Assembly: GCA_003104995.1 (NCBI GenBank)
Contig: PQAO01000022.1
Coordinates: 1 to 64,000 of the forward strand
Source of the DNA: Dehalococcoidia bacterium
Lineage (GTDB): Bacteria > Chloroflexota > Dehalococcoidia > Tepidiformales > Tepidiformaceae
Length of the DNA: 64,000 bases
Reading direction: 5' to 3'
The notes under the pieces are model-generated. The model saw nothing but the letters and a program-made list of their open reading frames with translations, made no database searches and was not told the origin of the DNA. Positions 1-64,000 of the stretch are shown here, one piece after another. Numbering within the stretch: the stretch's first letter is position 1; each line of letters starts with the position of its first letter. The translations under genes were made by a program, and so were the position numbers.

Positions 1-86
1 GGGCGATGGGGATCGCACCCTCCTTGACAGTCGGGCCTCGCTCGGGGGGTGGGAAGTCTGCCGAGGTTCGGGCGAGTTACAGCGCA

Positions 87-106
87 GCGCGCCATGACTG
101 GCGCGC
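87..106. repeat. Perfect inverted repeat downstream of the epimerase gene
   Basis: An 8-bp perfect stem (GCGCGCCA / TGGCGCGC) with a TGAC loop sits about 30 bases past the stop of the minus-strand epimerase gene. No T-run follows on either strand, so it is at most a weak or Rho-assisted terminator, or an RNA 3'-end stabiliser. Confidence 0.5.
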
Positions 107-134
107 CTCGGGCCCCCTGGGGGTGGGGATGCCG

Positions 135-1190
135 TTAGCTGATGCGGCGCATGATGGCGAGGGCGCCCTTTTGCCAGGCGACCCGGTGGGTGACGCCTGT
201 GTCGTAGCGTCCCTTGTTTTCGAGGTACCAGTCCCAGGCGCGGATGAGGGCTTCGGCGTTCGAGTATTTCGGCTGCCAGCCGAGCAGGCGCTTCGCCTTG
301 TCGACTTCGACGTAGGAGTCGCGCCACATGGTGCCGTAGTGCCAGGCGGCCAGGGGCGAGAGGTGCAGGAGTTCGAGCAGGCGCAGGGCCCATTCGCCGG
401 GGCGGGCGGGCAGGTGCCAGAGGCGCGAGCCTGAGCCGGCGCGGTCGAAGAGGGCCTGCATGTCTTCGTTGAGCGTGTCGTAGCGGTCGGCGCCAACGTT
501 CATGGTTTCGTTGACCACGTCCGGCTTGATGGCGGCGCGGTAGATGGCGTCGACCAGGTCGGTGACTTCGAGGAGCTGGTAGTGGTTCTTGCCGTTGCCG
601 AGGAGGGGGATCTTGCGGCCCTCGGCGATCCACTCGAAGAGGATTTCGAAGACGCCGAGGCGGCCCGTCCCGAGGAAGGTCTTGGGCCGGATGATGTTCA
701 CTTCGAGGCCGCGCTGCTGGTACTGGTGGCAGATGTCCTCGCCGACGACCTTGGAGGAGCCGTAGTGGCCGAGGGGGATGAGCGGGGAGTCCTCGTCGAT
801 GGGGTGGACCTTCGGGACGCCGTAGACGGCGGTGCTGGAGATGAAGACGACGCGCTTGATGCCGGCTTTCAGGGCCTCGTGGAGGACATAGCGGGTTCCG
901 CGCACGTTGACGGCGTAGATCTTCTTCTTCGAGACCTGGATGGGGAGAGCGGCGGCGGTGTGGATGACCACCTCGGCGCCCTGAAGGGCTGCACGGATCG
1001 CTTCGCGGTCTTGCACGTCCCCATCGATGACGGTCACGCTGTTGCGGATGTCGTCGTCGTCGGGGGGCAGGGCGGCGGTATCGAAGAGCACCGGGTGGAT
1101 GCCCTCTTCGAGGAGCCGGCGGGCGATGTGCGAGCCGAGGAATCCGGTGCCGCCGGTTACAAGCCAGCGGGGAGCGTTCGGTTGAGCCAT
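135..1190 (-). CDS. NAD(P)-dependent epimerase/dehydratase (extended SDR)
   Basis: This 351-aa cytoplasmic protein has an N-terminal Rossmann glycine motif (TGGTGFLGS, residues 12-20), a GDVQD loop near 57-61, and the catalytic Tyr143-x3-Lys147 pair in YGSSK. The preceding ISST (117-120) supplies the catalytic Ser/Thr. The C-terminal half resembles the substrate domain of nucleotide-sugar epimerases and 3-beta-hydroxysteroid dehydrogenase-like proteins. The substrate cannot be read from sequence. The ATG start sits just before the glycine-rich strand, as is usual for the family. It is transcribed alone, downstream of the DUF5666 gene with a gap of about 75 bases. No regulatory site is obvious. 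Confidence 0.85.
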   Translation of the reverse strand: MAQPNAPRWLVTGGTGFLGSHIARRLLEEGIHPVLFDTAALPPDDDDIRNSVTVIDGDVQDREAIRAALQGAEVVIHTAAALPIQVSKKKIYAVNVRGTRYVLHEALKAGIKRVVFISSTAVYGVPKVHPIDEDSPLIPLGHYGSSKVVGEDICHQYQQRGLEVNIIRPKTFLGTGRLGVFEILFEWIAEGRKIPLLGNGKNHYQLLEVTDLVDAIYRAAIKPDVVNETMNVGADRYDTLNEDMQALFDRAGSGSRLWHLPARPGEWALRLLELLHLSPLAAWHYGTMWRDSYVEVDKAKRLLGWQPKYSNAEALIRAWDWYLENKGRYDTGVTHRVAWQKGALAIMRRIS

Positions 1191-1266
1191 ATGATCGTTC
1201 AGCCTGTGTGTGCGATGACTTCGTGCACAGCGTCGCCCGGGTTACCGCAGGACTCAAGCCGGGGGC

Positions 1267-2523
1267 CTACTGATTGGCGAGGGGCCCGAGCACGATGAGG
1301 TCGGCAATGACGGCGTCCTGGCGCTCATCGAAGCCGCCGCGGATGGTCACGTTGTGGCCCACGGCCGTCTCGCCGGCGCGGAGATTCTCCAGCGTGAGGC
1401 CGCTCCGGCCCGCCAAGATGCGTGTGTGGGAGCGCAGGAGGACGGTGACAGGCCCTCGGCCGGTCTCCACGGTCACCCGGTCCTTTTCGCGGGCAGTGAT
1501 GACGCCTTCGATGCGGACGAGCGACGGGTGCTCGCCGTGGCCATCCATGCCGGGGCCGCTCCCCGGAGGAGGCGGGCCGCCGCCAGCCGGGGGCGAGCCG
1601 GCGATGGTTTCGAACCGGAAGACGCCGCGCGGGAGCGAGTCGTCACGGATGATGCGGACCCGGCTGCCGAGCGGACTCCCGGCGCCGCCGACGAAGTTCT
1701 CGGCGGAGGCGCGGTCGACGTTGACGACCAGCTGGGCACCCCGGCCGGCATCGATGAGGATGCGGGCGCCGCGGCCATCGGGCGCGATGGCGAGGACGGT
1801 CACCGTGCCTTCGATGCCTTCCTCGAAGTCGCGCAGTTCCTTCAGTGGCACGGTTGTGGGCATTGCATCGGGGCCGTTGGACGCCAGAGCGAGCGTGTTG
1901 GCGTCGATGCGGATGTCCTTCTTGCGGGCATCGCGGACGACGCCGCTGACGAGGACCGTGTATCCGGGGCGGAGAGCGGAGCGGTCGCGCACGGTGTCGT
2001 TGTCAACAATCGAGGTGCCAGCGGAGAGCCCGATGCGAAGCTTCCCGAACTCGGAGGACTGGACGGTGACGTAGTTGTCCGCGGTCTCGGAGACGACGCC
2101 CTGCACCTGGACGTAGTCATCGACACTCAGGGCGGAGGCAGTCTCGACGCCCGAGAAGGGCTGGGCGATGAGGATGGCGGCGATGGCGATTAGCCCGATG
2201 GCCGCGACGGAGGCGGAGAGCCTGAGCGCACCCACCGATCCGAAGAGGCCGCCCAGGAAGCCCGTCCGGGACTTTGCCGGTCGAGTGGAAGCGGGCGGGT
2301 GCGCGGAACTGCCGGACGCGGCGATGTGACGCTGGAAGCGGGCACGGGCCACCGGCATTGCGGCGTCGGCTTCGACGTGGACGGCCTCGGCGGCCCGGCG
2401 GAGGGCTGCCACGCCTGCGAGCATCTCCTCGAGATGGGCGCGCTCGTCCGGCGTCGCCTCGGGCGGGATCGCGCCGGCGGCGAGCGTCTCATCGAGCAGC
2501 TGGTCGAGGCGGTCGGGGGTCAT
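1267..2523 (-). CDS. Membrane-anchored DUF5666 protein, probable anti-sigma partner
   Basis: This 418-aa protein has a cytoplasmic N-terminus (1-100) rich in acidic and Ala residues, one membrane segment (about 103-122), and an extracytoplasmic part. That part has three related beta-rich DUF5666-like units (about 128-215, 230-300 and 335-410) joined by a Pro/Gly linker. Its start overlaps the stop of the ECF sigma gene by 4 bases (ATGA), so the two are translationally coupled. This arrangement is what anti-sigma factors show, but there is no recognisable zinc anti-sigma (HxxxCxxC) motif. The anti-sigma role is therefore inference from context and topology; the DUF5666 assignment is from memory of the family. 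Confidence 0.7.
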   Translation of the reverse strand: MTPDRLDQLLDETLAAGAIPPEATPDERAHLEEMLAGVAALRRAAEAVHVEADAAMPVARARFQRHIAASGSSAHPPASTRPAKSRTGFLGGLFGSVGALRLSASVAAIGLIAIAAILIAQPFSGVETASALSVDDYVQVQGVVSETADNYVTVQSSEFGKLRIGLSAGTSIVDNDTVRDRSALRPGYTVLVSGVVRDARKKDIRIDANTLALASNGPDAMPTTVPLKELRDFEEGIEGTVTVLAIAPDGRGARILIDAGRGAQLVVNVDRASAENFVGGAGSPLGSRVRIIRDDSLPRGVFRFETIAGSPPAGGGPPPPGSGPGMDGHGEHPSLVRIEGVITAREKDRVTVETGRGPVTVLLRSHTRILAGRSGLTLENLRAGETAVGHNVTIRGGFDERQDAVIADLIVLGPLANQ

Positions 2524-3134
2524 CTCATGCCGTCCATGGGGTAGTCCGCAGTGGCGAGCGCCTTGTGCATGGCAGCAAGGGCGCGCCGCTGGAGGTTCTT
2601 GACGGCGTCTTCAGAGCGGTCCATCAGGGCCGCCGTCTCGGCAACAGAACGGTCGAGGAGGAAGCGCAGCCGGAGCACTTCCTGCTGGTCCCCGGTGAGC
2701 GCGCCCATGGCCGCGAGGAGGTCACCGCGTAGATCGACGGCGTCGGCACGGTCGGGCTCAGAGAGCTCGACGGATTCATCGAGTTCGGCATCGAAGCCGC
2801 GGCGGCTAAGTTTCTTGACGTGGTCGCGTACGAGGTTACGGGCGATGCCGATAAGCCAGCCCTCGATGGGGACGCCGCGGTAGTCAAAGCGGTCGGCGCG
2901 GGCGTAGGCCACTTCGAAGACCTGGGATGCGATGTCCTCGGCTTCATCGAGCGCGCGAAGGCGGTAGCGGACGTAGGAGAAGACGGAGCGGTAGTGCTGC
3001 TCAAAGATGAACTCCCACGCGGCCGGGTCGCGCGAAACGGCGCGCGCGGCGATTGCTTCCGCGTCGGCATCAGCGGGGCCAGGCTCCAGCGGGGCATCGG
3101 AAAGCACCTCGGTATCGCGCACAGCGAGATTCAC
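2520..3134 (-). CDS. ECF-type RNA polymerase sigma-70 factor
   Basis: This 204-aa protein has a sigma region 2 (about 35-105, with the segment DEAEDIASQVFEVAYARADRF typical of core binding and -10 recognition shortened to the ECF form). It also has a sigma region 4 helix-turn-helix (about 145-195, LTGDQQEVLRLRFLLDRSV followed by ETAALMDRSEDAVKNLQRRA). It lacks regions 1 and 3. The start chosen is GTG at 3132-3134. The acidic N-terminal 30 residues are unusual and a later start is possible. It forms an operon with the membrane DUF5666 gene, consistent with an ECF/anti-sigma switch that responds to an envelope signal. The target promoters are unknown. Confidence 0.9.
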   Translation of the reverse strand: MNLAVRDTEVLSDAPLEPGPADADAEAIAARAVSRDPAAWEFIFEQHYRSVFSYVRYRLRALDEAEDIASQVFEVAYARADRFDYRGVPIEGWLIGIARNLVRDHVKKLSRRGFDAELDESVELSEPDRADAVDLRGDLLAAMGALTGDQQEVLRLRFLLDRSVAETAALMDRSEDAVKNLQRRALAAMHKALATADYPMDGMR

Positions 3135-3279
3135 TCTAGAGATGGCGCGGCCACTGCAAAAGGTGACGCGTCTTTACCTTCGACCGCGGGGGAAACAGGA
3201 GGTCAATCGCCGGTGTGCCGTGGGTGGCCGAGGACCGCCGAGACCGAAGCGCGGCCGGGGCCCCGCCGGGTGCCCGGAT

Positions 3280-3927
3280 TTAGCCGCCGTTGCGGGATTC
3301 GAGGTAGGCCATGGTGGGGCGGTACTGGTCTTCGGTGATGTGGCCGGCGGACATGAGGTAGTTGGCGATCTGTTCGAGCGTGAGGATGGAAACGAGGTTG
3401 AGGCCGGCGGCCTTGAGGGCGGCCCGGCCGCCTTCCAGGCGGTCGATGATGGCGACAGCGTCGCGGACGACGAGGCCTGCCGCGCTGAGGGTAGCAGCGG
3501 TCTGGAGGATGCTGCCGCCGCCGGTGATGAGGTCGTCGATGATGAGGCAGCTCTGGCCGCGGACGTAGATGCCTTCGATGACGTCGGCCTTATCGGTGGC
3601 CGGAGGATGGATGTAGATCATGGGGGTATTCACGCTGAGCGAGAAGGCTGTCGCGACATGCAAACCGCCGAAGGGGACGCCGGCCACAAGCGTGAAGGGG
3701 TGGACATGCGGGTTGCGCATGGACATCAGGGCTTCGAGCTCTTCCTTGATGATCTTGGCGCAGCGGGCGAGGGCCTTCGGATTACTGATGAGCCGGCGGA
3801 AGTTGATGTAGATGGGGGAGTGGACGGCAGTGCGCCCGAGGGTGAAATCACCAAACTCGATGGCGTCGAGTTTCCACAGTTCTTCGGCGAGCCAGAGATT
3901 TCCGACCGGCCTGGTTGACTTGCTCAA
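3280..3927 (-). CDS. pyrE: Orotate phosphoribosyltransferase-like PRTase
   Basis: This enzyme would convert orotate and PRPP to OMP in pyrimidine synthesis. The 215-aa sequence carries the PRPP-binding loop IIDDLITGGGS (about 129-139), with the paired acids Asp131-Asp132 and the TGGG turn. Upstream it has the flexible VAGVPFGGLHVA region. The start is TTG (3925-3927), with GGAG six bases upstream on the minus strand. The length matches pyrE. The sequence is somewhat divergent and contains a short C-terminal SAGHITEDQY segment seen in stand-alone orotate-PRTase homologues, so another PRTase substrate is possible. It lies alone between divergent or unrelated genes. Confidence 0.8.
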   Translation of the reverse strand: MSKSTRPVGNLWLAEELWKLDAIEFGDFTLGRTAVHSPIYINFRRLISNPKALARCAKIIKEELEALMSMRNPHVHPFTLVAGVPFGGLHVATAFSLSVNTPMIYIHPPATDKADVIEGIYVRGQSCLIIDDLITGGGSILQTAATLSAAGLVVRDAVAIIDRLEGGRAALKAAGLNLVSILTLEQIANYLMSAGHITEDQYRPTMAYLESRNGG

Positions 3928-4010
3928 ATGATTCTCCGGGGCTGTCCATCTCGGCTGCTAGTGCGGCGGACTGCGCGTACCGTCCTTTGTCCGATTTACC
4001 TCGTTATGTG

Positions 4011-4994
4011 TCAAGTCTGACGCGGGTTCGCGGGATGGTTGACAGGGTGGATGGGGGGCGTGCCTTTGAGGACAGCGATGATGTTTTCGGCCGCCATTTC
4101 CGCCATGCGGGAACGTGTGGCAAGGCTGGCGCTGGCGATGTGGGGCGTGATGACGACGTTCGGAAAGCCGTAGAGCGGGCTATCGAGGGGGAGGGGCTCA
4201 GGGGTGGTGACATCGAGTGCGGCGCCCGCGATGGCGCCCGAGCGCAGGGCCTCGATGAGCGCGTCCTGGTCTACCACGCCACCGCGCGAGGTGTTGACGA
4301 GGATGGCGGATGGCTTCATCGCGGCGAACTGCCCGGTGCTCATCAGGTGGCGCGTCTCGGCGGTGAGGGGCGTGTGGAGCGAGACGAAGTCGGACTCAGC
4401 GAGGAGCTCGGAGAGGGGGCGGTGTTCGAGCCCCAGGTCCGCCTCGAGGGCGGGCTTGTGGGTTCGGGAGTGGTAGAGGACGCGCATCTTGAAACCGGTG
4501 GCGCGCCGGGCAACGGCCTCGCCGATTTCGCCGAGGCCGACGATGCCGAGTGTGGCGCCGAAGACGTCGACACCGAGGAAGCCGGTTGGCGACCAGGTCT
4601 GCCAGCCGCCAGCGCGGGTATCCCGATCGCCGGCGACGACGTTGCGCGCGGCCGCCATGAGCAGGGCCCAGGCCATGTCGGCGGTGGTCTCGGCAAGCAC
4701 GCCGGGGGTGTTGGTGACCCAGATGCCCATCCCGGCCGCCGCTACGGGATCGACGTTGTCGTAGCCGACCGCCATGTTGGCGACGATCTTGAGGCGTGGG
4801 GCCGCGGCGAGCATGCCGGTGGAGACGAAGTCGACGACGGTGGTGAAGGCGGCATGGGCGGCGGCGAGCTTGGCGCCGAGAGTCTCGGGTGGGGGCGGCA
4901 GATCGCCGGACCAGGTCTCGACGGAATGGCCGGCGGCGGTGAGTAGATCGAGGGCTCGCCCGGGAACGGCGCGCGAGATGAAAACGTGTCCCAT
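4011..4994 (-). CDS. D-2-hydroxyacid dehydrogenase, glyoxylate/hydroxypyruvate reductase type
   Basis: This 327-aa NAD(P)-dependent enzyme belongs to the D-isomer 2-hydroxyacid dehydrogenase family. The cofactor motif GIVGLGEIGEAVA lies near residue 150-162. The catalytic Arg is in NTSRGGVVDQDAL, and the catalytic His is in ITPHIASA. It most resembles D-glycerate dehydrogenases that reduce glyoxylate or hydroxypyruvate. The frame stays open well upstream, but homology begins at the ATG at 4992-4994 (MGHVFISR). A CAGAAT hexamer ends six bases before this ATG and there is no Shine-Dalgarno sequence. The gene diverges from the Glu/Leu dehydrogenase gene. Confidence 0.88.
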   Translation of the reverse strand: MGHVFISRAVPGRALDLLTAAGHSVETWSGDLPPPPETLGAKLAAAHAAFTTVVDFVSTGMLAAAPRLKIVANMAVGYDNVDPVAAAGMGIWVTNTPGVLAETTADMAWALLMAAARNVVAGDRDTRAGGWQTWSPTGFLGVDVFGATLGIVGLGEIGEAVARRATGFKMRVLYHSRTHKPALEADLGLEHRPLSELLAESDFVSLHTPLTAETRHLMSTGQFAAMKPSAILVNTSRGGVVDQDALIEALRSGAIAGAALDVTTPEPLPLDSPLYGFPNVVITPHIASASLATRSRMAEMAAENIIAVLKGTPPIHPVNHPANPRQT

Positions 4995-5078
4995 GGGGAA
5001 ATTCTGGGGTTCCCTACTCGCAGGTTCCAGCGGCCGTTGTAAGGTGTCGGGTAGATACCACGCGGGAGAGCAGGACGC

Positions 5079-6344
5079 ATGACGACCGAGGCACCAGCGC
5101 CACACGCCCACCTTTCGCCGAGCGAGTCCGTTCTCAATTCGGTGTACCAATCGGCCGAGCGGCTGCAGCTGAGCCCAGAAGTAGTGGACCTGCTGCGGAC
5201 ATCGTGGCGGGAAGTGCAGGCACAGCTGCCGGTACGGATGGATGACCGGAAGTTGCGGATTTTCGAGGGGTACCGCGTGCAGCACAACGGTGCTCGCGGG
5301 CCGTACAAAGGTGGCGTGCGCTTTCATCCCCAGGCAGACCTGGACGAAGTGCGGGCACTGGCGATGCTGATGACCTACAAGTGCGCACTGATGGAGCTGC
5401 CGTTCGGCGGAGCGAAGGGCGGGGTGATGTGCGACCCCACGCGGATGAGCGACACCGAGCTCAACCGGCTGACGCGGACGTACACGCAGCACATCGGGAT
5501 GGTGCTTGGGGTCAGCCGGGATATCCCGGCGCCGGACATGGGCACGAACGCACAAACGATGGCCTGGATGATGGATGCCTACGGACAGAAGTACGGGCAC
5601 ACGCCGGGGATCGTGACAGGCAAGCCGGTGGAGCTTGGGGGCAGCTACGGGCGCGACCAGGCGACCGGCCGGGGCGTGGCGGTGTGCATGCGCCAGTACG
5701 CCATTATGGAGCGGGCGGACGCCCGGGACCTCAAGGTAGTCATCCAGGGATACGGCAATGTGGGGTCGTGGACGGCGCGGATCGCCAGCGAGATGGGGTT
5801 CCGGATCGTCGGCGTGAGCGACGTTAAGGGTGGCATCGCCAACCCGGATGGGCTCGACATCGCGTCACTCGACGCCTGGTTCGCGGTCGCCGGCAGCGTG
5901 GCCGGATTCGAGGGCGGGGAGCCGGTGACGAACGAGCACCTCCTGGAGCTCGAGTGCGACTACCTTGTGCCTGCGGCGCTGGGCGAGGTCATCACGGAGG
6001 AGAATGCGCCGCGGGTCCGGGCGCGGGCGGTGATTGAGGCGGCGAACCACCCGGTGACGCCCCCGGGTGACGAGGTCCTCGCCGCGCGGAATATCCCGGT
6101 GCTACCGGACATCCTGGTGAACGCCGGGGGTGTTACGGTGTCGTACTTCGAATGGACGCAGAACATCCAGCAGTTCCGCTGGTCGCTGGAGATGGTGAAC
6201 TCGGAACTGGAGAAACGCATGGTGGCGGCGTTCCACGAGTTGATGGCGCGGGCCGCCCAGGATGGCACACTGCCGCGGCAGGCAGCGTTCGATATCGGCG
6301 TGGAGAGGGTCGGCCGGGCGATTTTGTTGCGCGGCTTCGTTTAG
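5079..6344 (+). CDS. gdhA: Glu/Leu/Phe/Val dehydrogenase (glutamate dehydrogenase)
   Basis: It interconverts glutamate (or a branched-chain amino acid) with its 2-oxo acid and ammonia, using NAD(P). The 421-aa length is that of the hexameric small GDH class. The substrate lysines are Lys101 (TYKCALMELPFG) and Lys113 in GGAKGG, and the dinucleotide motif GYGNVGSWTA lies near residue 224. The C-terminal ILVNAGGVTVSYFEW stretch is typical of GDH. A GGAGAGCAGGA ribosome site precedes the ATG. It is probably transcribed from its own promoter in the 84-base divergent gap. GDH versus leucine dehydrogenase cannot be settled by eye, but the length favours GDH. Confidence 0.92.
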   Translation: MTTEAPAPHAHLSPSESVLNSVYQSAERLQLSPEVVDLLRTSWREVQAQLPVRMDDRKLRIFEGYRVQHNGARGPYKGGVRFHPQADLDEVRALAMLMTYKCALMELPFGGAKGGVMCDPTRMSDTELNRLTRTYTQHIGMVLGVSRDIPAPDMGTNAQTMAWMMDAYGQKYGHTPGIVTGKPVELGGSYGRDQATGRGVAVCMRQYAIMERADARDLKVVIQGYGNVGSWTARIASEMGFRIVGVSDVKGGIANPDGLDIASLDAWFAVAGSVAGFEGGEPVTNEHLLELECDYLVPAALGEVITEENAPRVRARAVIEAANHPVTPPGDEVLAARNIPVLPDILVNAGGVTVSYFEWTQNIQQFRWSLEMVNSELEKRMVAAFHELMARAAQDGTLPRQAAFDIGVERVGRAILLRGFV

Positions 6345-6383
6345 GCCGGACACACGGGATAGCGGCACGTCCAATGACCCAGT

Positions 6384-6389
6384 TAGGAT
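6384..6389 (+). promoter_or_regulatory. Putative -10 element of a leaderless transcript (MFS gene)
   Basis: TAGGAT ends 7 bases before the ATG at 6397. No Shine-Dalgarno sequence lies in the remaining bases, so transcription would begin at or next to the start codon. Confidence 0.4.
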
Positions 6390-6396
6390 GGGATGA

Positions 6397-7662
6397 ATGA
6401 TCTCTGCCTGGGCCCACAACACGTTTAAATCGCTGAAATACCGGGAGTACCGCGTCCTCTGGATTGGTACGTGCTTCTCGTTCCTGGCGTTCATGATGTC
6501 GTCGGTGGTCCAGGCGGTGGTGGCCTTCGACCTGACGGGGAAGAACGGCGCGGTGGGATTCGTCTCGCTGGGGATGGGGATCGCGACGATCCTGGTATCG
6601 CCCTTCGGAGGGGTGGTTGCAGACCGGTTCTCGAAGCGGCGGATGTTGTTCTTCGGCCAGACGATCATCGGGTTGAACTTCGCGCTCGTGGGCGTGCTCA
6701 TCCTGACCGACCGGATCACGATCCTGGCGCTCGCGGGCTCGACCCTGGTGCTGGGCACGGTGTTCTCCTTCATCGGGCCGGCGAGGCAGGCGTGGGTGGG
6801 CGAACTGGTGCCGCAGCACGACCTGCCGAACGGGATTGCGCTGCAGCAGGTCGGGATGACGGCGACCCGGATCTTCGGGCCGTTCATCGCAGGGGGGCTG
6901 ATCGCGCTGAGCTTTGTGGGGACGGGCGGGACGTACCTGTTCATGGGTGGGCTGTTCGCAATCGTCGTGTTCACGCTTACGTTGCTGCCGTCGTCGAAGC
7001 CTGTGGCGCCAGGGAACCGCTCCTTCTTCGCGGATATGGCAATGGGCGTGACGCACATGCGCGACCGGCCGCGGCTGATGCTGCTGGCGCTGTCGTTCAT
7101 CGGCGTGATCATGGCGGGGTTCTCGTACTTCGTGATCCTTCCGGGATTCCTCGAGAACCAGCTCGGGCGGAAGACGGAGGATATGGCGTTCCTCCTCGGG
7201 ATCAGCGCCATTTCGGGGTTTGCGGTGACGATTTTCCTCGCGGGGTTCGCGGGTTCGAAGCATGCGTGGACGCTGATGATGGCCGGGGGGGTTGTGCTCG
7301 GTGGATCCCTCTGGCTGCTGGCGATTGCACCGACGTTCACGGCGGCGCTCGGGGCCATGTTCCTGATGGGGGCGGGATCGAGCGCCTTTCAGCTGATCAA
7401 CAACGCACTGGTAATGAAAGAGGCGGACCCCGCGTACCACGGCCGGGTGATGTCGGTGACGATGCTGGCGTGGGGAGCGAACAGCCTGGTGGCGTATCCA
7501 TTCGGCACACTGGCGGACCGGATCGGCGAGCGCGAAACGCTCCTGGCAATGGGCTCGGGCGTGGTCCTGGTGACGCTGGTGACGTGGGTATTTGCGCTGG
7601 CATTGGGGCGGCGCGAGGCGAACGAGCCGGTGCAGGTCGCCACGGTGGCCGGGGCAGAATAA
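6397..7662 (+). CDS. MFS transporter, probable drug/multidrug exporter
   Basis: This 421-aa polytopic membrane protein has about twelve hydrophobic segments. The loop between TM2 and TM3 has the MFS motif (GGVVADRFSKRRM, about 69-81), and a second copy, GTLADRIGERETLLAMG, falls in the second half. It resembles the enterobactin/macrolide efflux branch of MFS. The substrate is not predictable. A TAGGAT hexamer lies 7 bases upstream, with no ribosome site, suggesting a leaderless mRNA. The next gene follows after 31 bases but has its own Shine-Dalgarno sequence. Confidence 0.88.
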   Translation: MISAWAHNTFKSLKYREYRVLWIGTCFSFLAFMMSSVVQAVVAFDLTGKNGAVGFVSLGMGIATILVSPFGGVVADRFSKRRMLFFGQTIIGLNFALVGVLILTDRITILALAGSTLVLGTVFSFIGPARQAWVGELVPQHDLPNGIALQQVGMTATRIFGPFIAGGLIALSFVGTGGTYLFMGGLFAIVVFTLTLLPSSKPVAPGNRSFFADMAMGVTHMRDRPRLMLLALSFIGVIMAGFSYFVILPGFLENQLGRKTEDMAFLLGISAISGFAVTIFLAGFAGSKHAWTLMMAGGVVLGGSLWLLAIAPTFTAALGAMFLMGAGSSAFQLINNALVMKEADPAYHGRVMSVTMLAWGANSLVAYPFGTLADRIGERETLLAMGSGVVLVTLVTWVFALALGRREANEPVQVATVAGAE

Positions 7663-7693
7663 GCTCTAGGTACCATCCACCCGGGAGTTCCCA

Positions 7694-7915
7694 TTGGGAA
7701 GAGAAGAGATCGCCGCGCTCATTGCCATCCTGACCGCCGAGAAGGAGAGGGGTCCTTCGAGCCCGGCCATCGGGACGTGGAAGATCCAGTTCGACAAGAA
7801 GCGCGGGGCGTTTGTATTCGACAAGTGCGAGAACGAGGGGTACTGCGAAGAGCGGCCAGCAGTTATCGCGCTCGACGGCACGGTGCTGGACCCCGGGGGA
7901 CCGCTTTTCGACTAA
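7694..7915 (+). CDS. Small conserved-looking hypothetical protein
   Basis: This 73-aa soluble protein has a charged N-terminal helix (EEIAALIAILTAEKERG) and a beta-rich remainder with two Cys (CENEGYC). I do not recognise the family. The start is TTG at 7694, preceded by GGGAG with a 6-base spacer, and codon use fits the genome. It lies between the MFS gene and the receiver-GGDEF gene on the same strand. The CX5C pair could bind metal or form a disulfide; that is speculation. Confidence 0.55.
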   Translation: MGREEIAALIAILTAEKERGPSSPAIGTWKIQFDKKRGAFVFDKCENEGYCEERPAVIALDGTVLDPGGPLFD

Positions 7916-8015
7916 CCGTTACCGACGATCCACGGAATATTTCCACAGATTGCTCCCATGCCCTCCGCTTGTGCCTGGTGCTTGCCGATAGTGACAGTGG
8001 GAGAAGAGCATCGCC

Positions 8016-8987
8016 GTGATCGCCCGCAGCGCACCGCCAGCCGAAAAACCGCGCGTCCTTCGCGTGCTGATCGTCGACGACTCCATCGAGGATGTGCGGC
8101 GCGTTCGGGAGTTGCTGCATCGCACCGGCGATTTCGTGACGCACGCGGCGCGGACGATCGAGGAAGCGCAGGCGTTGCTGCACGACGGGTCGTTCGATGT
8201 CGCGCTGATCGATTCGGCGCTCTGGAGCGACCCCGCGGCGGTGCTGGTCCAGTACCTGCGGGAGCACCGGAACGACGTGGCCGTCGTGCTGCTGACAAGC
8301 GGCGAGAACGAGCGCGAGGCGCTGCCGGCGATCAAGCTCGGCGCGCACGACTTTCTCAACAAGGCCCACCTGGAAGATGGGCAGCAATTGGTGTTGCGGA
8401 TCGTGGGCGCGTTCGAGGAGAACCGGAACCTGCGGCGGCGGGACACGATGGTCCGCTGGCTGGAGCGGGAGGCCCGGACCGACCACCTCACGGGGTTGCA
8501 CAACCGGCACGCCTTCGATGAGCGGCTGTGGGAGGTGTGCGAGAAGGCGCGGGCCGCCCGGCGGCCGGTGACGCTCGTCCTCGTGGACATCGCGGGCACG
8601 CGGATTGTGAACGAGGTGCATGGCCACGATGTGGGTGACGACATGATCCGGCGGACGGCGGCAGGTATCTCCCGCTGCATCCGCGGATCGGACTTCGCGG
8701 CCCGCATCGGAGGTGATGACTTCGGCGTGATCCTCCCGGACGGGGACCTGGCTCTGGGGCGGCTGATTGCCCGCCGGATTGCCCACGAACTCGAGCGGCT
8801 TAACGGCGGCGAATGGGCGGACCAGCTGCCCGTGACTGTGACGTTCGGGATGGCGACCGGCGCGAGCTGCGACCCCGGCGAACTGTTTGCGGCAGCGGAC
8901 CAGCAACTCGCCGACCACAAGACCTTCCGGCCCGTGTTGAGCCTCTTCCGGAGCCCCGAAGAGCCGAACGGCCCATCGGTCGCCTGA
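8016..8987 (+). CDS. Response regulator with divergent GGDEF domain
   Basis: This 323-aa protein has a receiver domain (about 14-130) with the acidic pair Asp21-Asp22, phospho-acceptor Asp66, and the Lys in FLNKAH. A GGDEF domain (about 150-305) follows. The signature is GGDDF rather than GGDEF, and the I-site RGSD sits five residues before it. The DxLTGLxNR entry motif is present. The usual DIDxFKxIND metal/substrate stretch is changed to DIAGTRIVNE. Diguanylate cyclase activity is therefore uncertain; it may be weak or act as a GTP or c-di-GMP sensor. The start is GTG with GGGAGAAGAG upstream. No sensor kinase is adjacent. Confidence 0.85.
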   Translation: MIARSAPPAEKPRVLRVLIVDDSIEDVRRVRELLHRTGDFVTHAARTIEEAQALLHDGSFDVALIDSALWSDPAAVLVQYLREHRNDVAVVLLTSGENEREALPAIKLGAHDFLNKAHLEDGQQLVLRIVGAFEENRNLRRRDTMVRWLEREARTDHLTGLHNRHAFDERLWEVCEKARAARRPVTLVLVDIAGTRIVNEVHGHDVGDDMIRRTAAGISRCIRGSDFAARIGGDDFGVILPDGDLALGRLIARRIAHELERLNGGEWADQLPVTVTFGMATGASCDPGELFAAADQQLADHKTFRPVLSLFRSPEEPNGPSVA

Positions 8988-8996
8988 AGGCCCGCG

Positions 8997-9887
8997 TCAG
9001 CGGTCCTCGCTCGCGGCGAGCCGCGCGACAGCATCGACGATGGACTGGGTGCCATCGGAGCCACGGCCCCGAGCCTGGATGACCTGGAAGAGCTGAGACA
9101 CGAGAGCGGTGCCCGGAAGCGGCGTGTGCCCGCGGGCGGCCTCGTCGAGCACGAGGTGCAAATCCTTTTGCATGAGGTCGACCATGAACCCGGGGGCGTA
9201 GTCGCCGCGGATGGCGCGGGGAGCGAGGTTGGCGAGCATCCACGACCCGGCGGCGCCAGCGCTGACCACCTCGAGCATCTTCGCGGGGTCAACCCCGGCG
9301 CCCCGCGCGAGCGAGATGGCTTCTGCCATCGCCAGGAGGTTCAGGCCCCCGGCGACCTGGTTGCAGAGTTTGACGACCTGGCCTGAACCAGCCGGGCCGA
9401 CGTGGACGATGGTCTTGCCGATGGCTTCGAGGACGGGAAGACAACGCACGAAGACCTCGGCCTCGCCGCCGGCCATGATCGCAAGGGTGCCGGCCTTCGC
9501 ACCGACGTCGCCACCACTCACGGGGGCATCGAGCATGGCAACGCGACGGAGGGAGAGCTCGGCAGCAACGCGGCGCGCGGTCTCAGGGGCGATGGTGGAG
9601 CAATCGATATAGACGGAGCCGGGGGCCGCGCCTTCTCCGACGCCGCGTGGTCCGAGGGCGATAGCCTCGACGTCCGGCGAATTGGTGACGCAGGAGAGGG
9701 TGACCTCGCTCGCAGAGGCCACGTCAGCGGGGGAGTCCGCCGCGAGGGCGCCAAGTTCGACGAGCGGCTCCATCCGGGATGGTGTGCGGTTCCAGACGGT
9801 GAGGGAGAAGCCGGCCTTGAGCAGGTTGGCTGCCATGGGGGCGCCCATGATGCCGAGTCCAACGAATCCGACGCGCTTGATGGCCAT
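8997..9887 (-). CDS. NAD(P)-dependent 3-hydroxyisobutyrate dehydrogenase-family oxidoreductase
   Basis: This 296-aa beta-hydroxyacid dehydrogenase has the N-terminal motif GFVGLGIMGAPMAANL, an SGGDVGAKAGTL substrate loop, and the catalytic Lys in GQVVKLCNQ. It is the size of 3-hydroxyisobutyrate dehydrogenase or tartronate semialdehyde reductase; which substrate it uses is undetermined. The ATG at 9885-9887 is chosen because GGAGG lies a few bases upstream and homology begins there; the open frame continues further upstream. It is convergent with the receiver-GGDEF gene, and follows the 331-aa hypothetical gene by 16 bases, so these two probably share a transcript with L25. Confidence 0.85.
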   Translation of the reverse strand: MAIKRVGFVGLGIMGAPMAANLLKAGFSLTVWNRTPSRMEPLVELGALAADSPADVASASEVTLSCVTNSPDVEAIALGPRGVGEGAAPGSVYIDCSTIAPETARRVAAELSLRRVAMLDAPVSGGDVGAKAGTLAIMAGGEAEVFVRCLPVLEAIGKTIVHVGPAGSGQVVKLCNQVAGGLNLLAMAEAISLARGAGVDPAKMLEVVSAGAAGSWMLANLAPRAIRGDYAPGFMVDLMQKDLHLVLDEAARGHTPLPGTALVSQLFQVIQARGRGSDGTQSIVDAVARLAASEDR

Positions 9888-9903
9888 GGTTGCCTCCGGT
9901 TGG

Positions 9904-10899
9904 TCAGCCGAGCGGCGCGTCCCATGGGAGGGTCTGGCGGTACGGCTGGAGAATGGGCTTGAGCAGCCCATCGGCGATCACAGCAAGGATGTCATATCCG
10001 CCGTAGAGCGTGGGGTCCATGCCGCGCAGCGCCCAGGAGAGCTTCTCTTCGTCTGCGTAGGTTGCAGCCCCGAGCACAACGAGCGCCCGCGAATCTGCGG
10101 GGCGGGAGAGGCCCGGAACGGCTTCCTTGAGGAGGCGACGGAGGTTGCGGCGCAAGGAGGAACTCCACTCGTCGTTTTCGGGCGCAGGGGTGCCGAGGAC
10201 GCACGCCTGCCCCGCGCCGAGCTCATTGGCTGTCCAGACGTCCTCGGCAGGAATGACGTGGGTCTCATCGATATCGGGCTGCTGTGCCGCGAGGACGATG
10301 CGCTCGGCGAGTTCATCGCGCTCCTCTTTCGAGGCGGGCAGGCGGAGGAGTTCCGCCGAGTTCAGCTGAAAGCTGCCGGGCACGCGGTTCGTGAACTGCG
10401 CCCAGTGCGCCGCAAGGCCACCGACGGCGGTGACCACAGAGCCGGTGGTGTCAGCGCGGCGGAAATACAACTTCACGGGGCGCCGGACTTCGAGACGTCC
10501 ACCATCGATGGTGTTCGCCTCCGAAAGGGCGAGGACCAGCTCGCTCAGCCCGGGTTCGCTCGCAGGAAGCCGGGCGCCGCGCGGGGCCCAGAGGGCGACC
10601 GGGCGGCCCTCGGTATCAAGGCGCTGCTCGACGGCAGCGCGAGCCGCCTCCCACTCGAGGTTGGCATCGGCCGCGAGGGTGTTGAGGACGGTGACGGCGA
10701 GGGACCACTTCCGGCCGACTGAGACATCAGCAGTGAGGGTGGCGCCATCGGAGTTTGCGGAGCTGACGGCGACCGAACGGGCGTAGTGGGGACCGAACCA
10801 ACCAAGGAACAGGCGCAGGGCGGCCTCGGCAGGGTCGGCCGGGTAGCTGTATTCGGTCACGACGCCGGGGTGTGGGTCATTCGGCTTCGGCTTCGACAT
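9904..10899 (-). CDS. Hypothetical protein coupled to L25
   Basis: This 331-aa soluble protein without signal or membrane segment begins inside the last 23 bases of the L25 gene, a long overlap that suggests translational coupling. Visible features are a region like YFRRADTTGSVVTAVGGLAAHWAQFTNR near the middle, a Leu/Arg-rich helix (RRNLRRLLKEA), and a C-terminal PTLYGGYDILAVIADGLL. I do not recognise a family or catalytic motif. Codon use matches its neighbours. Its function is unknown; the operon with L25 and a dehydrogenase gives little direction. Confidence 0.7.
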   Translation of the reverse strand: MSKPKPNDPHPGVVTEYSYPADPAEAALRLFLGWFGPHYARSVAVSSANSDGATLTADVSVGRKWSLAVTVLNTLAADANLEWEAARAAVEQRLDTEGRPVALWAPRGARLPASEPGLSELVLALSEANTIDGGRLEVRRPVKLYFRRADTTGSVVTAVGGLAAHWAQFTNRVPGSFQLNSAELLRLPASKEERDELAERIVLAAQQPDIDETHVIPAEDVWTANELGAGQACVLGTPAPENDEWSSSLRRNLRRLLKEAVPGLSRPADSRALVVLGAATYADEEKLSWALRGMDPTLYGGYDILAVIADGLLKPILQPYRQTLPWDAPLG

Positions 10900-11473
10900 C
10901 GGCCACGCGGATGCGCGGCGGGTTCACGATGGCGACCACGATGGCGGGGTCGGTGAGGATCTCGACACCGTCGACTGGTACGACATCGCCGACGGTGAGC
11001 GTCAGGTCGAAGCTTTTCAGGCCCGAGATATCCACCGGCAGGGAGTCCGGGATTGCGAGCGGGAGGCAGCGGACCGCAACGACCTCGAGGGCGGGAAGAA
11101 GTGTGCCGGCGAGGTCGCGGACGGCCGGGGCTTCGCCGACGAGCCGGATCGGCACGTTCGCCTGGATGGGGACGTTGGGGTCGACCTGGAAGAAGTCGAT
11201 ATGGATGGGCTCGCCGGTGCCGCCGGAGCGGGACATACCGCGGAGGATGACGTAGCGGGGGTCCTTTTCGCCTTCGATGGTCAGCTCAATCATGGCGCGA
11301 AGGCCGGCGGACTTGATGGTGCGGGCGAATTCGCGGGCATCGATGTCGATAGCGCGAGACTGAAGGCCGCGGCCGTAGACGTTCCCGGGCAGCCGGCCCT
11401 GGCGGCGCAACTGTTGGACCTTTTTGCCGAGGACGGTGCGCGGCGCCGCCTTGATGATTACTCGTTCAGCCAT
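10877..11473 (-). CDS. rplY: 50S ribosomal protein L25 (general stress protein Ctc type)
   Basis: L25 binds 5S rRNA. This 198-aa form has the N-terminal 5S-binding domain (about 1-95, with GRLPGNVYGRG) and the second TL5/CTC beta domain (about 96-190), ending in an Ala/Glu tail. It is the long Ctc type rather than the 94-residue enterobacterial form. GGAGGAAC precedes the ATG at a good distance. The downstream hypothetical gene overlaps its 3' end by 23 bases. Confidence 0.93.
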   Translation of the reverse strand: MAERVIIKAAPRTVLGKKVQQLRRQGRLPGNVYGRGLQSRAIDIDAREFARTIKSAGLRAMIELTIEGEKDPRYVILRGMSRSGGTGEPIHIDFFQVDPNVPIQANVPIRLVGEAPAVRDLAGTLLPALEVVAVRCLPLAIPDSLPVDISGLKSFDLTLTVGDVVPVDGVEILTDPAIVVAIVNPPRIRVADVEAEAE

Positions 11474-11632
11474 TGGGAAAGTTCCTCCGCGCCACGCTCA
11501 ATACGTAGCGCAACATTTCCAATCTAGCGGGAAGGCCGCCACGGTCAAGCTCAGGCACCGGCCGGGCCAACCGAAAGCCGCCCTTTTGGAGCGGCTCCGG
11601 CAATAAGCGAGGTCAGGCCGTCGCGAGACGGA

Positions 11633-11917
11633 TCAGCCCTTGAGTGCGGCGACCTTGGCCCGTGCGGCAGCCTTGTCGCTGTACCAGAGGACGTTGATCT
11701 CCGTGAAGGGGGCCTGGTCGCCGGGGACATCGTCCTCGGCGAAGATCGCGGTCACCGGGCAGGCCGGTTCGCAAGCGCCGCAGTCAATGCATTCATCGGG
11801 GTTGATGTACAGCATGACGTCGTCGCCTTCGTCGAAATGGATGCAGTCAACAGGGCAAACCTCAACACAGGCCTGGTCCTGGACATCGATGCAAGGGCTA
11901 GTAATGACGTAGGTCAT
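11633..11917 (-). CDS. fdxA: Ferredoxin with two Fe-S clusters (FdxA type)
   Basis: This small 94-aa cytoplasmic electron carrier has eight Cys at 9, 17, 21, 25, 43, 46, 49 and 53. The second group ([12 protein letters not shown]) is a classic 4Fe-4S motif; the first has the C-x7-C-x3-CP spacing of 7Fe (3Fe-4S/4Fe-4S) ferredoxins. It has a C-terminal helical extension with [16 protein letters not shown] ribosome site GAGAGGAG is present upstream. It is monocistronic by spacing. It is a possible partner for the AOR at 41.3 kb, by inference only. Confidence 0.92.
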
Positions 11918-12034
11918 ACGAGAATGGCTCCTCTCTCGCCGGGTGCTGCGTTCAAGCCACGGGGCCTTCGCATATTACTATCGGCGGGGGTGTGTGTGAA
12001 GCGAAGCGAGAGCCGGGGATGAGGCGGATGACAG

Positions 12035-12712
12035 CTAGGCTTCGCTGGGCAGAGCGCGGGCCGGCACGGGCTTGCCGGAGCGCATGTCGACGGCGTAGAA
12101 GCGCCCTGACTTGATGGCCTCGATGAGCTCGCGTTCGTCCCGGATGTCGGCTTCGAAGTAGGTGGCGCACTTGCCGACGTCGCTGATGGCGTGGGAGTCG
12201 GTGCCCCCGGTCCCCGGGAGCTGCATCATATCGGCGAGGCGGCGGGAGAACTCGTTCTCCTTGTCGCTGCCGCGGCCATTCAGTTCTTCGAGCCCCCGGA
12301 CGTACTGGTAGGCGGGGTTACGGGAGGCCTTTTCGAGCGCGGCCTTGTACTCGTCGTCGTTGCGGCTGAACCAGGGCATCTGGCGGCGGTAGGGGTGGGC
12401 CGCGACCATGGCGCCATCGACCTTTTCGACGTAGCTGGCGAGTTCCTTCGAGCGGTGCATGCCGAAGACGTACTTGTCGATGCCGAAGGTGAGGATATGG
12501 CCGTCATCGGTGCTGATCTCGACGCCGGCGAGGACGAGGAAGTTGTGCTTGGCGCGGAGTTCCTCGATCGACTTGTAGTCCCAGACGGTATCGTGTTCGG
12601 TAAAGACGATCGCGTCGAGGCCAGCGGCCTTGGCGCGCACGATGAGGTCGTCCGGGTTCAGGACGCTATCGTGGGAGCGAGGCCAGGTGTGGCTGTGGAG
12701 GTCGATGAGCAT
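12035..12712 (-). CDS. PHP-domain phosphoesterase
   Basis: This 225-aa metal-dependent phosphoesterase has the PHP motifs HSHTW (metal His near residues 6-8), TEHDT, GVEIST, AAHPY and GTDSH. It is the stand-alone PHP class related to the TrpH/polymerase-associated PHP domain; the natural substrate is uncertain. The ATG at 12710-12712 is preferred over an upstream in-frame start because the first metal motif begins at residue 4. No Shine-Dalgarno sequence is visible, and a TATAGT hexamer 15 bases upstream points to a very short leader. Confidence 0.85.
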   Translation of the reverse strand: MLIDLHSHTWPRSHDSVLNPDDLIVRAKAAGLDAIVFTEHDTVWDYKSIEELRAKHNFLVLAGVEISTDDGHILTFGIDKYVFGMHRSKELASYVEKVDGAMVAAHPYRRQMPWFSRNDDEYKAALEKASRNPAYQYVRGLEELNGRGSDKENEFSRRLADMMQLPGTGGTDSHAISDVGKCATYFEADIRDERELIEAIKSGRFYAVDMRSGKPVPARALPSEA

Positions 12713-12727
12713 GGCAGACTGCGGGCT

Positions 12728-12733
12728 ACTATA
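12728..12733 (-). promoter_or_regulatory. Putative -10 element for the PHP gene
   Basis: TATAGT on the minus strand lies 15 bases before the ATG of the PHP gene, in a 250-base gap that otherwise shows no convincing gene. Confidence 0.35.
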
Positions 12734-12962
12734 GCCATCCCTTCCGTACGGGGGCAACGCGAGTGGGCCGGACAAGGATGCGCGGCCAGCGAGGTTTCCG
12801 GGTGGCAGGAGACATCACGTCCATTTCCCAGCGTGAAACCCAGGGGATGGGACAGCAGCATCATCGAACCTGTGAATACCGCTGGCTGAACTTCGTCAAC
12901 GTGCGGGCCATGGCCATCCGAAGCTCGAACCGCTTCGCACAGGGCACCAATCGGCTGACCGC

Positions 12963-13532
12963 CTAAGGATTCCCCGACTGGCGGCGGGCAACGAGGTCCA
13001 GCCGCGCCTTGCGCTGGTTCGGCTCCTTGCCGAGGAAGTTGGGGCGGTAATCGCTCTGGCGGCCGAGCACCTGTGCCGCGTGCTGGCGGTCGTGCCGGTA
13101 GAACGAGCGAAGCCACTGGAGGACGGTGAGGGTGCCGAAAACGGGGCTCGTGGCTGTGCGATCGAAGCCGTCGAGCGGGATGCCGTCGATGAGGCCGAGG
13201 GTGTAGGCGCGTTCGAGTTCGAGCGCGCGGAGGAGTTCCGCGACGGTGTGAGCGTTGGCACGCTCGATGGGGATGGAGACGGGCTCGGACCTGACAGTGG
13301 AGATGTCGGGGTTGTCTTCGCGGAGGGCGGCGCGGACCCAGGCGTCGTAGGCGCGCTCCATTTCGAGGAGGTGGGCAAGCTGCTCGAGGGCGGTCCACTG
13401 TTCCTCGCCCTCGGCATCGACCGGCACGTGGAGGGCGTCTTCTGGCGAGAGGCCGGCGGCGGCGGCGATGAGGGCGGCGCGTTCCTCGGCCATCTTCTGC
13501 TTGAGTTCGGCGACCTGTTCAGTTGTTGCCAT
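12963..13532 (-). CDS. DinB-family (DinB/YfiT superfamily) protein
   Basis: This 189-aa four-helix-bundle protein resembles DinB_2 proteins. An N-terminal helix MATTEQVAELKQKMAEERAA is followed by the WTALEQLAHLLEMERAYDAWV segment and a terminal FYRHDRQHAAQV stretch. The metal His candidates are the His in AHL and the His residues in RHDRQH. Members act as thiol-dependent metalloenzymes or are of unknown function. The ATG at 13530-13532 has AAAGGAGA upstream; the open frame extends further without homology. The start lies inside the 3' end of a 51-aa membrane-protein gene, which suggests coupling. Confidence 0.8.
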   Translation of the reverse strand: MATTEQVAELKQKMAEERAALIAAAAGLSPEDALHVPVDAEGEEQWTALEQLAHLLEMERAYDAWVRAALREDNPDISTVRSEPVSIPIERANAHTVAELLRALELERAYTLGLIDGIPLDGFDRTATSPVFGTLTVLQWLRSFYRHDRQHAAQVLGRQSDYRPNFLGKEPNQRKARLDLVARRQSGNP

Positions 13533-13674
13533 CGCGGCTGTCTCCTTTGACCCATGCTCCGAGGCGCTTGAGGCCCTGCCAGATGCCGTAAGGGATGGCC
13601 GCGAGGAGCGCGGCGAGCATGATGACTCCGCCGTAGAGCGTCCCAAAGAGCCATTCGAAGGCGAAATCGAGCAT
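13519..13674 (-). CDS. Small single-span membrane protein overlapping the DinB gene
   Basis: I found this 51-aa reading frame by eye. It begins MLDFAFEWLFGTLYGG, contains one hydrophobic span (about 12-34, including VIMLAALLAAIPYGIW), and ends with a basic, hydrophilic tail (LKRLGAWVKGDSRDGNN). Its last 14 bases overlap the start of the DinB-family gene, and the DinB ribosome site lies within it. Third codon positions are mostly G or C, as in real genes here. The family is unknown. There is no Shine-Dalgarno sequence, but TACCAT lies 8 bases upstream. Confidence 0.6.
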   Translation of the reverse strand: MLDFAFEWLFGTLYGGVIMLAALLAAIPYGIWQGLKRLGAWVKGDSRDGNN

Positions 13675-13734
13675 GGGGATTCATGGTAGCGGAAGCGGGC
13701 GTGCATGGGTGGCGACTGCAAGTGCGCGGTTGGG

Positions 13735-13740
13735 CACACT
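13735..13740 (+). promoter_or_regulatory. Putative -10 element of a leaderless transcript (pth)
   Basis: CACACT ends six bases before the pth ATG, and no ribosome site follows. The spacing matches the other candidate leaderless starts in this window. Confidence 0.35.
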
Positions 13741-13746
13741 CTTGTC

Positions 13747-14376
13747 ATGGCGTTTCGAAAGCTGCTGGGAGGTGGCGGGCCGCGGTTTGCCGCGGACTGG
13801 CTGATCGTCGGGTTAGGGAACCCGGGCGAGCAGTACGCCCGAACGCGCCACAACGTGGGGTTCTGGGTGGTCAACACACTGGCGAAGCGGGCCCACACCC
13901 AGCCGAAGGCGACGGGCAGCCTGATGCACATCGGCGTGGGCGAGCTGGCTGGCCAGAAGGTCGCGCTGGTGAAACCAAAGACGTACGTGAATCTGAGCGG
14001 AAAAGCGGTATCGCAGGCACTGCAGTGGACGGGTTGCGACATCCAGCACACCGTCGTGCTCTATGACGAACTGGACCTGAACGTCGGGGCCTTGCGGGTG
14101 CGGGCCGGAGGCGGACACGGTGGGCACAACGGCCTGAAGAGCATCGGCCAGGCTGCAGGCCCCGAGTTCGTGCGGGTGCGGATCGGGATCGGGCGGCCGA
14201 CGGTGAACGGCGAGCCCACGTGGGACCCGGAGGTGGTTTCGGGGTGGGTGCTCGGTGTGCCGCACGGCGAAGACAAGCGGGCGCTGGATGCGGCGGTAGA
14301 GTACGCGGCGGATGCGGTGGAAGCGATCCTGGCGGAGGGACCGGAGGCCGCCGGGAACCGCTTCAACCGGAAGTGA
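13747..14376 (+). CDS. pth: Peptidyl-tRNA hydrolase
   Basis: It cleaves peptidyl-tRNA released from stalled ribosomes. This 209-aa protein shows the family motifs GLGNPGEQYARTRHNVGF (Asn and the catalytic His about residue 38), KPKTYVNLSGKAV, DELDLNVGALRVRAGGGHGGHNGL, and FVRVRIGIGRP. The ATG at 13747-13749 is preferred because the upstream in-frame start adds non-homologous residues and a CACACT hexamer ends six bases before it. An N-terminal extension of about 17 residues (MAFRKLLGGGGPRFAAD) precedes the core. Confidence 0.95.
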   Translation: MAFRKLLGGGGPRFAADWLIVGLGNPGEQYARTRHNVGFWVVNTLAKRAHTQPKATGSLMHIGVGELAGQKVALVKPKTYVNLSGKAVSQALQWTGCDIQHTVVLYDELDLNVGALRVRAGGGHGGHNGLKSIGQAAGPEFVRVRIGIGRPTVNGEPTWDPEVVSGWVLGVPHGEDKRALDAAVEYAADAVEAILAEGPEAAGNRFNRK

Positions 14377-14397
14377 ACCGGACGACCGGCCGAGCAG

Positions 14398-14628
14398 TCA
14401 GCGGCGGTGGTCGTTGCGCGGCCCGATGAGCACGAGGACGAAGCTGAGGAGCAGGAAGCCACCGGCGACGATGACGAAGTAGGGAACGGGCGAGGCGACG
14501 GTCGCGGATGGCGGGCGGGTGGTAGCGAGATCGGCAGATCGCGCTGCGCCGGCGCGCAGGGGCAAGGGCGTGATCGACGCCGACGCGACGGCAACGGCCA
14601 CCGTTACGAGCATCAGGAGCCTTCGCAT
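14398..14628 (-). CDS. Small hypothetical exported/membrane protein
   Basis: This 76-aa protein has an N-terminal signal-like segment (RRLLMLVTVAVAVASASITPLPL) ending near an Ala-Gly-Ala cleavage-like site. A second hydrophobic span (about 49-68, VPYFVIVAGGFLLLSFVLVL) is followed by a short basic tail (GPRNDHRR). The pattern fits a cleaved signal plus a C-terminal anchor. The family is unknown. It is convergent with pth (21-base gap) and follows the PIG-L deacetylase gene by 35 bases. Confidence 0.6.
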   Translation of the reverse strand: MRRLLMLVTVAVAVASASITPLPLRAGAARSADLATTRPPSATVASPVPYFVIVAGGFLLLSFVLVLIGPRNDHRR

Positions 14629-14663
14629 GCGATTCCAGACGTTCGCAAGGTCGGGAATGTTCC

Positions 14664-15404
14664 TCAGGCGAGGCTGGCGAGCAGCGCCGCGACGCCGGGG
14701 TCCGCCCGGCCGGAAGCGTCAGTGAACCACTCCTCTTCGAGGAGGGCGGCGACGATACCGGGCGGGAAGAGCGCTTCGGGGTCGCCCTCCGGGAGCTGGC
14801 TGAGGTGGGCGCGGATACTCGCGAGCTTGGTTTCGCGCACGGCCCGGATATCAACCGTGTAGTGACGTTCCCGGGCGCCGATCTCCGAGGGGGAGGGGCT
14901 GGGAGGATCGCCCATCATGCCGATGCACTTTTCGTACTGGGGTAGGAACAGGGCGGGCGGGAAGGCGGCGTACAGCAGGGGCGGTTTCGGGTCCGGCAGA
15001 GCCGCCCACGCTTCGGTTACCCACTGGTGGAGGGAGATGTGGTCCGGGTGGCCGTAGGCGCCGTCGGAGCCGAGGGTGAGGACCAGCGCGGGATCGAGAC
15101 GGTTGATCGTGGACGCTATGCGGGGCTGTTCGCCCCGGTGGCTGCGCAGTTCGCCATCCGGGAGCCCCCAGCAGCGAGGCCGGTGCGCACCGAGGAGCCG
15201 GCAGGAGGCTTCGAGTTCAGCTTCGCGCGCTTCGGCGACGCCGTTCGGGCTGGTGTCACCGCTGTCGTGGCGCTTGCCGCGCTCGCCGAACGAGGCGCAC
15301 TCGATGAAGCAGTCCCATCCGGCGCGCGCGGCCAAAGCGACCGTGCCCCCGAAGCTGTAGGACTCATCGTCGGGATGTGGGATGAAGGCGAGGAGGCGCG
15401 GCAT
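14664..15404 (-). CDS. PIG-L/LmbE family deacetylase
   Basis: This 246-aa zinc-dependent N-acetylglucosaminyl deacetylase-like enzyme has the AHPDDE-type motif IPHPDDESYSFGG (about 8-20) and the second metal motif GHPDHISLHQ near 118. Family members act on mycothiol/bacillithiol precursors, antibiotics or GlcNAc-linked lipids; the substrate here is open. The ATG at 15402-15404 is chosen because a TACGAT hexamer ends seven bases upstream and homology starts there, although the open frame runs further upstream. Confidence 0.85.
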   Translation of the reverse strand: MPRLLAFIPHPDDESYSFGGTVALAARAGWDCFIECASFGERGKRHDSGDTSPNGVAEAREAELEASCRLLGAHRPRCWGLPDGELRSHRGEQPRIASTINRLDPALVLTLGSDGAYGHPDHISLHQWVTEAWAALPDPKPPLLYAAFPPALFLPQYEKCIGMMGDPPSPSPSEIGARERHYTVDIRAVRETKLASIRAHLSQLPEGDPEALFPPGIVAALLEEEWFTDASGRADPGVAALLASLA

Positions 15405-15411
15405 CGCAAAG

Positions 15412-15417
15412 ATCGTA
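15412..15417 (-). promoter_or_regulatory. Putative -10 element of a leaderless transcript (PIG-L gene)
   Basis: TACGAT on the minus strand ends seven bases before the ATG, with no ribosome site between. Confidence 0.4.
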
Positions 15418-15538
15418 GCGGGTGGAAGCGCCGGACACCCGCGGTCAGCTTTTGCTAGAGTGTGCCCGCTCATTCGGCAGGCCTGAACTACCGCCTGGCC
15501 GCTGGGACCGCACAACACCATCTCAGGAGTACACGGAC

Positions 15539-16489
15539 ATGGCTGGGAGGCTCGCAGGCAGGGTCGCAATCGTCACGGGCGCGGGGCGCGGGATCGGGAG
15601 GGGCGAGGCGCTGCTCCTGGCGAAGGAGGGTGCGAAGATCGTAGTGAACGACTTCGGCGGCAGCACGGCGGGCGATGGTGGCGCGACCTCGCCGGCCGAC
15701 GAAGTTGTCCAGGAAATCAAGGACATGGGCGGCGATGCCGTCGCGAACTACGGGAACGTCGCCTCGATGGCCGACGGCGAAGCCATGGTGAAGCAAGCGC
15801 TGGACAAATTCGGGCGGCTCGACATCCTCGTGAACAACGCCGGCATCCTGCGCGACCGGATTATCTTCAACATGACCGAAGAGGAGTGGGACGCGGTGAT
15901 CGCGGTGCACCTGAAGGGGCACTTCACGATCACCCGGCACGCCTCGATCGTGATGCGGCAGCAGCGCGGTGGCCGGATTGTGAACACGTCCTCGGAGTCG
16001 GGGCTGGGGAACCTGGGACAGGCGAACTACGCAGCGGCGAAGGAAGGCATCGTGGGGCTGACGCGGACGCTGGCACTCGACCTCGGGAAGTACGGGGTAA
16101 CGGCGAACGCGATCCGGCCGCGGGCCGCGACACGTCTGACGCTGAGCCCGGAGATGGAGGCCGCCCGGGAGCGGCGGCAGCAACTGTCTGCGAGCGGGGC
16201 GGCCCCCGCCGCGCCGGCAACGCCGGCCGAACAGGCGGTGGTGGGCATCGCGGCGATGGCGCCGGAGCTCGTGGCGCCGCTGGTGGTGTACCTCTGCTTC
16301 GATGAGGCCAGCAACATCAACGGGCGCGACTTCATCGTCGGCGGCAACGAGGTCAGCCTCATGTCGCTGCCGCAGCGTGAGCGGACCATCTACAAAGAGG
16401 GTGGCTGGGACGTGGACTCGCTGGTGAAGGTGTTCCCGAGCACGCTGGGGGCCGGGATGGTGAACCCGAAGCCGGCCGAGGGGAAGTAG
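15539..16489 (+). CDS. SDR-family 3-hydroxyacyl-CoA dehydrogenase-like oxidoreductase
   Basis: This 316-aa short-chain dehydrogenase resembles the dehydrogenase domain of multifunctional enzyme type 2. Motifs: TGAGRGIG (14-21), NNAG near 98, catalytic Ser in NTSSESG, and YAAAK for the Tyr/Lys pair. The loop VVNDFGGSTAGDGG is typical of the MFE-2/HSD17B4-like branch. The start is ATG at 15539-15541 with AGGAG ten bases upstream. A plausible role is in fatty-acid or branched acyl-CoA oxidation, which fits the nearby acyl-CoA mutase. The precise substrate is inference. Confidence 0.88.
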   Translation: MAGRLAGRVAIVTGAGRGIGRGEALLLAKEGAKIVVNDFGGSTAGDGGATSPADEVVQEIKDMGGDAVANYGNVASMADGEAMVKQALDKFGRLDILVNNAGILRDRIIFNMTEEEWDAVIAVHLKGHFTITRHASIVMRQQRGGRIVNTSSESGLGNLGQANYAAAKEGIVGLTRTLALDLGKYGVTANAIRPRAATRLTLSPEMEAARERRQQLSASGAAPAAPATPAEQAVVGIAAMAPELVAPLVVYLCFDEASNINGRDFIVGGNEVSLMSLPQRERTIYKEGGWDVDSLVKVFPSTLGAGMVNPKPAEGK

Positions 16490-16694
16490 GGGCTCACCCC
16501 TCCCGGCAGGGATCGGTTGCCCGGGGCACACTGTGGAAGTGCTCGATGATTGCCTGTCTTCGGGCAATGGGGGCTCCGTGAAAGGTTCCAGCGCACCGGC
16601 TTTGCCCACGTTCCGAAGGCCCAATGCCGGTGAAAGTTGGCACTGGTCGCAAGGCTGGTAGGCTCCGCGCCCACAACCCCACGGGAGGTCGACT

Positions 16695-17651
16695 ATGGCT
16701 GAGCGTCCAATCGAATTCGGCATCCAGACCGGTCCCCAGCACGTCACGTACCCTGAGCTGCTCGCCGTCTGGCACCACGTGGAGCGCGAAGGGTTCGACC
16801 ACGCCTGGACCTTCGACCACTTCATCCCCATCTTCAGCAACCCCCTCGGCCCCTGCTTCGAAGGGTGGACGACGCTCACCGCGCTGATGGCCCAGGTGCC
16901 CCGGCTACGGGCCGGCACCCTGGTCACCGGGAACTCGTACCGGCACCCGGCGCTGCTCGCGAACATGGCGGCCACCCTGGACATCGTGAGCGGCGGGCGT
17001 CTGGAAATGGGGATCGGCGCCGGCTGGTGGGAGATGGAGTACCGGGCGTACGGCTACGACTTCCCGCGGGTCGCGGACCGCATCCGGGCACTTGAGGAGT
17101 CGGTGCAGATCATGAAGTCGCTCTGGGTCGAGCCGAGGACGAACTTCGCGGGGAAGCACTACACGATTACGGACGCCCTGTGCGAGCCAAAGCCTGTCCA
17201 GTCGCCCCACATCCCTATCTGGATCGGCGGCGCCGGGCCGAAGCTCACCCTGGGGGTGGTCGCGCGCCACGCCGACGGCTGGAACACGTTCCTCATGCCG
17301 CGCGAGGACTACCAATTGCTCCTCGGCGCTCTCGAACGACATTGCGACAAGGCAGGACGGGACCCGGCGAACATCCGGAGGTCCCTTGCCTGCAGCCTCG
17401 TGATTGATGCGGATTCCGCGAAGCTGGACGAGAAACTCGCCGCCATTGCCCGGCAGCGAAATGCGACCCCGGACCAGGTACGGCAACGGACGCTGGTCGG
17501 GACGCCGGACGACGTGGCGGCGCAGGTGCTGGGCCTCGCTGAACAAGGTGTAGACCACATCATCCTCAGCGTCCGCGCACCGTACCCGTTGGACGACCTG
17601 TCGCTCTTCGCACGCGAAGTCATTCCTCGAGTGCGAAAAGCGGGGCCCTAA
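16695..17651 (+). CDS. LLM-class flavin/F420-dependent oxidoreductase
   Basis: This 318-aa luciferase-like monooxygenase-superfamily TIM barrel has features of the F420-dependent subgroup: WTFDHFIPIF near the N-terminus, VTGNSYRHPALLANMAATLD, SGGRLEMGIGAGW and IPIWIGGAGPKLTLGVVARHADGWN. GGGAGG lies before the ATG. It is convergent with the mutase gene (10-base gap). Whether it uses F420 or FMN cannot be told from the sequence; subgroup resemblance favours F420. The substrate is unknown. Confidence 0.85.
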   Translation: MAERPIEFGIQTGPQHVTYPELLAVWHHVEREGFDHAWTFDHFIPIFSNPLGPCFEGWTTLTALMAQVPRLRAGTLVTGNSYRHPALLANMAATLDIVSGGRLEMGIGAGWWEMEYRAYGYDFPRVADRIRALEESVQIMKSLWVEPRTNFAGKHYTITDALCEPKPVQSPHIPIWIGGAGPKLTLGVVARHADGWNTFLMPREDYQLLLGALERHCDKAGRDPANIRRSLACSLVIDADSAKLDEKLAAIARQRNATPDQVRQRTLVGTPDDVAAQVLGLAEQGVDHIILSVRAPYPLDDLSLFAREVIPRVRKAGP

Positions 17652-17661
17652 CCACACAGGG

Positions 17662-19326
17662 CTAGACGATCACCTGCTCGCGGTACTCGCCGTAGACCTT
17701 CCGCCACATGTTGCAGACCTCGCCGACCGTGGCGCCGGCGCTCACGGCGGCGATGATGTAGGGCATCGTGTTCGCCCTGGGGTCGCGGCTTGCCTGTTCG
17801 AGGGCGGTCATGGCCGCGGCGTGGGCCGCGGCGTCGCGCTCCGCCTTGTGCTTCTTCAGCCGGGCCAGGTGGCGCTTCTCGCCCTCCGGGTCGAACTGGA
17901 GGATCGGGATGTCCGGCTTCTCTTCGCTCACGTACTCGTTCACGCCCACGATGATCCGGTCGCGGGTATCGACTTCGAACTGGTAGCGCGCCGAGGCGTC
18001 CGCGATCTCCTTCTGGAAGAAGCCCGTCTCGATCGCCGGGATGACACCGCCCAGCGACTCAATCTGTTCGAAGTACTTCAGCACTTCGTTCTCCATGTCG
18101 GTGGTCAGCTTCTCCACAAAGTAGCTGCCGCCGAGCGGGTCGACCGTGTTGCTGACGCCCGACTCGTGGAGGATGACCTGCTGGGTGCGGACGGCCAGCC
18201 GGGCGGCCTTGTCGCTGGGGAGGGCGATCGCCTCGTCCATCGCGTCGGTGTGGAGCGACTGGGTGCCGCCCATGACGGCCGCGAGGGCCTGGATGGCCAC
18301 GCGGACGAGGTTCATCTCGGGCTGCTGCTCAGTCAGGGAGACGCCGGCGGTCTGGGTGTGGAAGCGCATCAGCCACGAGCGCGGGTTCTTCGCGCCAAAG
18401 CGCTCGCGCATCTGGCGCGCCCAGATGCGGCGGGCAGCGCGGAACTTCGCGACCTCTTCGAAGAAGTCGTTGTGGCTGTTGAAGAAGAAGCTGATGCGGC
18501 CGGCGAACGAATCGATGTCCATCCCCCGGGCGATGCCCCATTTCACGTACTCGATCCCATCGGCGAGGGTGAAGGCGAGCTCCTGGGCGGCCGTCGCTCC
18601 GGCTTCGCGGATGTGGTAGCCGCTTACGCTCACGGGATTCCAGAGCGGCATTTCGTTCGCGGCGAACTCGATCGTGTCGGTCACGAGCCGCATCGAGTGG
18701 TCCGGCGGGTAGATGAACTCGTTCTGGGCGATGTACTCCTTCAGGATGTCGTTCTGGAGCGTCCCCGCGAGCTTTGCCCTCGGGATGCCGCGCTTCTCGG
18801 CGGCGGCGATGAACAGCGCCCAGACGACCGGTGCGGGGCTGTTGATGGTCATCGAGGTGGTGATCTTCTCGAGCGGGAGGCCGCTGAGGAGGATCTCCAT
18901 GTCGTTGAGCGAGTCGACGGCGACGCCGCAGCTGCCGAACTCGCCTTCGGCCCACGGTTCATCGTGGTCGTAGCCCATGAGGGTGGGCATGTCGAAGGCG
19001 ATGCTGAGGCCGTTGTTGCCGGTGGCGAGGAGATCCTTGTAACGCTGGTTGGTCTCTTCGACCGAGCCGAAGCCGCTGAACATGCGGATGGTCCAGGGCT
19101 TGCCCCGGTAGCCGGTGCGATGGATGCCGCGGGTGAAGGGGTAGTTCCCGGGCAGGTTGATGTCGCGTTCGTAGTCGAGACCGGCGATGTCGGTGGGGTC
19201 GTAGAGGCGCTCGATGGGGCGGCCGGAGACGGTCATGAACGGGCCGGCGAGCTCTTTGCCCTCGTTCAGGACGGCTTCGTCGTACTCGGTGCGGAGCTGC
19301 TTCGCGCGCTCAAGGTTGTCGGTCAT
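17662..19326 (-). CDS. B12-dependent acyl-CoA mutase large subunit (isobutyryl-CoA mutase-like)
   Basis: This 554-aa protein covers the substrate-binding TIM barrel of the methylmalonyl-CoA mutase family, without the C-terminal cobalamin domain. A separate small subunit must therefore exist elsewhere. Conserved blocks include [28 protein letters not shown] and [16 protein letters not shown]. The two residues that hold the methylmalonyl carboxylate in MCM (Tyr89 and Arg207 in the Propionibacterium numbering) are Phe83 and Gln201 here, the pair reported for isobutyryl-CoA mutase. The reaction is thus more likely butyryl/isobutyryl-CoA interconversion. The ATG at 19324-19326 has GAGGTG upstream. 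Confidence 0.85.
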
Positions 19327-19417
19327 GGCGGGCACACCTCGCCGGAAAGAGGGTGGAAGAAGTGTAGCGGGTTTCCCACGGCCGGGGGTCGCGGTGCCCG
19401 GAACCGTCCGAGACGTG

Positions 19418-19423
19418 TAACCT
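19418..19423 (+). promoter_or_regulatory. Putative -10 element of a leaderless transcript (yajQ)
   Basis: TAACCT ends six bases before the ATG at 19430, with no Shine-Dalgarno sequence. Confidence 0.35.
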
Positions 19424-19429
19424 TCATCC

Positions 19430-19930
19430 ATGGCGAAAGACGAATCGTTCGACATCACCACCGGCTGCGACCTCCAGGAGGTCGCGAACGCGGTCAACCA
19501 GGCGCGGAAGGAGATCTCCACGCGGTTCGACTTCAAGAACGTCGTGGCTGAGATCGACTACGAGCACGGTGCGACGAAGATGGGGCTGCACGCGGCCGAC
19601 GACTACAAACTGGAGGCGATGTGGCAGGCGCTGAGCCAGCGGCTCATCGCCCGAAACGTGCCGGTGAAGAACCTGGTCCGCGCGACACCGCAGAAGGCCT
19701 CCGGCGGGACAGTCCGGCAGGAAGTGACGCTGGTCCAGGGGATTGAGCAGGACATCGCGAAGAAGATCGTGAAGTTCGTGAAGGATCAGAAGTACAAGAA
19801 GGCCCAGGCGCAGATCCAGGGGGACGCCGTGCGGGTGAGCGCGCCCGCCCGCGACGAGCTGCAGCAGGTGATTGCCGACCTGAAACAACAGGACTACGGG
19901 ATCGAGCTGAAGTTCGGCAACTACCGGTAG
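19430..19930 (+). CDS. yajQ: YajQ-family nucleotide-binding protein
   Basis: This 166-aa cytoplasmic protein has the two-domain YajQ/UPF0234 fold. Signatures are [20 protein letters not shown] at the N-terminus, TRFDFKN, and the terminal [13 protein letters not shown]. Family members bind c-di-GMP in some species, or tRNA/ribosomes, and affect translation or gene control. The length matches the family. It lies between the mutase gene (divergent) and the Lrp-domain gene (convergent). A possible link to the GGDEF protein at 8.0 kb is inference. Confidence 0.93.
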
Positions 19931-19972
19931 CGGGCCCCAGGCCCGGCGCATGGCACCCTGAACGTGGCGCTA

Positions 19973-20218
19973 CTACCTGACGCCGAACGCCTCGAAGGTG
20001 AGGATGGTGAAGGTGTCCCGGATGTGCGGGATCGTGTGGATTTGGCTCTCGATAAGGCGGCCGAGACCGTCAACGTCTTCGATGTAGAGCTTCACGAGGA
20101 GGTCATACTGGCCGGTGATCGAGAAGCATTCGGAGAAGCTATCGACCTCGGCGATACGGTTGGCCACTTCGGTTGTGTGGCCGGGTTCGGCTTTCACCAT
20201 GACGAAGACTGCGCGCAT
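19973..20218 (-). CDS. Stand-alone Lrp/AsnC ligand-binding (RAM) domain protein
   Basis: This 81-aa protein consists only of the alpha/beta RAM domain of Lrp/AsnC regulators (VFVMVKAEPGHTTEVANRIAEV, ITGQYDLLVKLYIEDVDGLGRLI, IRDTFTILTFE), with no DNA-binding helix-turn-helix. Such stand-alone domains bind amino acids and may modulate full-length Lrp proteins. A TACACT hexamer ends six bases before the ATG and there is no ribosome site. It is convergent with yajQ. Confidence 0.88.
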   Translation of the reverse strand: MRAVFVMVKAEPGHTTEVANRIAEVDSFSECFSITGQYDLLVKLYIEDVDGLGRLIESQIHTIPHIRDTFTILTFEAFGVR

Positions 20219-20224
20219 GGCGGC

Positions 20225-20230
20225 AGTGTA
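20225..20230 (-). promoter_or_regulatory. Putative -10 element of a leaderless transcript (RAM-domain gene)
   Basis: TACACT on the minus strand, six bases before the ATG of the RAM-domain gene. Confidence 0.4.
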
Positions 20231-20274
20231 CGACAGGGCGTGCCAAATCGCCGTCTTGCCGCACCCGGTGGCGA

Positions 20275-22098
20275 TCAGTAATCGTTGGGAGCGGCTGAAC
20301 CGCCGAGGGCGTCGCGCAACGCGGCGATTCGGGCGCGTTCAGCAAGCAGGTTCAGGATTTCGAGCGCCTCCGAGGGAGTAGGCGTCTCGCCCGCCTCCTG
20401 GATGAGCCGGGTGACCTGGCGGTCGATGTCGCGGATCTGGCGTTCGACCTGGTCAAGGGTGACCGAAGGGCTACCGGCGCCGGGCGTGGGCGTCCTCTCG
20501 CCCTGTCCCGGCCCTGGGGTTGCGGCACCGGGGGTGCCGGCGCCGGGTGTCCCGGACCCCGGAGAGGGCGTGCCATTCCCGTTCTGGCCGTTGCCACCCG
20601 GTGATGGCGTCGCCTGGGGGCCGGGTTGCGTGGGCGATCCTCCGGGCTGGTCGCCGGGCCCAGGTGTGGGAGTGGCGGTCTCTGGCGGTGGTGCAGGGGG
20701 GTAGAGGAGGCGGAGGACCACTTCGTAGTCGTGGCGCGACTCATCGGTGGGGACTTCGAGGAGGGCGCGGCGGAAGGCTTCGAGAGCCTCGGGGAGGCGT
20801 TCGGCGGAGAACTGGTGGTGGCCGATGCTGGCGTAGGCGCGGGCGCGGACATCAGGGCTGTTCGAGACGAGCGCGCGGCGGGCGGAGAAGATCGCCTCAT
20901 CGAAACGGCCGACGGCATGATAGGCAGCGGCCAGGTTGATGGCCACGTTGGGGTCGTCGGGGCGGTCGACCTGCGCCTGGAGGAACTTGTCAACAGCGAG
21001 GGCCGTATCACCCTGTTCGAGGGCTTCGCGGCCGGCTTCGTTGGCCTCGTAGGCGCTCGTTGCGCAACCGGAAAGCAAAAACATTGCGGCCGCCAGCGCG
21101 GCTCCCCGGCGCCAGCCACCGCGACCGATGCGTTCGGCGAGCGCGCCAAGGACCAGCAGCGCGAGGGCGGCGCCGGCGAAGTAGCGGTGGCGCTCGATCG
21201 GTATGGTCGTGGGGCGGGCGTCTACCTGGGCGCGTTCCAGTGCCTGGAGGCGCCCATCGACCACTCCCGGCACGACGGAGAGATCGGAGCCGAGGTAGCG
21301 GCCACCCGCGGCGGCGGCGAGGGCGCGGAGGAACGGTTCGTTGAGGCGCGTGACGACGGGCGCGCCGGACTCATCCCGCAGGGGCTCCTCGGTGCGGGTG
21401 CGGAAGTCGAACACCGGGATCGTGGCACCGTCGGCCGTACCAATGCCGGCGACCAGGAGGTCGGCGCCGGATTCAGCGACGAGGAGCGCGCTTGCGGCGG
21501 AATCCCCTCCGAGGTCGTCGCCGTCGGTCAGCAAGAGAATGACCCGGCCACTGGAGGACTGGCCGGTCAGCAGGTTGACCGCCTCTTCCAGCCCGGGGCC
21601 GGCAGCTGATCCGCCTTCGACGAAGACGACCCCGGTGGCCAGGGACCCGATGACCTGGTTGGCGGCCGCGAAGTCGGTTGTGAGGGGGAAGCGGGTACGG
21701 GCACTGCCGGCGAATACCACGAGACCGACCCGGTCGCCGCCCAGGCGGGCGAGTGTCGCCGCCACAGTATCTTTCGCGGCCTGGAGGCGGCTGGGCGCGA
21801 TGTCACGGGCGTCCATGCTGCGAGAGATGTCCATCACGACGACGAGGTCGGCGCCGGTGCGGGGTACGCGGGACTCCTTCGTGCCCCAGCGCGGCTGCGC
21901 GGCTGCACCGATGGCGGCCACGGCGGCAAGCGAAAACAGAGCCGCCGCCAGGTAGGGCGGGGCCGCACCCCGGACGCGAGAGACGGCGCGGGCGCGTTGC
22001 TCGCCGTGGCGGACGCCCCGGAGCCAGGCTGCGAAGCCGGCGGGCACCACGGGAAGCAGCGCGAGCACCCATGCGTTGGCAAAGGTCACGTCGCTCAT
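20275..22098 (-). CDS. BatB-like VWA protein fused to a TPR (BatC-like) lipoprotein part
   Basis: This 607-aa membrane protein has N-terminal spans (about 7-25 and 48-66), a VWA domain with an intact MIDAS (Asp90-x-Ser92-x-Ser94), and a C-terminal span (about 307-322). A lipoprotein-like signal (LLSGC, Cys345) follows, then TPR-type repeats (about 350-465), a Pro/Gly/Thr-rich linker (467-543) and a final helix. BatB and BatC are usually separate proteins; here they appear joined in frame. It is the last gene of the MoxR-DUF58-BatD-BatA-BatB operon and overlaps BatA by 4 bases. Bat proteins are linked to stress tolerance or envelope assembly. Confidence 0.85.
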   Translation of the reverse strand: MSDVTFANAWVLALLPVVPAGFAAWLRGVRHGEQRARAVSRVRGAAPPYLAAALFSLAAVAAIGAAAQPRWGTKESRVPRTGADLVVVMDISRSMDARDIAPSRLQAAKDTVAATLARLGGDRVGLVVFAGSARTRFPLTTDFAAANQVIGSLATGVVFVEGGSAAGPGLEEAVNLLTGQSSSGRVILLLTDGDDLGGDSAASALLVAESGADLLVAGIGTADGATIPVFDFRTRTEEPLRDESGAPVVTRLNEPFLRALAAAAGGRYLGSDLSVVPGVVDGRLQALERAQVDARPTTIPIERHRYFAGAALALLVLGALAERIGRGGWRRGAALAAAMFLLSGCATSAYEANEAGREALEQGDTALAVDKFLQAQVDRPDDPNVAINLAAAYHAVGRFDEAIFSARRALVSNSPDVRARAYASIGHHQFSAERLPEALEAFRRALLEVPTDESRHDYEVVLRLLYPPAPPPETATPTPGPGDQPGGSPTQPGPQATPSPGGNGQNGNGTPSPGSGTPGAGTPGAATPGPGQGERTPTPGAGSPSVTLDQVERQIRDIDRQVTRLIQEAGETPTPSEALEILNLLAERARIAALRDALGGSAAPNDY

Positions 22099-23030
22099 GC
22101 GGGCGACCTCCTGAGGAGCGTGCCGCGGAGCACCAGCTCGAGCAGGAGGAGGGCGGCAGCCCCGCCGGCGAACCAGGGAGCGAGCTCGGTGAAGCGTTCG
22201 AAGGATTCACGGCTGACGCGGCTGGTTTCGAGGCTGCCGATCTCCTCGTAGACATCCGCGAGCGCTTCGGGGCTGCTGGCGGTGAAGTAGCGCGCGTTAG
22301 TACGTTCGGCGATGTCGCGGAGGAGCGCTTCATCGACCTGGTCGTTGTTGAAGGGGCCGCCGCCGGAAACGACACCGATGGTATAGACGCGGATCTTGAG
22401 GGCGACGGCGAGCTGGGCTGCCTCCTCGGGGCTGATGGAGTCCGCGTTATGTTCGCCGTCGGTCAGGAGGATGACCACCCGGCTGGCGGCGGTAGAGTCC
22501 TGGAGCATGTTGAGCGCGTTGGCAAGGCCGACCCCGATGCCGGTCCCATCGGGCAGGAGGCCGCTTTCGACGCCGGAAATCATGCGGTCGAGCGCTCCGT
22601 AGTCGAGGCTGGGCGGCGAAAGCGACAGCGCGTCCTTCTGGAAGACGACCAGGCCGATCCGGTCGTTCTCGCGCTGCTTGATGAACTCGCGGATGACGTC
22701 CTTCGTGACTTCGAGCCGGGTGGAATTACCGAAGCGCTGCTCCATGGAGCTGGAGATGTCGAGCGAAAGGGCGATATCGATGCCTTCGCCGGGGATGGCC
22801 GCAGTTGCGTTGCCCCTGCGGGGCCCGGCGATGGCAACCGCGAGAGCCACCACCGCGAGCACGCGAAGGACCGGCAGGGCCCGGGCGGCGCGCAGGCGCC
22901 AGGTCGGCTGGATGGCAGCGACCGGCGAGACCGAGGGCACGGAATAGCCGCGGGCGCGGCGGCGGGCGAGCCATGCTACCGGGAGCGCCAGGAGGGCGAG
23001 TGCGAGGGCGGCGGGCAGGGCGAACTCCAT
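22095..23030 (-). CDS. BatA-like VWA-domain membrane protein
   Basis: This 311-aa protein has two N-terminal hydrophobic segments (about 5-22 and 50-68), then a VWA domain with the MIDAS motif DISSSME and the downstream TDGEHN acid cluster, and a C-terminal span (about 290-307). This is the BatA layout. It overlaps its upstream and downstream neighbours by 1 and 4 bases, which indicates tight translational coupling. Its likely partner is BatB in a periplasm-facing complex; the client is unknown. Confidence 0.88.
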   Translation of the reverse strand: MEFALPAALALALLALPVAWLARRRARGYSVPSVSPVAAIQPTWRLRAARALPVLRVLAVVALAVAIAGPRRGNATAAIPGEGIDIALSLDISSSMEQRFGNSTRLEVTKDVIREFIKQRENDRIGLVVFQKDALSLSPPSLDYGALDRMISGVESGLLPDGTGIGVGLANALNMLQDSTAASRVVILLTDGEHNADSISPEEAAQLAVALKIRVYTIGVVSGGGPFNNDQVDEALLRDIAERTNARYFTASSPEALADVYEEIGSLETSRVSRESFERFTELAPWFAGGAAALLLLELVLRGTLLRRSPA

Positions 23031-23932
23031 CAGGCGCTCTCCTCGACGATTTCGCGTGCCATGGTGAGGTCGGCCTGGCGCCGCTCGGCCGCGGGGCGGT
23101 AGCCGGCGTAGATGACGGCATCACACTCTTCGAGGAGGCCGCCGACCAGGCGCGCCTGCCAGCGGTCAACGCCCCGATCTTCGAGCCGCCGTCGCAGTTC
23201 GTTGCTGGTGAGGGCGGTCGCGCGCAGGTTGTAGCGGCGGGCGAGCTCCGTCTTCACCACGGAGGACATGACGCGGTAGGCGGAGACCGGGTCGGAGTCA
23301 ATGACGGCTTCGGCGGTCTGGAGACCTGGCAGCTCCTGCACAACCGCGGGGCGGGCGACGACGGGGCGCGGACGCCGCATCCAGCGCATCACGAGTACCC
23401 AACTGAGCACACTGAACAGCGCAACTCCCAAGACTGCGCCAGCAGCGATGGCCGGGCGCAAGAATGGCGATTCGGCGCCCTCGATGGCGACCGGGGGAAG
23501 CAGCGGCGTAAGCTCCAGCGGGTCGTCAGGGCCGAGCGCCGGGAGGACGGTGAGCGGGACCGCGGGAAGCGTGCGGGTGGTGACTTCGGCCCCCGACACG
23601 ATGACGACGGTCGGGGCGAACGCGATATCACCCGGCAGGAGCGGCGCGACCTTCACCTCGAAGATCCAGAGCGATTCGGCGCCGCGGGTGACCACCGACG
23701 GGGAGGCTGTCGTGACAAGTTCGACGCCGGCCCACGACGGTGTGCCAGGGGTGATTTCGACGACGGTCCCGGCGGGGGCAGTCACGCGGATGGTGGCAGA
23801 CAGGTGCTCGCCGAGGAGCGCGGATGCGCGGCGGAGTTCGACCCGATCTCCCTCGGCGGACTGTGCTGCGACGAACGTCACCGGGACCAGCCCGGCATAC
23901 GCCAGGAGCAAAACCATGAGGGCGCTTCGCAT
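23030..23932 (-). CDS. BatD-like/DUF4381-type membrane protein
   Basis: This 300-aa protein has a signal peptide (about 1-23), an extracytoplasmic beta-sandwich (25-150) resembling BatD (oxygen tolerance) domains, a membrane span (about 163-181), and a cytoplasmic helical tail (DSDPVSAYRVMSSVVKTELA onward). It sits in the usual place between DUF58 and BatA, with a 1-base overlap on each side. Its assignment rests mainly on context and topology rather than on conserved residues. Confidence 0.7.
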   Translation of the reverse strand: MRSALMVLLLAYAGLVPVTFVAAQSAEGDRVELRRASALLGEHLSATIRVTAPAGTVVEITPGTPSWAGVELVTTASPSVVTRGAESLWIFEVKVAPLLPGDIAFAPTVVIVSGAEVTTRTLPAVPLTVLPALGPDDPLELTPLLPPVAIEGAESPFLRPAIAAGAVLGVALFSVLSWVLVMRWMRRPRPVVARPAVVQELPGLQTAEAVIDSDPVSAYRVMSSVVKTELARRYNLRATALTSNELRRRLEDRGVDRWQARLVGGLLEECDAVIYAGYRPAAERRQADLTMAREIVEESA

Positions 23933-24897
23933 CAGGCGACCCCCACGGACCGGCGCCGGAAGAACTGGAGCAGCGCGGGCACGTAGTCAACGCCGACCAT
24001 GAGGGGGATTTCGTCGATCCCAATTGCGCCAAACAGGCGCCTGCGTTCGTCATCGAGTTCGGCGACGCGGTGAGCGTAGGCGTCGCGGACGGCACGGCTG
24101 GCGGTGTCGACTTCGATTGGCTGGCCGGTCTCGCTGTCACGGAGGGTGATGAGACCGGCATCTGGGAGGCGCTCGTCGATGGGTTCGCGGGTGCGGAGGG
24201 CGATGATGTCGTGGCGGCGGGCAGCGGCGCGCAACTGGCGCGGGTCGATACCGGCGAGGAAGTCGGAGACGAGGAAGACCGTCGCGCGGCGCTTCTGGAC
24301 GCCGGTCAAGTATTCGAGGGCCGCGCCGATATCCGTACCGGTGGTCTCGGGCCGGGCCCAGAGCATTTCGCGGACGACGCGGAGGACATGGGTGGCACCG
24401 CCAGAAGGGCGCACGTAGCGCTCGGGCTTGCTCGCGAAAAGGAGCAGGCCAACCCTGTCCTTGTTGCGGATGGCGGCGAGGGCGAGGACCGCGCAGACTT
24501 CGGCAGCGAGGTCGGCCTTGCTCTGGGGAAGGGCCCCGGCACGCTGCGACGCGCTCACGTCGACCACGAAGAGGACGGTCAGGTCGCGGTCTTCCCGGTA
24601 GCGGCGGATGGAGGCCTGGCCGGTGCGGGCGTAGGCCTTCCAGTCGAGGGAGCGCACGTCATCGCCGGGGACATAGGGGCGCAGCTCGTCGAACTCGATG
24701 CCGCGGCCCCGGAAGACGGCGTGGTACTCACCGAGGAAGAGGCTGTTGACCAGGCGGCGGGCCTTGATTTCGATGGCGCGGACGCGATCGAGCAGTTCGG
24801 GTGGAATACTGGCCGGTCCGGCAGCGGGCGCGCGGCGCTTCTGGAGGCGTTCCCAGCGGGGGTCGGTTGGCGGCCTGCGGCGGAATGGCAGCTTCAT
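23932..24897 (-). CDS. DUF58 domain protein (MoxR-associated)
   Basis: This 321-aa protein has the DUF58 hallmark FDELRPYVPGDDVRSLDWKA (about 70-89) and a degenerate VWA-like core (VVDVSASQRAG and later FLVSDFLAGID). DUF58 proteins accompany MoxR ATPases and are thought to bind them or their substrates. There is no membrane segment of note. It lies 17 bases after MoxR and overlaps the BatD-like gene by one base. Confidence 0.9.
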   Translation of the reverse strand: MKLPFRRRPPTDPRWERLQKRRAPAAGPASIPPELLDRVRAIEIKARRLVNSLFLGEYHAVFRGRGIEFDELRPYVPGDDVRSLDWKAYARTGQASIRRYREDRDLTVLFVVDVSASQRAGALPQSKADLAAEVCAVLALAAIRNKDRVGLLLFASKPERYVRPSGGATHVLRVVREMLWARPETTGTDIGAALEYLTGVQKRRATVFLVSDFLAGIDPRQLRAAARRHDIIALRTREPIDERLPDAGLITLRDSETGQPIEVDTASRAVRDAYAHRVAELDDERRRLFGAIGIDEIPLMVGVDYVPALLQFFRRRSVGVA

Positions 24898-24914
24898 GGC
24901 GAAGCCCTACCCGG

Positions 24915-25904
<990 letters not shown>

Positions 25905-26037
25905 AGACTGCTCCGGGGCGAGTGGTTCTTTGCATTGTACGGGGCCATTTGAGAATTCGGGGGCTGGCTGGTTGACCGAGGTAAGGACGACGGAAGGGTG
26001 ACATCAACCACACGCATAACGCGGACGCGCGGTGGAT

Positions 26038-26742
26038 TCAGTCATCAATCGGTGCGGTCGTCGCTGGCTCGTAGCTCGCGCGGGCGAAGGCGACGGCCCA
26101 GACCTCGCGCGCGCCCGCGTCGCGCAGGACGAGCGCGCACTCGTGGACGGTTGCGCCCGTGGTGACGACGTCATCGATGAGGGCAACGCTCTGGCCGCTG
26201 AGGCTCGGGCCTGCATAGACGAAGGCGCCCGCGACGTTGGTGCGGCGCTCGGCGATGCGCTGGCCGACCTGGCGGTCGGTGCGGCGGACACGCGCCAGGC
26301 CGGGCGAGGGTTGCGGGAGCGGAGTATTCCGCAGCAGCAGTTCCGACTGGTTGAACCCGCGCTCGCGGAGGCGGGACCGGTGGAGTGGCACCACGAAGCA
26401 GGCATCAAAGGAGAGCCCGGGCAGTGCCTCAGTCAGCAGGCGCCCCATAACGGGCGCGATGGCCCGGTAGTAGCGGTACTTCAGGTCGTGGACGAGCTTG
26501 CGGGCGGGGCCGGCCATCTCGAAGGCGGCGCGGACTCCCGCCAGGTGCTGGAGGTGGAAGCAGCGCGGGCAGAAATCGGCGCCATCCCAGCGGGCCGAAC
26601 AGTGGCGGCAACGTCCCTGGCCGGTGGCCGGCTGGAGTGACGCCTCGCATGGCCCGCAGAGTGCCGTATCGAAGGCGCCACAACCGGCGCAGCGGAGCGG
26701 CAAGAAGAGGTCGGCGGCGGCTTGCACCAGGCGGGGCGGCAC
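26038..26742 (-). CDS. ComF-family phosphoribosyltransferase-like protein
   Basis: This 234-aa protein has an N-terminal zinc ribbon (CAGCGAFDTALCGPC then CRHC and CPRC), a VHDLKYR stretch, the VPLHRSRLRERGFNQSELL block, and a PRPP-type loop ALIDDVVTTGAT. ComF proteins are tied to DNA uptake in competent bacteria; many homologues have no proven substrate. The GTG at 26740-26742 is chosen because a TAGACT hexamer ends seven bases upstream; longer in-frame starts add low-complexity residues. It diverges from moaD. Confidence 0.85.
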   Translation of the reverse strand: MPPRLVQAAADLFLPLRCAGCGAFDTALCGPCEASLQPATGQGRCRHCSARWDGADFCPRCFHLQHLAGVRAAFEMAGPARKLVHDLKYRYYRAIAPVMGRLLTEALPGLSFDACFVVPLHRSRLRERGFNQSELLLRNTPLPQPSPGLARVRRTDRQVGQRIAERRTNVAGAFVYAGPSLSGQSVALIDDVVTTGATVHECALVLRDAGAREVWAVAFARASYEPATTAPIDD

Positions 26743-26749
26743 GGGCGGC

Positions 26750-26755
26750 AGTCTA
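26750..26755 (-). promoter_or_regulatory. Putative -10 element of a leaderless transcript (comF)
   Basis: TAGACT on the minus strand ends seven bases before the GTG of the ComF gene. It sits back to back with the moaD -10 element 31 bases away. Confidence 0.4.
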
Positions 26756-26786
26756 CGGGAACGGGCGGTGAAGCGGTGTTTGTCTC

Positions 26787-26792
26787 TACAAT
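26787..26792 (+). promoter_or_regulatory. Putative -10 element for moaD-moaE
   Basis: TACAAT, close to the TATAAT consensus, ends six bases before the GTG at 26799 (three before the GTG at 26796). This indicates a leaderless moaD transcript and favours the second GTG. Confidence 0.45.
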
Positions 26793-26795
26793 GGG

Positions 26796-27044
26796 GTGGT
26801 GAACGTAACCGTGTTGCTTTTCGCTTCGGTGGCTGACCGTGCGGGCACGCGCCGGGTGGAGTTGCCATACGTGGCCGGGGACACGGTGGCGAGCATCCGC
26901 GCCCGGTTGCTGGAGCGGTTCCCGCAGCTGGCGGCGGCGGTCCCGACGCTCATGTACGCCATCAACGAAGAATATGCGCGCGAATCGGACCCGGTCCCCG
27001 CCGGGGCGACCCTCGCGATGATCCCGCCCGTTTCCGGAGGCTGA
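26796..27044 (+). CDS. moaD: Molybdopterin synthase sulfur-carrier subunit (MoaD)
   Basis: This small ubiquitin-like protein of 82 aa (or 81 aa from the second GTG) ends in the Gly-Gly tail that becomes the thiocarboxylate. Motifs: VTVLLFASVADRAGTRRVELP at the start and LAMIPPVSGG at the end. It supplies sulfur to MoaE in making molybdopterin for Mo or W enzymes. It lies three bases before moaE. The AOR at 41.3 kb is a likely client enzyme in this window. Confidence 0.92.
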   Translation: MVNVTVLLFASVADRAGTRRVELPYVAGDTVASIRARLLERFPQLAAAVPTLMYAINEEYARESDPVPAGATLAMIPPVSGG

Positions 27045-27047
27045 CCG

Positions 27048-27497
27048 ATGCTGATCCGCGTGACCCCAGACGAACTCGATACGGCAGAAGCGATCCAGGC
27101 GGCTGGATCGCCCGCGGCTGGCGCCATCAACGTTTTCCTCGGTGTGGTTCGCGACAACAACCTTGGCCGCAGGGTGCAGTACCTGGAGTACGACGCCTAC
27201 CCCTCGATGGCGGAGAAGGTGATGCGCGAGCTGGCGGTGGAGGCGAAGGAGCGGTTCGCGCTGGAGGACTGCGCGGTGTTGCACCGGACGGGGCGCCTGG
27301 AGATTGGCGAGGCGAGCCTGTTGATCGCGGTGAGCTGCGGGCACCGGGCGGCATCGTTCGAGGCGGGCCACTGGCTGGTGAACGAGATCAAAAAGAAGGT
27401 GCCGGTGTGGAAGAAGGAAGTCTGGGAAGACGGCGAGGCATGGGTCGAGGGGCCGGAGTCGCTGGGCATTCAGCAGGCTCCGGCGAGCATGCGATGA
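27048..27497 (+). CDS. moaE: Molybdopterin synthase catalytic subunit (MoaE)
   Basis: This 149-aa protein converts precursor Z (cPMP) to molybdopterin with MoaD. Family marks: FLGVVRDNN, LEYDAYPSMAEKVM, RTGRLEIGEASLLIAVS, and KKKVPVWKKE, which carries the conserved lysines that contact the MoaD tail. The length is normal. It follows moaD by three bases and precedes a Nudix gene by seven, so the three form one transcript. Confidence 0.94.
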   Translation: MLIRVTPDELDTAEAIQAAGSPAAGAINVFLGVVRDNNLGRRVQYLEYDAYPSMAEKVMRELAVEAKERFALEDCAVLHRTGRLEIGEASLLIAVSCGHRAASFEAGHWLVNEIKKKVPVWKKEVWEDGEAWVEGPESLGIQQAPASMR

Positions 27498-27504
27498 GCG
27501 TGCG

Positions 27505-28032
27505 ATGAATGGCGGGAGCAGCCACCCGCACGCCTTCAGCCGGTTCTGCATGCATTGTGGCCAGCGGCTGACCTCGGCCATACCCGAGGGAGCTACGAAA
27601 CGGCGGATGGTGTGCCTGGACTGTGGGTTCATCCACTACTTGAACCCGCGGCCTGTTGCGGGGACGATCCCGGTGCGAGGGGACGGGCACATCCTGCTGG
27701 TGCGCCGCAACATCGAGCCGCGCTCCGGGTACTGGGTATTTCCCGGCGGATATATGGACGTGGGCGAGACCGCCGAGGAAGCGGCGCTCCGGGAGACGCT
27801 GGAGGAGGCCCGGCTGGAGGTTGGCAGCCTTGAGCTTATAGGCGTCTTCACGCGGACGGGGCCGGGCGTAGTGGTGATCGTTTATGAGGGGGTGGCGCTC
27901 GGCGAGGGTGAGGCAGGCGACGAGACGAGCGAGGTACGCTGGTTCGCGCCGCACGAGATCCCGTGGAGTGAGCTTGCGTTCGACAGCACGGAGTGGGCGC
28001 TGCGGGCATGGGCGGCGAAGCGCGGGTTGTAA
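27505..28032 (+). CDS. Nudix hydrolase with N-terminal zinc ribbon
   Basis: This 175-aa hydrolase has a zinc ribbon (CMHCG near 15-19 and CLDCG near 37-41) and a Nudix box (GGYMDVGETAEEAALRETLEEA). In the box the usual Gly near the end is Arg, a tolerated change. The layout resembles NADH-pyrophosphatase-type Nudix proteins but is shorter. It is the third gene after moaD-moaE. The substrate is unknown, possibly a nucleotide-linked compound. Confidence 0.87.
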   Translation: MNGGSSHPHAFSRFCMHCGQRLTSAIPEGATKRRMVCLDCGFIHYLNPRPVAGTIPVRGDGHILLVRRNIEPRSGYWVFPGGYMDVGETAEEAALRETLEEARLEVGSLELIGVFTRTGPGVVVIVYEGVALGEGEAGDETSEVRWFAPHEIPWSELAFDSTEWALRAWAAKRGL

Positions 28033-28039
28033 GGCATGA

Positions 28040-28045
28040 TAGGCT
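28040..28045 (+). promoter_or_regulatory. Putative -10 element for the hicB-hicA pair
   Basis: TAGGCT ends seven bases before the hicB ATG at 28053. A weak GGAAG lies in the same stretch, so the start may be leaderless or weakly ribosome-bound. Confidence 0.35.
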
Positions 28046-28052
28046 GGAAGCG

Positions 28053-28328
28053 ATGACTGCGACCCGGTACATACTCAGCGACTACCTCAATGCCGCTCTG
28101 GACCGTGCTACGTTCAAGGCGATCGAGGACGGCTCGTTCGCCGGGCGAATTGCAGGGTGCGATGGCCTGGTTGTCTTTGGCGAAACCATCGAGGAGTGCG
28201 GCGATGAGCTACGCTCGACGCTCGAGGACTGGGTACTGCTCGGGCTAAAGCTGGGGCACACCCTCCCGGTGTTCGCAGGTATCAACCTCAACATCGAGCC
28301 AGCACTTGAGCCGGTGGACTCCCTGTAA
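28053..28328 (+). CDS. hicB: HicB-family antitoxin (no DNA-binding domain)
   Basis: This 91-aa protein has the partial RNase H-like HicB fold (FAGRIAGCDGLVVFGETIEECGDELRSTLEDWVLLGL). It ends soon after, without the C-terminal helix-turn-helix or ribbon-helix-helix that many HicB proteins use for autoregulation. It precedes and overlaps hicA by 23 bases. The ATG at 28053 is chosen over an upstream in-frame start because homology begins here and a -10-like hexamer is close. Confidence 0.85.
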   Translation: MTATRYILSDYLNAALDRATFKAIEDGSFAGRIAGCDGLVVFGETIEECGDELRSTLEDWVLLGLKLGHTLPVFAGINLNIEPALEPVDSL

Positions 28329-28539
28329 GCGCCGTGACTTCATGCGCAAGCTGCGCGCGCTCGGATTTGCCGGGCCATACTCGGGCACGCGGCATCAGTT
28401 CACGACTCTGGGGGCCGCACGTCTCGCTATCCCGTCCTCAGAGGAAATCGGCGTCGCGAAGGTCCGTGAACTGATCCGTGAGGTCGAACTATTGGTGGGT
28501 CGAACCATCGAGGTGGATGAGTGGAACCGCCTGCCTTGA
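28306..28539 (+). CDS. hicA: HicA-family mRNA interferase toxin
   Basis: This 77-aa double-stranded RNA-binding-fold toxin has the catalytic His30 in GTRHQF and the N-terminal KRRDFMRKLRALGF helix. HicA cuts mRNA and tmRNA; HicB masks its active site. The start must be TTG at 28306, inside hicB, because no ATG or GTG lies in frame early enough to include the conserved helix. The 23-base overlap couples translation of the toxin to the antitoxin. The order antitoxin-toxin is the reverse of E. coli hicAB. Confidence 0.85.
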   Translation: MSRWTPCKRRDFMRKLRALGFAGPYSGTRHQFTTLGAARLAIPSSEEIGVAKVRELIREVELLVGRTIEVDEWNRLP

Positions 28540-28599
28540 CTGTCCAAGGCGATTCATCCAGTGCGGTGGTCGGCCGCTCCTTCGTCGCACCGGGGGACT

Positions 28600-29418
28600 T
28601 CAGTCCAGGTAGGCCGCGAGGTCGCGCGTCGAAACGGACGACTCGACGTAGGTGAAGGTGCCGCGCTCGAGGGTCTCCTTGGCGGCGGCCATGAAGCCGG
28701 TGACGGCGGCCTTGTAGAGGGAGGTCGCAAGGCTGATGCGCTTGACCCCGGCGGCAGTGAGCTCGGCAACAGTGAAGGAGCGGCCCGGGATGCCGACCAT
28801 GAAGTTCACCGGTTTCGAGACGGATTGACAGACCCTTCGTACAGAATCGATATCCGGGAGACCGGGCGCAAAGAGGACATCGGCGCCGGCCTTTTCGAAC
28901 GCCTGGAGCCGCTTGATGGTGTCCTGGAGGTCCGGTTTGCCGCCAACGAAGTTTTGGGCGCGGGCGGCGAGCATGAACGGGAACCCCAACGAGCGCGCTA
29001 CGCCGGCCGCGGCAGCGACGCGTTCCACCGCGAGCTCAAAGGCGAAGAGCGGCGCCGAGGGGTCGCCCGTGGAGTCCTCGATGGAACCGCCCACGAGGCC
29101 CACCTCCGCGGCCATCCGGATGGTCTCAGCTGCCTCTTTCGGGTCATCCGCGAAACACTTTTCGAGGTCGGCGGACACCGGAAGGCTGGAACTCTCGACG
29201 ATGAGGTGTGCGTGCTCGAGGGCCTCTTCGCGGGTGATCCTGCCATCGCGGCGGCCGAGGGTACCGGCGCAGGCGCCACTCGATGTGGCGAGGGCGGGGA
29301 ATCCCAGGCCCTCCAGGATCTTCGCGGACGCGCCATCCCAGGGGTTCGGGATGATGAACGAGCCGGGGGCCTCGTGAAGTTCGCGGAAGCGGATTGCCTT
29401 TTCGCGTTGGGTGGGCAT
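28600..29418 (-). CDS. Isocitrate lyase/PEP mutase-family protein
   Basis: This 272-aa TIM-barrel enzyme of the ICL/PEPM superfamily has FIIPNPWDGASAKILEGLGFPALATSS at the start, the metal/substrate motif GGSIEDSTGDPSAPL, and ARAQNFVGGKPDLQDTI. The typical ICL catalytic loop (KKCGH) is absent. It is therefore closer to oxaloacetate hydrolase, phosphonopyruvate hydrolase or carboxyPEP mutase-like proteins of uncertain substrate. GGAGG lies before the ATG. It is a single-gene unit. Confidence 0.85.
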   Translation of the reverse strand: MPTQREKAIRFRELHEAPGSFIIPNPWDGASAKILEGLGFPALATSSGACAGTLGRRDGRITREEALEHAHLIVESSSLPVSADLEKCFADDPKEAAETIRMAAEVGLVGGSIEDSTGDPSAPLFAFELAVERVAAAAGVARSLGFPFMLAARAQNFVGGKPDLQDTIKRLQAFEKAGADVLFAPGLPDIDSVRRVCQSVSKPVNFMVGIPGRSFTVAELTAAGVKRISLATSLYKAAVTGFMAAAKETLERGTFTYVESSVSTRDLAAYLD

Positions 29419-29540
29419 TGGACCTCCAAACCGGGAAGGGATGGTACAACTATGCCCCCTGGCGTTGCGGGGCGTCTCGAACCACTCCCCGGTGGCGGGC
29501 CGGGCGCCACCCGGCGCTGCCCAACGCAGCTGGTCTTCGC

Positions 29541-30200
29541 TCAGTCCAACCTGACGATATCGACGTAGCCGAGCGTGCCACGGACCAGGAGCATCGCCGG
29601 CTGGCGGCCCTCCGGGATCTGGAAGCTGATCCAGCCCGTGCGCGACTGGCCGGCCGCGAGGTCGCCCGAGTCGAAGTTGGGCTCCGAGTTGGTGATGGCC
29701 CAGGAGTGCTCGTCGCCGGCGCTATCGCGAATGCGGAAGAGCCCGAAGCTGTAACGGACGGACCCTGTGGCCGCCTCCTGGCGGACTTCGATGGCAATGC
29801 GGCGCATGCCCGGGTTGGTGACGAAGAAGCCGGGCGGCTCCGGGTCGGCCACCTGGAGGACCGTATAGATGGAGGCCCCCACGGTTACCGGCTGGCCGGC
29901 CGCGACCGGTGTGACCTCGCCGGACACCGGCGTGCGTGCCGCGGGTGTCCCGGGAGCGCCCGGTGCGGTCGCGGTGAGGGTCCTGGAGATTGCGGTCAGG
30001 GTCGCCCGGGCCTCCTGCGCGGCATCGCCGCCGGAACCGGCCGGGGTCGCCGCCTGGCCTCCGGTGCGGGCACCGGAGGAGTACTCGCCGGCATCGGAGC
30101 TGAGGAAGCTCGCATCGACCTTCACGACCATGGCGGCGATCCCGCCGCCCAGGACAATGAGGGAGACAACGAGCAAGGCGATCGCGCGGCCCATGGTCAT
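29541..30200 (-). CDS. Membrane-anchored DUF4352-like protein
   Basis: This 219-aa protein has an N-terminal membrane anchor or signal (MGRAIALLVVSLIVLGGGIAAMVV). A Gly/Ala/Thr-rich linker (35-95) is followed by an extracytoplasmic immunoglobulin-like beta domain (100-219, with YTVLQVADPEP and the RRIAIEVR...SFGLFRI pattern) like DUF4352/telokin-like domains. It probably binds a ligand or acts in the envelope, but no function is known. A TAGGAT hexamer ends seven bases before the ATG within the 25-base gap after the AAA+ gene, so it may have its own promoter. Confidence 0.7.
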   Translation of the reverse strand: MTMGRAIALLVVSLIVLGGGIAAMVVKVDASFLSSDAGEYSSGARTGGQAATPAGSGGDAAQEARATLTAISRTLTATAPGAPGTPAARTPVSGEVTPVAAGQPVTVGASIYTVLQVADPEPPGFFVTNPGMRRIAIEVRQEAATGSVRYSFGLFRIRDSAGDEHSWAITNSEPNFDSGDLAAGQSRTGWISFQIPEGRQPAMLLVRGTLGYVDIVRLD

Positions 30201-30207
30201 GCGGAGA

Positions 30208-30213
30208 ATCCTA
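30208..30213 (-). promoter_or_regulatory. Putative -10 element of a leaderless transcript (DUF4352 gene)
   Basis: TAGGAT on the minus strand ends seven bases before the ATG. It lies in the short gap after the DnaC-like gene, so it could separate this gene from the dnaB operon. Confidence 0.35.
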
Positions 30214-30225
30214 CCGTTGCGGCGG

Positions 30226-31626
30226 CTAACGCGGACGGCGGTACTGGCGCTGCACCGATGGAGCCTCGGGCGACCGGCCGAGGCGGTAGTGCGGAGCGAG
30301 AATGACGAGGATGGTCCCGGCGTGGGGGTCGGCCACGCGGGCGACGATGCGTGGGTGGGCTGCCTGGAGCGCGTCGAGCGACTGGTCGGAAGTCACCACC
30401 GTGGGCAACCCGGCGACGTGGCGGTAGTTGACCACCTGGTAGAGCTTTTCCTGGGCCCACTGGGTGGTGGCCTGGGCGCCGAGGTCGTCGAGGACGAGCA
30501 GATCCACGTTGCGGACGCGGTCGAAGAGCTCGTCGTAGGGGGCTTCCTTGCCCGGCGCAAAGGACGCGCGGAGGTAGTCGAGCAGGTCGGGCACGACGGC
30601 AAAGAAGACGCCCATGCCGCTTGCGAGGGCACGGTTGGCAATAGCGCAGGCGAGGTGGGTCTTGCCGCAGCCGTTGGCGCCCTGGAGGGTGAGCCAGCCG
30701 CGGGGGTCCTCGGCGAAGGCCATGGAGGCGCGGAAGGCGGCTTCGAGCGACTCGCGCTCTTCAGCGCGGAGGCCGGGGGCCCGCAAATCGAAGTTGCGGA
30801 ACTGGAGTTCGGCAAGGCGTTCGCGGGTCATCCCGCCGACCTGTGAGTAGCCGGCCTTACCCGCGCCATCGAGCACGAGCACGCGTGACAGTGCTTCGTC
30901 GCAGAGGCGGGTGGCCAGGCGCTCGTCGAGCTGTTGCGGGCGGGTGGTGGTGGTGAAGACGGTGGGCAAGCCGGTGTTGTAGCGGTGGTTCACGACCTGG
31001 AGAAGCTTCTCCTTGGCCCACGGCGTGCCGGATCCGGAGTCGATGTCGTCGAGCACGAGGAGGGGGGCGTTGCGTACCTGGTCGAAGAGCTGGTCGAAGC
31101 CGAGGTCCTCGTCGCCCGCTTCGTAGCTGGCACGGAGGGCATCGAGGAGGTCGGGCACGACCATGAAGAGGACGGGCTGGCCGGAGGCGATGCGCTCGTT
31201 GGCGAGGGCGGCGGCCAGGTGGGTCTTGCCGCTGCCGGAGCTGCCGGTGAGGACGAGCCAGCCTTCGGGGTTGGCGGCGTATTCGCGGGCCGCTGTGAAT
31301 GCTCGCTGGAACCAGTCGCTTTCGCCGGTGCGGCCGGTTGGCACAAGGGACTCGAAGGTGAAGCGGCGGAGGGCGCCGATGTTGCTGATGCGCTCGAGGC
31401 GGCCGCGGCGGACGGTCTCCTCTTCGGAGAGGACACAATCGCAGGGCTCCGCCTTGCCAAAGCGGGGGTGGTCGACCGGATAGGAGCGGCGGACGAAGCC
31501 AGCGCCGCCGCAGATGGGGCAGAGCTGGGCCTCAGGCTCGTCAGCGATAGCGGACGACGTGGCCGAGACTTCCCCCGAGGTAGCGGCGTTTTTGGTCTTC
31601 GAAAGAATCTCGTCCAGCCGTTTCAT
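30226..31626 (-). CDS. Double DnaC/DnaI-like AAA+ ATPase with zinc motif
   Basis: This 466-aa protein has a Cys cluster (Cys36, Cys39, Cys62, Cys64) followed by two AAA+ modules in tandem. Module 1 has Walker A GSSGSGKT (128-135) and Walker B LLVLDDID (189-196). Module 2 has GANGCGKT (316-323) and LLVLDDLG (376-383). The modules resemble each other closely and match DnaC/DnaI/IstB helicase-loader ATPases. Its place next to dnaB and a DnaD-like gene argues for helicase loading rather than transposition. GGAGGGAC precedes the ATG. Its first 86 bases overlap the DnaD-like gene. Confidence 0.85.
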   Translation of the reverse strand: MKRLDEILSKTKNAATSGEVSATSSAIADEPEAQLCPICGGAGFVRRSYPVDHPRFGKAEPCDCVLSEEETVRRGRLERISNIGALRRFTFESLVPTGRTGESDWFQRAFTAAREYAANPEGWLVLTGSSGSGKTHLAAALANERIASGQPVLFMVVPDLLDALRASYEAGDEDLGFDQLFDQVRNAPLLVLDDIDSGSGTPWAKEKLLQVVNHRYNTGLPTVFTTTTRPQQLDERLATRLCDEALSRVLVLDGAGKAGYSQVGGMTRERLAELQFRNFDLRAPGLRAEERESLEAAFRASMAFAEDPRGWLTLQGANGCGKTHLACAIANRALASGMGVFFAVVPDLLDYLRASFAPGKEAPYDELFDRVRNVDLLVLDDLGAQATTQWAQEKLYQVVNYRHVAGLPTVVTSDQSLDALQAAHPRIVARVADPHAGTILVILAPHYRLGRSPEAPSVQRQYRRPR

Positions 31627-32266
31627 TGGGGCGTCCCTCCTCGGCCCAGTTGCGCAGGATGCGCTCGATGTAGCGCCAGTTGCGGATGTTGAGTTCGGCC
31701 GCCTCGCGGAAGGCGTCCTCGATCCATTCCGGCGAGTAGGTCTCCTCGGCTTCGACGAGCCTGTCGCCAATCATGGGGGTAATCGTGCCGATGTGCTCTT
31801 CGTAGAGGCGGAAGATGCCGGGACGCTCCTCGCGGAGCGTGAGTGGACGGGCTGCCGTGTCCGGGCGGATGCGGAGCTCGCCGGCGCGTGCGCGGGCAAC
31901 GGCACGGCGGGATCCCGGGTTGTTCAGGAAGTACACGGCCCCGGGTTCGGGGCCGCCGGTGAGTTCGAGCCCAAGAAGAGCGCGCAGTTCGACGCAGCGG
32001 AGGAGGCCAGCATTGAGCCCCTCGCGGCCGCCACCGATGGTTTCGAAGCTTTCGCGGGCGGCTGGATGGCTCCAGATTTCTTCGGCCGCGACGCAGCGGG
32101 CATCGCCGCGTTGTTCCTGAACCAGCCGGGCGACCCAGAGGAACGAGAGGAGGGCGCCGGGCGAATCGAGGCGGGGCAGGACGGCCGCGAAAAACAGGTT
32201 CGGAATGGCCGTCGCCTTGCCGATGCCCGGGAACCCGGTGAAGCCGTCGTCAGTCGCGGATGTCAT
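31541..32266 (-). CDS. DnaD-like primosome protein
   Basis: This 241-aa protein has an N-terminal winged-helix-like part (FLWVARLVQEQRGDARCVAAEEIW) and a C-terminal DnaD-type helical domain (IGDRLVEAEETYSPEWIEDAF then AAELNIRNWRYIERILRNWAEEG), with the YxxxIxxxW pattern typical of DnaD/DnaB primosome domains. It probably helps load the replicative helicase. The ATG at 32264-32266 overlaps dnaB by 17 bases. The C-terminal 29 codons overlap the AAA+ loader gene in another frame. Confidence 0.8.
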   Translation of the reverse strand: MTSATDDGFTGFPGIGKATAIPNLFFAAVLPRLDSPGALLSFLWVARLVQEQRGDARCVAAEEIWSHPAARESFETIGGGREGLNAGLLRCVELRALLGLELTGGPEPGAVYFLNNPGSRRAVARARAGELRIRPDTAARPLTLREERPGIFRLYEEHIGTITPMIGDRLVEAEETYSPEWIEDAFREAAELNIRNWRYIERILRNWAEEGRPNETAGRDSFEDQKRRYLGGSLGHVVRYR

Positions 32267-33644
32267 CGGTACGGAGCACCCAGTCTTCGAACTTGGCGAG
32301 GCGTTCACGGAAGCGAAGCTCAACCGTGCCGGTAGGGCCGTTGCGGTGCTTGGCCACCTGCACCTGGGCGACGCCCTTCGGGTAGGCGCTTTCCGGCAGA
32401 TCCGGGTGTTGCTGGGCCCACTGCTCGGGGGTGGTGTACAGCTCTTCGCGGCTGAGGAAGATGACGATGTCGGCGTCCTGCTCGATGGAGCCGGAGTCGC
32501 GGAGGTCGGAGAGCATGGGCGTCCGCGGGTGGCGATTTTCGATGGCGCGGGAGAGCTGGGCGAGGGCGACGATGGGGACATCGAGTTCACGGGCGAGGCC
32601 CTTGAGCGTGCGGGAGATGTAGCTGATTTCCTGGACGCGGTTCTCGCGGCCGCTGCTGCCTTCACCCTGCATAAGCTGGAGGTAGTCGATGACGATCAGG
32701 TCGAGCTGCTTCGATTCGCCGGCGAGGCGGCGGGCCTTGGCGCGGAGTTCGGCCGCCGTGAGCATTGGCGAGTCGTCGAACCAGATGTTGGCTTCGGAGA
32801 GCCGGGCCGCGGCGGCGACGACGCGGCGCTCTTCGATTTCGGTGTTCTGGCCAAGGCGGAGGCGGCTGCTATCGACCCCGGATTCGGCCGAGAGCAGGCG
32901 GATGGCCAGTTGCTCGGAGGACATTTCGAGCGAGAACACGGCGACGTGGGCCTTCTGCATGATTGCCGCGTTGCGGGCGATGCCGAGGGCGAAACTCGAT
33001 TTCCCGACACTGGGGCGGGCGCCGACGATGACCAGGTCGGAGCGCTTGAGGCCGGTCAGGAGCGTATCGAGGTCGGTGAAGCCGGTGCGGATGGCGGAGA
33101 GCTCGATGCGTTCGATCTCGTCCGGGTCCTGGTCGAGGTAGGCATCGAGCAACTGGCGGATGTGGACGAAGTCGCGGAAGTTCTCGCCACCGCGGAGGCG
33201 CTGGATGAGGTCTTCCGAGCGAGCGAAGACGTTCTCGATCTCGGCGGGGGCCTCGTAGGCCATCTGCATGATGCCGGTGGCGGCGTGGATCAGGCCGCGG
33301 TAGGTCGCGTCGCGCTTGACGATGCGGGCGTAGAACTCGACGCCGAGGGAGGTCGGGAGGCGGCGGATGACGTCAGAGAGGTAGGTCTGGCCGCCCGCTT
33401 CTTCGAGCAGGTCGCGGGTGGCGAGCTCGTGGGCGACGGTGATCTGGTTCACGACCTCGTCGCGGTTCCAGAGGGAGACGCAGGCGTCGTAGATCCAGCC
33501 GTTCTTTTCGCGGAAGAAGTCATGGGCCTTGAGGATGCCGACGACGGCGAGCATGGCCTGGGAGTCGACCATGAGCGACGCGATAACAGCCTCTTCGGCC
33601 TCGATGTCGTGCGGGGGTAGCCGTTCGAGTTGAGCGAGGGTCAT
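32250..33644 (-). CDS. dnaB: Replicative DNA helicase DnaB
   Basis: This 464-aa hexameric helicase unwinds DNA at the replication fork. Its N-terminal domain (about 8-110) has PPHDIEAEEAVIASLMVD, and its RecA-like domain has Walker A ARPSVGKSSFAL, Walker B VIDYLQLM, and VPIVALAQLSRAIENR. No intein is present. It follows rplI by 84 bases, an arrangement seen in many bacteria, and overlaps the DnaD-like gene by 17 bases. Confidence 0.97.
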   Translation of the reverse strand: MTLAQLERLPPHDIEAEEAVIASLMVDSQAMLAVVGILKAHDFFREKNGWIYDACVSLWNRDEVVNQITVAHELATRDLLEEAGGQTYLSDVIRRLPTSLGVEFYARIVKRDATYRGLIHAATGIMQMAYEAPAEIENVFARSEDLIQRLRGGENFRDFVHIRQLLDAYLDQDPDEIERIELSAIRTGFTDLDTLLTGLKRSDLVIVGARPSVGKSSFALGIARNAAIMQKAHVAVFSLEMSSEQLAIRLLSAESGVDSSRLRLGQNTEIEERRVVAAAARLSEANIWFDDSPMLTAAELRAKARRLAGESKQLDLIVIDYLQLMQGEGSSGRENRVQEISYISRTLKGLARELDVPIVALAQLSRAIENRHPRTPMLSDLRDSGSIEQDADIVIFLSREELYTTPEQWAQQHPDLPESAYPKGVAQVQVAKHRNGPTGTVELRFRERLAKFEDWVLRTDDIRD

Positions 33645-33728
33645 TCGGAAAGGAGGAGACCGGAGGCGGGCAACGCAACGGTGCGTGGCAACGGAACGGA
33701 CCGGTCCCTGTCGTCCTCCTTTCGGGAG

Positions 33729-34352
33729 TTATTCGGCGGTTTCGGTATCGGTTTCGACTTCCGATTCGGCTTCGGTTTCCGCGGCGGCGCCCGCAGCCTT
33801 CGCCTCAGCTTCGGCACGGTACTTTGCCTCGGCGGCGGCCTTTGCCTCGGCTTCCGCCTGGGCGGCGCGCTCGGCCATCAGCTTCTCGACAACCGGCCTG
33901 GAGGCCTCGTCGGGCACCACGTCGACGGTAACCTCGGCGGTGACGTTGCGGGTGAACTTGATGGTGACGGGGCGGGGGCCGATGTCGCGAATGGGCTCGG
34001 GCAGGAGGACGATGTGGGGGTCGACGTCGACGCCGGCCTTCGCGGTAAGGGCTTCGGCGATATCGCGGTTGGTGATCGAGCCGAAGAGGCGGCCAGTCTC
34101 GCCGACGCGGGCTTCGAGGGTGACGGTGTAGCCGTCGAGCTTCGCCGAAATACCGCGTGCCTCGCCGTCGATCTTCTCCTGGCGGCGGGCTTCCTTCTGA
34201 GCGAGGGAGTTGGCGCGCTGGAGGTTGTCCTTGGTGGCGGGGCCCGCAGTGCCGCGGGGCAGGAGGAAGTTCCGGGCGAAGCCGTTCTTCACTTCCTTGA
34301 CTTCACCGACCTGCGCGGTGCCTTCCACGTCTTCGAAAAAGACGACTTTCAT
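33729..34352 (-). CDS. rplI: 50S ribosomal protein L9 with long C-terminal tail
   Basis: L9 is a two-domain protein; the N-terminal motif VKNGFARNFLLPRG and the central helix are clear. At 207 aa it is about 60 residues longer than usual. The extra end (about 150-207) is an Ala/Glu/Lys-rich low-complexity helix ending in acidic repeats. GGAG lies before the ATG at 34350-34352; the frame stays open upstream but lacks homology. It heads the dnaB cluster. Confidence 0.93.
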   Translation of the reverse strand: MKVVFFEDVEGTAQVGEVKEVKNGFARNFLLPRGTAGPATKDNLQRANSLAQKEARRQEKIDGEARGISAKLDGYTVTLEARVGETGRLFGSITNRDIAEALTAKAGVDVDPHIVLLPEPIRDIGPRPVTIKFTRNVTAEVTVDVVPDEASRPVVEKLMAERAAQAEAEAKAAAEAKYRAEAEAKAAGAAAETEAESEVETDTETAE

Positions 34353-34527
34353 ACTGACTCCAGGATTCGGGATGGCCGGGCCGGGACTCGGCGGGGTGAG
34401 GGGCCCGCCCGGTGCAATCCCGGGGGCACCGTAGACCAATCAGGATAGCCGAACCATTGGTTATCGTCTCGTCGCGGGAACCTTGATGTGAGATTCACGG
34501 AGGTCACGGGTTATGGATAGCGGCCGG

Positions 34528-34548
34528 TCGCGACAAGACGTGTCGCGA
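34528..34548. repeat. Perfect inverted repeat between rplI and the LuxR-propeller gene
   Basis: TCGCGACA / TGTCGCGA with an AGACG loop forms a perfect 8-bp stem, 11 bases past the stop of the LuxR-type gene and about 175 bases upstream of rplI. There is no T-run. It could be a terminator without a U-tail, or an operator for the rplI-dnaB unit. Confidence 0.4.
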
Positions 34549-34558
34549 TCCGATAGCG

Positions 34559-36130
34559 CTACCGTGATGTCACGTAGATCTCTTCCGCCTGGCTCCCGCT
34601 GTCCCGATCCACGCCCCGGACCACGTAGGCAATGTGCCGGCCATCCGCCGACAGCGCGGGCGCCTCGTAGGTGACTTCCAGATTTGCACCCGGCACAGCC
34701 GACTGGAAGCGGTACGGGAATTCGGCAGTGAACCGAGTGTCGTGCCCGAAGGGGTCCATCAGGACGATCCGGGGCCCGGCCGGGGGCCGCAGGTGGTCGA
34801 CGTAGGCGAGGGCAGCGCCTCCAGCGGTGTACCAGGTGTCGAACGTCACTTCGTTCGTGGCGCCGAGCTCGGCCAGCTCCCCTGTGGCGGGGTTGTAGCT
34901 GGCCAGCCGAGACTCGATCAGGCGCTGGCCCCCGGACCCTGTGAGCACCGGATCAAGGACCGTGTAGGTGAAGACCACGCCGCTATCCGTGAGAGATTGC
35001 GAGAAGGGGCTGAGCCTGGCGACTGTCCCGGCGGGCTGCGCGACGGGCACACAGTGGGTGCCACCATCCCGGAGGTCATGGACGAACAGGCGCTGCTCGT
35101 CCTGAACAGTGCCGTCCTGGATGCGTGCGGAACCAATCACCGGGCAGGTGCTCTCATCGACGCCCGGGGCGCGGACTGCCCGGAATGAGAGCCATCGCCC
35201 ATCGGGCGAGATGAGCGGCCAGTCCAGGACGGACACTGTTCCCATGGGGAACTCCAGACCCCACACCTCGGCACCGGTCTCGCGGTCGTATACAGTGAGC
35301 CGCGCGCCCGAGACCGCCGGAGCCACGGCGAAACCATCAACGACCACCGCGTTCGGCGGCCAACGGAGGACCGCATAGGCAACGAGCCTTCCGTCGGCGG
35401 TGATCGACGGCCCCAGCGCGGGCGACCCCGGAAGCGTCTCAGTGGCACCCGAGTCCATGTCGCGGACGATCACTTCGGGCGCCGGAGTATCTCCAGCCGC
35501 AAGCCTCGATGCGACCATCGCGATGAAGCGGCCGTCTTGGCTCACGCTCGGGTTGCTGTAGCCGAGGGTGCGCCAATCGGGCGGGAAGTCGCTCACGAGT
35601 TCGGTCTGGCGCGTTACGCGATCGAATCGGAAGACGTCAGACTCACCGTCGGTATCGGCAGCGACGAACTCATCGGTCGGGCTGGCAAAGACGACATAGC
35701 GGCCGTCGCCGGAGAGCACGGGCGGCTCGACACGGGCGTGCATCGGACGGCCGTCGTAGGTCCTGGTGATGACGCCATCGTAAAAGCCGGGCGCTTGTTC
35801 GACGAATAGCGAGCCGGCCGCCAGGCCGCCGGCCACGACAACGGCGGCTCCTCCCAGCGCGAACCGTCCAAAAATCGGCACGGCGAGCCAGGTGCGCCGC
35901 AGCCTCGATGGAGCCCGCCAGCCGGCGAGCTGTTCGCGGCTGTCGAGTCCGAGCTTCCCGAGCATGTTCGATACGTGGTACTTCACGGCATCGGGAGACA
36001 CCCCGAGCCGCACCGCGATCTCAGCATTGGTCTTGCCCGCCCTGATGTGATCTAGGACGCGCTCTTCGGCGGGGGTGAGCAGCGGATAGGGTGGGCGGCC
36101 ACGCGGGCGCCCGGTCGGTTGCGTTGACAT
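34559..36130 (-). CDS. LuxR-type HTH protein with membrane span and beta-propeller
   Basis: This 523-aa protein starts with a LuxR-type helix-turn-helix (about 17-71, LTPAEERVLDHIRAGKTNAE then GVSPDAVKYHVSNMLGKL), followed by a membrane span (about 88-110). A large extracytoplasmic region follows (130-523) with repeated SxDGRYVVF/SxDGRFIAM-like blades of the TolB/PD40 propeller type. The N-terminal DNA-binding and outside sensor layout recalls ToxR/CadC-like one-component membrane regulators, but with a LuxR HTH. The ligand and targets are unknown. A TAGACT hexamer ends six bases before the ATG, suggesting a leaderless mRNA. Confidence 0.85.
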   Translation of the reverse strand: MSTQPTGRPRGRPPYPLLTPAEERVLDHIRAGKTNAEIAVRLGVSPDAVKYHVSNMLGKLGLDSREQLAGWRAPSRLRRTWLAVPIFGRFALGGAAVVVAGGLAAGSLFVEQAPGFYDGVITRTYDGRPMHARVEPPVLSGDGRYVVFASPTDEFVAADTDGESDVFRFDRVTRQTELVSDFPPDWRTLGYSNPSVSQDGRFIAMVASRLAAGDTPAPEVIVRDMDSGATETLPGSPALGPSITADGRLVAYAVLRWPPNAVVVDGFAVAPAVSGARLTVYDRETGAEVWGLEFPMGTVSVLDWPLISPDGRWLSFRAVRAPGVDESTCPVIGSARIQDGTVQDEQRLFVHDLRDGGTHCVPVAQPAGTVARLSPFSQSLTDSGVVFTYTVLDPVLTGSGGQRLIESRLASYNPATGELAELGATNEVTFDTWYTAGGAALAYVDHLRPPAGPRIVLMDPFGHDTRFTAEFPYRFQSAVPGANLEVTYEAPALSADGRHIAYVVRGVDRDSGSQAEEIYVTSR

Positions 36131-36136
36131 GGGGCG

Positions 36137-36142
36137 AGTCTA
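36137..36142 (-). promoter_or_regulatory. Putative -10 element of a leaderless transcript (LuxR-propeller gene)
   Basis: TAGACT on the minus strand ends six bases before the ATG; no ribosome site is present. Confidence 0.4.
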
Positions 36143-36165
36143 GGACGAACGCCGCCCGATTTACC

Positions 36166-36939
36166 CTACCCGGCCCGCAATTCGGCGATCGCGAAGCGGG
36201 CGAAGGCACCGGCCAGGGGGAGGGTGGTCGATGGGTCGGGCACTTTGGCAGGCGGCGCCGACCGCCAGGCGAGGGCGGCACGGATGAGGCCCGCCCATTC
36301 GGGGTAGCGCACCGCCGCCCAGGCGGCGGCTCGCATCTTGGAGACGTGGGCGCGGTGCGTGGCGGTGTAGAGCGTCCGGCAAAGGGTGAGAATCGCGTAA
36401 CCGTGCGACTTCGTGGTGTCGAGGTGTTTCACCCACTCGCCCCACGAGAAGGCATGGTCGCGAACGGCGGTGATGAACTCGTCGATGGACACCGGGGCAA
36501 TAAACGTATCGGGTGGCGGTCCAGCGAGCGTGACCCCGTGGTCGAGGATGAGCCACCAGTTCATCAACCAGTCGATGCCGGCCGTCTTCGTGTTGAGCGG
36601 TTCTCCGGGGCTGATGACGGTGATGGGGCTGCGTTCGGTGCGGAAGGTCGCGAGGGCGTGGCGCGAGAGATAGAGGACTTCCACGCGATCGCGCCAGGCG
36701 GTGTGAGCTTCGGCGATGCCGGTGTGTACCGTTTCGAGTGCTTCGAATTCCGCCTGCTGGAGGTCCGAGGGGAGGACCGCCAGCAGGTCCACGTCGCTGA
36801 CGCCGGGATCGTAGTCGCCGAAGACAGCCGAACCGTAGAGGTACAGCCCCAGCAAGCGTTCGCGCAGTGAGTCCCGCAGGGCAGGCACGAGGTCTTCGAG
36901 CAGGAAGGACACATCAGCCGGAACCGGGGGACGGTCCAT
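36166..36939 (-). CDS. Aminoglycoside-type nucleotidyltransferase (DUF4111)
   Basis: This 257-aa protein has the nucleotidyltransferase core: Gly36-Ser37, then Asp49-x-Asp51 (SDVDLL). A C-terminal helical DUF4111-like domain follows. The layout is that of streptomycin/spectinomycin adenylyltransferases such as AadA, but divergent enough that drug modification is not certain. The ATG at 36937-36939 is chosen by homology; the open frame runs further upstream. A TATCAT hexamer lies about 30 bases before it. A second such gene is at 44.0 kb. Confidence 0.8.
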   Translation of the reverse strand: MDRPPVPADVSFLLEDLVPALRDSLRERLLGLYLYGSAVFGDYDPGVSDVDLLAVLPSDLQQAEFEALETVHTGIAEAHTAWRDRVEVLYLSRHALATFRTERSPITVISPGEPLNTKTAGIDWLMNWWLILDHGVTLAGPPPDTFIAPVSIDEFITAVRDHAFSWGEWVKHLDTTKSHGYAILTLCRTLYTATHRAHVSKMRAAAWAAVRYPEWAGLIRAALAWRSAPPAKVPDPSTTLPLAGAFARFAIAELRAG

Positions 36940-37157
36940 TTCGAGGCCTTGATGGATTGGGGTTTGGCCATGATAGCGCTCGCGCTTGGGGAGGGCACAG
37001 GGGCCACTCCGGGGGGATTCCTGGTGGCCCGAATAACAGGGCCTCGTCGCACTCTCCGCGGTCCAACACGTTGCGGAATGGGGGATTCGGGGCACAGAAT
37101 GGCCGGCCGAAGCGCAGTCCAGGTGTTGCGTCAAGCCCCTTCTTGGAGGAGCGAACT

Positions 37158-38159
37158 GTGGAAGTCTTCGACATTCGCCTGCTGGGCGTTTCGGCCGAGA
37201 GCGCGCAGAAGCTGCTGCTGACGATCGCGCTGATCGTGATCGTGTACGCGATCCGGCGCGTTGCGCTCTGGCTGGTACGTGTGCTGATCCGCAACCGGAG
37301 CAGCGATCAGACCCGGTTCTGGGTACGGCAGAGCATCGGCGGCGGCCTCACCGTGGTGCTGATTCTCGGGACGATGTCGATATGGTTCGAGGAGCCCAAC
37401 CGGTTGGCGGCCGCCCTCGGCATCATCACGGTGGCGATTGGCTTCTCGCTCCAGCGTTTGATTCTCGCCATCGCAGGATACTTCGTCATACTCCAGGGAA
37501 AGACATACAAAGTCGGCGAGCGGGTAGCCATCGGCGAGGACGTGCGTGGCGACGTGATCGGCATCGGATTCGTGTTCACCACGCTGATGGAGATGGGAGA
37601 GCCGGCCGACCCATCGAGCCCCGGGGGGTGGGTCCGGAGCCGGCAATACACCGGCCGTGTCATCGCCATCAGCAATGCCGTGATCTTCGATGCGGCGGTG
37701 CGCAATTTCACGCGCGACTTTCCGTATGTGTGGGAAGAGATCTCTGTCCCGATCCGGTATGAGGCGGATCGCCGCCGGGCGGAGCAAATCCTGCTCGAGG
37801 CAGCGCAGCGCCACACGGTTCAGCTGGCGGAGATCGGGAAAGCGGCGCTGGAGACCATGCAGCGGCTGTACTACGTCCGGCTGGTGGACCTTGCCCCCCG
37901 CGTCTACTACCGCATCACAGACAATTGGCTGGAGTTGACCGTGCGGTTCGTCACCGGCGATCGGGAAATCCGGGATCTGAAGGACGCCGTCACACGCGAC
38001 ATCCTGGTGGGGCTCGACGAAGCGGGGATCGCGATTGCCTCGGCCACCTACGACATCGTTGGGTTTCCTCCCGTGCGCGTGAACGGCGCGTGGCGGGCGG
38101 CAGAAAGGGAAGACATGCCGGGGGCGGGGGCGGACATCCCGGGCAACGGGGGGGAATAG
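37158..38159 (+). CDS. MscS-family mechanosensitive channel
   Basis: This 333-aa membrane protein has hydrophobic segments near 15-33, 55-75 and 80-115, the last being the pore helix region (LGIITVAIGFSLQRLILAIAGYF). The MscS beta domain follows (YKVGERVAIGEDVRGDVIGIG onward), then a C-terminal alpha/beta cage domain. It releases solutes under osmotic shock. The start is GTG at 37158-37160, with GGAGGA seven bases upstream. The C-terminal 40 residues are Pro/Gly-rich and unconserved-looking. Confidence 0.88.
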   Translation: MEVFDIRLLGVSAESAQKLLLTIALIVIVYAIRRVALWLVRVLIRNRSSDQTRFWVRQSIGGGLTVVLILGTMSIWFEEPNRLAAALGIITVAIGFSLQRLILAIAGYFVILQGKTYKVGERVAIGEDVRGDVIGIGFVFTTLMEMGEPADPSSPGGWVRSRQYTGRVIAISNAVIFDAAVRNFTRDFPYVWEEISVPIRYEADRRRAEQILLEAAQRHTVQLAEIGKAALETMQRLYYVRLVDLAPRVYYRITDNWLELTVRFVTGDREIRDLKDAVTRDILVGLDEAGIAIASATYDIVGFPPVRVNGAWRAAEREDMPGAGADIPGNGGE

Positions 38160-38203
38160 CCGGCCAGGCGGGCCGGGCACTACGCCGGGACCCTTGCTCA
38201 CCC

Positions 38204-38209
38204 TACGCT
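38204..38209 (+). promoter_or_regulatory. Putative -10 element of a leaderless transcript
   Basis: TACGCT ends six bases before the ATG at 38216, with no ribosome site. Confidence 0.35.
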
Positions 38210-38215
38210 GTACGC

Positions 38216-39334
38216 ATGACCTACGAACGGCCGGTGCTGGTGATCTTTCATGGGGGGACCGGGAACGGCGCCGCCGAGCGGATGATGGCGACCGCACGCG
38301 TCGCGGCGGCGCGTAACACCGCCCGTTCAGCGCTGGCAGCGGGCTTCGAGGCGGTCATCGTCGCGACCGATGACACCGGGTTGTTTGAGCCGGAGTTCCC
38401 GGGCCTGCTGTTCGATAGCGACGCGCCCGGCGAGGCGTTCGACTTCGCCGGAAGGCTGCGCGGCATCGTCTCGCGCTACGGGCTGGAGAAGCCGGCCGTG
38501 ATGGGGTCAGGTTCGGTGCCGCTGCTCGGAGTGGATGAGTTCCGGCTGGTGGTAGAACAACTCGAAGCGCGCGACGCCCGGTTCGTGACCAACAACTTCT
38601 TCTCGGCCGACCTGACGGCGTGGACACCGGGCGACGCAATCGAGCGCTGCGGGGAGTTCACGCGGGACAACGTGCTGCCCCGGCGGCTGCGCGACGATGC
38701 GGGGCTTTCGCCGGTCATCCTCCCGCGGACCACGGCCACGCAGTTCGACCTGGATACGCCCTCAGACCTAGCGGTGCTTTCGCTCGTGGAGGGGCTCGAC
38801 CCGGAGCTCGCGCTGGCCGGCCGCCGGGCGGCCGGGGCGGCAGTGCGCTACCGGGCACTCATGCCCTACCTGTGCGACCGGACGGCGGAAGTGCTTGTGG
38901 CCGGGAGAGTCGGCAGCCAGGCATGGCAGTACCTCGAACGGGAGACCGCCTGCCGTGTCCGGATCTTCAGCGAGGAGCGTGGGCTCGCAACAGCGGGGCC
39001 GGACCACCGGGCGCGTTCCGTGCTCGGATTCCTGATCGAGGAGGTCGGCGTGGAGCGGTTCTTCGACCGGGTCGCGGAACTCGGCGATGCGGCGGTCATC
39101 GATACGCGGGTGATCGAGGCGCACCTCGGGGTCGCGCCTTCGCGGGAGGATCGCTTCCAGAGCGACCTGCTGGCGGCCGGCGCTATCGAAAACGAGTTCT
39201 TGCGGCGGTTCACGGCAGCCGCCGCGAAGGCTCGCATCCCGGTGCTGCTCGGCGGGCACTCGCTGGTGTCGGGCGGGCTGATGGCGCTGAACGACGTAGC
39301 CTGGCGGGAGAATGACCGGCGGCTGGGGCTCTAA
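38216..39334 (+). CDS. Uncharacterised protein, possible nucleotidyltransferase-like fold
   Basis: This 372-aa soluble protein starts RPVLVIFHGGTGNGAAERMM, has an ARNTARSALAAGFEAVIVATDD segment and a GSGSVPLLGVDEFRLVVEQL block, then TATQFDLDTPSDLAVLSL. The last block and the layout recall GT-A/nucleotidyltransferase proteins of the CofC or MobA type, but the classic LAGGxSxRMGxDK loop is not present. The C-terminal half (VLVAGRVGSQAW onward, ending LLGGHSLVSGG) is unlike anything I can name. It is convergent with the deacetylase gene (4-base tail overlap). I cannot assign a function. Confidence 0.6.
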   Translation: MTYERPVLVIFHGGTGNGAAERMMATARVAAARNTARSALAAGFEAVIVATDDTGLFEPEFPGLLFDSDAPGEAFDFAGRLRGIVSRYGLEKPAVMGSGSVPLLGVDEFRLVVEQLEARDARFVTNNFFSADLTAWTPGDAIERCGEFTRDNVLPRRLRDDAGLSPVILPRTTATQFDLDTPSDLAVLSLVEGLDPELALAGRRAAGAAVRYRALMPYLCDRTAEVLVAGRVGSQAWQYLERETACRVRIFSEERGLATAGPDHRARSVLGFLIEEVGVERFFDRVAELGDAAVIDTRVIEAHLGVAPSREDRFQSDLLAAGAIENEFLRRFTAAAAKARIPVLLGGHSLVSGGLMALNDVAWRENDRRLGL

Positions 39335-40287
39335 CGGACCAGCTCGCTCAACGTGACGAAGCGAATACCCCGTTGTTCGCGGACAGCGTCGATCACGGCG
39401 CCCAGGTTCGCCGCCGTGGTGGCATTGAAATGATTCAGTACGATCGAGCCGCTGGAGGTGTTCGGGGCGACCAGGCCGGGTGAGAGCGGATACTTCCAAT
39501 CCTGGGGGTCCACGCTCCAGAGGATGGTCCGGTAGCCTTCCGCGGCCGCCGCAACCACGACATCCCGGTAGTTGCCACCGCCCGGCGGCCGGAAATAGGG
39601 CTTCAGCGTCTCGCCGGGGAGGATGGAGCGGAGCGCCTCTTCGGGCTGGCGGATCTGGTAGGTGAACGTTCCTTCGCGAAGGGCAGTCGGTGCGTCGCGG
39701 TGGTCATAGGTGTGGTTGCCGAACTCATTGCCCTCGGCGACGGCCCGGCGGACGAAGGCCGGATCGCGGGCCAGCAGTTTGCCGACGACGAAAAGGGTGG
39801 CGTGGACATCGCGCGACTTGAGCACGTCGAGGATCTCGCTGCGCTGCGACCAGCCGTCGTCGATGGTGAGGGCGGCCAGCGGCTTGTTCGTGTCAGCGCG
39901 ATACATGACGTTGAGGAGCGTGTCGCCGCTCCAGTCGGGCCGGCCGGACGCGGGGGCCGGCGGTGGTGGAGGTGGCGGGAAGTCGCGATCGGACGCGAGA
40001 GCTGGCAGGTGCACCTTCGAAGAGGCGTCGCGGCTCAACCCCGGGAGGGCGAACGGGTCGTCTCCGCCCTGGTGCTGACGGTATTGCAGGTTCTCGGGGA
40101 GGATGGGGCCGCGCTCGGGGTGGGGGTAGCCACCGTCGCCGAATGCGAGACTGACGAGATCGAGAGTGCTGGCGCCACCCGCGGAGATCACCTGCGCCGT
40201 GCCCGCGCCGATCGCAGCGCCAAGGAGCCTGCGCCGCGACGTCCGATGTTTCATGAGCCTCGCCAGCAGATCCCCGACATCTGCCAT
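39331..40287 (-). CDS. Tat-exported polysaccharide deacetylase
   Basis: This 318-aa protein has a twin-arginine signal (TSRRRLLGAAIGAG, about 16-30) and a linker with a seven-proline run (about 103-109). A NodB domain follows, with TIDDGWS (metal Asp), GNHTYDH (metal His pair), RPPGGG, and a terminal LNHF His. It removes acetyl groups from an extracytoplasmic glycan. A 21-codon frame ends immediately before its ATG (TGAATG), so the two are translationally coupled. Confidence 0.88.
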   Translation of the reverse strand: MADVGDLLARLMKHRTSRRRLLGAAIGAGTAQVISAGGASTLDLVSLAFGDGGYPHPERGPILPENLQYRQHQGGDDPFALPGLSRDASSKVHLPALASDRDFPPPPPPPAPASGRPDWSGDTLLNVMYRADTNKPLAALTIDDGWSQRSEILDVLKSRDVHATLFVVGKLLARDPAFVRRAVAEGNEFGNHTYDHRDAPTALREGTFTYQIRQPEEALRSILPGETLKPYFRPPGGGNYRDVVVAAAAEGYRTILWSVDPQDWKYPLSPGLVAPNTSSGSIVLNHFNATTAANLGAVIDAVREQRGIRFVTLSELVR

Positions 40288-40353
40288 TCAGGACACATCC
40301 AGGGCGGCTGGCGCAGCAGTGCGAACGAGGCGCCGGTAGAGGGTCTTTTGCAT
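40288..40353 (-). CDS. Short leader peptide upstream of the deacetylase
   Basis: I found this frame by eye. It has 21 codons (MQKTLYRRLVRTAAPAALDVS) and the ribosome site GAGG six bases before its ATG. Its TGA stop is directly followed by the deacetylase ATG. The deacetylase itself has no separate Shine-Dalgarno sequence outside this frame, so reading of the leader probably drives its translation. No function of the peptide itself is visible. Confidence 0.5.
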   Translation of the reverse strand: MQKTLYRRLVRTAAPAALDVS

Positions 40354-40440
40354 GGCTTGCCTCAAATGGTGAGTCCTCGAACGTCTACGGGCGCGGCGGG
40401 AGTGCGCGCACACAGGCGGCCAGGTTGGCGAGATGGCGGG

Positions 40441-40446
40441 TATACT
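40441..40446 (+). promoter_or_regulatory. Putative -10 element for the GNAT gene
   Basis: TATACT, near consensus, lies 31 bases before the ATG at 40478, which also has a GGAGAAG ribosome site. This is a conventional leadered promoter. No clear -35 is visible. Confidence 0.45.
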
Positions 40447-40477
40447 ACCGGGACTCTGATGCGGAGCCGGAGAAGCG

Positions 40478-41110
40478 ATGGGCGAAGCGACGTATCCGCC
40501 GCTGATTGAAGGCGATGGGCTGGTCTTGCGTCCCTGGGATGCGGCGCTCATCCGGCAGATGGCGGCCTGGCGCGAGCACGGCTTCCCCTACCACGCCTTC
40601 GACCTTTCGCACCTGGCCGACCCGTTGCAGGCGGCTGCGGCGCTCGCCCGCACGCGGGAAGAAGGGCGCCACCGGTACTTCGTCGCCTGCGAAGGCGATA
40701 CGGCAGTCGGGCGCGTATCGGTGAACCTGCAGGATGCGGCGGGGCTGTACTTGTGGGCGGTGCACGTGCCCCCGGAACACCAGGGGCGGGGGGTGGCGCG
40801 GCGAATGCTGACCGGGGTGATGGGCTGGCTGGAGGAGAAGTGCCCCGGGCGTGATTTCGTGTTGACTTCGAACTCGTTTGCTGACCGGGCACACCGGACG
40901 TATCGCGCGCTCGGGTTCGAGATCATCGAGACGCGCTGGCACTTCGATAAGGAGATAGCGGAACGGCTGTGGCGGGTGTCGCCGGCGGAGCGCGAGCCGA
41001 TCGCGCGGCACATCCGGTTTCAGAACGGACGCTGGCAGGTGCGCGCGCACGTGTTTCGGCGGAAGCAGGGGGCTGCCGCCAGGGCGGAGGCTGTCGCGCG
41101 CGCTTCGTGA
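40478..41110 (+). CDS. GNAT-family N-acetyltransferase
   Basis: This 210-aa protein has a GNAT core. LYLWAVHVPPEHQGRGVARRML contains the acetyl-CoA loop (Q-x-x-G-x-G/A type: QGRGVA, about 107-112), and AHRTYRALGFEIIETRW forms the last strand-helix. The substrate is unknown. A good ribosome site and a TATACT promoter are upstream. The AOR gene follows after a 143-base gap with its own leader. Confidence 0.85.
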   Translation: MGEATYPPLIEGDGLVLRPWDAALIRQMAAWREHGFPYHAFDLSHLADPLQAAAALARTREEGRHRYFVACEGDTAVGRVSVNLQDAAGLYLWAVHVPPEHQGRGVARRMLTGVMGWLEEKCPGRDFVLTSNSFADRAHRTYRALGFEIIETRWHFDKEIAERLWRVSPAEREPIARHIRFQNGRWQVRAHVFRRKQGAAARAEAVARAS

Positions 41111-41180
41111 AGCGCGGCGAGGCGGAGGCCGGACAGGCGGCCAGTAAGGGCGTACGCTATGCCGCCACCAGCATATTGCG

Positions 41181-41196
41181 GGGGTTTGTGAACCCC
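41181..41196 (+). promoter_or_regulatory. Leader hairpin I of the AOR gene
   Basis: GGGGTT-TGTG-AACCCC forms a 6-bp stem in the leader of the AOR gene, close behind possible -10 hexamers (TACGCT at 41153-41158 or CATATT at 41172-41177). Confidence 0.4.
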
Positions 41197-41217
41197 GTAC
41201 CATGCAGGCTACAGATT

Positions 41218-41238
41218 CGGCACGGGGAACCCGTGCCG
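41218..41238 (+). promoter_or_regulatory. Leader hairpin II of the AOR gene
   Basis: CGGCACGGG-GAA-CCCGTGCCG is a perfect 9-bp stem with a 3-base loop, ending two bases before the GGGAGG ribosome site of the AOR gene. This position could control ribosome access or protect the mRNA. A riboswitch for the Mo/W cofactor is a possibility, not shown. Confidence 0.5.
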
Positions 41239-41253
41239 CAGGGAGGCCGACTT

Positions 41254-43146
41254 TTGACTACTGCTGCCACCAGCGGCGCCGTCGCCGAGAAGGGCTACCA
41301 CGGGAAGATGCTGAACGTGAATCTCACCACCGGTGAGATCACGGTCGAGCGACCGGCGGAATCACTGTATCGCACGTACCTCGGCGGCTACGGCATCGGA
41401 GCGCGAATGCTCTGGGACCGGGTCCCGAAGGGCGCCGATCCGCTTGGCCCCGACAACATGCTGGGCATGTTCGCTGGACTGCTGACCGGCACCCCGTTGT
41501 TCGGACAGCGTTGGCAGGTCGTCTGCAAGAGCCCGTTGACTGGCGGGTGGGGCGACGCCAACTGCGGGGGTGACTTCGGCGGGGTCCTCAAGCTGTCGGG
41601 CTGGGACGGAATCATGTTCTTCGGGAAGGCCGCGAAACCCGTCTACCTCGTCATCGACAACGACAAGGTCGAATTGCGCGACGCGAGCGACCAGTGGGGC
41701 CAGGGCGCCATCGAGAACGAGACGTTCCTGAAGGCCCGCCATGGCAAGCGCGCGAGCGTCGCGAACATCGGCCCGGCGGGCGAAACGCTGTCGCTCATCA
41801 GCGGCATCTGCAACGACCACGGCCGCCTCGCGGCTCGCTCTGGCGTCGGCGCCGTCATGGGTTCGAAGAACCTGAAGGCGGTCGTCACGCTCACCGAGCG
41901 GAAAGTGATCGCCCAAACGCCCGAGACGATCAAGATGCTGCGGTCGAACCTGGACGACTTCGTGAAGCCGCTGAAGGACTTCTTCCACACCTTCGGCACG
42001 ACCGGAATCACGAGCATGAGCGCACTCAATGGCGATTCGCCGGTGAAGAACTGGGGCGGCATCGGGATCATCGACTTCCCGGCGGAAGTCAGCGGCAAGA
42101 TCAACGGCGGCACGGCGATCAATCCGAAGATGGATAAGCCGTACGGCTGCTGGCGATGCCCGGTGGCGTGCGGCGCCGAATCGATCGAATCGACGAATGA
42201 GAAGTACCCGTACCCGCTTCACACGCACCGGCCGGAGTACGAGGCGATGGGCGCCTTCGGGACGATGAACTTGATGGCCGACCCGGACGCGCTCATCTAC
42301 GCGAACCACCTGAGCAACGAGTACGGCTTCGACGTCATCAGCGCCGGCGGTGCCATCTCGATGGCGATCGAGTGCTACCAGAACGGCATCATCACGAAAG
42401 AAGACACCGACGGCCTGGAGCTCAACTGGGGCAGCCCGGATTCGGTGATCGAGTTCCTGAAAATGATGGGCGAACGGCGGGGCATCGCGGCCATCTTTGC
42501 CGACGGCGTGAAAGTCGCGGGCGAGAAGATCGGGCGCGGCGCGGAGAAGTTCGCAATGCACATCGGCGGGCAGGAACTGCCGATGCACGACCCGAAGCTG
42601 CAGCCGGAGTACCACACGACGTACAAGCTCGACCCGACCCCGGGCCGCCACACGCAGTACGAAGGGAACAAGCGCCTCGGGAAGATCCCACCGGCGCCAC
42701 AGAACAACAGGGACTACTCCGGGCGCGGCGAACACCACAAGGGCGCAAGCGAGTACATGCACGTGGTGAACTCGGGCGGGATGTGCCAGTTCGTGATGAT
42801 GATGGCCAACACGGCGAACATGCCCGACTGGTTCAACGCGGTCACGGGCTGGGATATGAACCTCGACGAGATGATGGCCATCGGTGAGCGGATCGCGAAC
42901 ATGCGCATGGCCTACGAAGTCCGCGAAGGCGGCAACCCGCGCAAGCGGGCCGTGCCGACTCGCGTGACCGGCGAGACCACAGAAGCAACTCACACCGGGC
43001 CGCTCGCCGGCGTCAAGCTGGATACGGAGCTGCTCGAGACAGATTTCCTGAAGGCCTGCGGGTGGGACACCGAAACCTGCAAGCCATCGAGAGCGAAGCT
43101 CGAATCGCTCGGGCTGCCGGAGGTTGCAGCGGCTCTGCACGGCTAA
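41254..43146 (+). CDS. aor: Aldehyde:ferredoxin oxidoreductase (tungsten/molybdenum enzyme)
   Basis: This 630-aa enzyme oxidises aldehydes to acids with ferredoxin. It has the AOR N-terminal domain (GKMLNVNLTTGEITVE, GGDFGGVLKLSGWDGIMFFGKA for pterin binding) and the 4Fe-4S ligands Cys299, Cys302 and Cys306 (CWRCPVAC), with Cys511 in the late SGGMCQF motif as fourth ligand. The start is TTG at 41254-41256, with GGGAGG seven bases upstream; the frame stays open far upstream but without homology. It is monocistronic, with two leader hairpins and a terminator. The family is often oxygen-sensitive. Confidence 0.94.
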   Translation: MTTAATSGAVAEKGYHGKMLNVNLTTGEITVERPAESLYRTYLGGYGIGARMLWDRVPKGADPLGPDNMLGMFAGLLTGTPLFGQRWQVVCKSPLTGGWGDANCGGDFGGVLKLSGWDGIMFFGKAAKPVYLVIDNDKVELRDASDQWGQGAIENETFLKARHGKRASVANIGPAGETLSLISGICNDHGRLAARSGVGAVMGSKNLKAVVTLTERKVIAQTPETIKMLRSNLDDFVKPLKDFFHTFGTTGITSMSALNGDSPVKNWGGIGIIDFPAEVSGKINGGTAINPKMDKPYGCWRCPVACGAESIESTNEKYPYPLHTHRPEYEAMGAFGTMNLMADPDALIYANHLSNEYGFDVISAGGAISMAIECYQNGIITKEDTDGLELNWGSPDSVIEFLKMMGERRGIAAIFADGVKVAGEKIGRGAEKFAMHIGGQELPMHDPKLQPEYHTTYKLDPTPGRHTQYEGNKRLGKIPPAPQNNRDYSGRGEHHKGASEYMHVVNSGGMCQFVMMMANTANMPDWFNAVTGWDMNLDEMMAIGERIANMRMAYEVREGGNPRKRAVPTRVTGETTEATHTGPLAGVKLDTELLETDFLKACGWDTETCKPSRAKLESLGLPEVAAALHG

Positions 43147-43170
43147 CAACTGGCGGATCGACTGCGTGAG

Positions 43171-43197
43171 AAGGGGCCACCATTGGTGGCCCCTTCC
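43171..43197 (+). terminator. Terminator after the AOR gene
   Basis: AAGGGGCCACC-ATT-GGTGGCCCCTT is a perfect 11-bp stem 24 bases past the AOR stop, with a weak pyrimidine tail (CCCTTT). It lies between convergent genes and may serve both directions. Confidence 0.75.
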
Positions 43198-43218
43198 CTT
43201 TGCGCGTGGACCAGGGTG

Positions 43219-43656
43219 TCAGAGGATGCGGAAGACGGGATGGTTCGGCGCGATGCGGGCGATTTCTCCATCGGAAACGTCCGCGTTCGGGAGGCCGAAG
43301 AACTTCTTCGTCTCCATCGCCCAGAGCTTGAGGTAGGCGCGGAGGATGGGCACCTTCTCCTCGTCCGGCACTTCGACGACGCGGATGGGCTCCTGGCGGC
43401 GGCCCTTGCGGAGGACGCCCTCACCGGAGGCGCGGATGTTGCGCACCCAGTGGGTCAGCCCGCGGGGGGCAACCAGGAAGCGCTGCCCCTCGAACGTCAG
43501 CGGGTTGACCGGGGTCGTGCGCCATTCTCCCGACGTTCGGCCGCGGACGGCCAGGATGCGGGAGCCACGCAGGCTGAGCCCAAGTGTCCCGGTGAAGAAG
43601 GCGACGGCAGGATTGACGAGGGCGCGGGTGAGGAAGTCGGGTTCCTGGTAGCGCAT
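43219..43656 (-). CDS. Ddn-like deazaflavin (F420)-dependent nitroreductase-family protein
   Basis: This 145-aa split-beta-barrel protein has the features of the Ddn/nitroreductase-quinone reductase family: RGRTSGEWRTTPVNPLTFEG, then RFLVAPRGLTHWVRNIRAS and VPILRAYLKLWAM. Such proteins bind F420 and reduce quinones, or act as F420-linked detoxifiers. A TACACT hexamer (43682-43687) and an AGGAG ribosome site lie upstream of the ATG. It is convergent with the AOR gene. Confidence 0.83.
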   Translation of the reverse strand: MRYQEPDFLTRALVNPAVAFFTGTLGLSLRGSRILAVRGRTSGEWRTTPVNPLTFEGQRFLVAPRGLTHWVRNIRASGEGVLRKGRRQEPIRVVEVPDEEKVPILRAYLKLWAMETKKFFGLPNADVSDGEIARIAPNHPVFRIL

Positions 43657-43831
43657 TGGAGGCTCCTGTGGTGCTACTACCAGTGTACGTTTTGCGGGTG
43701 GCCAGTTCAGGATGGGCGGCGGACCCGCGCCGCGCGAATTACCCCTCGGTGGACCACCTGCTGGCGGGGATAGGGCCCGGGTGAGATTAGACGGGGATTA
43801 ATGAACCATTGCCGGGCGAGCCACGTTCCGC

Positions 43832-43837
43832 TAGCGT
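43832..43837 (+). promoter_or_regulatory. Putative -10 element for the 59-aa gene and nucleotidyltransferase
   Basis: TAGCGT ends six bases before the ATG of the 59-aa gene; no ribosome site is present, so a leaderless start is likely. Confidence 0.35.
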
Positions 43838-43843
43838 TCGGGC

Positions 43844-44023
43844 ATGCCGTCCGCAGCGGGCAATGGCGCCGGGGCCGGGGGTGGCGCTCGGCGGCAGAGC
43901 AAGCACCGCCCCATCACGGAGTTGTATCGTACGCTGGCCGGGCGGCACGGATGTACAATCGGCGTTTCGCAGGAAGCGAGCGGAAGAGTCTGGATCTTCC
44001 TGCACAGCGACGGGCTGGAGTAG
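43844..44023 (+). CDS. Small 59-aa protein coupled to a nucleotidyltransferase
   Basis: I found this frame by eye. It encodes 59 aa: a Gly/Ala-rich N-terminus (1-17), then a basic, folded-looking core (SKHRPITELYRTLAGRHG then CTIGVSQEASGRVWIFLHSDGLE). Most third codon positions are G or C. Its TAG stop lies four bases before the ATG of the nucleotidyltransferase gene, and the ribosome site of that gene (GGAG) lies inside its last codons. I do not recognise the family. It could be a regulator or partner of the nucleotidyltransferase; that is inference from position. Confidence 0.6.
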   Translation: MPSAAGNGAGAGGGARRQSKHRPITELYRTLAGRHGCTIGVSQEASGRVWIFLHSDGLE

Positions 44024-44027
44024 CGTT

Positions 44028-44798
44028 ATGGAAGCAAACCGGAAAGTCATCGGGTTCACCAAGGATGTGACACGCCGCCTCACTGGCGTCCTCGGCGACG
44101 CGTTGCTGGGAGTGTATGTGCACGGGTCAGCCGCGATGGACGCATTCGTGTACCCCACGAGCGACATCGACATGCTCGCGGTCAGCCACCGGGAGCTAAC
44201 GGACGAAGAACGCAGGAAAGTGGCCGAGGTCTTGCTCGACCCGGCCATGCCGTGTCCCGGGTCCGGGCTGGAATTCAGCCTGGTAACGGACGACTCGCTC
44301 AACATCGCGAGTGAGTCGCCCGCCTTCGAGGTCCACATCTGCACGGTGCCGGCGAAGCGGAAGTTCGTCGATGGGCGCGGGCACCCGGGTGACCCCGACC
44401 TGGTGCTCCATTATGCGATGTGCAGGGAGCACGGTTACGCGACGTTCGGGCCGCCGCCGCGCGAAGTGTTCCCCCTGATCCCGCGAGACTGGGTGCTCGA
44501 AGCGATGCTCGACGAACTCCACTGGGCTTTCCTCAACGCGGACACCACCTACACCATCCTGAACGCCTGCCGGGCTGCGCAGTACGCGGAGACGGGGATG
44601 CTCGTGAGCAAGTTCGAAGCGGGGCGATGGGCCATCGAACAGCGGCACCGGCCGATGCTCGTGCAGTACGCCCTCCGCGCGCACAGGGGCAAGCCGAAGA
44701 TGCTACCGACGCAGGAACACGCGAAGTGGTTCGTGGACTTCGCCTCCGAACGGCTTACCGCGGCGCTCGAAGCAGAAGAGGCTGCCGAAGCGGATTAG
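44028..44798 (+). CDS. Aminoglycoside-type nucleotidyltransferase (DUF4111), second copy
   Basis: This 256-aa protein has the core motif Gly33-Ser34, then Asp46-x-Asp48 (SDIDML), followed by a C-terminal DUF4111-like domain (NACRAAQYAETGMLVSKFEAGRW). The two Asp residues bind Mg-ATP. Sequence features resemble spectinomycin/streptomycin adenylyltransferases, but the identity of the acceptor is unknown. GGAG is seven bases before the ATG at 44028-44030. It follows the 59-aa gene closely. The paralogue is at 36.2 kb. Confidence 0.8.
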   Translation: MEANRKVIGFTKDVTRRLTGVLGDALLGVYVHGSAAMDAFVYPTSDIDMLAVSHRELTDEERRKVAEVLLDPAMPCPGSGLEFSLVTDDSLNIASESPAFEVHICTVPAKRKFVDGRGHPGDPDLVLHYAMCREHGYATFGPPPREVFPLIPRDWVLEAMLDELHWAFLNADTTYTILNACRAAQYAETGMLVSKFEAGRWAIEQRHRPMLVQYALRAHRGKPKMLPTQEHAKWFVDFASERLTAALEAEEAAEAD

Positions 44799-44824
44799 CC
44801 GGGGCGCGAGCCCGTGTGCAGTGC

Positions 44825-44830
44825 CATACT
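44825..44830 (+). promoter_or_regulatory. Putative -10 element of a leaderless transcript (GNAT gene)
   Basis: CATACT ends six bases before the GTG at 44837; there is no ribosome site. Confidence 0.4.
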
Positions 44831-44836
44831 TCGCCG

Positions 44837-45316
44837 GTGGCAGAGATTCGGCGTGCGACCCCGGCAGATGCCGTCCACCTGGCGCAGCTGCGGTATGAAT
44901 TCCGGGCTGCGCTGAACAACCCGGTAGAGGATCGCGAGCACTTCATCGCGCGGTGTGCCGCATGGATGGCCGAGCGTCTTGACGAAGGCTCGACGTGGAA
45001 GTGCTGGGTGGCGGAGGCCGGCGGGGCGATCCACGGACACCTCTGGCTGCAGCTGATTGAGAAGGTCCCAAATCCTGTCCCAGAGCGCGAACTGCACGGC
45101 TACATCACGAATGTCTACGTGCAGCCCGAGGCGCGGGGGGAGGGGACCGGTGCGATGTTGCTGGAAGCCGCGCTGGCCCACTGCCGCGAAGCAGGCGTCG
45201 ACTCGGTCATTCTCTGGCCGACTGAGCGAAGCCAGCCGTTGTACGCGGGCCACGGCTTCGACTTCCCGCGAGACCTGATGGAGGCGGTACTCGACCCGGG
45301 GCGCAAGCTGCAATGA
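44837..45316 (+). CDS. GNAT-family N-acetyltransferase
   Basis: This 159-aa protein has the GNAT core: IRRATPADAVHLAQLRYEFR at the N-terminus, YITNVYVQPEARGEGTGAMLL with the acetyl-CoA loop (ARGEGTG), and SQPLYAGHGFDFPRD at the end. The substrate is unknown. The start is GTG at 44837-44839, supported by the CATACT hexamer six bases upstream. It is convergent with the Pro-rich protein gene. Confidence 0.85.
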   Translation: MAEIRRATPADAVHLAQLRYEFRAALNNPVEDREHFIARCAAWMAERLDEGSTWKCWVAEAGGAIHGHLWLQLIEKVPNPVPERELHGYITNVYVQPEARGEGTGAMLLEAALAHCREAGVDSVILWPTERSQPLYAGHGFDFPRDLMEAVLDPGRKLQ

Positions 45317-45328
45317 GCGTCACCCCGG

Positions 45329-45829
45329 CTACTCCTCGGTAGGCGGAGCCGGCTGGACCCAGTTGTCGGGCGGAGGGGGGAACGGAGGGGGCGCCGGGAT
45401 GTCCCAGGCGTCCGGGGTGGGAATGGGTGTGGGGCTCACCGGGACTGGCGTGGCTGCCAGCGGCGGCGGGGTGGCGGAGGCCGGGACCTCGGAAGGCGGT
45501 GCCTGCGTTGGCTCGACGGGAGGAAAGGCGGCCGGCGGCCGGTACGGCGGTGGGTTGTATCCGCCGGCGGGGGGCGCGGGACGCGGGAGCTGTCGCACCT
45601 GGTCCAGGGTGAGTTTGAGGGCCGGGGTCTTCGCGGCGACGACCGCCGGTGATGCGGTCGCGCTCGGAGCTGGCGTCGGGGTGCGAGACTGGGAGCGCGC
45701 CAGTTCGGTTTCTGTTGCCTCGGCTGGGGGATCGGTAGGCCGTTGCGAGGCGCCGGCCATCGTCCCCTGGTAGACGATCGCGCCGGTCGCGACAAAGGCG
45801 CCAACAAGGATGAACGTGCTGGACTTCAC
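45329..45829 (-). CDS. Proline-rich exported or membrane-anchored hypothetical protein
   Basis: This 166-aa protein has an N-terminal hydrophobic segment (STFILVGAFVATGAIVYQG, about 4-22) and then a low-complexity region rich in Pro, Ala, Thr and Ser. It includes many PPP and TP repeats and a Trp-containing stretch (DAWDIPAPPP, DNWVQPAPP). No catalytic domain is present. It is probably an extracytoplasmic anchored protein or linker. The start is GTG at 45827-45829 with GGGGAGG upstream. Confidence 0.6.
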   Translation of the reverse strand: MKSSTFILVGAFVATGAIVYQGTMAGASQRPTDPPAEATETELARSQSRTPTPAPSATASPAVVAAKTPALKLTLDQVRQLPRPAPPAGGYNPPPYRPPAAFPPVEPTQAPPSEVPASATPPPLAATPVPVSPTPIPTPDAWDIPAPPPFPPPPDNWVQPAPPTEE

Positions 45830-45933
45830 CGTGCCTCCCCGATCTGGGGATCGGCAAGGCGGCTGCAGCCTCGCGGGGCGAGCCGCGTGACACGCCGGTG
45901 TGCAGCAAGTGAATGCAGACAAGCGAGACCACG

Positions 45934-45970
45934 GGCAATAAAACAGGGCCCCTCTTCTGAGGGGCCCTGT
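45934..45970 (-). terminator. Rho-independent terminator of the ribosomal super-operon
   Basis: A perfect 12-bp stem (ACAGGGCCCCTC / GAGGGGCCCTGT, 45943-45970) with a 4-base loop is followed on the minus strand by TTTTATT. It lies 26 bases past the rpsI stop and marks the end of the run that begins with tuf. Confidence 0.92.
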
Positions 45971-45996
45971 GGACGGTGCGTGGGACCGGCGGCGCC

Positions 45997-46392
45997 TTAG
46001 CGCTTGGTGAACTGCGGCGCCTTGCGGGCCCGCTTGAGGCCGGCCTTCTTGCGTTCCTTCATGCGGGGGTCGCGGGTGAGGAGGTTTTCGGGCCGCTTGA
46101 GTGCGGGCTTGATGCTGGGGTCGGAGGCGACCAGGGCGCGGGCGATGCCCATCTGGATGGCGCCAGCCCAGCCGCTGACTCCACCGCCCTCGCACTTGAT
46201 CTGGGCACTGAAGCGGCCTTCGCGGCCGAGGCGGGTCAGTGGCGAGAGGATCTCGGCGCGGTGGGTATCGCGCGAGAAGATCTCTTCGAAAGGCTTGCCG
46301 TTGACGACGACGGCGCCATTGCCGGGGTAGAGGCGGACGCGCGCGACGGCAGTCTTGCGGCGGCCGGTGCCATAGAAGTACTGGTCAGCCAT
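45997..46392 (-). CDS. rpsI: 30S ribosomal protein S9
   Basis: This 131-aa S9 has the YFYGTGRRKTAVARVRLYPG start, SGWAGAIQMGIARAL, and the C-terminal KKAGLKRARKAPQFTKR tail, whose final Arg reaches the P-site tRNA. It lies three bases after rplM and is the last gene before the terminator. Confidence 0.97.
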   Translation of the reverse strand: MADQYFYGTGRRKTAVARVRLYPGNGAVVVNGKPFEEIFSRDTHRAEILSPLTRLGREGRFSAQIKCEGGGVSGWAGAIQMGIARALVASDPSIKPALKRPENLLTRDPRMKERKKAGLKRARKAPQFTKR

Positions 46393-46395
46393 GGG

Positions 46396-47259
46396 TTACT
46401 CCTCGCTCGTTTCGCTCTTGGCCGTCGAGCGGCGGCGTGCTGGTTTCTTGGGGGCTTCGGCGGCTTCGGCTTTGGCCTCGGCCGTGGCTTCTGGCGCGTC
46501 AGCAACGGCGGCCTTGCGGCGCGTGCGCTTCGGGGCCTCGGCGGTGGGCGCCTCTGGAGCCGGTGCTTCAGTTACGGCTTCAGCGACCGGGGCCTCGGCA
46601 ACGGCGGCCGGGGCCGGCTCAGCGGTCTCGGCCGGGGCCGGCTCGGCGGTCTTGCGGACGCGGGCGCGAGCCTGCTTCGCGACGGCCGCGGCGGGCGAAG
46701 GAGCGGCGGCCACGGGGGCCGGGGCCGGCGGGACGTCTGCGGTCACCTGGGGCACGCTGAGGGGGCGGAGGCGCGGGGCCTTCAGGATGACGTTCGCGAG
46801 TTCGGCCGTGGCGGCCTTGCGGGCTTCCTGGGCTTTCAGGCTCCCGGCGATCTGGGACTGGTGAGGGTGGTTGGGGCCGGCATACACCTTGAGATGCTTG
46901 AGCATCTTCTTGCCAAGTGGCCCGCCGGGGAGCATGCCCCAGACCGCCTGCTCGATGACCCGATCGGGGAAGCGCGCCATCTGTTCGGCGAACGAGCGGG
47001 CCTTGAGCCCGCCAGGGTAGCCCGAATGGGTGTAGTAGGTGTTCTGCTCGGCCTTGCGCCCGCTGACCTTCACCTGGGAGGCGTTGATGACGATGACGAA
47101 GTCGCCGTCGTCCAGGTGGGGCTCATAGGTCGGCTTGTGCTTGCCCCGGAGGAGCGTCGCCACCTCGGTCGCGACGCGGCCAAGCGGGCGGCCGGCAGCG
47201 TCGATGACGTGCCAGTCCTTGTAGACCTCGGAGGCCTTGATGCGGACGGTTGAGTTCAT
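46396..47259 (-). CDS. rplM: 50S ribosomal protein L13 with long C-terminal extension
   Basis: The 287-aa product has a normal L13 core (about 1-150, WHVIDAAGRPLGRVATEVA, YYTHSGYPGGLK, WGMLPGGPLGKKMLKHLKVY). A tail of roughly 135 residues made of Ala, Pro, Glu, Thr and Lys/Arg-rich repeats follows. The tail is probably disordered. The ATG overlaps the truA stop by 4 bases (ATGA). The frame stays open upstream but L13 homology starts here. Confidence 0.93.
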   Translation of the reverse strand: MNSTVRIKASEVYKDWHVIDAAGRPLGRVATEVATLLRGKHKPTYEPHLDDGDFVIVINASQVKVSGRKAEQNTYYTHSGYPGGLKARSFAEQMARFPDRVIEQAVWGMLPGGPLGKKMLKHLKVYAGPNHPHQSQIAGSLKAQEARKAATAELANVILKAPRLRPLSVPQVTADVPPAPAPVAAAPSPAAAVAKQARARVRKTAEPAPAETAEPAPAAVAEAPVAEAVTEAPAPEAPTAEAPKRTRRKAAVADAPEATAEAKAEAAEAPKKPARRRSTAKSETSEE

Positions 47260-48013
47260 GCCACGTATCCCTCGTCGTACCACACGCGCTCGAGACACAG
47301 ACCATGGGCGGGGGCGACGTACGCCATCGAACCTGGCTGTGCCTGCCCGAGCAGGCGGACGAATTCCTCCACTTTGGTGGCGTGGCGCCCGACCCTGACC
47401 AGTTCGCCGGTGATGCGGCGGACCATCTGGGGCAGGAACGCGTCTGCCTCGATATCGAACAGGAAGGTGCAGCCTTCGCTGCGCCAGCCTGCGGCGAACA
47501 CGGTGCGCACCGAGGTGCGTCCCGGTTCGAGTGGCCCGGAAACCGCGACAAAGTCGTGTTTCCCGGCCAGCGCGCCCGCGGCATCCTGCATCGCCGGGAG
47601 ATCGAGGTCGCCCTCGATAAACCATGCGGTGCGGCGCGTGAGCGGGTCGCGCGCTTCGCCGTTGGCGATGGTGTAGCGGTACAAGCGCCGGCGCGCCCAG
47701 CGCCGCGGATCGAATCCGCAGGCACATCGCGCACAACGCGAACTGCTACATCTTCCGGCAGGTTGGCGTTAAGCGCCTTCCTGACGGTTGCCGCCTCGTG
47801 CCGCGTTTCCGCGGTGAAGGCTGCTACCTGGCCGCTGGCGTGGACACCGGAATCGGTGCGCCCCGCCAGAGCGACACGGGTGGGGGCTCCGAAGAGCACC
47901 GCCGCCGCGCGTTCCAGTTCTTCCTGGACGGTCCGCACGTTCGGCTGGATCTGAGACCCGGCGAACGCGGTGCCGTCGTACGTTACCGTGGCCGCGAAAC
48001 GTCTCGCGGACAC
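47256..48013 (-). pseudogene. truA: tRNA pseudouridine synthase A, apparent one-base deletion
   Basis: TruA makes pseudouridine 38-40 in tRNA anticodon arms. The N-terminal part (start GTG 48011-48013; YDGTAFAGSQIQPN; catalytic Asp54 in GRTDSGVHA) is in one frame up to about DVPAD. The rest (FDPRRWARRRLYRYTIANGEARD, later PQMVRRITGELVRVG and MAYVAPAHGLCLERVWYDEG) is in another. Adding one T to the GATTC at about 47712-47716 restores a full-length protein of about 252 aa. This is either a real mutation or a sequencing error; everything else in the gene is intact. Confidence 0.85.
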
Positions 48014-48019
48014 GGCGGG

Positions 48020-48631
48020 CTAGGCCTCCGCGCCCTTGTCCTCGTCGGACTCGGCGGCGGGTTCCCCGGTCGCAGTGCCTGCATCCGGCTCAGCCTCGGC
48101 AGTTGTCTCTTCCGCGACGACTTCGGCGGTTGCCGCTTCGGCCGCTTCGGCGGCGGTCTCTTCAACCGCTTCCGCGGCTTCTTCGACCTTCGGCGCTTCC
48201 ACCACCGGGGCCGCGGCGGCCCGTGCCGACGGGGCGGCGGTTACGCGCTGGGGCCGTGGAGTCGGGGGGGCGTCTACCACGTCGACAAGTTCGATGGTGG
48301 CCATGCGGGCGCCGTCGCCCTTGCGGGGTTCGAGGCCGGTGATGCGCAGGTAGCCGCCGGGCCGGGTGGCCATGCGGGGTCCGATGACATCGAAGACCTT
48401 CTTTACCACTTTCGGGTCGTACACGAACTTGAGGGCCTGGCGGCGGGAGTGCAAATCGCCCTTGCGCCCGAGCGTGATGATGCGCTCGGCCATGGGACGG
48501 ATCTCCTTGGCCTTGGCTTCGGTGGTGGTGATGCGCTCGTACCGCAGGAGGTCGGTGACCAGGTTGCGGTAGAGCGAGAGGCGGTGGCTGGTTTCGCGGC
48601 CGAGGTGACGGCCGGCTACACGGTGTCGCAT
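48020..48631 (-). CDS. rplQ: 50S ribosomal protein L17 with acidic C-terminal tail
   Basis: The 203-aa product has the L17 core (about 1-117, [43 protein letters not shown]). A tail of roughly 85 residues rich in Ala and Glu follows. L17 is usually about 120 aa. It lies five bases after rpoA and six before truA. Confidence 0.95.
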
Positions 48632-48636
48632 GCTGA

Positions 48637-49845
48637 TTAGTCCTCGTCGTCCGCGCCGATGAGATCTTCGGCGCTTCCGTCTTTCAGAAGAGCTTCTTTG
48701 AGTGCCTTGCCGAGGGCGCTCAGGTTTTCCTCCTCGTCGTCCTCGTCCATGATGACCGCGCTGGTGCGCACGGGCGGGCGGCCGGGGCGGGAAGGCGCAG
48801 CCATCGGGGCGCGGCCGGGCGCGCCGCCCTTTGCCGGCCCATCGACGATCGGGACGAGGCCCTCGGCGGTACCGTCGACATAGTCGAGTTCGATGAGCCG
48901 GTCGCGGAGTTCGTCGTAAGACTTCCGGCCGAAGTTGCGAAGGGCGAGCAGTTCGTCTTCGGTCTTTTCGAGCACCTGGCCGACGGTCATCAGGCCGCTG
49001 CGCTTGAGGCAGTTGTAGGCGCGGACCGAGAGGGCGAGATCCTCGATGGGCGTGTTGTAGCGGTCGGGGGCCATGAGCAGACCGCCGACGGAGCTCCCCC
49101 CGAGCGAGGCGCCACCGTGGGAGATGGCGATTTCGGGCCGGCCCATCTGGCTGAAGAGCGCGAACTGATCCATGAGGATGTCGGCACTCTGGCCGACGGC
49201 GTCGACGGGGCTGACGGTGCCATCGGTCCAGATTTCGAGGACCAGGCGATCGAAGTCGGTCGATTGGCCAACACGAGTCTTTTCGACCCGGTAGTTGACC
49301 TTGCGGACCGGGGTGAAGACGGCATCGACCGGGATGACGCCGATGGGCAGGCCCTCGACGGAACCAGCGGGGACGTAGCCCTTGCCGAGTTCGGCGTGGA
49401 ACTCGACGTTCAGGCGGGATTTCGGGGTATCGAGGGTGGCCAGGTGGAGTTCCGGGTTCTGGACCTCGAAGTCCGCGGGGACCTGGAGGTCGCCGGCGGT
49501 GATGGTGACCGGGCCCTCGATATCGAGGGAGAGCGTGCCGGAGCGATTGCTGAGGGCGCGCAGGCGGATCTCCTTGACGTTGAGGAGGAATTCGGTGGTG
49601 TCCTCGGCCATGCCGGGGAGGGTGGAGAACTCGTGCTGGACCTGTTCGATGCGCACGGAGGTGATAGCGGCCCCCTCAAGCGAGCTGAGGAGGACGCGGC
49701 GAAGGGCGTTGCCAAGCGTGATGCCGTAACCGCTGTCGAGCGGTTCGACGACGAGGCGGGCGTACTTATCCGACTCTTCTTCGATAGTGAGCTGGGGGAC
49801 GACGGTGTCCGTCGCCTGGCCGATCAACTCGAGAGAATCCATCAT
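48637..49845 (-). CDS. rpoA: RNA polymerase alpha subunit with C-terminal extension
   Basis: The 402-aa protein has the alpha N-terminal dimerisation domain (about 20-235, [22 protein letters not shown]) and the C-terminal domain with helix-hairpin-helix (about 265-325, [21 protein letters not shown] and [10 protein letters not shown]). An extra 75-80 residues follow, Pro/Gly-rich then acidic, ending [20 protein letters not shown]. The typical length is about 315-330. It lies 39 bases after rpsD. Confidence 0.96.
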
Positions 49846-49884
49846 GCTGGTGCGTTCCTCAACTCTCGATGGTACGGGCGCTGG

Positions 49885-50514
49885 TTAGCGCGAGTAGTAC
49901 TCGATGATGACGTTTTCGTTGAACAGGTGCGTTTCGCCCTGGGCGACGGTTGGCGGCGCGGTGAGGCGCCCGGACATATTGGCGACATCGAGAGCCAGCC
50001 AGGAGGGCGGATTCTTCGACTTCAGGGTTTCCTGGACGATCTTGTAGAACTCGCTGCGGATGCCGCGCGGTGTGAAACTGACGACATCGCCCTCTTTGAG
50101 GTGGGCGGATGGGACATCGAGTTTCCGGCCGTTCACGGCGATGAGGCCGTGGCGGGCGATCTGGCGGGCCTGGCTGCGCGAATCGGCGAAGCCGAGGCGG
50201 TAGATGATGTTATCGAGCCGTGTTTCGAGCAGCCGGACGAGGTTTTCGCCGGAGACGCCAGGGCGGCGGGTGGCTTCTTTGTAGTAGCGCACGAACTGCT
50301 TTTCGAGGACGCCGTAGGACGCGCGCGCGCGCTGCTTTTCGCGCAGCTGAAGGCCGCGGTCGCTGACCTTGCGGCGGCGAGCCGGGCGCGGGCCGGGCGG
50401 GTTGGGCCGGCGGTCGAAGCTGCACTTCGGGGTGAAGCAGCGCTCACCCTTGAGGAAGAGCTTCCCGCCGTGACGGCGGCAGAGGCGGCAGACTGGGCCT
50501 GTGTAACGTGCCAT
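49885..50514 (-). CDS. rpsD: 30S ribosomal protein S4 (zinc form)
   Basis: The 209-aa S4 has the N-terminal zinc motif Cys9-x2-Cys12-x13-Cys26-x4-Cys31 and an S4 RNA-binding domain with ETRLDNIIYRLGFADSRSQARQ. The C-terminus NENVIIEYYSR is typical. It is the C+ form. It lies between rpsK and rpoA, as usual for the alpha operon. Confidence 0.97.
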   Translation of the reverse strand: MARYTGPVCRLCRRHGGKLFLKGERCFTPKCSFDRRPNPPGPRPARRRKVSDRGLQLREKQRARASYGVLEKQFVRYYKEATRRPGVSGENLVRLLETRLDNIIYRLGFADSRSQARQIARHGLIAVNGRKLDVPSAHLKEGDVVSFTPRGIRSEFYKIVQETLKSKNPPSWLALDVANMSGRLTAPPTVAQGETHLFNENVIIEYYSR

Positions 50515-50529
50515 GTGTTCGTGGCGCTC

Positions 50530-50940
50530 CTAGACGCGGCGCCGCTTGGGGGCGCGGCAACCGTTGTGGGGGATGGGGGTGACATCGCGGATAGCGGTGA
50601 TGGTGAGGCCGGCGCCCTGGAGCGACCGGATGGCGGCTTCGCGGCCGCTACCGGCGCCGCGAACGTAGACTTCGACGGACTGGAGCCCGTGCTCCATCGC
50701 CCGGCGGGCGGCGTTTTCGCCAGCAAGCTGGGCAGCGAAGGGGGTGCCTTTGCGAGAGCCCTTGAACCCGGAGCCGCCGGAGCTGGCGAAGGCGATCACG
50801 TTCCCGTTGGGGTCGGTGAGGGTGACCAGGGTGTTGTTGAAGGTGCTCTTGATGTAGGCCCGTCCGCGAGGGATGGACTTCCGTTCGCGCCGTTTCAGGC
50901 GGCGTGTCTTATCGGCGGCACCACGTTTTGCATCAGCCAT
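50530..50940 (-). CDS. rpsK: 30S ribosomal protein S11
   Basis: This 136-aa S11 shows [38 protein letters not shown] and the C-terminal [18 protein letters not shown], which places the basic tail near the platform. A 16-base gap follows rpsM. Confidence 0.97.
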
Positions 50941-50956
50941 TCTTGGTCAGCCCCTC

Positions 50957-51337
50957 TTACTTCTTTCCTGCCCGCTTCTTGCCGGCCACGGTCTTGCGCG
51001 CGCCGCGCTTCTGGCGCGCGTTGGTGCGGGTGCGCTGGCCGTGAACCGGGAGGTTCCGGCGGTGGCGCTGGCCGCGGTAGCAGTTGATTTCGACAAGCCG
51101 GCCAATGTTCTGGCGGACTTCGCGGCGAAGGTCGCCTTCAACCATGTAGTTCTTATCGATGAAGTCGCGGATGCGGAGGACTTCTTCATCGGTGAGGTCC
51201 CGCGCACGGGAATCGGGGCTGATGCCAGTGGAGGCCAAGATGGCCTGCGACCGGGTGAGCCCGATGCCGTAGATATAGGTTAGCGCGACTTCGATGCGCT
51301 TGTCGTTTGGGATGTCGACCCCTGAGATACGTGCCAT
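50957..51337 (-). CDS. rpsM: 30S ribosomal protein S13
   Basis: The 126-aa S13 has [25 protein letters not shown], the helix-two-turn-helix region (about 15-60), and a basic end ([25 protein letters not shown]). It lies five bases after rpmJ. Confidence 0.97.
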
Positions 51338-51342
51338 GTGGG

Positions 51343-51456
51343 CTACCCCTGCCGCTGCTTATGCTTCGGATTTTCGCAGATCACCATGACGCGACCGTGC
51401 CGGCGAATCACCTTGCACTTGTCGCAGCGTGGCTTAACGGATGCTCGGACTTTCAT
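51343..51456 (-). CDS. rpmJ: 50S ribosomal protein L36
   Basis: I found this 37-aa protein by eye. It starts [20 protein letters not shown] and has a third Cys and a His in the end part ([12 protein letters not shown]), making the zinc ribbon of L36 (Cys11, Cys14, Cys27, His32). Its place between infA and rpsM matches many bacteria. It is below the usual length limits for automatic gene calls. Confidence 0.95.
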
Positions 51457-51488
51457 GGTTCTCCTGTGGGCAGGACGGCTGGGCCGGC

Positions 51489-51707
51489 CTACTTGAAGCG
51501 ATAGGTGATGCGCCCACGACCGAGGTCGTAAGGCGAGAGTTCAACCAGGACGCGGTCTCCGGGGAGGATCTTGATGAAGTTCATCCGGATCTTACCGCTG
51601 ACGTGCGCAAGCACCTCATGGCCATTCGCGAGTTCGATTTTGAACATCGCGTTTGGCAGCGGCTCGGTAACCGTCCCTTCGACTTCGATAGCGTCCTTCC
51701 TGGCCAT
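51489..51707 (-). CDS. infA: Translation initiation factor IF-1
   Basis: The 72-aa S1-fold protein matches IF-1 over its whole length ([57 protein letters not shown]). It blocks the ribosomal A site during initiation. A 27-base gap follows the map gene. Confidence 0.97.
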
Positions 51708-51734
51708 ATCCTCTCGTATTTCGCACAGATGGCG

Positions 51735-52505
51735 TTACGGGAGCGTGAGGACCTCTGCCTCACCTCCCGGCCGAATGGCGATTGTATGCTCGAAATGACA
51801 GCATAAGCTACCGTCTTTCGTTGTTACAGTCCACCCGTCGGGCCCTTCACCAACCTCTGGCCCGCCTGCGGTCACCATGGGCTCGAGTGCGATCACGAGT
51901 CCCGGGCGGAGCTCGGGGCCCCGAAACCGCTGACGGAAGTTCTCCACGTGGGGTTCTTCGTGCATATCACGACCCACGCCATGTCCACCATAGCCCTTCA
52001 CGATACCGAAGCCGGACGGCCGGATGGTGTCTTCGATGGCCCCCCGGACGTCGTTCAGGTGTGATCCCGGGCGGGCCGCCCTGATCCCGGCCCAGAGCGA
52101 TGCCTCGGTGACGTCCATCAGGCGCTGGGCAAGGGGGCTGACCTTGCCGACGCCCACGGTGATGGCCGCATCGCCGACGTAGCCCCGGTAGGTTGCGCCG
52201 AGGTCGAAGGTGACGATATCGCCCTCCTGGAGCTCCCGGTCGACGGGGATGCCATGCACCAGCTGTTCGTTGACGCTGATGCAGATGTTCGAAGGGTAGG
52301 GCGGGTACTTGGGCCCGGGGCTGTAGTTGAGGAACGTCTCTTTTGCGCCGACCCGCTTGAACTCCTCGCGGACGAACTTCTCGATTTCGAGCAGGTTGAG
52401 CCCGGGACGGACCATCTCGCGAATCTGGGCAAGCGTGTTCGCCACGATGCGGCCAGCCTCGCGCAATATTGCGATTTCGTCGTCGGACTTCAGCTTGATC
52501 GGCAT
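51735..52505 (-). CDS. map: Methionine aminopeptidase, type I
   Basis: The 256-aa metalloenzyme removes the N-terminal Met. Metal ligands lie in FDLGATYRGYVGDAAITV (Asp pair), GYGGHGVGRDMHEEPHV (His), ALEPMV (Glu) and CHFEHTI (Glu). It lies four bases after adk, the usual neighbourhood. Confidence 0.96.
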   Translation of the reverse strand: MPIKLKSDDEIAILREAGRIVANTLAQIREMVRPGLNLLEIEKFVREEFKRVGAKETFLNYSPGPKYPPYPSNICISVNEQLVHGIPVDRELQEGDIVTFDLGATYRGYVGDAAITVGVGKVSPLAQRLMDVTEASLWAGIRAARPGSHLNDVRGAIEDTIRPSGFGIVKGYGGHGVGRDMHEEPHVENFRQRFRGPELRPGLVIALEPMVTAGGPEVGEGPDGWTVTTKDGSLCCHFEHTIAIRPGGEAEVLTLP

Positions 52506-52509
52506 GGCG

Positions 52510-53148
52510 TTAGCGGATCGCCTCCAACAGGGAGGCGGTCACGTCGTCGAGCGAGCGCTCACCGTCGATCTCCTTGAGGACGCCGGCGGCGCGGTAGTGA
52601 TCGATGAGCGCCGCCGGCGGCTTTTGTTTTTCGAGGCGGGCGCGGACCACTTCGGGGCGGTCGTCTTCGCGCTGGTAGAGCTCGCCGCCGCAGGCATCGC
52701 AGACACCGGGCGTCTTCGGAGGATCGTTGCGTTCGTGGTAGAGCTTGCCGCAGTTGCGGCAGATCCAGCGGCCGCCCAGGCGCGCGATGAGTTCTGCGTC
52801 GGCCACCGAGATGAGCAAAGCGTGGTCGACGCGGGTGCCGTTGCTCTTGAGCGCTTCGTCGAGCGCCCTCGCCTGGACGACATTGCGGGGGAAGCCATCG
52901 AACATGGCGCCCGCCTTCGCATCGTCGCGCGAGATGCGTTCGAGCAGCATCTTGATGGTGACCTCGTCCGGGACGAGTTCGCCCTTCGCCATGTATTCGT
53001 TGGCAAGTTTGCCCAGCTCGGTCTGGTTTTTCACGTTCTCGCGGAACATGTCGCCAGTCGAGATGTGGACGAGCTTCGTGGCACTCGCGATGCGCTGTGC
53101 CTGTGTGCCTTTTCCGGCGCCAGGGGGGCCAAGCAGAACGATATACAC
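52510..53148 (-). CDS. adk: Adenylate kinase with zinc-binding lid
   Basis: The 212-aa enzyme interconverts ATP, AMP and ADP. Walker A is GPPGAGKGTQ (about 7-16), the AMP-binding site holds STGDMFREN and GFPRN, and the lid carries four Cys (CRNCG and CDACG), so the lid binds zinc. It lies one base after secY. Confidence 0.97.
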   Translation of the reverse strand: MYIVLLGPPGAGKGTQAQRIASATKLVHISTGDMFRENVKNQTELGKLANEYMAKGELVPDEVTIKMLLERISRDDAKAGAMFDGFPRNVVQARALDEALKSNGTRVDHALLISVADAELIARLGGRWICRNCGKLYHERNDPPKTPGVCDACGGELYQREDDRPEVVRARLEKQKPPAALIDHYRAAGVLKEIDGERSLDDVTASLLEAIR

Positions 53149-53149
53149 C

Positions 53150-54481
53150 TTAGCGGATGAACCCTTCGTAGTTGCGCATGAGAAGCTGGGCTTCGAGCTG
53201 TTTCATGGTATCGAGCACGACCGCAACAACGATGAGGAAGCCGGTGCTGGAGATGGTGAGGGCACGCACGTCGGTCACAAGTCCGATGAAGAACGGGATG
53301 ATGGCAACGAACCCGAGGAAGAACGCTCCCGCCCAGGTAATGCGGGTGACGACGCGCATGAGGTAGGCCTCGGTCGGCGGGCCCGGGCGGATGCCGGGGA
53401 TGAAGGCGCCCTGACGCTGAAGATTCTTGGCCATCTGCTGCTGCTGGTATTGGACCATCGTGTAGAAGAACGTGAAGACGATGACCAGCAGGAAGAGGAT
53501 TAGCCAGTACCAGCCGGTGCCGCTGCCTCCGCGGCCGCCCTGGAACTGGTTGACGAAGAAGTCGGCGACGGACTCGACGAACCCGCCCGAGTTGGTGAAG
53601 TAGGAGGCGAGCGTGGCGGGCATGATCATGATCGAAAATGCGAAGATGAGCGGGATCATGCCGGCCATGTTCACGCGCAGCGGGATATGGCTCTGCCCCT
53701 GTTGGCGGTACATACGGCCCCCGCGGAAGGCGGAGCGAGCGTATTGAACGGGGACCCGGCGCTGGGCTTCCTGGAAGAAGACCACCAGGTAGATGAGCCC
53801 GATGGCGAAGGCCGCGAAGCCGAGGACCGCGAGGATGGACTGGGTGGTCAGGCTCGGGATGAGGCCGGGCAGGTTGGCGACGATGCCGCCGAAGATGATG
53901 ACCGAGACACCGTTGCCGATGCCGTTTTCAGTAATGAGCTCGCCCAGCCAAACGAGGAACATGGTGCCTGCGGCCAGCGTGAAGAGCGTGGCCCAGGTGC
54001 CGATGAAGTCGTTTTGGAAGCCGAAGTCCTGGACGACATCGGCGCCCTGGCCATTGATGAAGATGATCTGCCCGTAACCCTGGACGAAGGCCATCGGGAC
54101 GGCCAGCCAGTGTGTATAGAGCTGGAGCCGGCGGCGGCCCTGCTCGCCTTCTTCCGCGAGTGACTTGAAGGAGGGCACCAGCGGCTGAAGGATCTGCATG
54201 ATGATGGAGGCGGTGATGTAGGGGTACACACCGAGGGCGGCGACACTCAGGTTCTGGAGCGCGCCACCGGAGAAGATACTGAGGAAGTCGAGCAGCGCGT
54301 TCCCTTCGAACGCGGCTTCAAGCGCATCGCGGTCGATGTTCGGCAGCGGCACGTGGGCCACGAACCGGAACACGACCAGCATCGCGAGCGTGAAGAGCAG
54401 CTTGCGGCGGACGTCTTCCTGTCGGAAGGCGTCGACCATTGCCTGCAAGAGCCGCGGCCGTTGGGCCGGCTGAACACTCAT
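53150..54481 (-). CDS. secY: Preprotein translocase subunit SecY
   Basis: The 443-aa membrane channel has about ten spans. Signatures: VFRFVAHVPLPNIDRDAL at the start, LGVYPYITASIIMQILQPLVPSF, and IRPGPPTEAYLMRVVTRIT near the end. It is the central pore of the Sec system. It lies two bases after rplO. Confidence 0.96.
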   Translation of the reverse strand: MSVQPAQRPRLLQAMVDAFRQEDVRRKLLFTLAMLVVFRFVAHVPLPNIDRDALEAAFEGNALLDFLSIFSGGALQNLSVAALGVYPYITASIIMQILQPLVPSFKSLAEEGEQGRRRLQLYTHWLAVPMAFVQGYGQIIFINGQGADVVQDFGFQNDFIGTWATLFTLAAGTMFLVWLGELITENGIGNGVSVIIFGGIVANLPGLIPSLTTQSILAVLGFAAFAIGLIYLVVFFQEAQRRVPVQYARSAFRGGRMYRQQGQSHIPLRVNMAGMIPLIFAFSIMIMPATLASYFTNSGGFVESVADFFVNQFQGGRGGSGTGWYWLILFLLVIVFTFFYTMVQYQQQQMAKNLQRQGAFIPGIRPGPPTEAYLMRVVTRITWAGAFFLGFVAIIPFFIGLVTDVRALTISSTGFLIVVAVVLDTMKQLEAQLLMRNYEGFIR

Positions 54482-54483
54482 CC

Positions 54484-54966
54484 TCAGCTATCCTTCGCTT
54501 CGTCCGTCTCGGAGGTGATGACGACGGCGGTGCCGCCGGCTGCCTCGATCTTCGCCTTCGCCGACTCGCTGAAGCGGTGGGCGGAGATGGTGAGCTTCTT
54601 CGAGAGGTCGCCCTGGCCGAGCACCTTCACGGGTTCACGAAGATGCTTGAGGATGCCCGCTTCGCGGAGCAATTCGGGCGTGATGGTGGCGCCGGCTTCG
54701 AAGCGCTCCAAAGCGCTCACGTTGACGGGCTGAAACTCCACGCGCCACTTGTTGTTGAAGCCACGGAGGACGTGGAACTTGCGGGACGTGGGGAACTGGC
54801 CGCCTTCGAACGCGTCGTAGGGTTTCGTCTTGCCACTGCGGGACTTTTGGCCCTTGAGGCCTTTGCCCGCGTACGTGCCCTGGCCGCTGCCAACGCCGCG
54901 GCCGACCCGCTTCTTGGAGTGGGTCGCGCCCTGTGGTGGCCGGAGATCCTGCGCGCCGATGCTCAT
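54484..54966 (-). CDS. rplO: 50S ribosomal protein L15
   Basis: The 160-aa L15 has the glycine-rich N-terminal arm (KKRVGRGVGSGQGTYAGKGLKGQKSRSG) that threads through rRNA, and the C-terminal globular part. It overlaps rpmD by four bases. Confidence 0.96.
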   Translation of the reverse strand: MSIGAQDLRPPQGATHSKKRVGRGVGSGQGTYAGKGLKGQKSRSGKTKPYDAFEGGQFPTSRKFHVLRGFNNKWRVEFQPVNVSALERFEAGATITPELLREAGILKHLREPVKVLGQGDLSKKLTISAHRFSESAKAKIEAAGGTAVVITSETDEAKDS

Positions 54967-55151
54967 TTCGTCTTACCTTCCTCGATGTCGACAAGGTGCT
55001 GGACCTTGTGGACCATCCCCCGAAGCGCGGGCGTGTCGTCGATTTCAAGGGACTGGTGCAACCGGCGGAAGCCAAGCTTCCGGATGGTGTCCTTCTGGTC
55101 CTGGTTGTAGCCGATGGCGCTCTTGTGCCATGTGATCGTGAGGCGAGCCAT
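54963..55151 (-). CDS. rpmD: 50S ribosomal protein L30
   Basis: The 62-aa L30 (ARLTITWHKSAIGYNQDQKDTIRKLGFRRLHQS) overlaps rpsE by one base and rplO by four. Its length is normal for bacteria. L30 is missing in some phyla; here it is present. Confidence 0.95.
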   Translation of the reverse strand: MARLTITWHKSAIGYNQDQKDTIRKLGFRRLHQSLEIDDTPALRGMVHKVQHLVDIEEGKTK

Positions 55152-55663
55152 TACTGCTCTCCCCGGGCGATCGCCAGCCGGCGCTCGCGTGCGCCGGTCG
55201 GGTCCTGGAGGGTCGACAGGCCCTTGATGGTGGCGCGGGAGACGTTCACCGGGTTGCGGCTGCCGAACGTCTTGGCGAGCACGTCAGTGACGCCGGCCGC
55301 TTCCATGATGGCGCGGACGGCCCCACCGGCGATGACGCCGGTACCGTGGCTGGCGGGCTTCATCATCACGCGGGCGGCGGAGAAGCGAGTCCAGACGGGG
55401 TGGGCGATGGTGCCGCCACGCATTGGGATCTTGATCATGTTGCGGCGTGCCTGGGTCGAGCCCTTGCGGATGGCCTCGGGGACTTCGTTAGCCTTGCCGA
55501 GGCCGACGCCGACGCTTCCATGGTTATCACCGACAACAACGAGCGCGCTGAAGCTGAAGCGGCGGCCGCCTTTGACCACCTTGGCTACGCGGTTGATGTA
55601 GATGACCTTTTCGGTCAGTTCGTCCTGGCCCTGGTCGGAGCGGTCGTAGCGATTATCGGCCAT
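55151..55663 (-). CDS. rpsE: 30S ribosomal protein S5
   Basis: The 170-aa S5 has the double-stranded RNA-binding-like domain ([29 protein letters not shown]) and the second domain with [22 protein letters not shown]5 takes part in decoding accuracy. It directly abuts rplR. Confidence 0.97.
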
Positions 55664-56029
55664 CTAGAACCCCAATCCTGCTTCGCGGGCGGCTTCGGCA
55701 AGGGCCTGAACGCGACCGTGGTACTTGTATCCACCGCGGTCGAAGACCACGAGGGAAACGCCGTTGGCCTTCGCACGCTCGGCGATGGCTTTGCCGACAG
55801 CGGCGGCGCGCTCGGTTTTGTTCTTGCCCTTGAGGGAGGCTTCGAACGCCTTGTCGGCATCGCTGGCGGCGGCCAGGGTGTGGCCGGCCACGTCGTCGAT
55901 GACCTGAGCGTAGATGTGCTGGGCGCTGCGGAACACGTTGAGCCGCGGGCGGACCGGCGTGCCGGAGACCGTCTTGCGGACGCGCGTGTGGCGGCGCTGG
56001 CGGGCGAGAACGGAGGTTGCCTTGCTCAT
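55664..56029 (-). CDS. rplR: 50S ribosomal protein L18
   Basis: The 121-aa 5S-rRNA-binding protein has [42 protein letters not shown], and a C-terminal GLGF. It overlaps rplF by one base. Confidence 0.96.
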
Positions 56030-56574
56030 TACTTGCCTACCTTCCCGGCCTTGCCAGCCTTGCGGCGGACCCGTTCGCCGAGGAAGCGGATGCCCTTGCC
56101 TTTGTAGGGCTCGGGTGGCCGGAGTTTGCGAATGTTGGCCGCGACCTGGCCGACGCGTTCCTTGTCGATGCCTTCGACATGGATGCGGGGGCCTTCGACG
56201 GTGAATGTGATGCCCGGAGGCGGAGTTACGATGACCGGGTGGGAGAAGCCGAGGGCGAGATGCAGGTTGGAGCCCTGCATCTGGGCGCGGTAGCCCACCC
56301 CCTGGACTTCGAGCGTACGCGTGAACCCGGTGGTAACTCCCGTCACCATATTGTAGAGGAGGGAACGGGAGAGGCCGTGAAGCGCGCGCTGCTTCCCCTC
56401 GTCGTTCGGGCGAGCGACGGCGATGACGCTGTCTTCGCGTTCGAACGCCATGGTGCGGGGGAACTGGCGCTGCAATTCGCCCTTCGGGCCCTTCACCTGG
56501 ATGAGGTTGGCCTCATCGATGGAGACCTGGACGTTGTCTGGGACAGTGATCGGCTGGCGGCCAATACGAGACAT
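56029..56574 (-). CDS. rplF: 50S ribosomal protein L6
   Basis: The 181-aa L6 has two tandem alpha/beta domains: [21 protein letters not shown] then [33 protein letters not shown]; and the terminal [26 protein letters not shown]. It lies 12 bases after rpsH. Confidence 0.97.
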
Positions 56575-56586
56575 CGAGCCGTCCTC

Positions 56587-56991
56587 CTACCACACGTAGC
56601 AGAGGACCTCGCCGCCCAGTTCGTGGCGGCGGGCCTCCTGCCCGGACATGACGCCCTTGGGCGTCGAGATGATGGCGATCCCCAGGCCGCCGTACACGCG
56701 GGGGATTTCCCGCCGCTGCACGTACACCCGGAGGCCCGGCTTGCTGACCCGCTTGAGGCCGTTGAGCACGGGCTGCTTGCGGCCGCCATAGCTCAGCTCA
56801 ACCTTGAGGTTGGGCTGGGGGCGGCCTTCTTCGGCGACGACCGCGAAGTCCTTGATGAAGCCTTCTTCCTTCAAGACCTTTGCGATGGCGACCTTGATTT
56901 TCGAAGCCGGGATCATGACGGAATCGTGGCGCGCGGCAGTCGCGTTCCTGATTCTCGTCAGCATATCGGCGATGGGATCACTCACATTCAT
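56587..56991 (-). CDS. rpsH: 30S ribosomal protein S8
   Basis: The 134-aa S8 ([21 protein letters not shown], with the C-terminal [26 protein letters not shown]) binds helix 21 of 16S rRNA. In other bacteria S8 also represses the spc operon; that is not testable here. Confidence 0.97.
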
Positions 56992-57022
56992 TGCACTTCC
57001 CCTCTGGCGTTTGCTTTCGCAC

Positions 57023-57328
57023 TTACCAGCTGGACTTGGTCACTCCAGGGAGCAGACCGAGGTGGGCGTATTCGCGCATGGTGATGCGCGAGAGGCCGAA
57101 CCGGCGGATGTATCCCTTTGGGCGGCCGGTGACGAGGCACCGGTTGTGGATGCGTGTGGGGCTGCTGTTGAGCGGCAGCTTGTGGAGTTCCGCGTAGATC
57201 GCGGCGACTTTCTGGGGGTCGTTCCAGGACTTCTTCAGCTCGCGCTTCAGTTCGGCCCGGCGCGCGGCAAACTTGGCGTTGAGTTCACGCCGGCGGTTGT
57301 CGCGGTTCACAATTCCTTTTGAAGCCAT
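57023..57328 (-). CDS. rpsN: 30S ribosomal protein S14, long zinc-free form
   Basis: The 101-aa S14 ends [34 protein letters not shown] and has a single Cys, so it lacks the CxxC zinc sites of the 61-aa form. The N-terminal helical extension ([22 protein letters not shown]) is intact. It contrasts with the zinc-type S4 in the same operon. Confidence 0.96.
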
Positions 57329-57340
57329 ACGGTCCTGCTC

Positions 57341-57886
57341 CTAATTCTTCCGGAAGGGCAGGCCCATGAGCTCGAGGAGCTTACGGCCTTCTTCGTCGGT
57401 CTTGGCGGTCGTAACGATGGTCACCTGCATACCCCGGACCTTGTCGACACGGTCGTAGTCGATCTCGGGGAAAATCAGCTGTTCGCGGACACCGAGGCTG
57501 TAGTTGCCGCGGCCATCAAATGCGTTCGGATTGAGGCCCTGGAAGTCCCGGATGCGCGGCAGGGCAGCGCTGACCAGGCGATCCAGGAATTCGTACATGC
57601 GGTCGCCCCGGAGCGTGGTCATCACGCCGATAGGGTTGCCCTCGCGGAGGCGGAAGTTGGCGATCGAGCGCTTGGCGCGGGTGATCACCGCCTTCTGGCC
57701 GGTGATGGCCGAGACTTCGTCGGAAGCCTTATCAAGTGCGTTCGCATCGGTGAGCGCTTCGCCAAGACCGATGTTGACGTTGATCTTGGTGATCCGCGGG
57801 ATCTGCATGACGTTGGGGTAGCCGTACTGCTCGCGCAGGGCCGGCGCCGCGCCCGACTGATAGCGTTCCTTCATTCGCGGCAGCAT
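57341..57886 (-). CDS. rplE: 50S ribosomal protein L5
   Basis: The 181-aa L5 has [41 protein letters not shown], and [19 protein letters not shown]. It links the 5S RNP to the central protuberance. It overlaps rplX by one base. Confidence 0.97.
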
Positions 57887-58203
57887 TACTCGATATCCTC
57901 TCCGCTACGCTTGCCGACCCGGACCAGGGTGCCATCCTCGCGCCGCCGGAAGGTGACGCGGGTTGGTTCGTCGCTCCTCGGGTCGACCAGCATGACGTTG
58001 CTGATATGGATGGGCGCCTCGCGCTCGATGATGGCCGAGGCCTGGCCCTGCTGGCGGGCGCGCTGGTGCTTCTTGATGATGTTGACACCTTCAACGAGCA
58101 CCCGGTTGTGCTTTGTGATGATGGCCCGGACGGTGCCGCGCTTGCCGCGATCCTTGCCGGCAAGCACGACGACCTTATCGCCACGCTTGATTTTCGCAGG
58201 CAC
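57886..58203 (-). CDS. rplX: 50S ribosomal protein L24
   Basis: The 105-aa L24 carries the KOW motif ([21 protein letters not shown]) and [22 protein letters not shown]. It starts assembly of the 50S subunit. It overlaps rplN and rplE by one base each. Confidence 0.96.
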
Positions 58204-58574
58204 TAGAGCACCTCCGGGGCGAGCGACACGATCTTCATGAAGTTGCGGTCGCGGAGCTCGCGAGCAACGGGGCCGAAGATGCGCGTACCGCGCGGATTCT
58301 CGCCGTCGCTGGCAAGGAGGACGGCTGCGTTCTCATCGAAGCGGATGTATGACCCATCCGGGCGGCCGTATTCCTTGGCGACGCGCACGACGACGGCCTT
58401 GACGACATCGCCCTTCTTCACGCCGGCGTTTGGCTGAGCGACCTTCACGCTGGCGACAATGACATCGCCAGGGCGGGCATAGCGCCGGCGGCTCCCCCCG
58501 AGGACCCGGATGCAGAGGAGGGAGCGGGCGCCGCTGTTATCAGCAGCCTTGAGGCGGGTTTCCTGCTGGATCAC
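58203..58574 (-). CDS. rplN: 50S ribosomal protein L14
   Basis: The 123-aa L14 ([54 protein letters not shown]) starts at GTG 58572-58574, overlapping the rpsQ stop by four bases (GTGA). GGAGG is seven bases upstream. The longer open frame has no L14 homology. Confidence 0.96.
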
Positions 58575-58900
58575 TCCTGTACCTCCGACTTTGGGGCCAC
58601 CTGGGCCGTGACTTCGATTTCGCGGCCGATGGTCTCGGGCGCGATCTCGGCGACATCGCCCCTGGTGAGGACTTCGACGACGCGCCAGCGCTTGTCTCTC
58701 GACAGGGGCCGGCACTCCTGGATGCGGACGACATCGCCGAGCTTGCAGGTGTTGTCTTCGTCGTGCGCTTTAAAGCGCTCGGTCACCGTCACGACCTTGT
58801 GGTAGAGGCGGTGCTTCTTCTTGCGCTGGACCGAGACGACGATCGTTTTCTGCATCTTGTCGGAGACGACGGTCCCCTGGATGACGCGTTGCGTTCCCAT
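58571..58900 (-). CDS. rpsQ: 30S ribosomal protein S17
   Basis: The 109-aa OB-fold S17 ([48 protein letters not shown]) is about 20-25 residues longer than usual at its C-terminus (after VVEVLTRGD), with a mildly acidic tail. It lies two bases after rpmC. Confidence 0.96.
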
Positions 58901-58902
58901 TG

Positions 58903-59121
58903 CTACTCCTCACCCAGCAAAGCTTCGATCTGGCGCTCCCGCTTGATGGTGCGGAGGCGAGCGATGCGGCGCCGGGCGTTGCGCAGCTCGCGGTAGTTCT
59001 GCAGCTGGCGGCTGGCATGCTGGAAGCGGAGGGTAAACATGGCCCGGTAGGCCTCATTGATCTCGTGGTCCAGCTTGCTCTCATCGAGCCGGCGCAGGTC
59101 TTCAGCAGTCTGTCGAGCCAT
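58903..59121 (-). CDS. rpmC: 50S ribosomal protein L29
   Basis: The 72-aa helical L29 ([43 protein letters not shown]) lies near the polypeptide exit tunnel. It overlaps rplP by one base. Confidence 0.95.
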
Positions 59122-59540
59122 CAGATCACCGCCTCTTCGCGCATGACCACTTTGGTCGGCACGGGGAGTTTGTGGGCCGCAAGGCGAAGCGCCTCGCGGG
59201 CGACGTGCTCGGGCACGCCGGCGATTTCGAACATGATCCGGTTGGGCTTCACGACCGCGACCCAGCGGTCGGGGGAGCCCTTGCCGGAGCCCATGCGGGT
59301 TTCGGCAGGCTTCGCCGTCACCGGCTTGTCCGGGAAGATGCGGATCCAGACCTTGCCACCGCGCTTCATTTCGTGGGTCATGGCACGGCGGGCGCTTTCG
59401 ATGTGGCGGGAATCGATCCAGGCAGCTCCCTGGGCCTGCAGCCCATACTCGCCAAAGGCGACGAAGTTGCCGGTGCTGGCGGCACCCTGGCGACGGCCAC
59501 GGTGCTGCTTGCGGTGTTTCACTCGTCGGGGTTGCAGCAT
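59121..59540 (-). CDS. rplP: 50S ribosomal protein L16
   Basis: The 139-aa L16 ([68 protein letters not shown]) organises the tRNA sites of the 50S subunit. It directly abuts rpsC. Confidence 0.97.
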
Positions 59541-60320
59541 TTAGGCGCCTCCCTCGGGGGTCTCGCGGACGGCGGCCTGCTGTTCCATCGAAATGGCGGT
59601 GTGCGCGGGCGCACCCTCTTCGACTTCGACCACGGGCCGCACGGGGGCGGGCACCGGCTCCGGAACTTCTTCCTCGACCCGCGGCGCGCCGCGTTCGGGC
59701 AGGATTTCGCCCTTGTAGATCCAGACCTTCACGCCGATGCGGCCGAAGGTGGTGTGGGCTTCGGCAAGGCCGTAGTCGATGTCGGCGCGGAGCGTGTGCC
59801 GGGGCACGCGGCCCTGGGTTTCGCTTTCGCGGCGGGACATCTCCGACCCGCCGAGACGGCCGGCGATGGCCACGCGGCAGCCCTGGGCGCCACGCTGCAT
59901 GGTCCGCTGGACGGACTGCTTGATGGCGCGCCGGAAAGCGACGCGCCGTTCGAGCTGGTCGGCTACGGAGCGGGCGACCAGGTAGGCATCGAGTTCGGGG
60001 ACGCGGATCTCCTGGATGTTGACCCGGACCCGGCCGCCGGTGAAGCGCTCGAGTGCGTTGCGGAGGTCTTCGACCTTGGCGCCGCCACGGCCGATGACGA
60101 TGCCCGGCTTGGCCGTGTGGATGGTGACCGTCACGAGGTTGGCGTTCCGGTCGATCTCAAGGCGGCTGATGGCGGCATCGGGCAGCTCGCTCAGGACGAA
60201 CCGGCGAAGGTCGAGGTCCTGGTGCAGGCGGGCGGTGTAGTCCTTTTCGGCGAACCACTTCGACTCCCAGTCGTAGATGATGCCGATCCGGAAGCCGTGC
60301 GGATGGATTTTCTGTCCCAC
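59541..60320 (-). CDS. rpsC: 30S ribosomal protein S3 with C-terminal tail
   Basis: The 259-aa S3 has the KH domain ([19 protein letters not shown]) and C-terminal domain ([20 protein letters not shown]). After about residue 208 a tail of roughly 50 residues rich in Pro, Val, Glu and Ala follows. S3 forms part of the mRNA entry channel. It lies two bases after rplV. Confidence 0.96.
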
Positions 60321-60322
60321 GG

Positions 60323-60661
60323 TTAGGCCTCCCGCTCGTCAAGAATGATGGTGATGTGGCTGGAGCGCTTGAGGATGGGACTCACGCGGCCACGCGACCG
60401 GGGGCGGAAGCGTTTCATCGTGGGTCCCTCATCGGCGTAGGCGCGCTTAATGACCATGTCGTCCACATCCAGGTCGAAGTTGTTTTCGGCGTTCGAGGCG
60501 GCCGAAAGGACGACTTTCGACACCGTCCGGGCGTGGGGCGACTGGACGTAGCGCAGGAGCGCAAGGGCCTGGTCGACGGTGAGCCCGGGAAGCCGGTCGA
60601 GGATCAGGCGTACCTTGCGAGAGGAGGCGCCCATCCCCTTCGTGGTTGCTCGCACTTCCAT
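60323..60661 (-). CDS. rplV: 50S ribosomal protein L22
   Basis: The 112-aa L22 ([68 protein letters not shown]) has the long hairpin that lines the exit tunnel. The ATG at 60659-60661 is chosen by homology; the frame is open upstream. Confidence 0.96.
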
Positions 60662-60663
60662 GA

Positions 60664-60951
60664 TTACCGCCTCACCTTGCTCTGGCGATCGCTTTTCGAG
60701 ACATGGCCACGAAAGGTCCGCGTCAGTGCGAATTCGCCCAGCTTGTGGCCGACCATGTTTTCGGTGACGAACACCGGCACATGGCGGCGGCCGTCGTGGA
60801 CGGCAATGGTCATGCCGATCATCTCCGGCAGGATGGTGGAAGCGCGCGACCAGGTCTTGATGACCGAACGCTGCTGCGCGTTCCGCATCGCCAGGACCTT
60901 CTTCTCCAGCGAAGGGTGGATGTAGGGGCCCTTCTTGATGGAACGTGACAT
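60664..60951 (-). CDS. rpsS: 30S ribosomal protein S19
   Basis: The 95-aa S19 ([62 protein letters not shown]) binds 16S rRNA with S13. It lies nine bases after rplB. Confidence 0.97.
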
Positions 60952-60960
60952 GTCCTACTC

Positions 60961-61788
60961 CTAGCTTCGCCGCCGAACGATGTACTTGTCGGTGCGCTTG
61001 TTGTTGCGGGTGCGATAGCCGAGAGTCGGCTTGCCCCAGGGTGTTTTGGGTCCCGGCATACCCACCGGTGCGCGGCCTTCGCCGCCACCGTGAGGATGGT
61101 CGCGGGGGTTCATCACCGAGCCGCGGACTTCGGGCCGGCGGCCGCGGTGGCGGCTGCGCCCGGCTTTGCCGAGCTTCACCAGCGAGTGTTCGACGTTGCC
61201 AACCTGGCCGATGGTGGCCATGCACTCGATGCGGACGCGCCGCATTTCGCCGCTGGGGAGGCGGAGAAGGGCGTAGTCTCCCTCTTTCGCCATCAGCTGC
61301 GCGGAGGTACCGGCGCTGCGGACGATCTGTCCGCCCTTGCCGGGAGTCAGCTCGATGTTGTGCACCTGGGTACCGGTCGGCATGTTGGCCAGTGCGAGCG
61401 CGTTGCCCACGCGGACTTCCGCCCCGGGGCCGCTCAGGAGCATGGCACCGACGGCCAGGCCGTTGGGGGCGAGGATGTAGCGCTTTTCGCCATCGACGTA
61501 ATGGAGGAGCGCGATGCGGGCCGTGCGGTTCGGGTCGTACTCAATCGCGGCGACCTTCGCCGGGATGCCGGCCTTGTTGCGCTTCCAGTCGATGATCCGG
61601 TAGAGGCGGCGGTTGCCACCCCCCCGGCTGCGCACGGTGATGCGGCCCTGGTTGTTGCGGCCGCCAGACTTGCTCTTGAGCGAGACGGTCAGCGACTTTT
61701 CGGGCGTCTTCTTCGTGATCTCCGAATATGTCGCCCCGCTGGCGTTGCGGCGCCCCGGGGAAGTTGGCTTGTACTGCTTAATCGGCAT
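60961..61788 (-). CDS. rplB: 50S ribosomal protein L2
   Basis: The 275-aa L2 includes the peptidyl-transferase-associated loop ([19 protein letters not shown]) and the terminal [21 protein letters not shown]. It is needed for subunit association and the peptidyl transferase centre. A two-base gap follows rplW. Confidence 0.97.
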
Positions 61789-61790
61789 GC

Positions 61791-62087
61791 CTAGATCCCC
61801 TCGAAGAGTTCAATCTTGTCGCCGGGCACCAGCGTGACCACGGCCTTCTTCCAGTCAGGGCGGTTGACGACGCGCCGGCCGAATCGCTTCGGCTTGCCCT
61901 TCATGGTCATGGTGTTCACCTCGACCACGCGGACGTTGAACGCGACCTGAACTGCTTCCTTGATCTGGTTCTTGTTGGCGCGGATGTCGACTTCGAAGAC
62001 GTACTTGTCGAGCCCGGTGAGGATGGTCGTCTTCTCGGTGATGATGGGCCGCAGGAGGACGGCGTAGGGATGCAGTTCCTTCGGCAT
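61791..62087 (-). CDS. rplW: 50S ribosomal protein L23
   Basis: The 98-aa L23 ([50 protein letters not shown]) docks trigger factor and SRP at the tunnel exit. The ATG at 62085-62087 overlaps the rplD stop by one base. Confidence 0.96.
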
Positions 62088-62752
62088 TACACGGCCTCCT
62101 TCACGCGGCCACGCTGCGGCTTGACGTTCAGGCCGCCCCAGAGCGCTTCGCACTTGCGGACGGCGTCTTCAGACATCACCAGGCGGTGGGCGTTCACCAG
62201 GTCGACCACGTTGAGGTTCTGAGCGGGCAGAGCCTTCGCAATATCGATGTTGCGCGCTGCGCGCGTGAGTTCCGGCGCATGGTCGCCGGTGACCACAAGT
62301 GCCCGGCGATCGACACCGAGCGCGGCGAGCGCGGTCTGGACGGTGCGGGTCTTCCCGTCCGGGGCGGCGAGACCTTCGACCACGATGAGCGTGCCGCTGG
62401 CGGCATGGCTGCTCAGGGCGGAGCGCAGCGCCAGGCGGCGCATGGTGCGCGGCAGGTCCTTGGCGAAGCTGTGGGGCCTGGGACCGAAGGCGACGCCCCC
62501 ACCAACCTGGTGGGATGCCCGGATGGAGCCCTGGCGCGAACGGCCGAGACCCTTCTGCTTGCGAATCTTCACGGTCGAGCCGCGGACCTCGCCCCGGCTC
62601 TTGGTGCTCGCGAGGCCGGCCCGGCGGTTCGCCATCTGGGCGACGTACGCCTGGTGGAGGACCGCGCGATTGGGCTCGATGCCGAAGACATCGTCGGCGG
62701 CGTCGATTTCACGGAGCTGGGTACCGGCGGTATCGAAGACTTTCAGCTTCAT
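62087..62752 (-). CDS. rplD: 50S ribosomal protein L4
   Basis: The 221-aa L4 has the basic tunnel loop ([27 protein letters not shown] then [25 protein letters not shown]) and a C-terminal Rossmann-like part. In enterobacteria L4 represses the S10 operon. It overlaps rplC by four bases. Confidence 0.97.
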
Positions 62753-63384
62753 TTCGATACCTTCCTTGCTTTGCGAACGCGGACAAGGCCGCCGATGGGC
62801 CCGGGGACCGAACCGGCGACGAAGATGACGCCACGTTCGTCGTTCCGGGCGACGACTTCGAGGTTCATGATGGTGGTGCGCTCGGCGCCCATGTGGCCGG
62901 CCATGCGGGTGCCTTTGAAGACGCGGCCGGGAGTCGTGCCCGAACCGATCGAGCCGGGCGCCCGGTGACGGTCGCTCTGGCCGTGGGTCTTCGGGCCGCC
63001 GCGGAAGTTGTGGCGGCGGACACCACCCTGGAAGCCCCGCCCCTTGGAGGTGGCGGTGACGTCGACCTTCTGGCCGGTCTCGAAGAGTTCGGCGCCAAGC
63101 TGGTCGCCGAGGGTGTAGGCGGACGAATCGCTCACCCGGAACTCGGCGAGGTGGCGGAGCTTGAGGTTGCCGGCGCTCTTCAGGTGGCCCGCTTCGGGCT
63201 TGTTGAGCTTCCGGTCGTCCTGGAAGCCGATCTGGAGGGCGGTGTAGCCATCGGCTTCCGTGGTGCGGATGTGGGTCACGAAGCAGGGCCCCACCTCGAC
63301 GGCGGTGACGCCACGGAGGCGGCCCCGTTCATCGAACACCTGGGTGGTGCCCAGTTTGCGGCCAAGCAGTCCTTCAATCGTCAT
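62749..63384 (-). CDS. rplC: 50S ribosomal protein L3
   Basis: The 211-aa L3 ([65 protein letters not shown]) has the long arm near the peptidyl transferase centre. It lies four bases after rpsJ. Confidence 0.97.
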
Positions 63385-63388
63385 CGTC

Positions 63389-63697
63389 TTACAGCTTGAT
63401 CTCGATATCCACGCCGCTGGGCAATTGCAGCCGCATCAGCGTGTCTACCGTCTTGGAAGTCGGCTCCATGATGTCGATGAGCCGCTTGTGGGTACGGATC
63501 TCGAATTGCTCGCGGGCATCCTTATGGATGTGCGGGCCCTTCAGGACCGTGAACTTATCGATGGACGTGGGGAGCGGCACAGGTCCGGCCACGGCTGCCC
63601 CGGTCCGCTCGGCGGCTTCGACAATCTGCCGGGCCGACTGGTCCAGGAGGCGGTGGTCATATGCCTTGAGCTTGATGCGTATCTGTTGACGTGCCAT
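63389..63697 (-). CDS. rpsJ: 30S ribosomal protein S10
   Basis: The 102-aa S10 ([78 protein letters not shown]) is the first gene of the S10 part. It lies 32 bases after tuf and probably shares its transcript. No promoter is evident in that gap. Confidence 0.97.
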
Positions 63698-63729
63698 GGT
63701 GCCGTTCCCCTGGTTCCTCTCCCGCTCGC

Positions 63730-64000
63730 CTAGGCGAGAATCTTGGTGACGACGCCGGCGCCAACGGTGCGGCCGCCTTCGCGGATGGCGAAGCGGAGAC
63801 CATCTTCGACGGCGATGGGCTGGATGAGTTCGACGGTCATGGTGATGTTGTCGCCAGGCATGACCATCTCGACGCCTTCGGGCAGCTTGATGGAGCCGGT
63901 GACGTCGGTGGTGCGCAGGTAGAACTGGGGCCGGTAGCCGTTGAAGAACGGTGTGTGGCGGCCACCTTCATCCTTGCCGAGGACGTAGACCTGGGCCTCG
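63730..64000 (-). CDS. tuf: Elongation factor Tu, C-terminal part (cut by the window edge)
   Basis: About 89 codons of the C-terminal beta-barrel domain are present ([72 protein letters not shown]), ending in TAG at 63730-63732. EF-Tu brings aminoacyl-tRNA to the ribosome. The rest of the gene lies beyond base 64000. It is upstream of rpsJ, as in str-S10 arrangements. Confidence 0.96.

Follow-up and report, generated by a model that had tools for sequence, protein, structure and literature searches.

What is a lipoprotein-like signal doing in the middle of a polytopic membrane protein? This is the question raised by a gene found in a stretch of 64,000 nucleotides of DNA from a Dehalococcoidia bacterium (hereafter the window), in which a BatB protein continues into a TPR part of the BatC type within the same open reading frame. 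Lipoprotein signals are outlined in PMC8048626 as N-terminal elements made up of a basic n-region, a short hydrophobic run, a small residue and a cysteine. All these parts occur here in that order, but well inside the translated protein instead of at its N-terminus, the cysteine being residue 345. An initial annotation, which gave no strand for this minus-strand ORF, had described the gene as BatB fused to a TPR lipoprotein, and the segment around Cys345 as an internal lipobox scar left by the fusion.

Gene and domain organization

The fusion gene closes a block with the order MoxR, DUF58, BatD-like (by position), BatA-like and BatB, and its ATG overlaps the stop codon of the upstream batA-like gene as ATGA. 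The parts of the fusion and its neighbours are:

20275..22098, minus strand: BatB-BatC fusion ORF, 607 aa, 62.6 kDa
21898..22074, minus strand: N-terminal span pair, residues 9-25 and 48-67 (our own boundaries, from sequence)
21427..21849, minus strand: VWA domain, residues 84-224 (Pfam VWA_2 and VWA above cut-offs)
21136..21189, minus strand: third span TM3, residues 304-321 (model helix 305-326; entropy 1.39 bits)
21106..21135, minus strand: basic loop ERIGRGGWRR, residues 322-331, putative n-region of the internal signal (R330 in 34 of 36 relatives)
21067..21105, minus strand: hydrophobic run GAALAAAMFLLSG, residues 332-344, putative h-region (model helix 329-343, pLDDT about 60)
21064..21066, minus strand: Cys345, putative lipobox cysteine (LSGC), invariant in 36/36 aligned relatives and 100/100 fused homologues
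20704..21057, minus strand: BatC-like TPR domain, residues 348-465 (Pfam TPR_1 and TPR_2, NCBIfam TPR_BatC_Lepto below cut-off, model)
20461..20703, minus strand: Pro/Thr/Gly-rich linker, residues 466-546 (pLDDT below 50 over 475-544)
20302..20457, minus strand: C-terminal helix pair, residues 548-599 (predicted structure)
22095..23030, minus strand: batA-like VWA gene, upstream, without cysteine (Pfam and NCBIfam)
23030..23932, minus strand: BatD-like gene by position only, with an N-terminal hydrophobic segment
23932..24897, minus strand: DUF58 gene (Pfam)
24915..25904, minus strand: MoxR-type AAA ATPase gene (Pfam)

In the fusion protein, TM1, TM2, VWA and TM3 are followed by the basic loop, then by a short hydrophobic run with LLSGC345 at its end and finally by the TPRs; the junction reads HRYFAGAALALLVLGALA-ERIGRGGWRR-GAALAAAMFLLSG-C345-ATSAYEANEAG. 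In the predicted structure, helices occupy residues 9-14, 17-39 and 49-67 of the N-terminal span pair, the hydrophobic run (TM4) is weakly modelled, and a TPR helix starts at residue 348. Both the sequence of the VWA domain and the fold of the model match 3ibs and 4jdu, two crystal structures of the BatB type; among the 50 rows listed from the fold search, the titles read as BatB, other VWA and TPR structures, some of them being multi-subunit entries with the chain unnamed. Residues D90, S92 and D192, invariant in the 36 aligned relatives, are those that we take to be the MIDAS residues of the VWA. A domain of this kind, with a span pair on its N-terminal side and a further span on its C-terminal side, in an operon with MoxR, DUF58 and BatA, points to BatB. 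The leptospiral BatB model of NCBIfam, an exception model specific for Leptospira, matches residues 55-270 with 91 bits, under its curated 350. As for the TPR part, two Pfam TPR models exceed their cut-offs at residues 385-410 and 419-447, TPR_16 matches residues 355-415 under its own cut-off, and the NCBIfam BatC model covers residues 354-453 (E 6.2e-6) far below its curated cut-off; a TPR domain encoded beside batB is in keeping with BatC. For the gene in the BatD position (23030..23932), no Pfam or NCBIfam match was obtained at the limits used.

Conservation of the junction cysteine

Strings resembling a lipobox preceded by a basic stretch and an uncharged one are frequent by themselves, with 20 of them (the junction included) in the six-frame ORFs of at least 120 aa of this window, and for this reason we relied on conservation as evidence instead. 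Cys345 is kept in all 36 aligned relatives, with pairwise identities down to 27%, and it is the sole invariant column between 266 and 368; the residue at -1 is either G (18) or A (18), and nothing else. The cysteine is just as constant in the larger sample of fused Chloroflexota homologues, which spans 12 family codes (f1, f2, f17, f21, f24, f63, f73, f75, f101, f112, f126 and f128). All 100 proteins show the junction cysteine, identified in each as the one closest to where it should lie (offsets -6 to +3), with a second cysteine within the searched stretch in 4 of them. Position -1 is occupied by A (52), G (37), S (7), I (2) or V (2), that is, by A, G or S in 96 of the 100. The remaining VWA-to-TPR core of these proteins contains 40 cysteines in 47,451 residues, and in 69 of the 100 the junction cysteine is the only one of the core.

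Every fused protein also has an uncharged run, free of R, K, D and E, of 9-22 residues ahead of the cysteine, and at least one R or K within the eight residues preceding this run. The run measures 13 residues in the window protein, 13-18 in 43 fused proteins and 13-16 in 7 stand-alone lipoproteins. A relaxed lipobox pattern fits 89 of the 100, whereas the strict [LVI][ASTVI][GAS]C fits only 42. The length of the uncharged run was also tried as a test of signal versus span and gave no discrimination, the hydrophobic run and TM3 having medians of 16 and 16.

In sequence, the run itself is free to change. Its mean column entropy (residues 332-343) is 2.23 bits, to be compared with 2.06 for the basic loop, 1.48 for the TPR part, 1.39 for TM3 and 1.28 for the VWA domain. 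A run that drifts in front of a cysteine that is kept shows the pattern of a signal peptide, and not that of a packed helix or a scar. The initial annotation was then well founded in reading the segment around Cys345 as a lipoprotein signal with its lipobox, and conservation bears this out. Its notion of a scar, on the contrary, does not survive the comparison, since a relic would decay and the cysteine persists in all 100 fused homologues while the run varies more than TM3, VWA or TPR.

A few proteins depart from the rule. Four members of f17 (L143, L145, L150 and L154) keep the cysteine with I or V at -1 and, judging from this residue, should be cut poorly by LspA, which makes them natural candidates for lipidated but uncut forms. 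In locus L173, from a genome that is 66% complete (G350), the TPR part lies in a different frame from BatB and the hydrophobic run has no cysteine; it may be a split or frameshifted homologue, produced either by a sequencing error or by a real loss.

Separate batB and TPR lipoprotein genes in relatives

The initial annotation had proposed to look in relatives for separate batB and TPR lipoprotein genes, and these do exist. We found them in 10 genomes, where the TPR gene begins with a lipoprotein-type signal. The claim of a BatB fused to a TPR part also holds, the latter being of the lipoprotein type in some relatives. Seven of the ten pairs belong to f56/f92 (L073-L079). In these, batB stops just past the third span, the TPR gene comes next and begins with what looks like a classic lipoprotein signal (e.g., MKRTPAIVSTGLLLVALTGC), and stop and start overlap as ATGA in 7/7. 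The other three come from genomes of the class to which the window belongs (G474, G424 and G447). As in the window fusion, the TPR part of the separate Chloroflexota pairs (L073-L079 and L167-L169) is found by the fused-form profile and is preceded by a lipobox-type cysteine; unlike the fusion, it has its own start codon and its signal is N-terminal.

A tree of the BatB part made by a quick method, with weak deep forks and long branches meeting, relates the fused and separate states by 6 changes, L173 and L174 included. In the latter, one of the 12 rows counted as separate, the lipobox lies in another frame, which looks like an assembly frameshift. With two probable assembly breaks set aside we estimate around 4 changes. 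Repeated switching of this kind would be expected if the products of the two arrangements were equivalent.

A putative preproprotein and its alternatives

We consider it likely, with some reserve, that the gene encodes a preproprotein from which two proteins, BatB and a TPR lipoprotein, arise through lipidation of C345 by Lgt and cutting by LspA. The segment after TM3, made up of the basic loop and the short hydrophobic run, would serve as a lipoprotein signal peptide in an internal position and export the TPR part from the cytoplasm; Lgt would add a diacylglyceryl group to Cys345, and LspA would cut between residues 344 and 345. One product would be BatB (35.3 kDa unmodified), with the VWA domain outside and two C-terminal spans, and the other a membrane-anchored TPR lipoprotein of 27.3 kDa, also unmodified; both would be made one-to-one for a MoxR/DUF58/BatA/BatB assembly. 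Topology, lipidation, cleavage and any function in an assembly are all what we infer. With regard to topology, a positive-inside reading of the basic loops between TM1 and TM2 and between TM3 and TM4 suggests that the VWA and TPR parts are outside, the Arg-rich loop 26-47 between the first two spans being expected in the cytoplasm. A related layout, with a periplasmic VWA domain and three spans, is reported in PMC5700661 for the BatA-like BB0173 of Borrelia. The host appears equipped for such processing: LspA (PF01252) and Lgt (PF01790) give one match each above the Pfam cut-off in the window's genome, and among the 61 genomes searched LspA was matched in 54 and Lgt in 58 (57 above cut-off). 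There is also a precedent for internal cutting of a polytopic protein, that of LtaS by SpsB, as presented in PMC10865820. Against the proposed cleavage count the looseness of the lipobox (the 42 strict matches), the four f17 proteins with I or V at -1 and the missing cysteine of L173. The initial annotation had the TPR part sitting directly after the membrane span, which describes well the fused layout; as the whole outcome, lipidation with probable release seems likelier.

A cysteine lipidated by Lgt in a protein that stays uncut, with the TPR part remaining on TM4 and the lipid as an extra anchor, would be conserved to the same degree as under cutting (36/36 and 100/100), and the four f17 proteins are compatible with this possibility. 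We regard it nonetheless as unlikely, given that the small residues at -1 in 96 of the 100 homologues suit LspA and that relatives have stand-alone forms. It is quite unlikely, too, that TM4 is just an ordinary fourth span whose cysteine takes part in redox reactions, a metal site or an intermolecular disulfide. The name Bat refers to aerotolerance, and a role in redox homeostasis has been proposed for these proteins, but the same paper observed no protective effect of them in Leptospira biflexa (PMC3557215). Moreover, the A, G or S at -1, the drifting run and the N-terminal lipobox of the separate homologues would go unexplained, and among the neighbours in the window BatA has no cysteine, while the BatD-like, DUF58 and MoxR proteins have one each, none of them read as being at the outer membrane face. 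A fusion scar without function would be in line with the presence of separate genes in relatives, and it becomes barely credible when confronted with a cysteine kept in each of the 100 fused homologues.

A different kind of explanation is that the TPR lipoprotein is also translated on its own from an internal start, in which case the signal would be N-terminal after all. For the window gene this is very improbable, as an unusual start codon would be required: no ATG, GTG or TTG lies 15-45 codons before Cys345, and the only starts within 50 codons are those 6 and 4 codons before it. Separate translation from any of these three codons was consequently rejected here for want of a usable start in range. 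The window's gene is one of 15 among the 100 fused genes with no such codon at -15 to -45. Across the sample, an ATG falls within this range in 37 of the 100, against 2-28 in six shifted windows, whereas starts with a Shine-Dalgarno-like string (18/100) stay within the 6-29 of the shifted windows. The excess of ATG is due to the f63/f73 genes (L080, L082-L086 and L090-L105), where an in-frame ATG is present 24-43 codons before the cysteine in 22/22, mostly inside an RRxMPxP-type motif and with GGAG upstream in 5 (L082, L090, L091, L092 and L094); elsewhere an ATG occurs in 15/78. For this lineage a separate start is a possibility to be kept in mind, although a doubtful one, and the ATG may be a remnant of the lipoprotein's own start or possibly still serve as such.

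Comparison with other bacteria and implications

Fusions between BatB and BatC are described in spirochaetes, and in L. biflexa both are fused in one ORF of the bat cluster, as in the window; no mention of a lipobox was met in its description (PMC3557215). Closer in architecture are five proteobacterial fusions compared from among the records matched (Pseudoalteromonas L088, Sinorhizobium L175, Photobacterium L176, Catenovulum L177 and Caballeronia L178), which also combine VWA, TM3, basic loop, hydrophobic run and a TPR-like part in one ORF. Unlike in the window, what closes the run in 5/5 is, as judged by eye, an AxA-type site, with no cysteine there; where L176 and L178 do have a cysteine, it lies upstream, at the TM3 end. 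In Bacteroidota, the BatC of Phocaeicola (L087) is likewise a TPR protein encoded right after batB, but in a separate gene and with a type I-like signal (AFAQ) instead of a lipobox. The BatC of Cetobacterium, again a separate gene, has a plain hydrophobic N-terminus. From these sequences, with eight loci at most outside the phylum, the putative buried signal is of the Cys type in Chloroflexota, where a stand-alone lipoprotein homologue exists, and of the AxA type in Proteobacteria, among which no stand-alone form was met. The case of LtaS of Staphylococcus aureus resembles the one proposed here in that the outer domain of a polytopic protein is set free by a signal peptidase acting at an internal site, and differs in that, according to PMC10865820, the enzyme is a type I peptidase and no lipid is involved.

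Searching the open-access literature, we found neither an internal lipobox nor a case of Lgt or LspA acting on an internal signal; the expression 'internal lipidation', as used in PMC12281620, has a different sense. Tentatively, and with more doubt than confidence, we suggest that some polytopic proteins carry internal signals on which Lgt and LspA work, yielding 'hidden' lipoproteins as C-terminal parts of membrane polyproteins, BatB-BatC being the first example, and that either a type II or a type I signal peptidase makes the same cut depending on the phylum. If this were true, both Lgt and LspA would be able to handle a hairpin that lies within a polytopic protein, one ORF would give rise to a lipoprotein together with an integral membrane protein at a fixed ratio, and hidden lipoproteins would be invisible to predictors that consider only the N-terminus and so be missed in surveys. 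A natural test bed is at hand, as the pair occurs both fused and as two genes, and with Cys-type or AxA-type sites in different phyla.

Genome searches and counting

Four overlapping sets of genomes were searched: 61 relatives, 251 genomes of the phylum, 151 of another class and 245 of the window's class. The count comprises 114 loci, one per genome once repeated loci of the same genome were removed, and these divide into 100 fused, 12 separate and 2 other. The search of the 61 relatives matched 45 genomes, of which 36 gave the aligned loci L001-L036 and 9 were left out as weak or partial matches (G001, G010, G039-G042, G046, G057 and G060). Also left out of the alignment were L037, a fragment at a contig end, and L038 and L039, which duplicate L002 and L003. 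Out of the 49 genomes matched in the phylum-wide set, 18 were counted, 4 of them being in the earlier set too; the rest were 12 VWA proteins with no TPR match in the stretch examined (L061-L072) and 19 further VWA-only rows. All matched genomes of the other class (24/151) and of the window's class (67/245) were counted.

Some loci deserve a separate mention. L170, cut at a contig end and outside the 100, shows the junction cysteine, and L172 has no TPR match and a tail that looks BatA-like by eye. A scan of genome contigs brought up no more than two relatives, with 90% and 87% identity; they are Chloroflexota/Dehalococcoidia MAGs, neither of them new to the analysis. In the genome G030, made up of a single contig of 2.74 Mb (C1), the same gene was matched at both ends (L012 and L037), which is probably an untrimmed circular overlap.

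Follow-up and report, generated by a model that had tools for sequence, protein, structure and literature searches.

The window, a stretch of 64,000 nucleotides from a Dehalococcoidia bacterium of the Tepidiformaceae (contig PQAO01000022.1 of assembly GCA_003104995.1), contains a gene, P0001, that codes for a putative membrane-bound regulator formed by an N-terminal DNA-binding domain, a single membrane span and a C-terminal propeller-like domain (Table 1). Directly upstream of P0001 lies a gene for an aminoglycoside nucleotidyltransferase-like protein (AadA_C/NTP_transf_2; 36166-37134). Elsewhere in the window a single ORF (30226-31770), close to dnaB, contains tandem P-loop ATPase (DnaC-like) segments, GSSGSGKTHLA and GANGCGKTHLA.

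Table 1. Features of P0001 and its promoter (positions in the window).
Feature	Position	Strand	Details
CDS P0001, LuxR-HTH / single TM / PD40-TolB-like propeller regulator	34559..36130	-	523 aa, ATG start; orthologue L046/L017 85% identical
LuxR/GerE HTH	35915..36079	-	residues about 18-72; Pfam GerE 2.3e-13; covariation
Recognition helix of the HTH	residues 46-60		covarying residues D47, A48, Y51, S54
Juxtamembrane/TM span	35798..35878	-	residues about 85-111; hydropathy; position common to 80/81 family members
Predicted extracytoplasmic beta-propeller	34562..35794	-	residues 113-523; SxDGR blade repeats; PD40 5.4e-11, shuffles, Foldseek
-10 box TAGACT	36137..36142	-	6 nt before ATG (leaderless promoter), without -35 box
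Candidate operator GGCCGGGTAGGGTAAATCGG	36156..36175	-	starts 45 nt before ATG; overlaps stop codon of the upstream gene; family motif

The initial annotation had proposed that an N-terminal LuxR-type helix-turn-helix (HTH) is joined through the membrane to a propeller. Domain search located the Pfam GerE domain at residues 18-69 (E=2.3e-13, 50 bits against a cut-off of 23.5), in agreement with the first part of this proposal. Receiver, HisKA and HATPase domains were absent in the Pfam scan of P0001, and Trans_reg_C, the OmpR-type winged helix, gave no match up to E=1. The model had been made to depend on a real membrane span, and one was present: the hydropathy profile showed one hydrophobic stretch of membrane length at about residues 82-110 (Kyte-Doolittle maximum 1.96), a position that is matched across the protein family described below, with an R-rich segment ahead of it (residues 72-89) and acidic residues behind. 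The C-terminal region matched PD40 (E=5.4e-11, 42.6 bits against a gathering score of 20.9; best blade at residues 489-519), and matches to Gmad1 and TolB were weak. The motif SxDG[RHK] occurs six times in this region against 0.04 expected, a number that none of 20,000 shuffles reached, and five of the copies lie in blade context (residues 140, 197, 244, 308, and 494). Thus, the PD40/SxDGR blades of the proposed propeller were confirmed, but its length is about 411 residues instead of the about 390 first given.

AlphaFold models of P0001, obtained with two input sequences, were weak (pLDDT 50-54, pTM 0.48-0.56), with a good HTH part (pLDDT about 80-90). Foldseek searches with these weak models gave propellers of the TolB and S9-peptidase/prolyl-oligopeptidase type as best matches; these and the PD40 blades link P0001 to TolB/PD40 and S9-peptidase propellers. 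It differs from TolB in lacking the TolB N-terminal domain and in scoring well under the TolB equivalog cut-off (TIGR02800, 20.4 bits against 343), and from S9 peptidases in lacking the peptidase domain, and the ectodomain was accordingly rejected as a known TolB or peptidase. A full-length orthologue with 85% identity (L046) was found in 'Chloroflexota bacterium isolate KLAP124' (G003). Comparison of both genes gave dN/dS values of 0.06 for the HTH, 0.09 for the juxtamembrane and TM segment, and 0.23 for the ectodomain. Since the orthologue is 85% identical and the dN/dS is low, P0001 is a gene under selection and neither a chance frame nor a misassembly.

The module formed by HTH and span recurs within the genome of P0001 and across the bacterial family to which this genome belongs. 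A profile search of 38 genomes of this Dehalococcoidia-type Chloroflexota family found the module in 30 of them, with up to 21 matches per genome and about 140 in total, some of which are HTH-only proteins or fragments. This survey of the domain order, which the initial annotation had suggested, revealed a large family and no singular chimera. The layout of eighty relatives was compared. In nearly all of them the HTH covers about residues 12-72, a single span follows at about 80-120, and the remaining 50 to about 960 residues are variable. GerE matched all 77 of 77 family members. The family-wide charge was +3.3 ahead of the span and -2.5 behind it, and the charge pattern indicated an N-in orientation in 79 of 80 members, which bore out the inside/outside topology proposed for P0001. 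The N-terminal module is conserved across the family and the ectodomains are varied: RCC1-type (about 11), SH3_3 (9), PD40 (6), and CarboxypepD_reg (4) domains were found, as well as kelch, Vps10/sortilin, LRR, and fn3. All-against-all comparison sorted the ectodomains into 34 groups, and that of P0001 was common only to its orthologue. Among 400 Chloroflexota genomes, high-scoring full-module matches beyond the bacterial family came from a small number of further families within its class, where LuxR-TM-PD40 proteins also occur (L198 and L202). A LuxR-TM-kelch protein (L197) was found elsewhere in the phylum. The relatives found outside Chloroflexota (L050-L055) comprised a MalT-like protein and otherwise ordinary response regulators. 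No description of this HTH-TM-ectodomain family was found in the literature searched, which does not prove that the family is undescribed.

Some members and relatives depart from the common layout. L206 (G449:C111) is a 1234-aa member combining RCC1-like and leucine-rich repeats in one ectodomain. Four short HTH-only or truncated family genes (L227, L230, L203, and L028) keep the operator described below, and they may be either fragments or soluble antagonists. Standalone LuxR HTHs of about 77 aa, with neither span nor operator, were observed in genus g13 (L038, L039, and L040).

A binding-site search at the promoter of P0001 itself, also suggested initially, identified a family motif 45 nt ahead of its ATG, with CGGGTAGGGTAA found exactly at 36161-36172. 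The promoters of the family share a CGGGTAGGG-type element at -45, ahead of a leaderless -10: in more than half of the aligned family genes a -10 type box lies 6 nt ahead of the start codon, which points to leaderless promoters. Motif discovery retrieved cATCGGGTAGGGaAA, with a log-likelihood of 393 against 58-75 for shuffles; the motif begins at -44/-45 and is present in 56 of the 71 non-redundant promoters of the family. No enrichment of -35 boxes was detected in family promoters (2.54 versus 2.32 matches). A promoter scan at P0001 revealed neither a -35 box nor a sigma-70 promoter, and no intrinsic terminator was found around the gene. When the pattern GRGTAGKG-N14-22-TANNNT-N5-7-ATG was searched for in the 38 genomes, 31 of the 45 matches were located by coordinates at family genes, the remaining 14 equalling the 13 obtained with a reversed-pattern control. 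In the genome of P0001, the element was absent ahead of six response regulators. In the sister species carrying L046 the upstream nucleotidyltransferase has been lost save for its last codons, and the operator element and -10 box have been kept. An operon of P0001 with the AadA-like gene was consequently rejected, because the arrangement is not conserved and the orthologue retains the promoter element without that gene. A similar operator at -45 (CGGGGGAGGGTAATTC) was also observed ahead of L003 (in the G000:C12:27522-27761 region), a soluble protein that joins a LuxR-type HTH to an apparent VOC/glyoxalase domain; this operator matches those of family members whose recognition helix is of a similar KFH/RFH type.

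Paralogues of one genome have different operator variants, and a given variant reappears in other genomes together with the same recognition helix. In partial Mantel tests, operator distance was correlated with recognition helix distance (r=0.27; 0/2000 permutations) more than with that of the rest of the HTH (0.09) or the TM (0.08). The operator distance to the partner with the nearest helix was 0.18, against 0.335 +/- 0.014 (sd) after within-genome shuffling of operators. When residue-base pairs were ranked by corrected mutual information, the top four all had their residue in the recognition helix: residue 47 paired with operator position 6, residue 51 with position 9, residue 48 with position 8, and residue 54 with position 3. 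Members with Ser or Thr at residue 51 had GA at operator positions 8-9 in 11 of 11 cases, compared with 1 of 67 for other residues (p=1.5e-12; the exception is L093). When the recognition helix was left out of tree building, at least five changes of the residue-51 class and at least six of the operator were counted on the tree. These associations reappeared in a held-out set of 45 members not used earlier, 39 of which had a scored operator: C accompanied Ala, Ser or Pro at residue 47 in 5/5 cases versus 0/31 for Asp or Glu (p=2.7e-6), and GA accompanied Ser or Thr at residue 51 in 2/2 versus 0/37 (p=0.0013). Three lower-scoring held-out Ser/Thr members (L258, L263, and L264) agreed with the residue-51 rule. 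The correlations are inflated because orthologues inherit gene and promoter together, an effect that the partial Mantel tests, within-genome shuffles, independent switches and held-out set lessen and do not remove. Taken together, the covariation constitutes strong indirect evidence that the family proteins bind DNA and regulate the genes encoding them, and it strengthened the initial reading of P0001 as a one-component membrane regulator, since the operator at its own promoter covaries with its own recognition helix.

The Escherichia coli regulator CsgD (FixJ/LuxR family) has an HTH similar to that of P0001 (NCBIfam CsgD, 2.4e-6, 27 bits against an equivalog cut-off of 250). It differs in being a soluble protein whose HTH lies at the C-terminus, behind an N-terminal pseudo-receiver; the HTH of P0001 is N-terminal. 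The operators of the Ser/Thr-51 class (CGGGkGAkGTAA) resemble CGGGTGAGTTA, the CsgD site upstream of csgB. In E. coli K-12 this element, which contains GA, lies between csgD and csgB, and CsgD carries Thr at position 51. An independent protein thus fits the residue-51 rule.

Regulons were searched for by sequence pattern only. Without the start codon, the pattern gave 40 matches against 6 in the control, including family genes and two family fragments (L227 and L230). Candidate sites were found ahead of exported proteins, namely a secreted propeller lipoprotein (L138) and a lipoprotein (L208), and of signal-peptide or anchored proteins (L224, L212, and L234). Another precedes a signal-peptide protein with a C-terminal hydrophobic anchor (L209, at G000:C24:24471, L213, and L226); this protein is conserved across three species of the genus, and the genome of P0001 is one of those that carry it. 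Five inspected sites had no clear target. In the genome of P0001, CGGGTAGGGwAA exact with a spaced -10 occurred only at the promoter of P0001; the exact operator core was present at four places, with the promoter layout only at P0001's own. L209 has a related site, AGGGTAGGGAAAC, which was not assigned to P0001 because it also occurs in a species without a detected P0001 orthologue. In another genome (G019:C23:133557-158384, the L205/L204 region), several operator copies (ATCGGGTAGTGAATTCGC) were observed within 25 kb around the HTH-TM gene L204, preceding lipoproteins and exported proteins, the secreted propeller L138 among them. This cluster is likely a regulon island.

Membrane one-component regulators of the ToxR/CadC/TcpP type (TTRs) were surveyed by Demey et al. 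(2023; PMC10269533). According to that survey, lineage-specific expansions occur in the class and membrane regulators with non-OmpR HTHs already belong to it; LuxR, GerE and PD40 are unmentioned in its main text. With a DNA-binding domain and a membrane span in one chain, P0001 falls under the structural definition of a one-component TTR (PMC10269533). The family shares with TTRs an N-terminal cytoplasmic DNA-binding domain, a single TM, an extracytoplasmic domain and the lack of kinase or receiver, but it carries a LuxR/GerE HTH where ToxR and CadC have an OmpR-type winged helix. LuxR-type regulators with 10-12 TM, which form an expanded family linked to the control of neighbouring genes, have been described in Eggerthella/Gordonibacter (Coriobacteriia; PMC11585353). 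These share with the P0001 family a LuxR-type HTH in an integral membrane regulator as well as the expansion, and they differ in their 10-12 spans, against one span, an N-terminal HTH and a large extracellular domain. Since both groups are known, a LuxR HTH in place of a winged helix is not by itself unprecedented. The contrast with ToxR/CadC drawn by the initial annotation stood for P0001, which lacks Trans_reg_C, but not for membrane regulators as a class.

We estimate a probability of about 0.74 that P0001 is a single-pass, N-in/C-out one-component regulator of a lineage-expanded family, reading an operator at its own promoter and using its propeller as input. Its cytoplasmic LuxR/CsgD-like HTH would read a CGGGTAGGGwAA-type operator centred near -40. 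Given the good -10, the missing -35 and the leaderless start, class II activation with positive autoregulation would be most likely; activation instead of repression is favoured here by just the missing -35 box and the operator position. A ligand or surface contact at the extracellular propeller may alter how the short juxtamembrane segment dimerises, and thereby the affinity of the HTH. The simplest model likens P0001 to ToxR as a membrane-tethered activator, here with a CsgD-like head; it would raise expression of its own gene when the propeller meets its ligand, and in some species that of surface proteins as well. Physical binding, dimerisation and ligand sensing by P0001 are steps that we infer. 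From their sequences, the family members look like self-regulating surface sensors, each with a site matched to its own DNA-reading residues. More tentatively, they could be self-addressing receptors, in which a DNA-reading head and a matching operator, after duplication, ectodomain replacement and a few helix/operator changes, give rise to new, insulated sensor channels, the receptor itself being the main output in an autogenous display of varied propellers. The changes in question might involve residues 47 and 51 on the protein side and positions 6 and 8-9 on the operator side.

Other explanations were considered. The ectodomain could be the working product, an adhesin or scavenging propeller, with the HTH mainly tuning its own expression to occupancy or amount and with few or no other targets. 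The nearly exclusive occurrence of the operator at family promoters, the single exact operator with -10 in the genome of P0001, and the large, highly varied ectodomains beside a constant module speak for this, but extra sites lie ahead of exported proteins such as L138 and L209/L213/L226, and the searches, which need a strict promoter layout, could miss targets; we consider it rather unlikely. A signal could also lead to proteolytic release of the HTH from the membrane to act as a soluble factor. The short linker between HTH and span and the existence of soluble HTH-only relatives with the same operator type (L028 and L203) speak for this, but these soluble forms may be fragments, and we consider it improbable. 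The element might instead serve an alternative sigma factor as its -35 box, or be bound by a shared master regulator, and not be read by the HTH; its fixed position by the leaderless -10, overlapping the -35 region, would agree with this. A shared sigma factor is disfavoured because of the within-genome covariation, operator classes differing within a genome and tracking each protein's own helix down to residues 47/51, also in held-out members; one operator variant moreover resembles the element upstream of E. coli csgB, and this explanation has very little chance of being correct. Misassembly, or the accidental joining of an HTH frame to an exported protein, which nothing but the unusual domain order suggests, is refuted by the 85% identical orthologue in a separate assembly, the low dN/dS and the about 140 family matches of like layout, and can practically be discarded.

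Although membrane one-component regulators are common, almost all knowledge of them comes from ToxR/CadC. The reading of P0001 as an N-in/C-out regulator of its own promoter would add a compact, lineage-expanded family from uncultured Chloroflexota that combines a LuxR head with one span and diverse propellers and whose promoters directly reveal the operator. The family offers a testable amino acid-to-base recognition rule for LuxR-type HTHs: if the code holds, Y51T or D47A would make P0001 favour CGGGTGAGG-type or C-containing operators over CGGGTAGGG. Its many naturally occurring pairs of receptor and matching operator would also allow one to ask by what means an extracellular domain exerts control over a membrane-tethered HTH, and the family would supply a function class for many proteins otherwise labelled as hypothetical RCC1, kelch or PD40 proteins.
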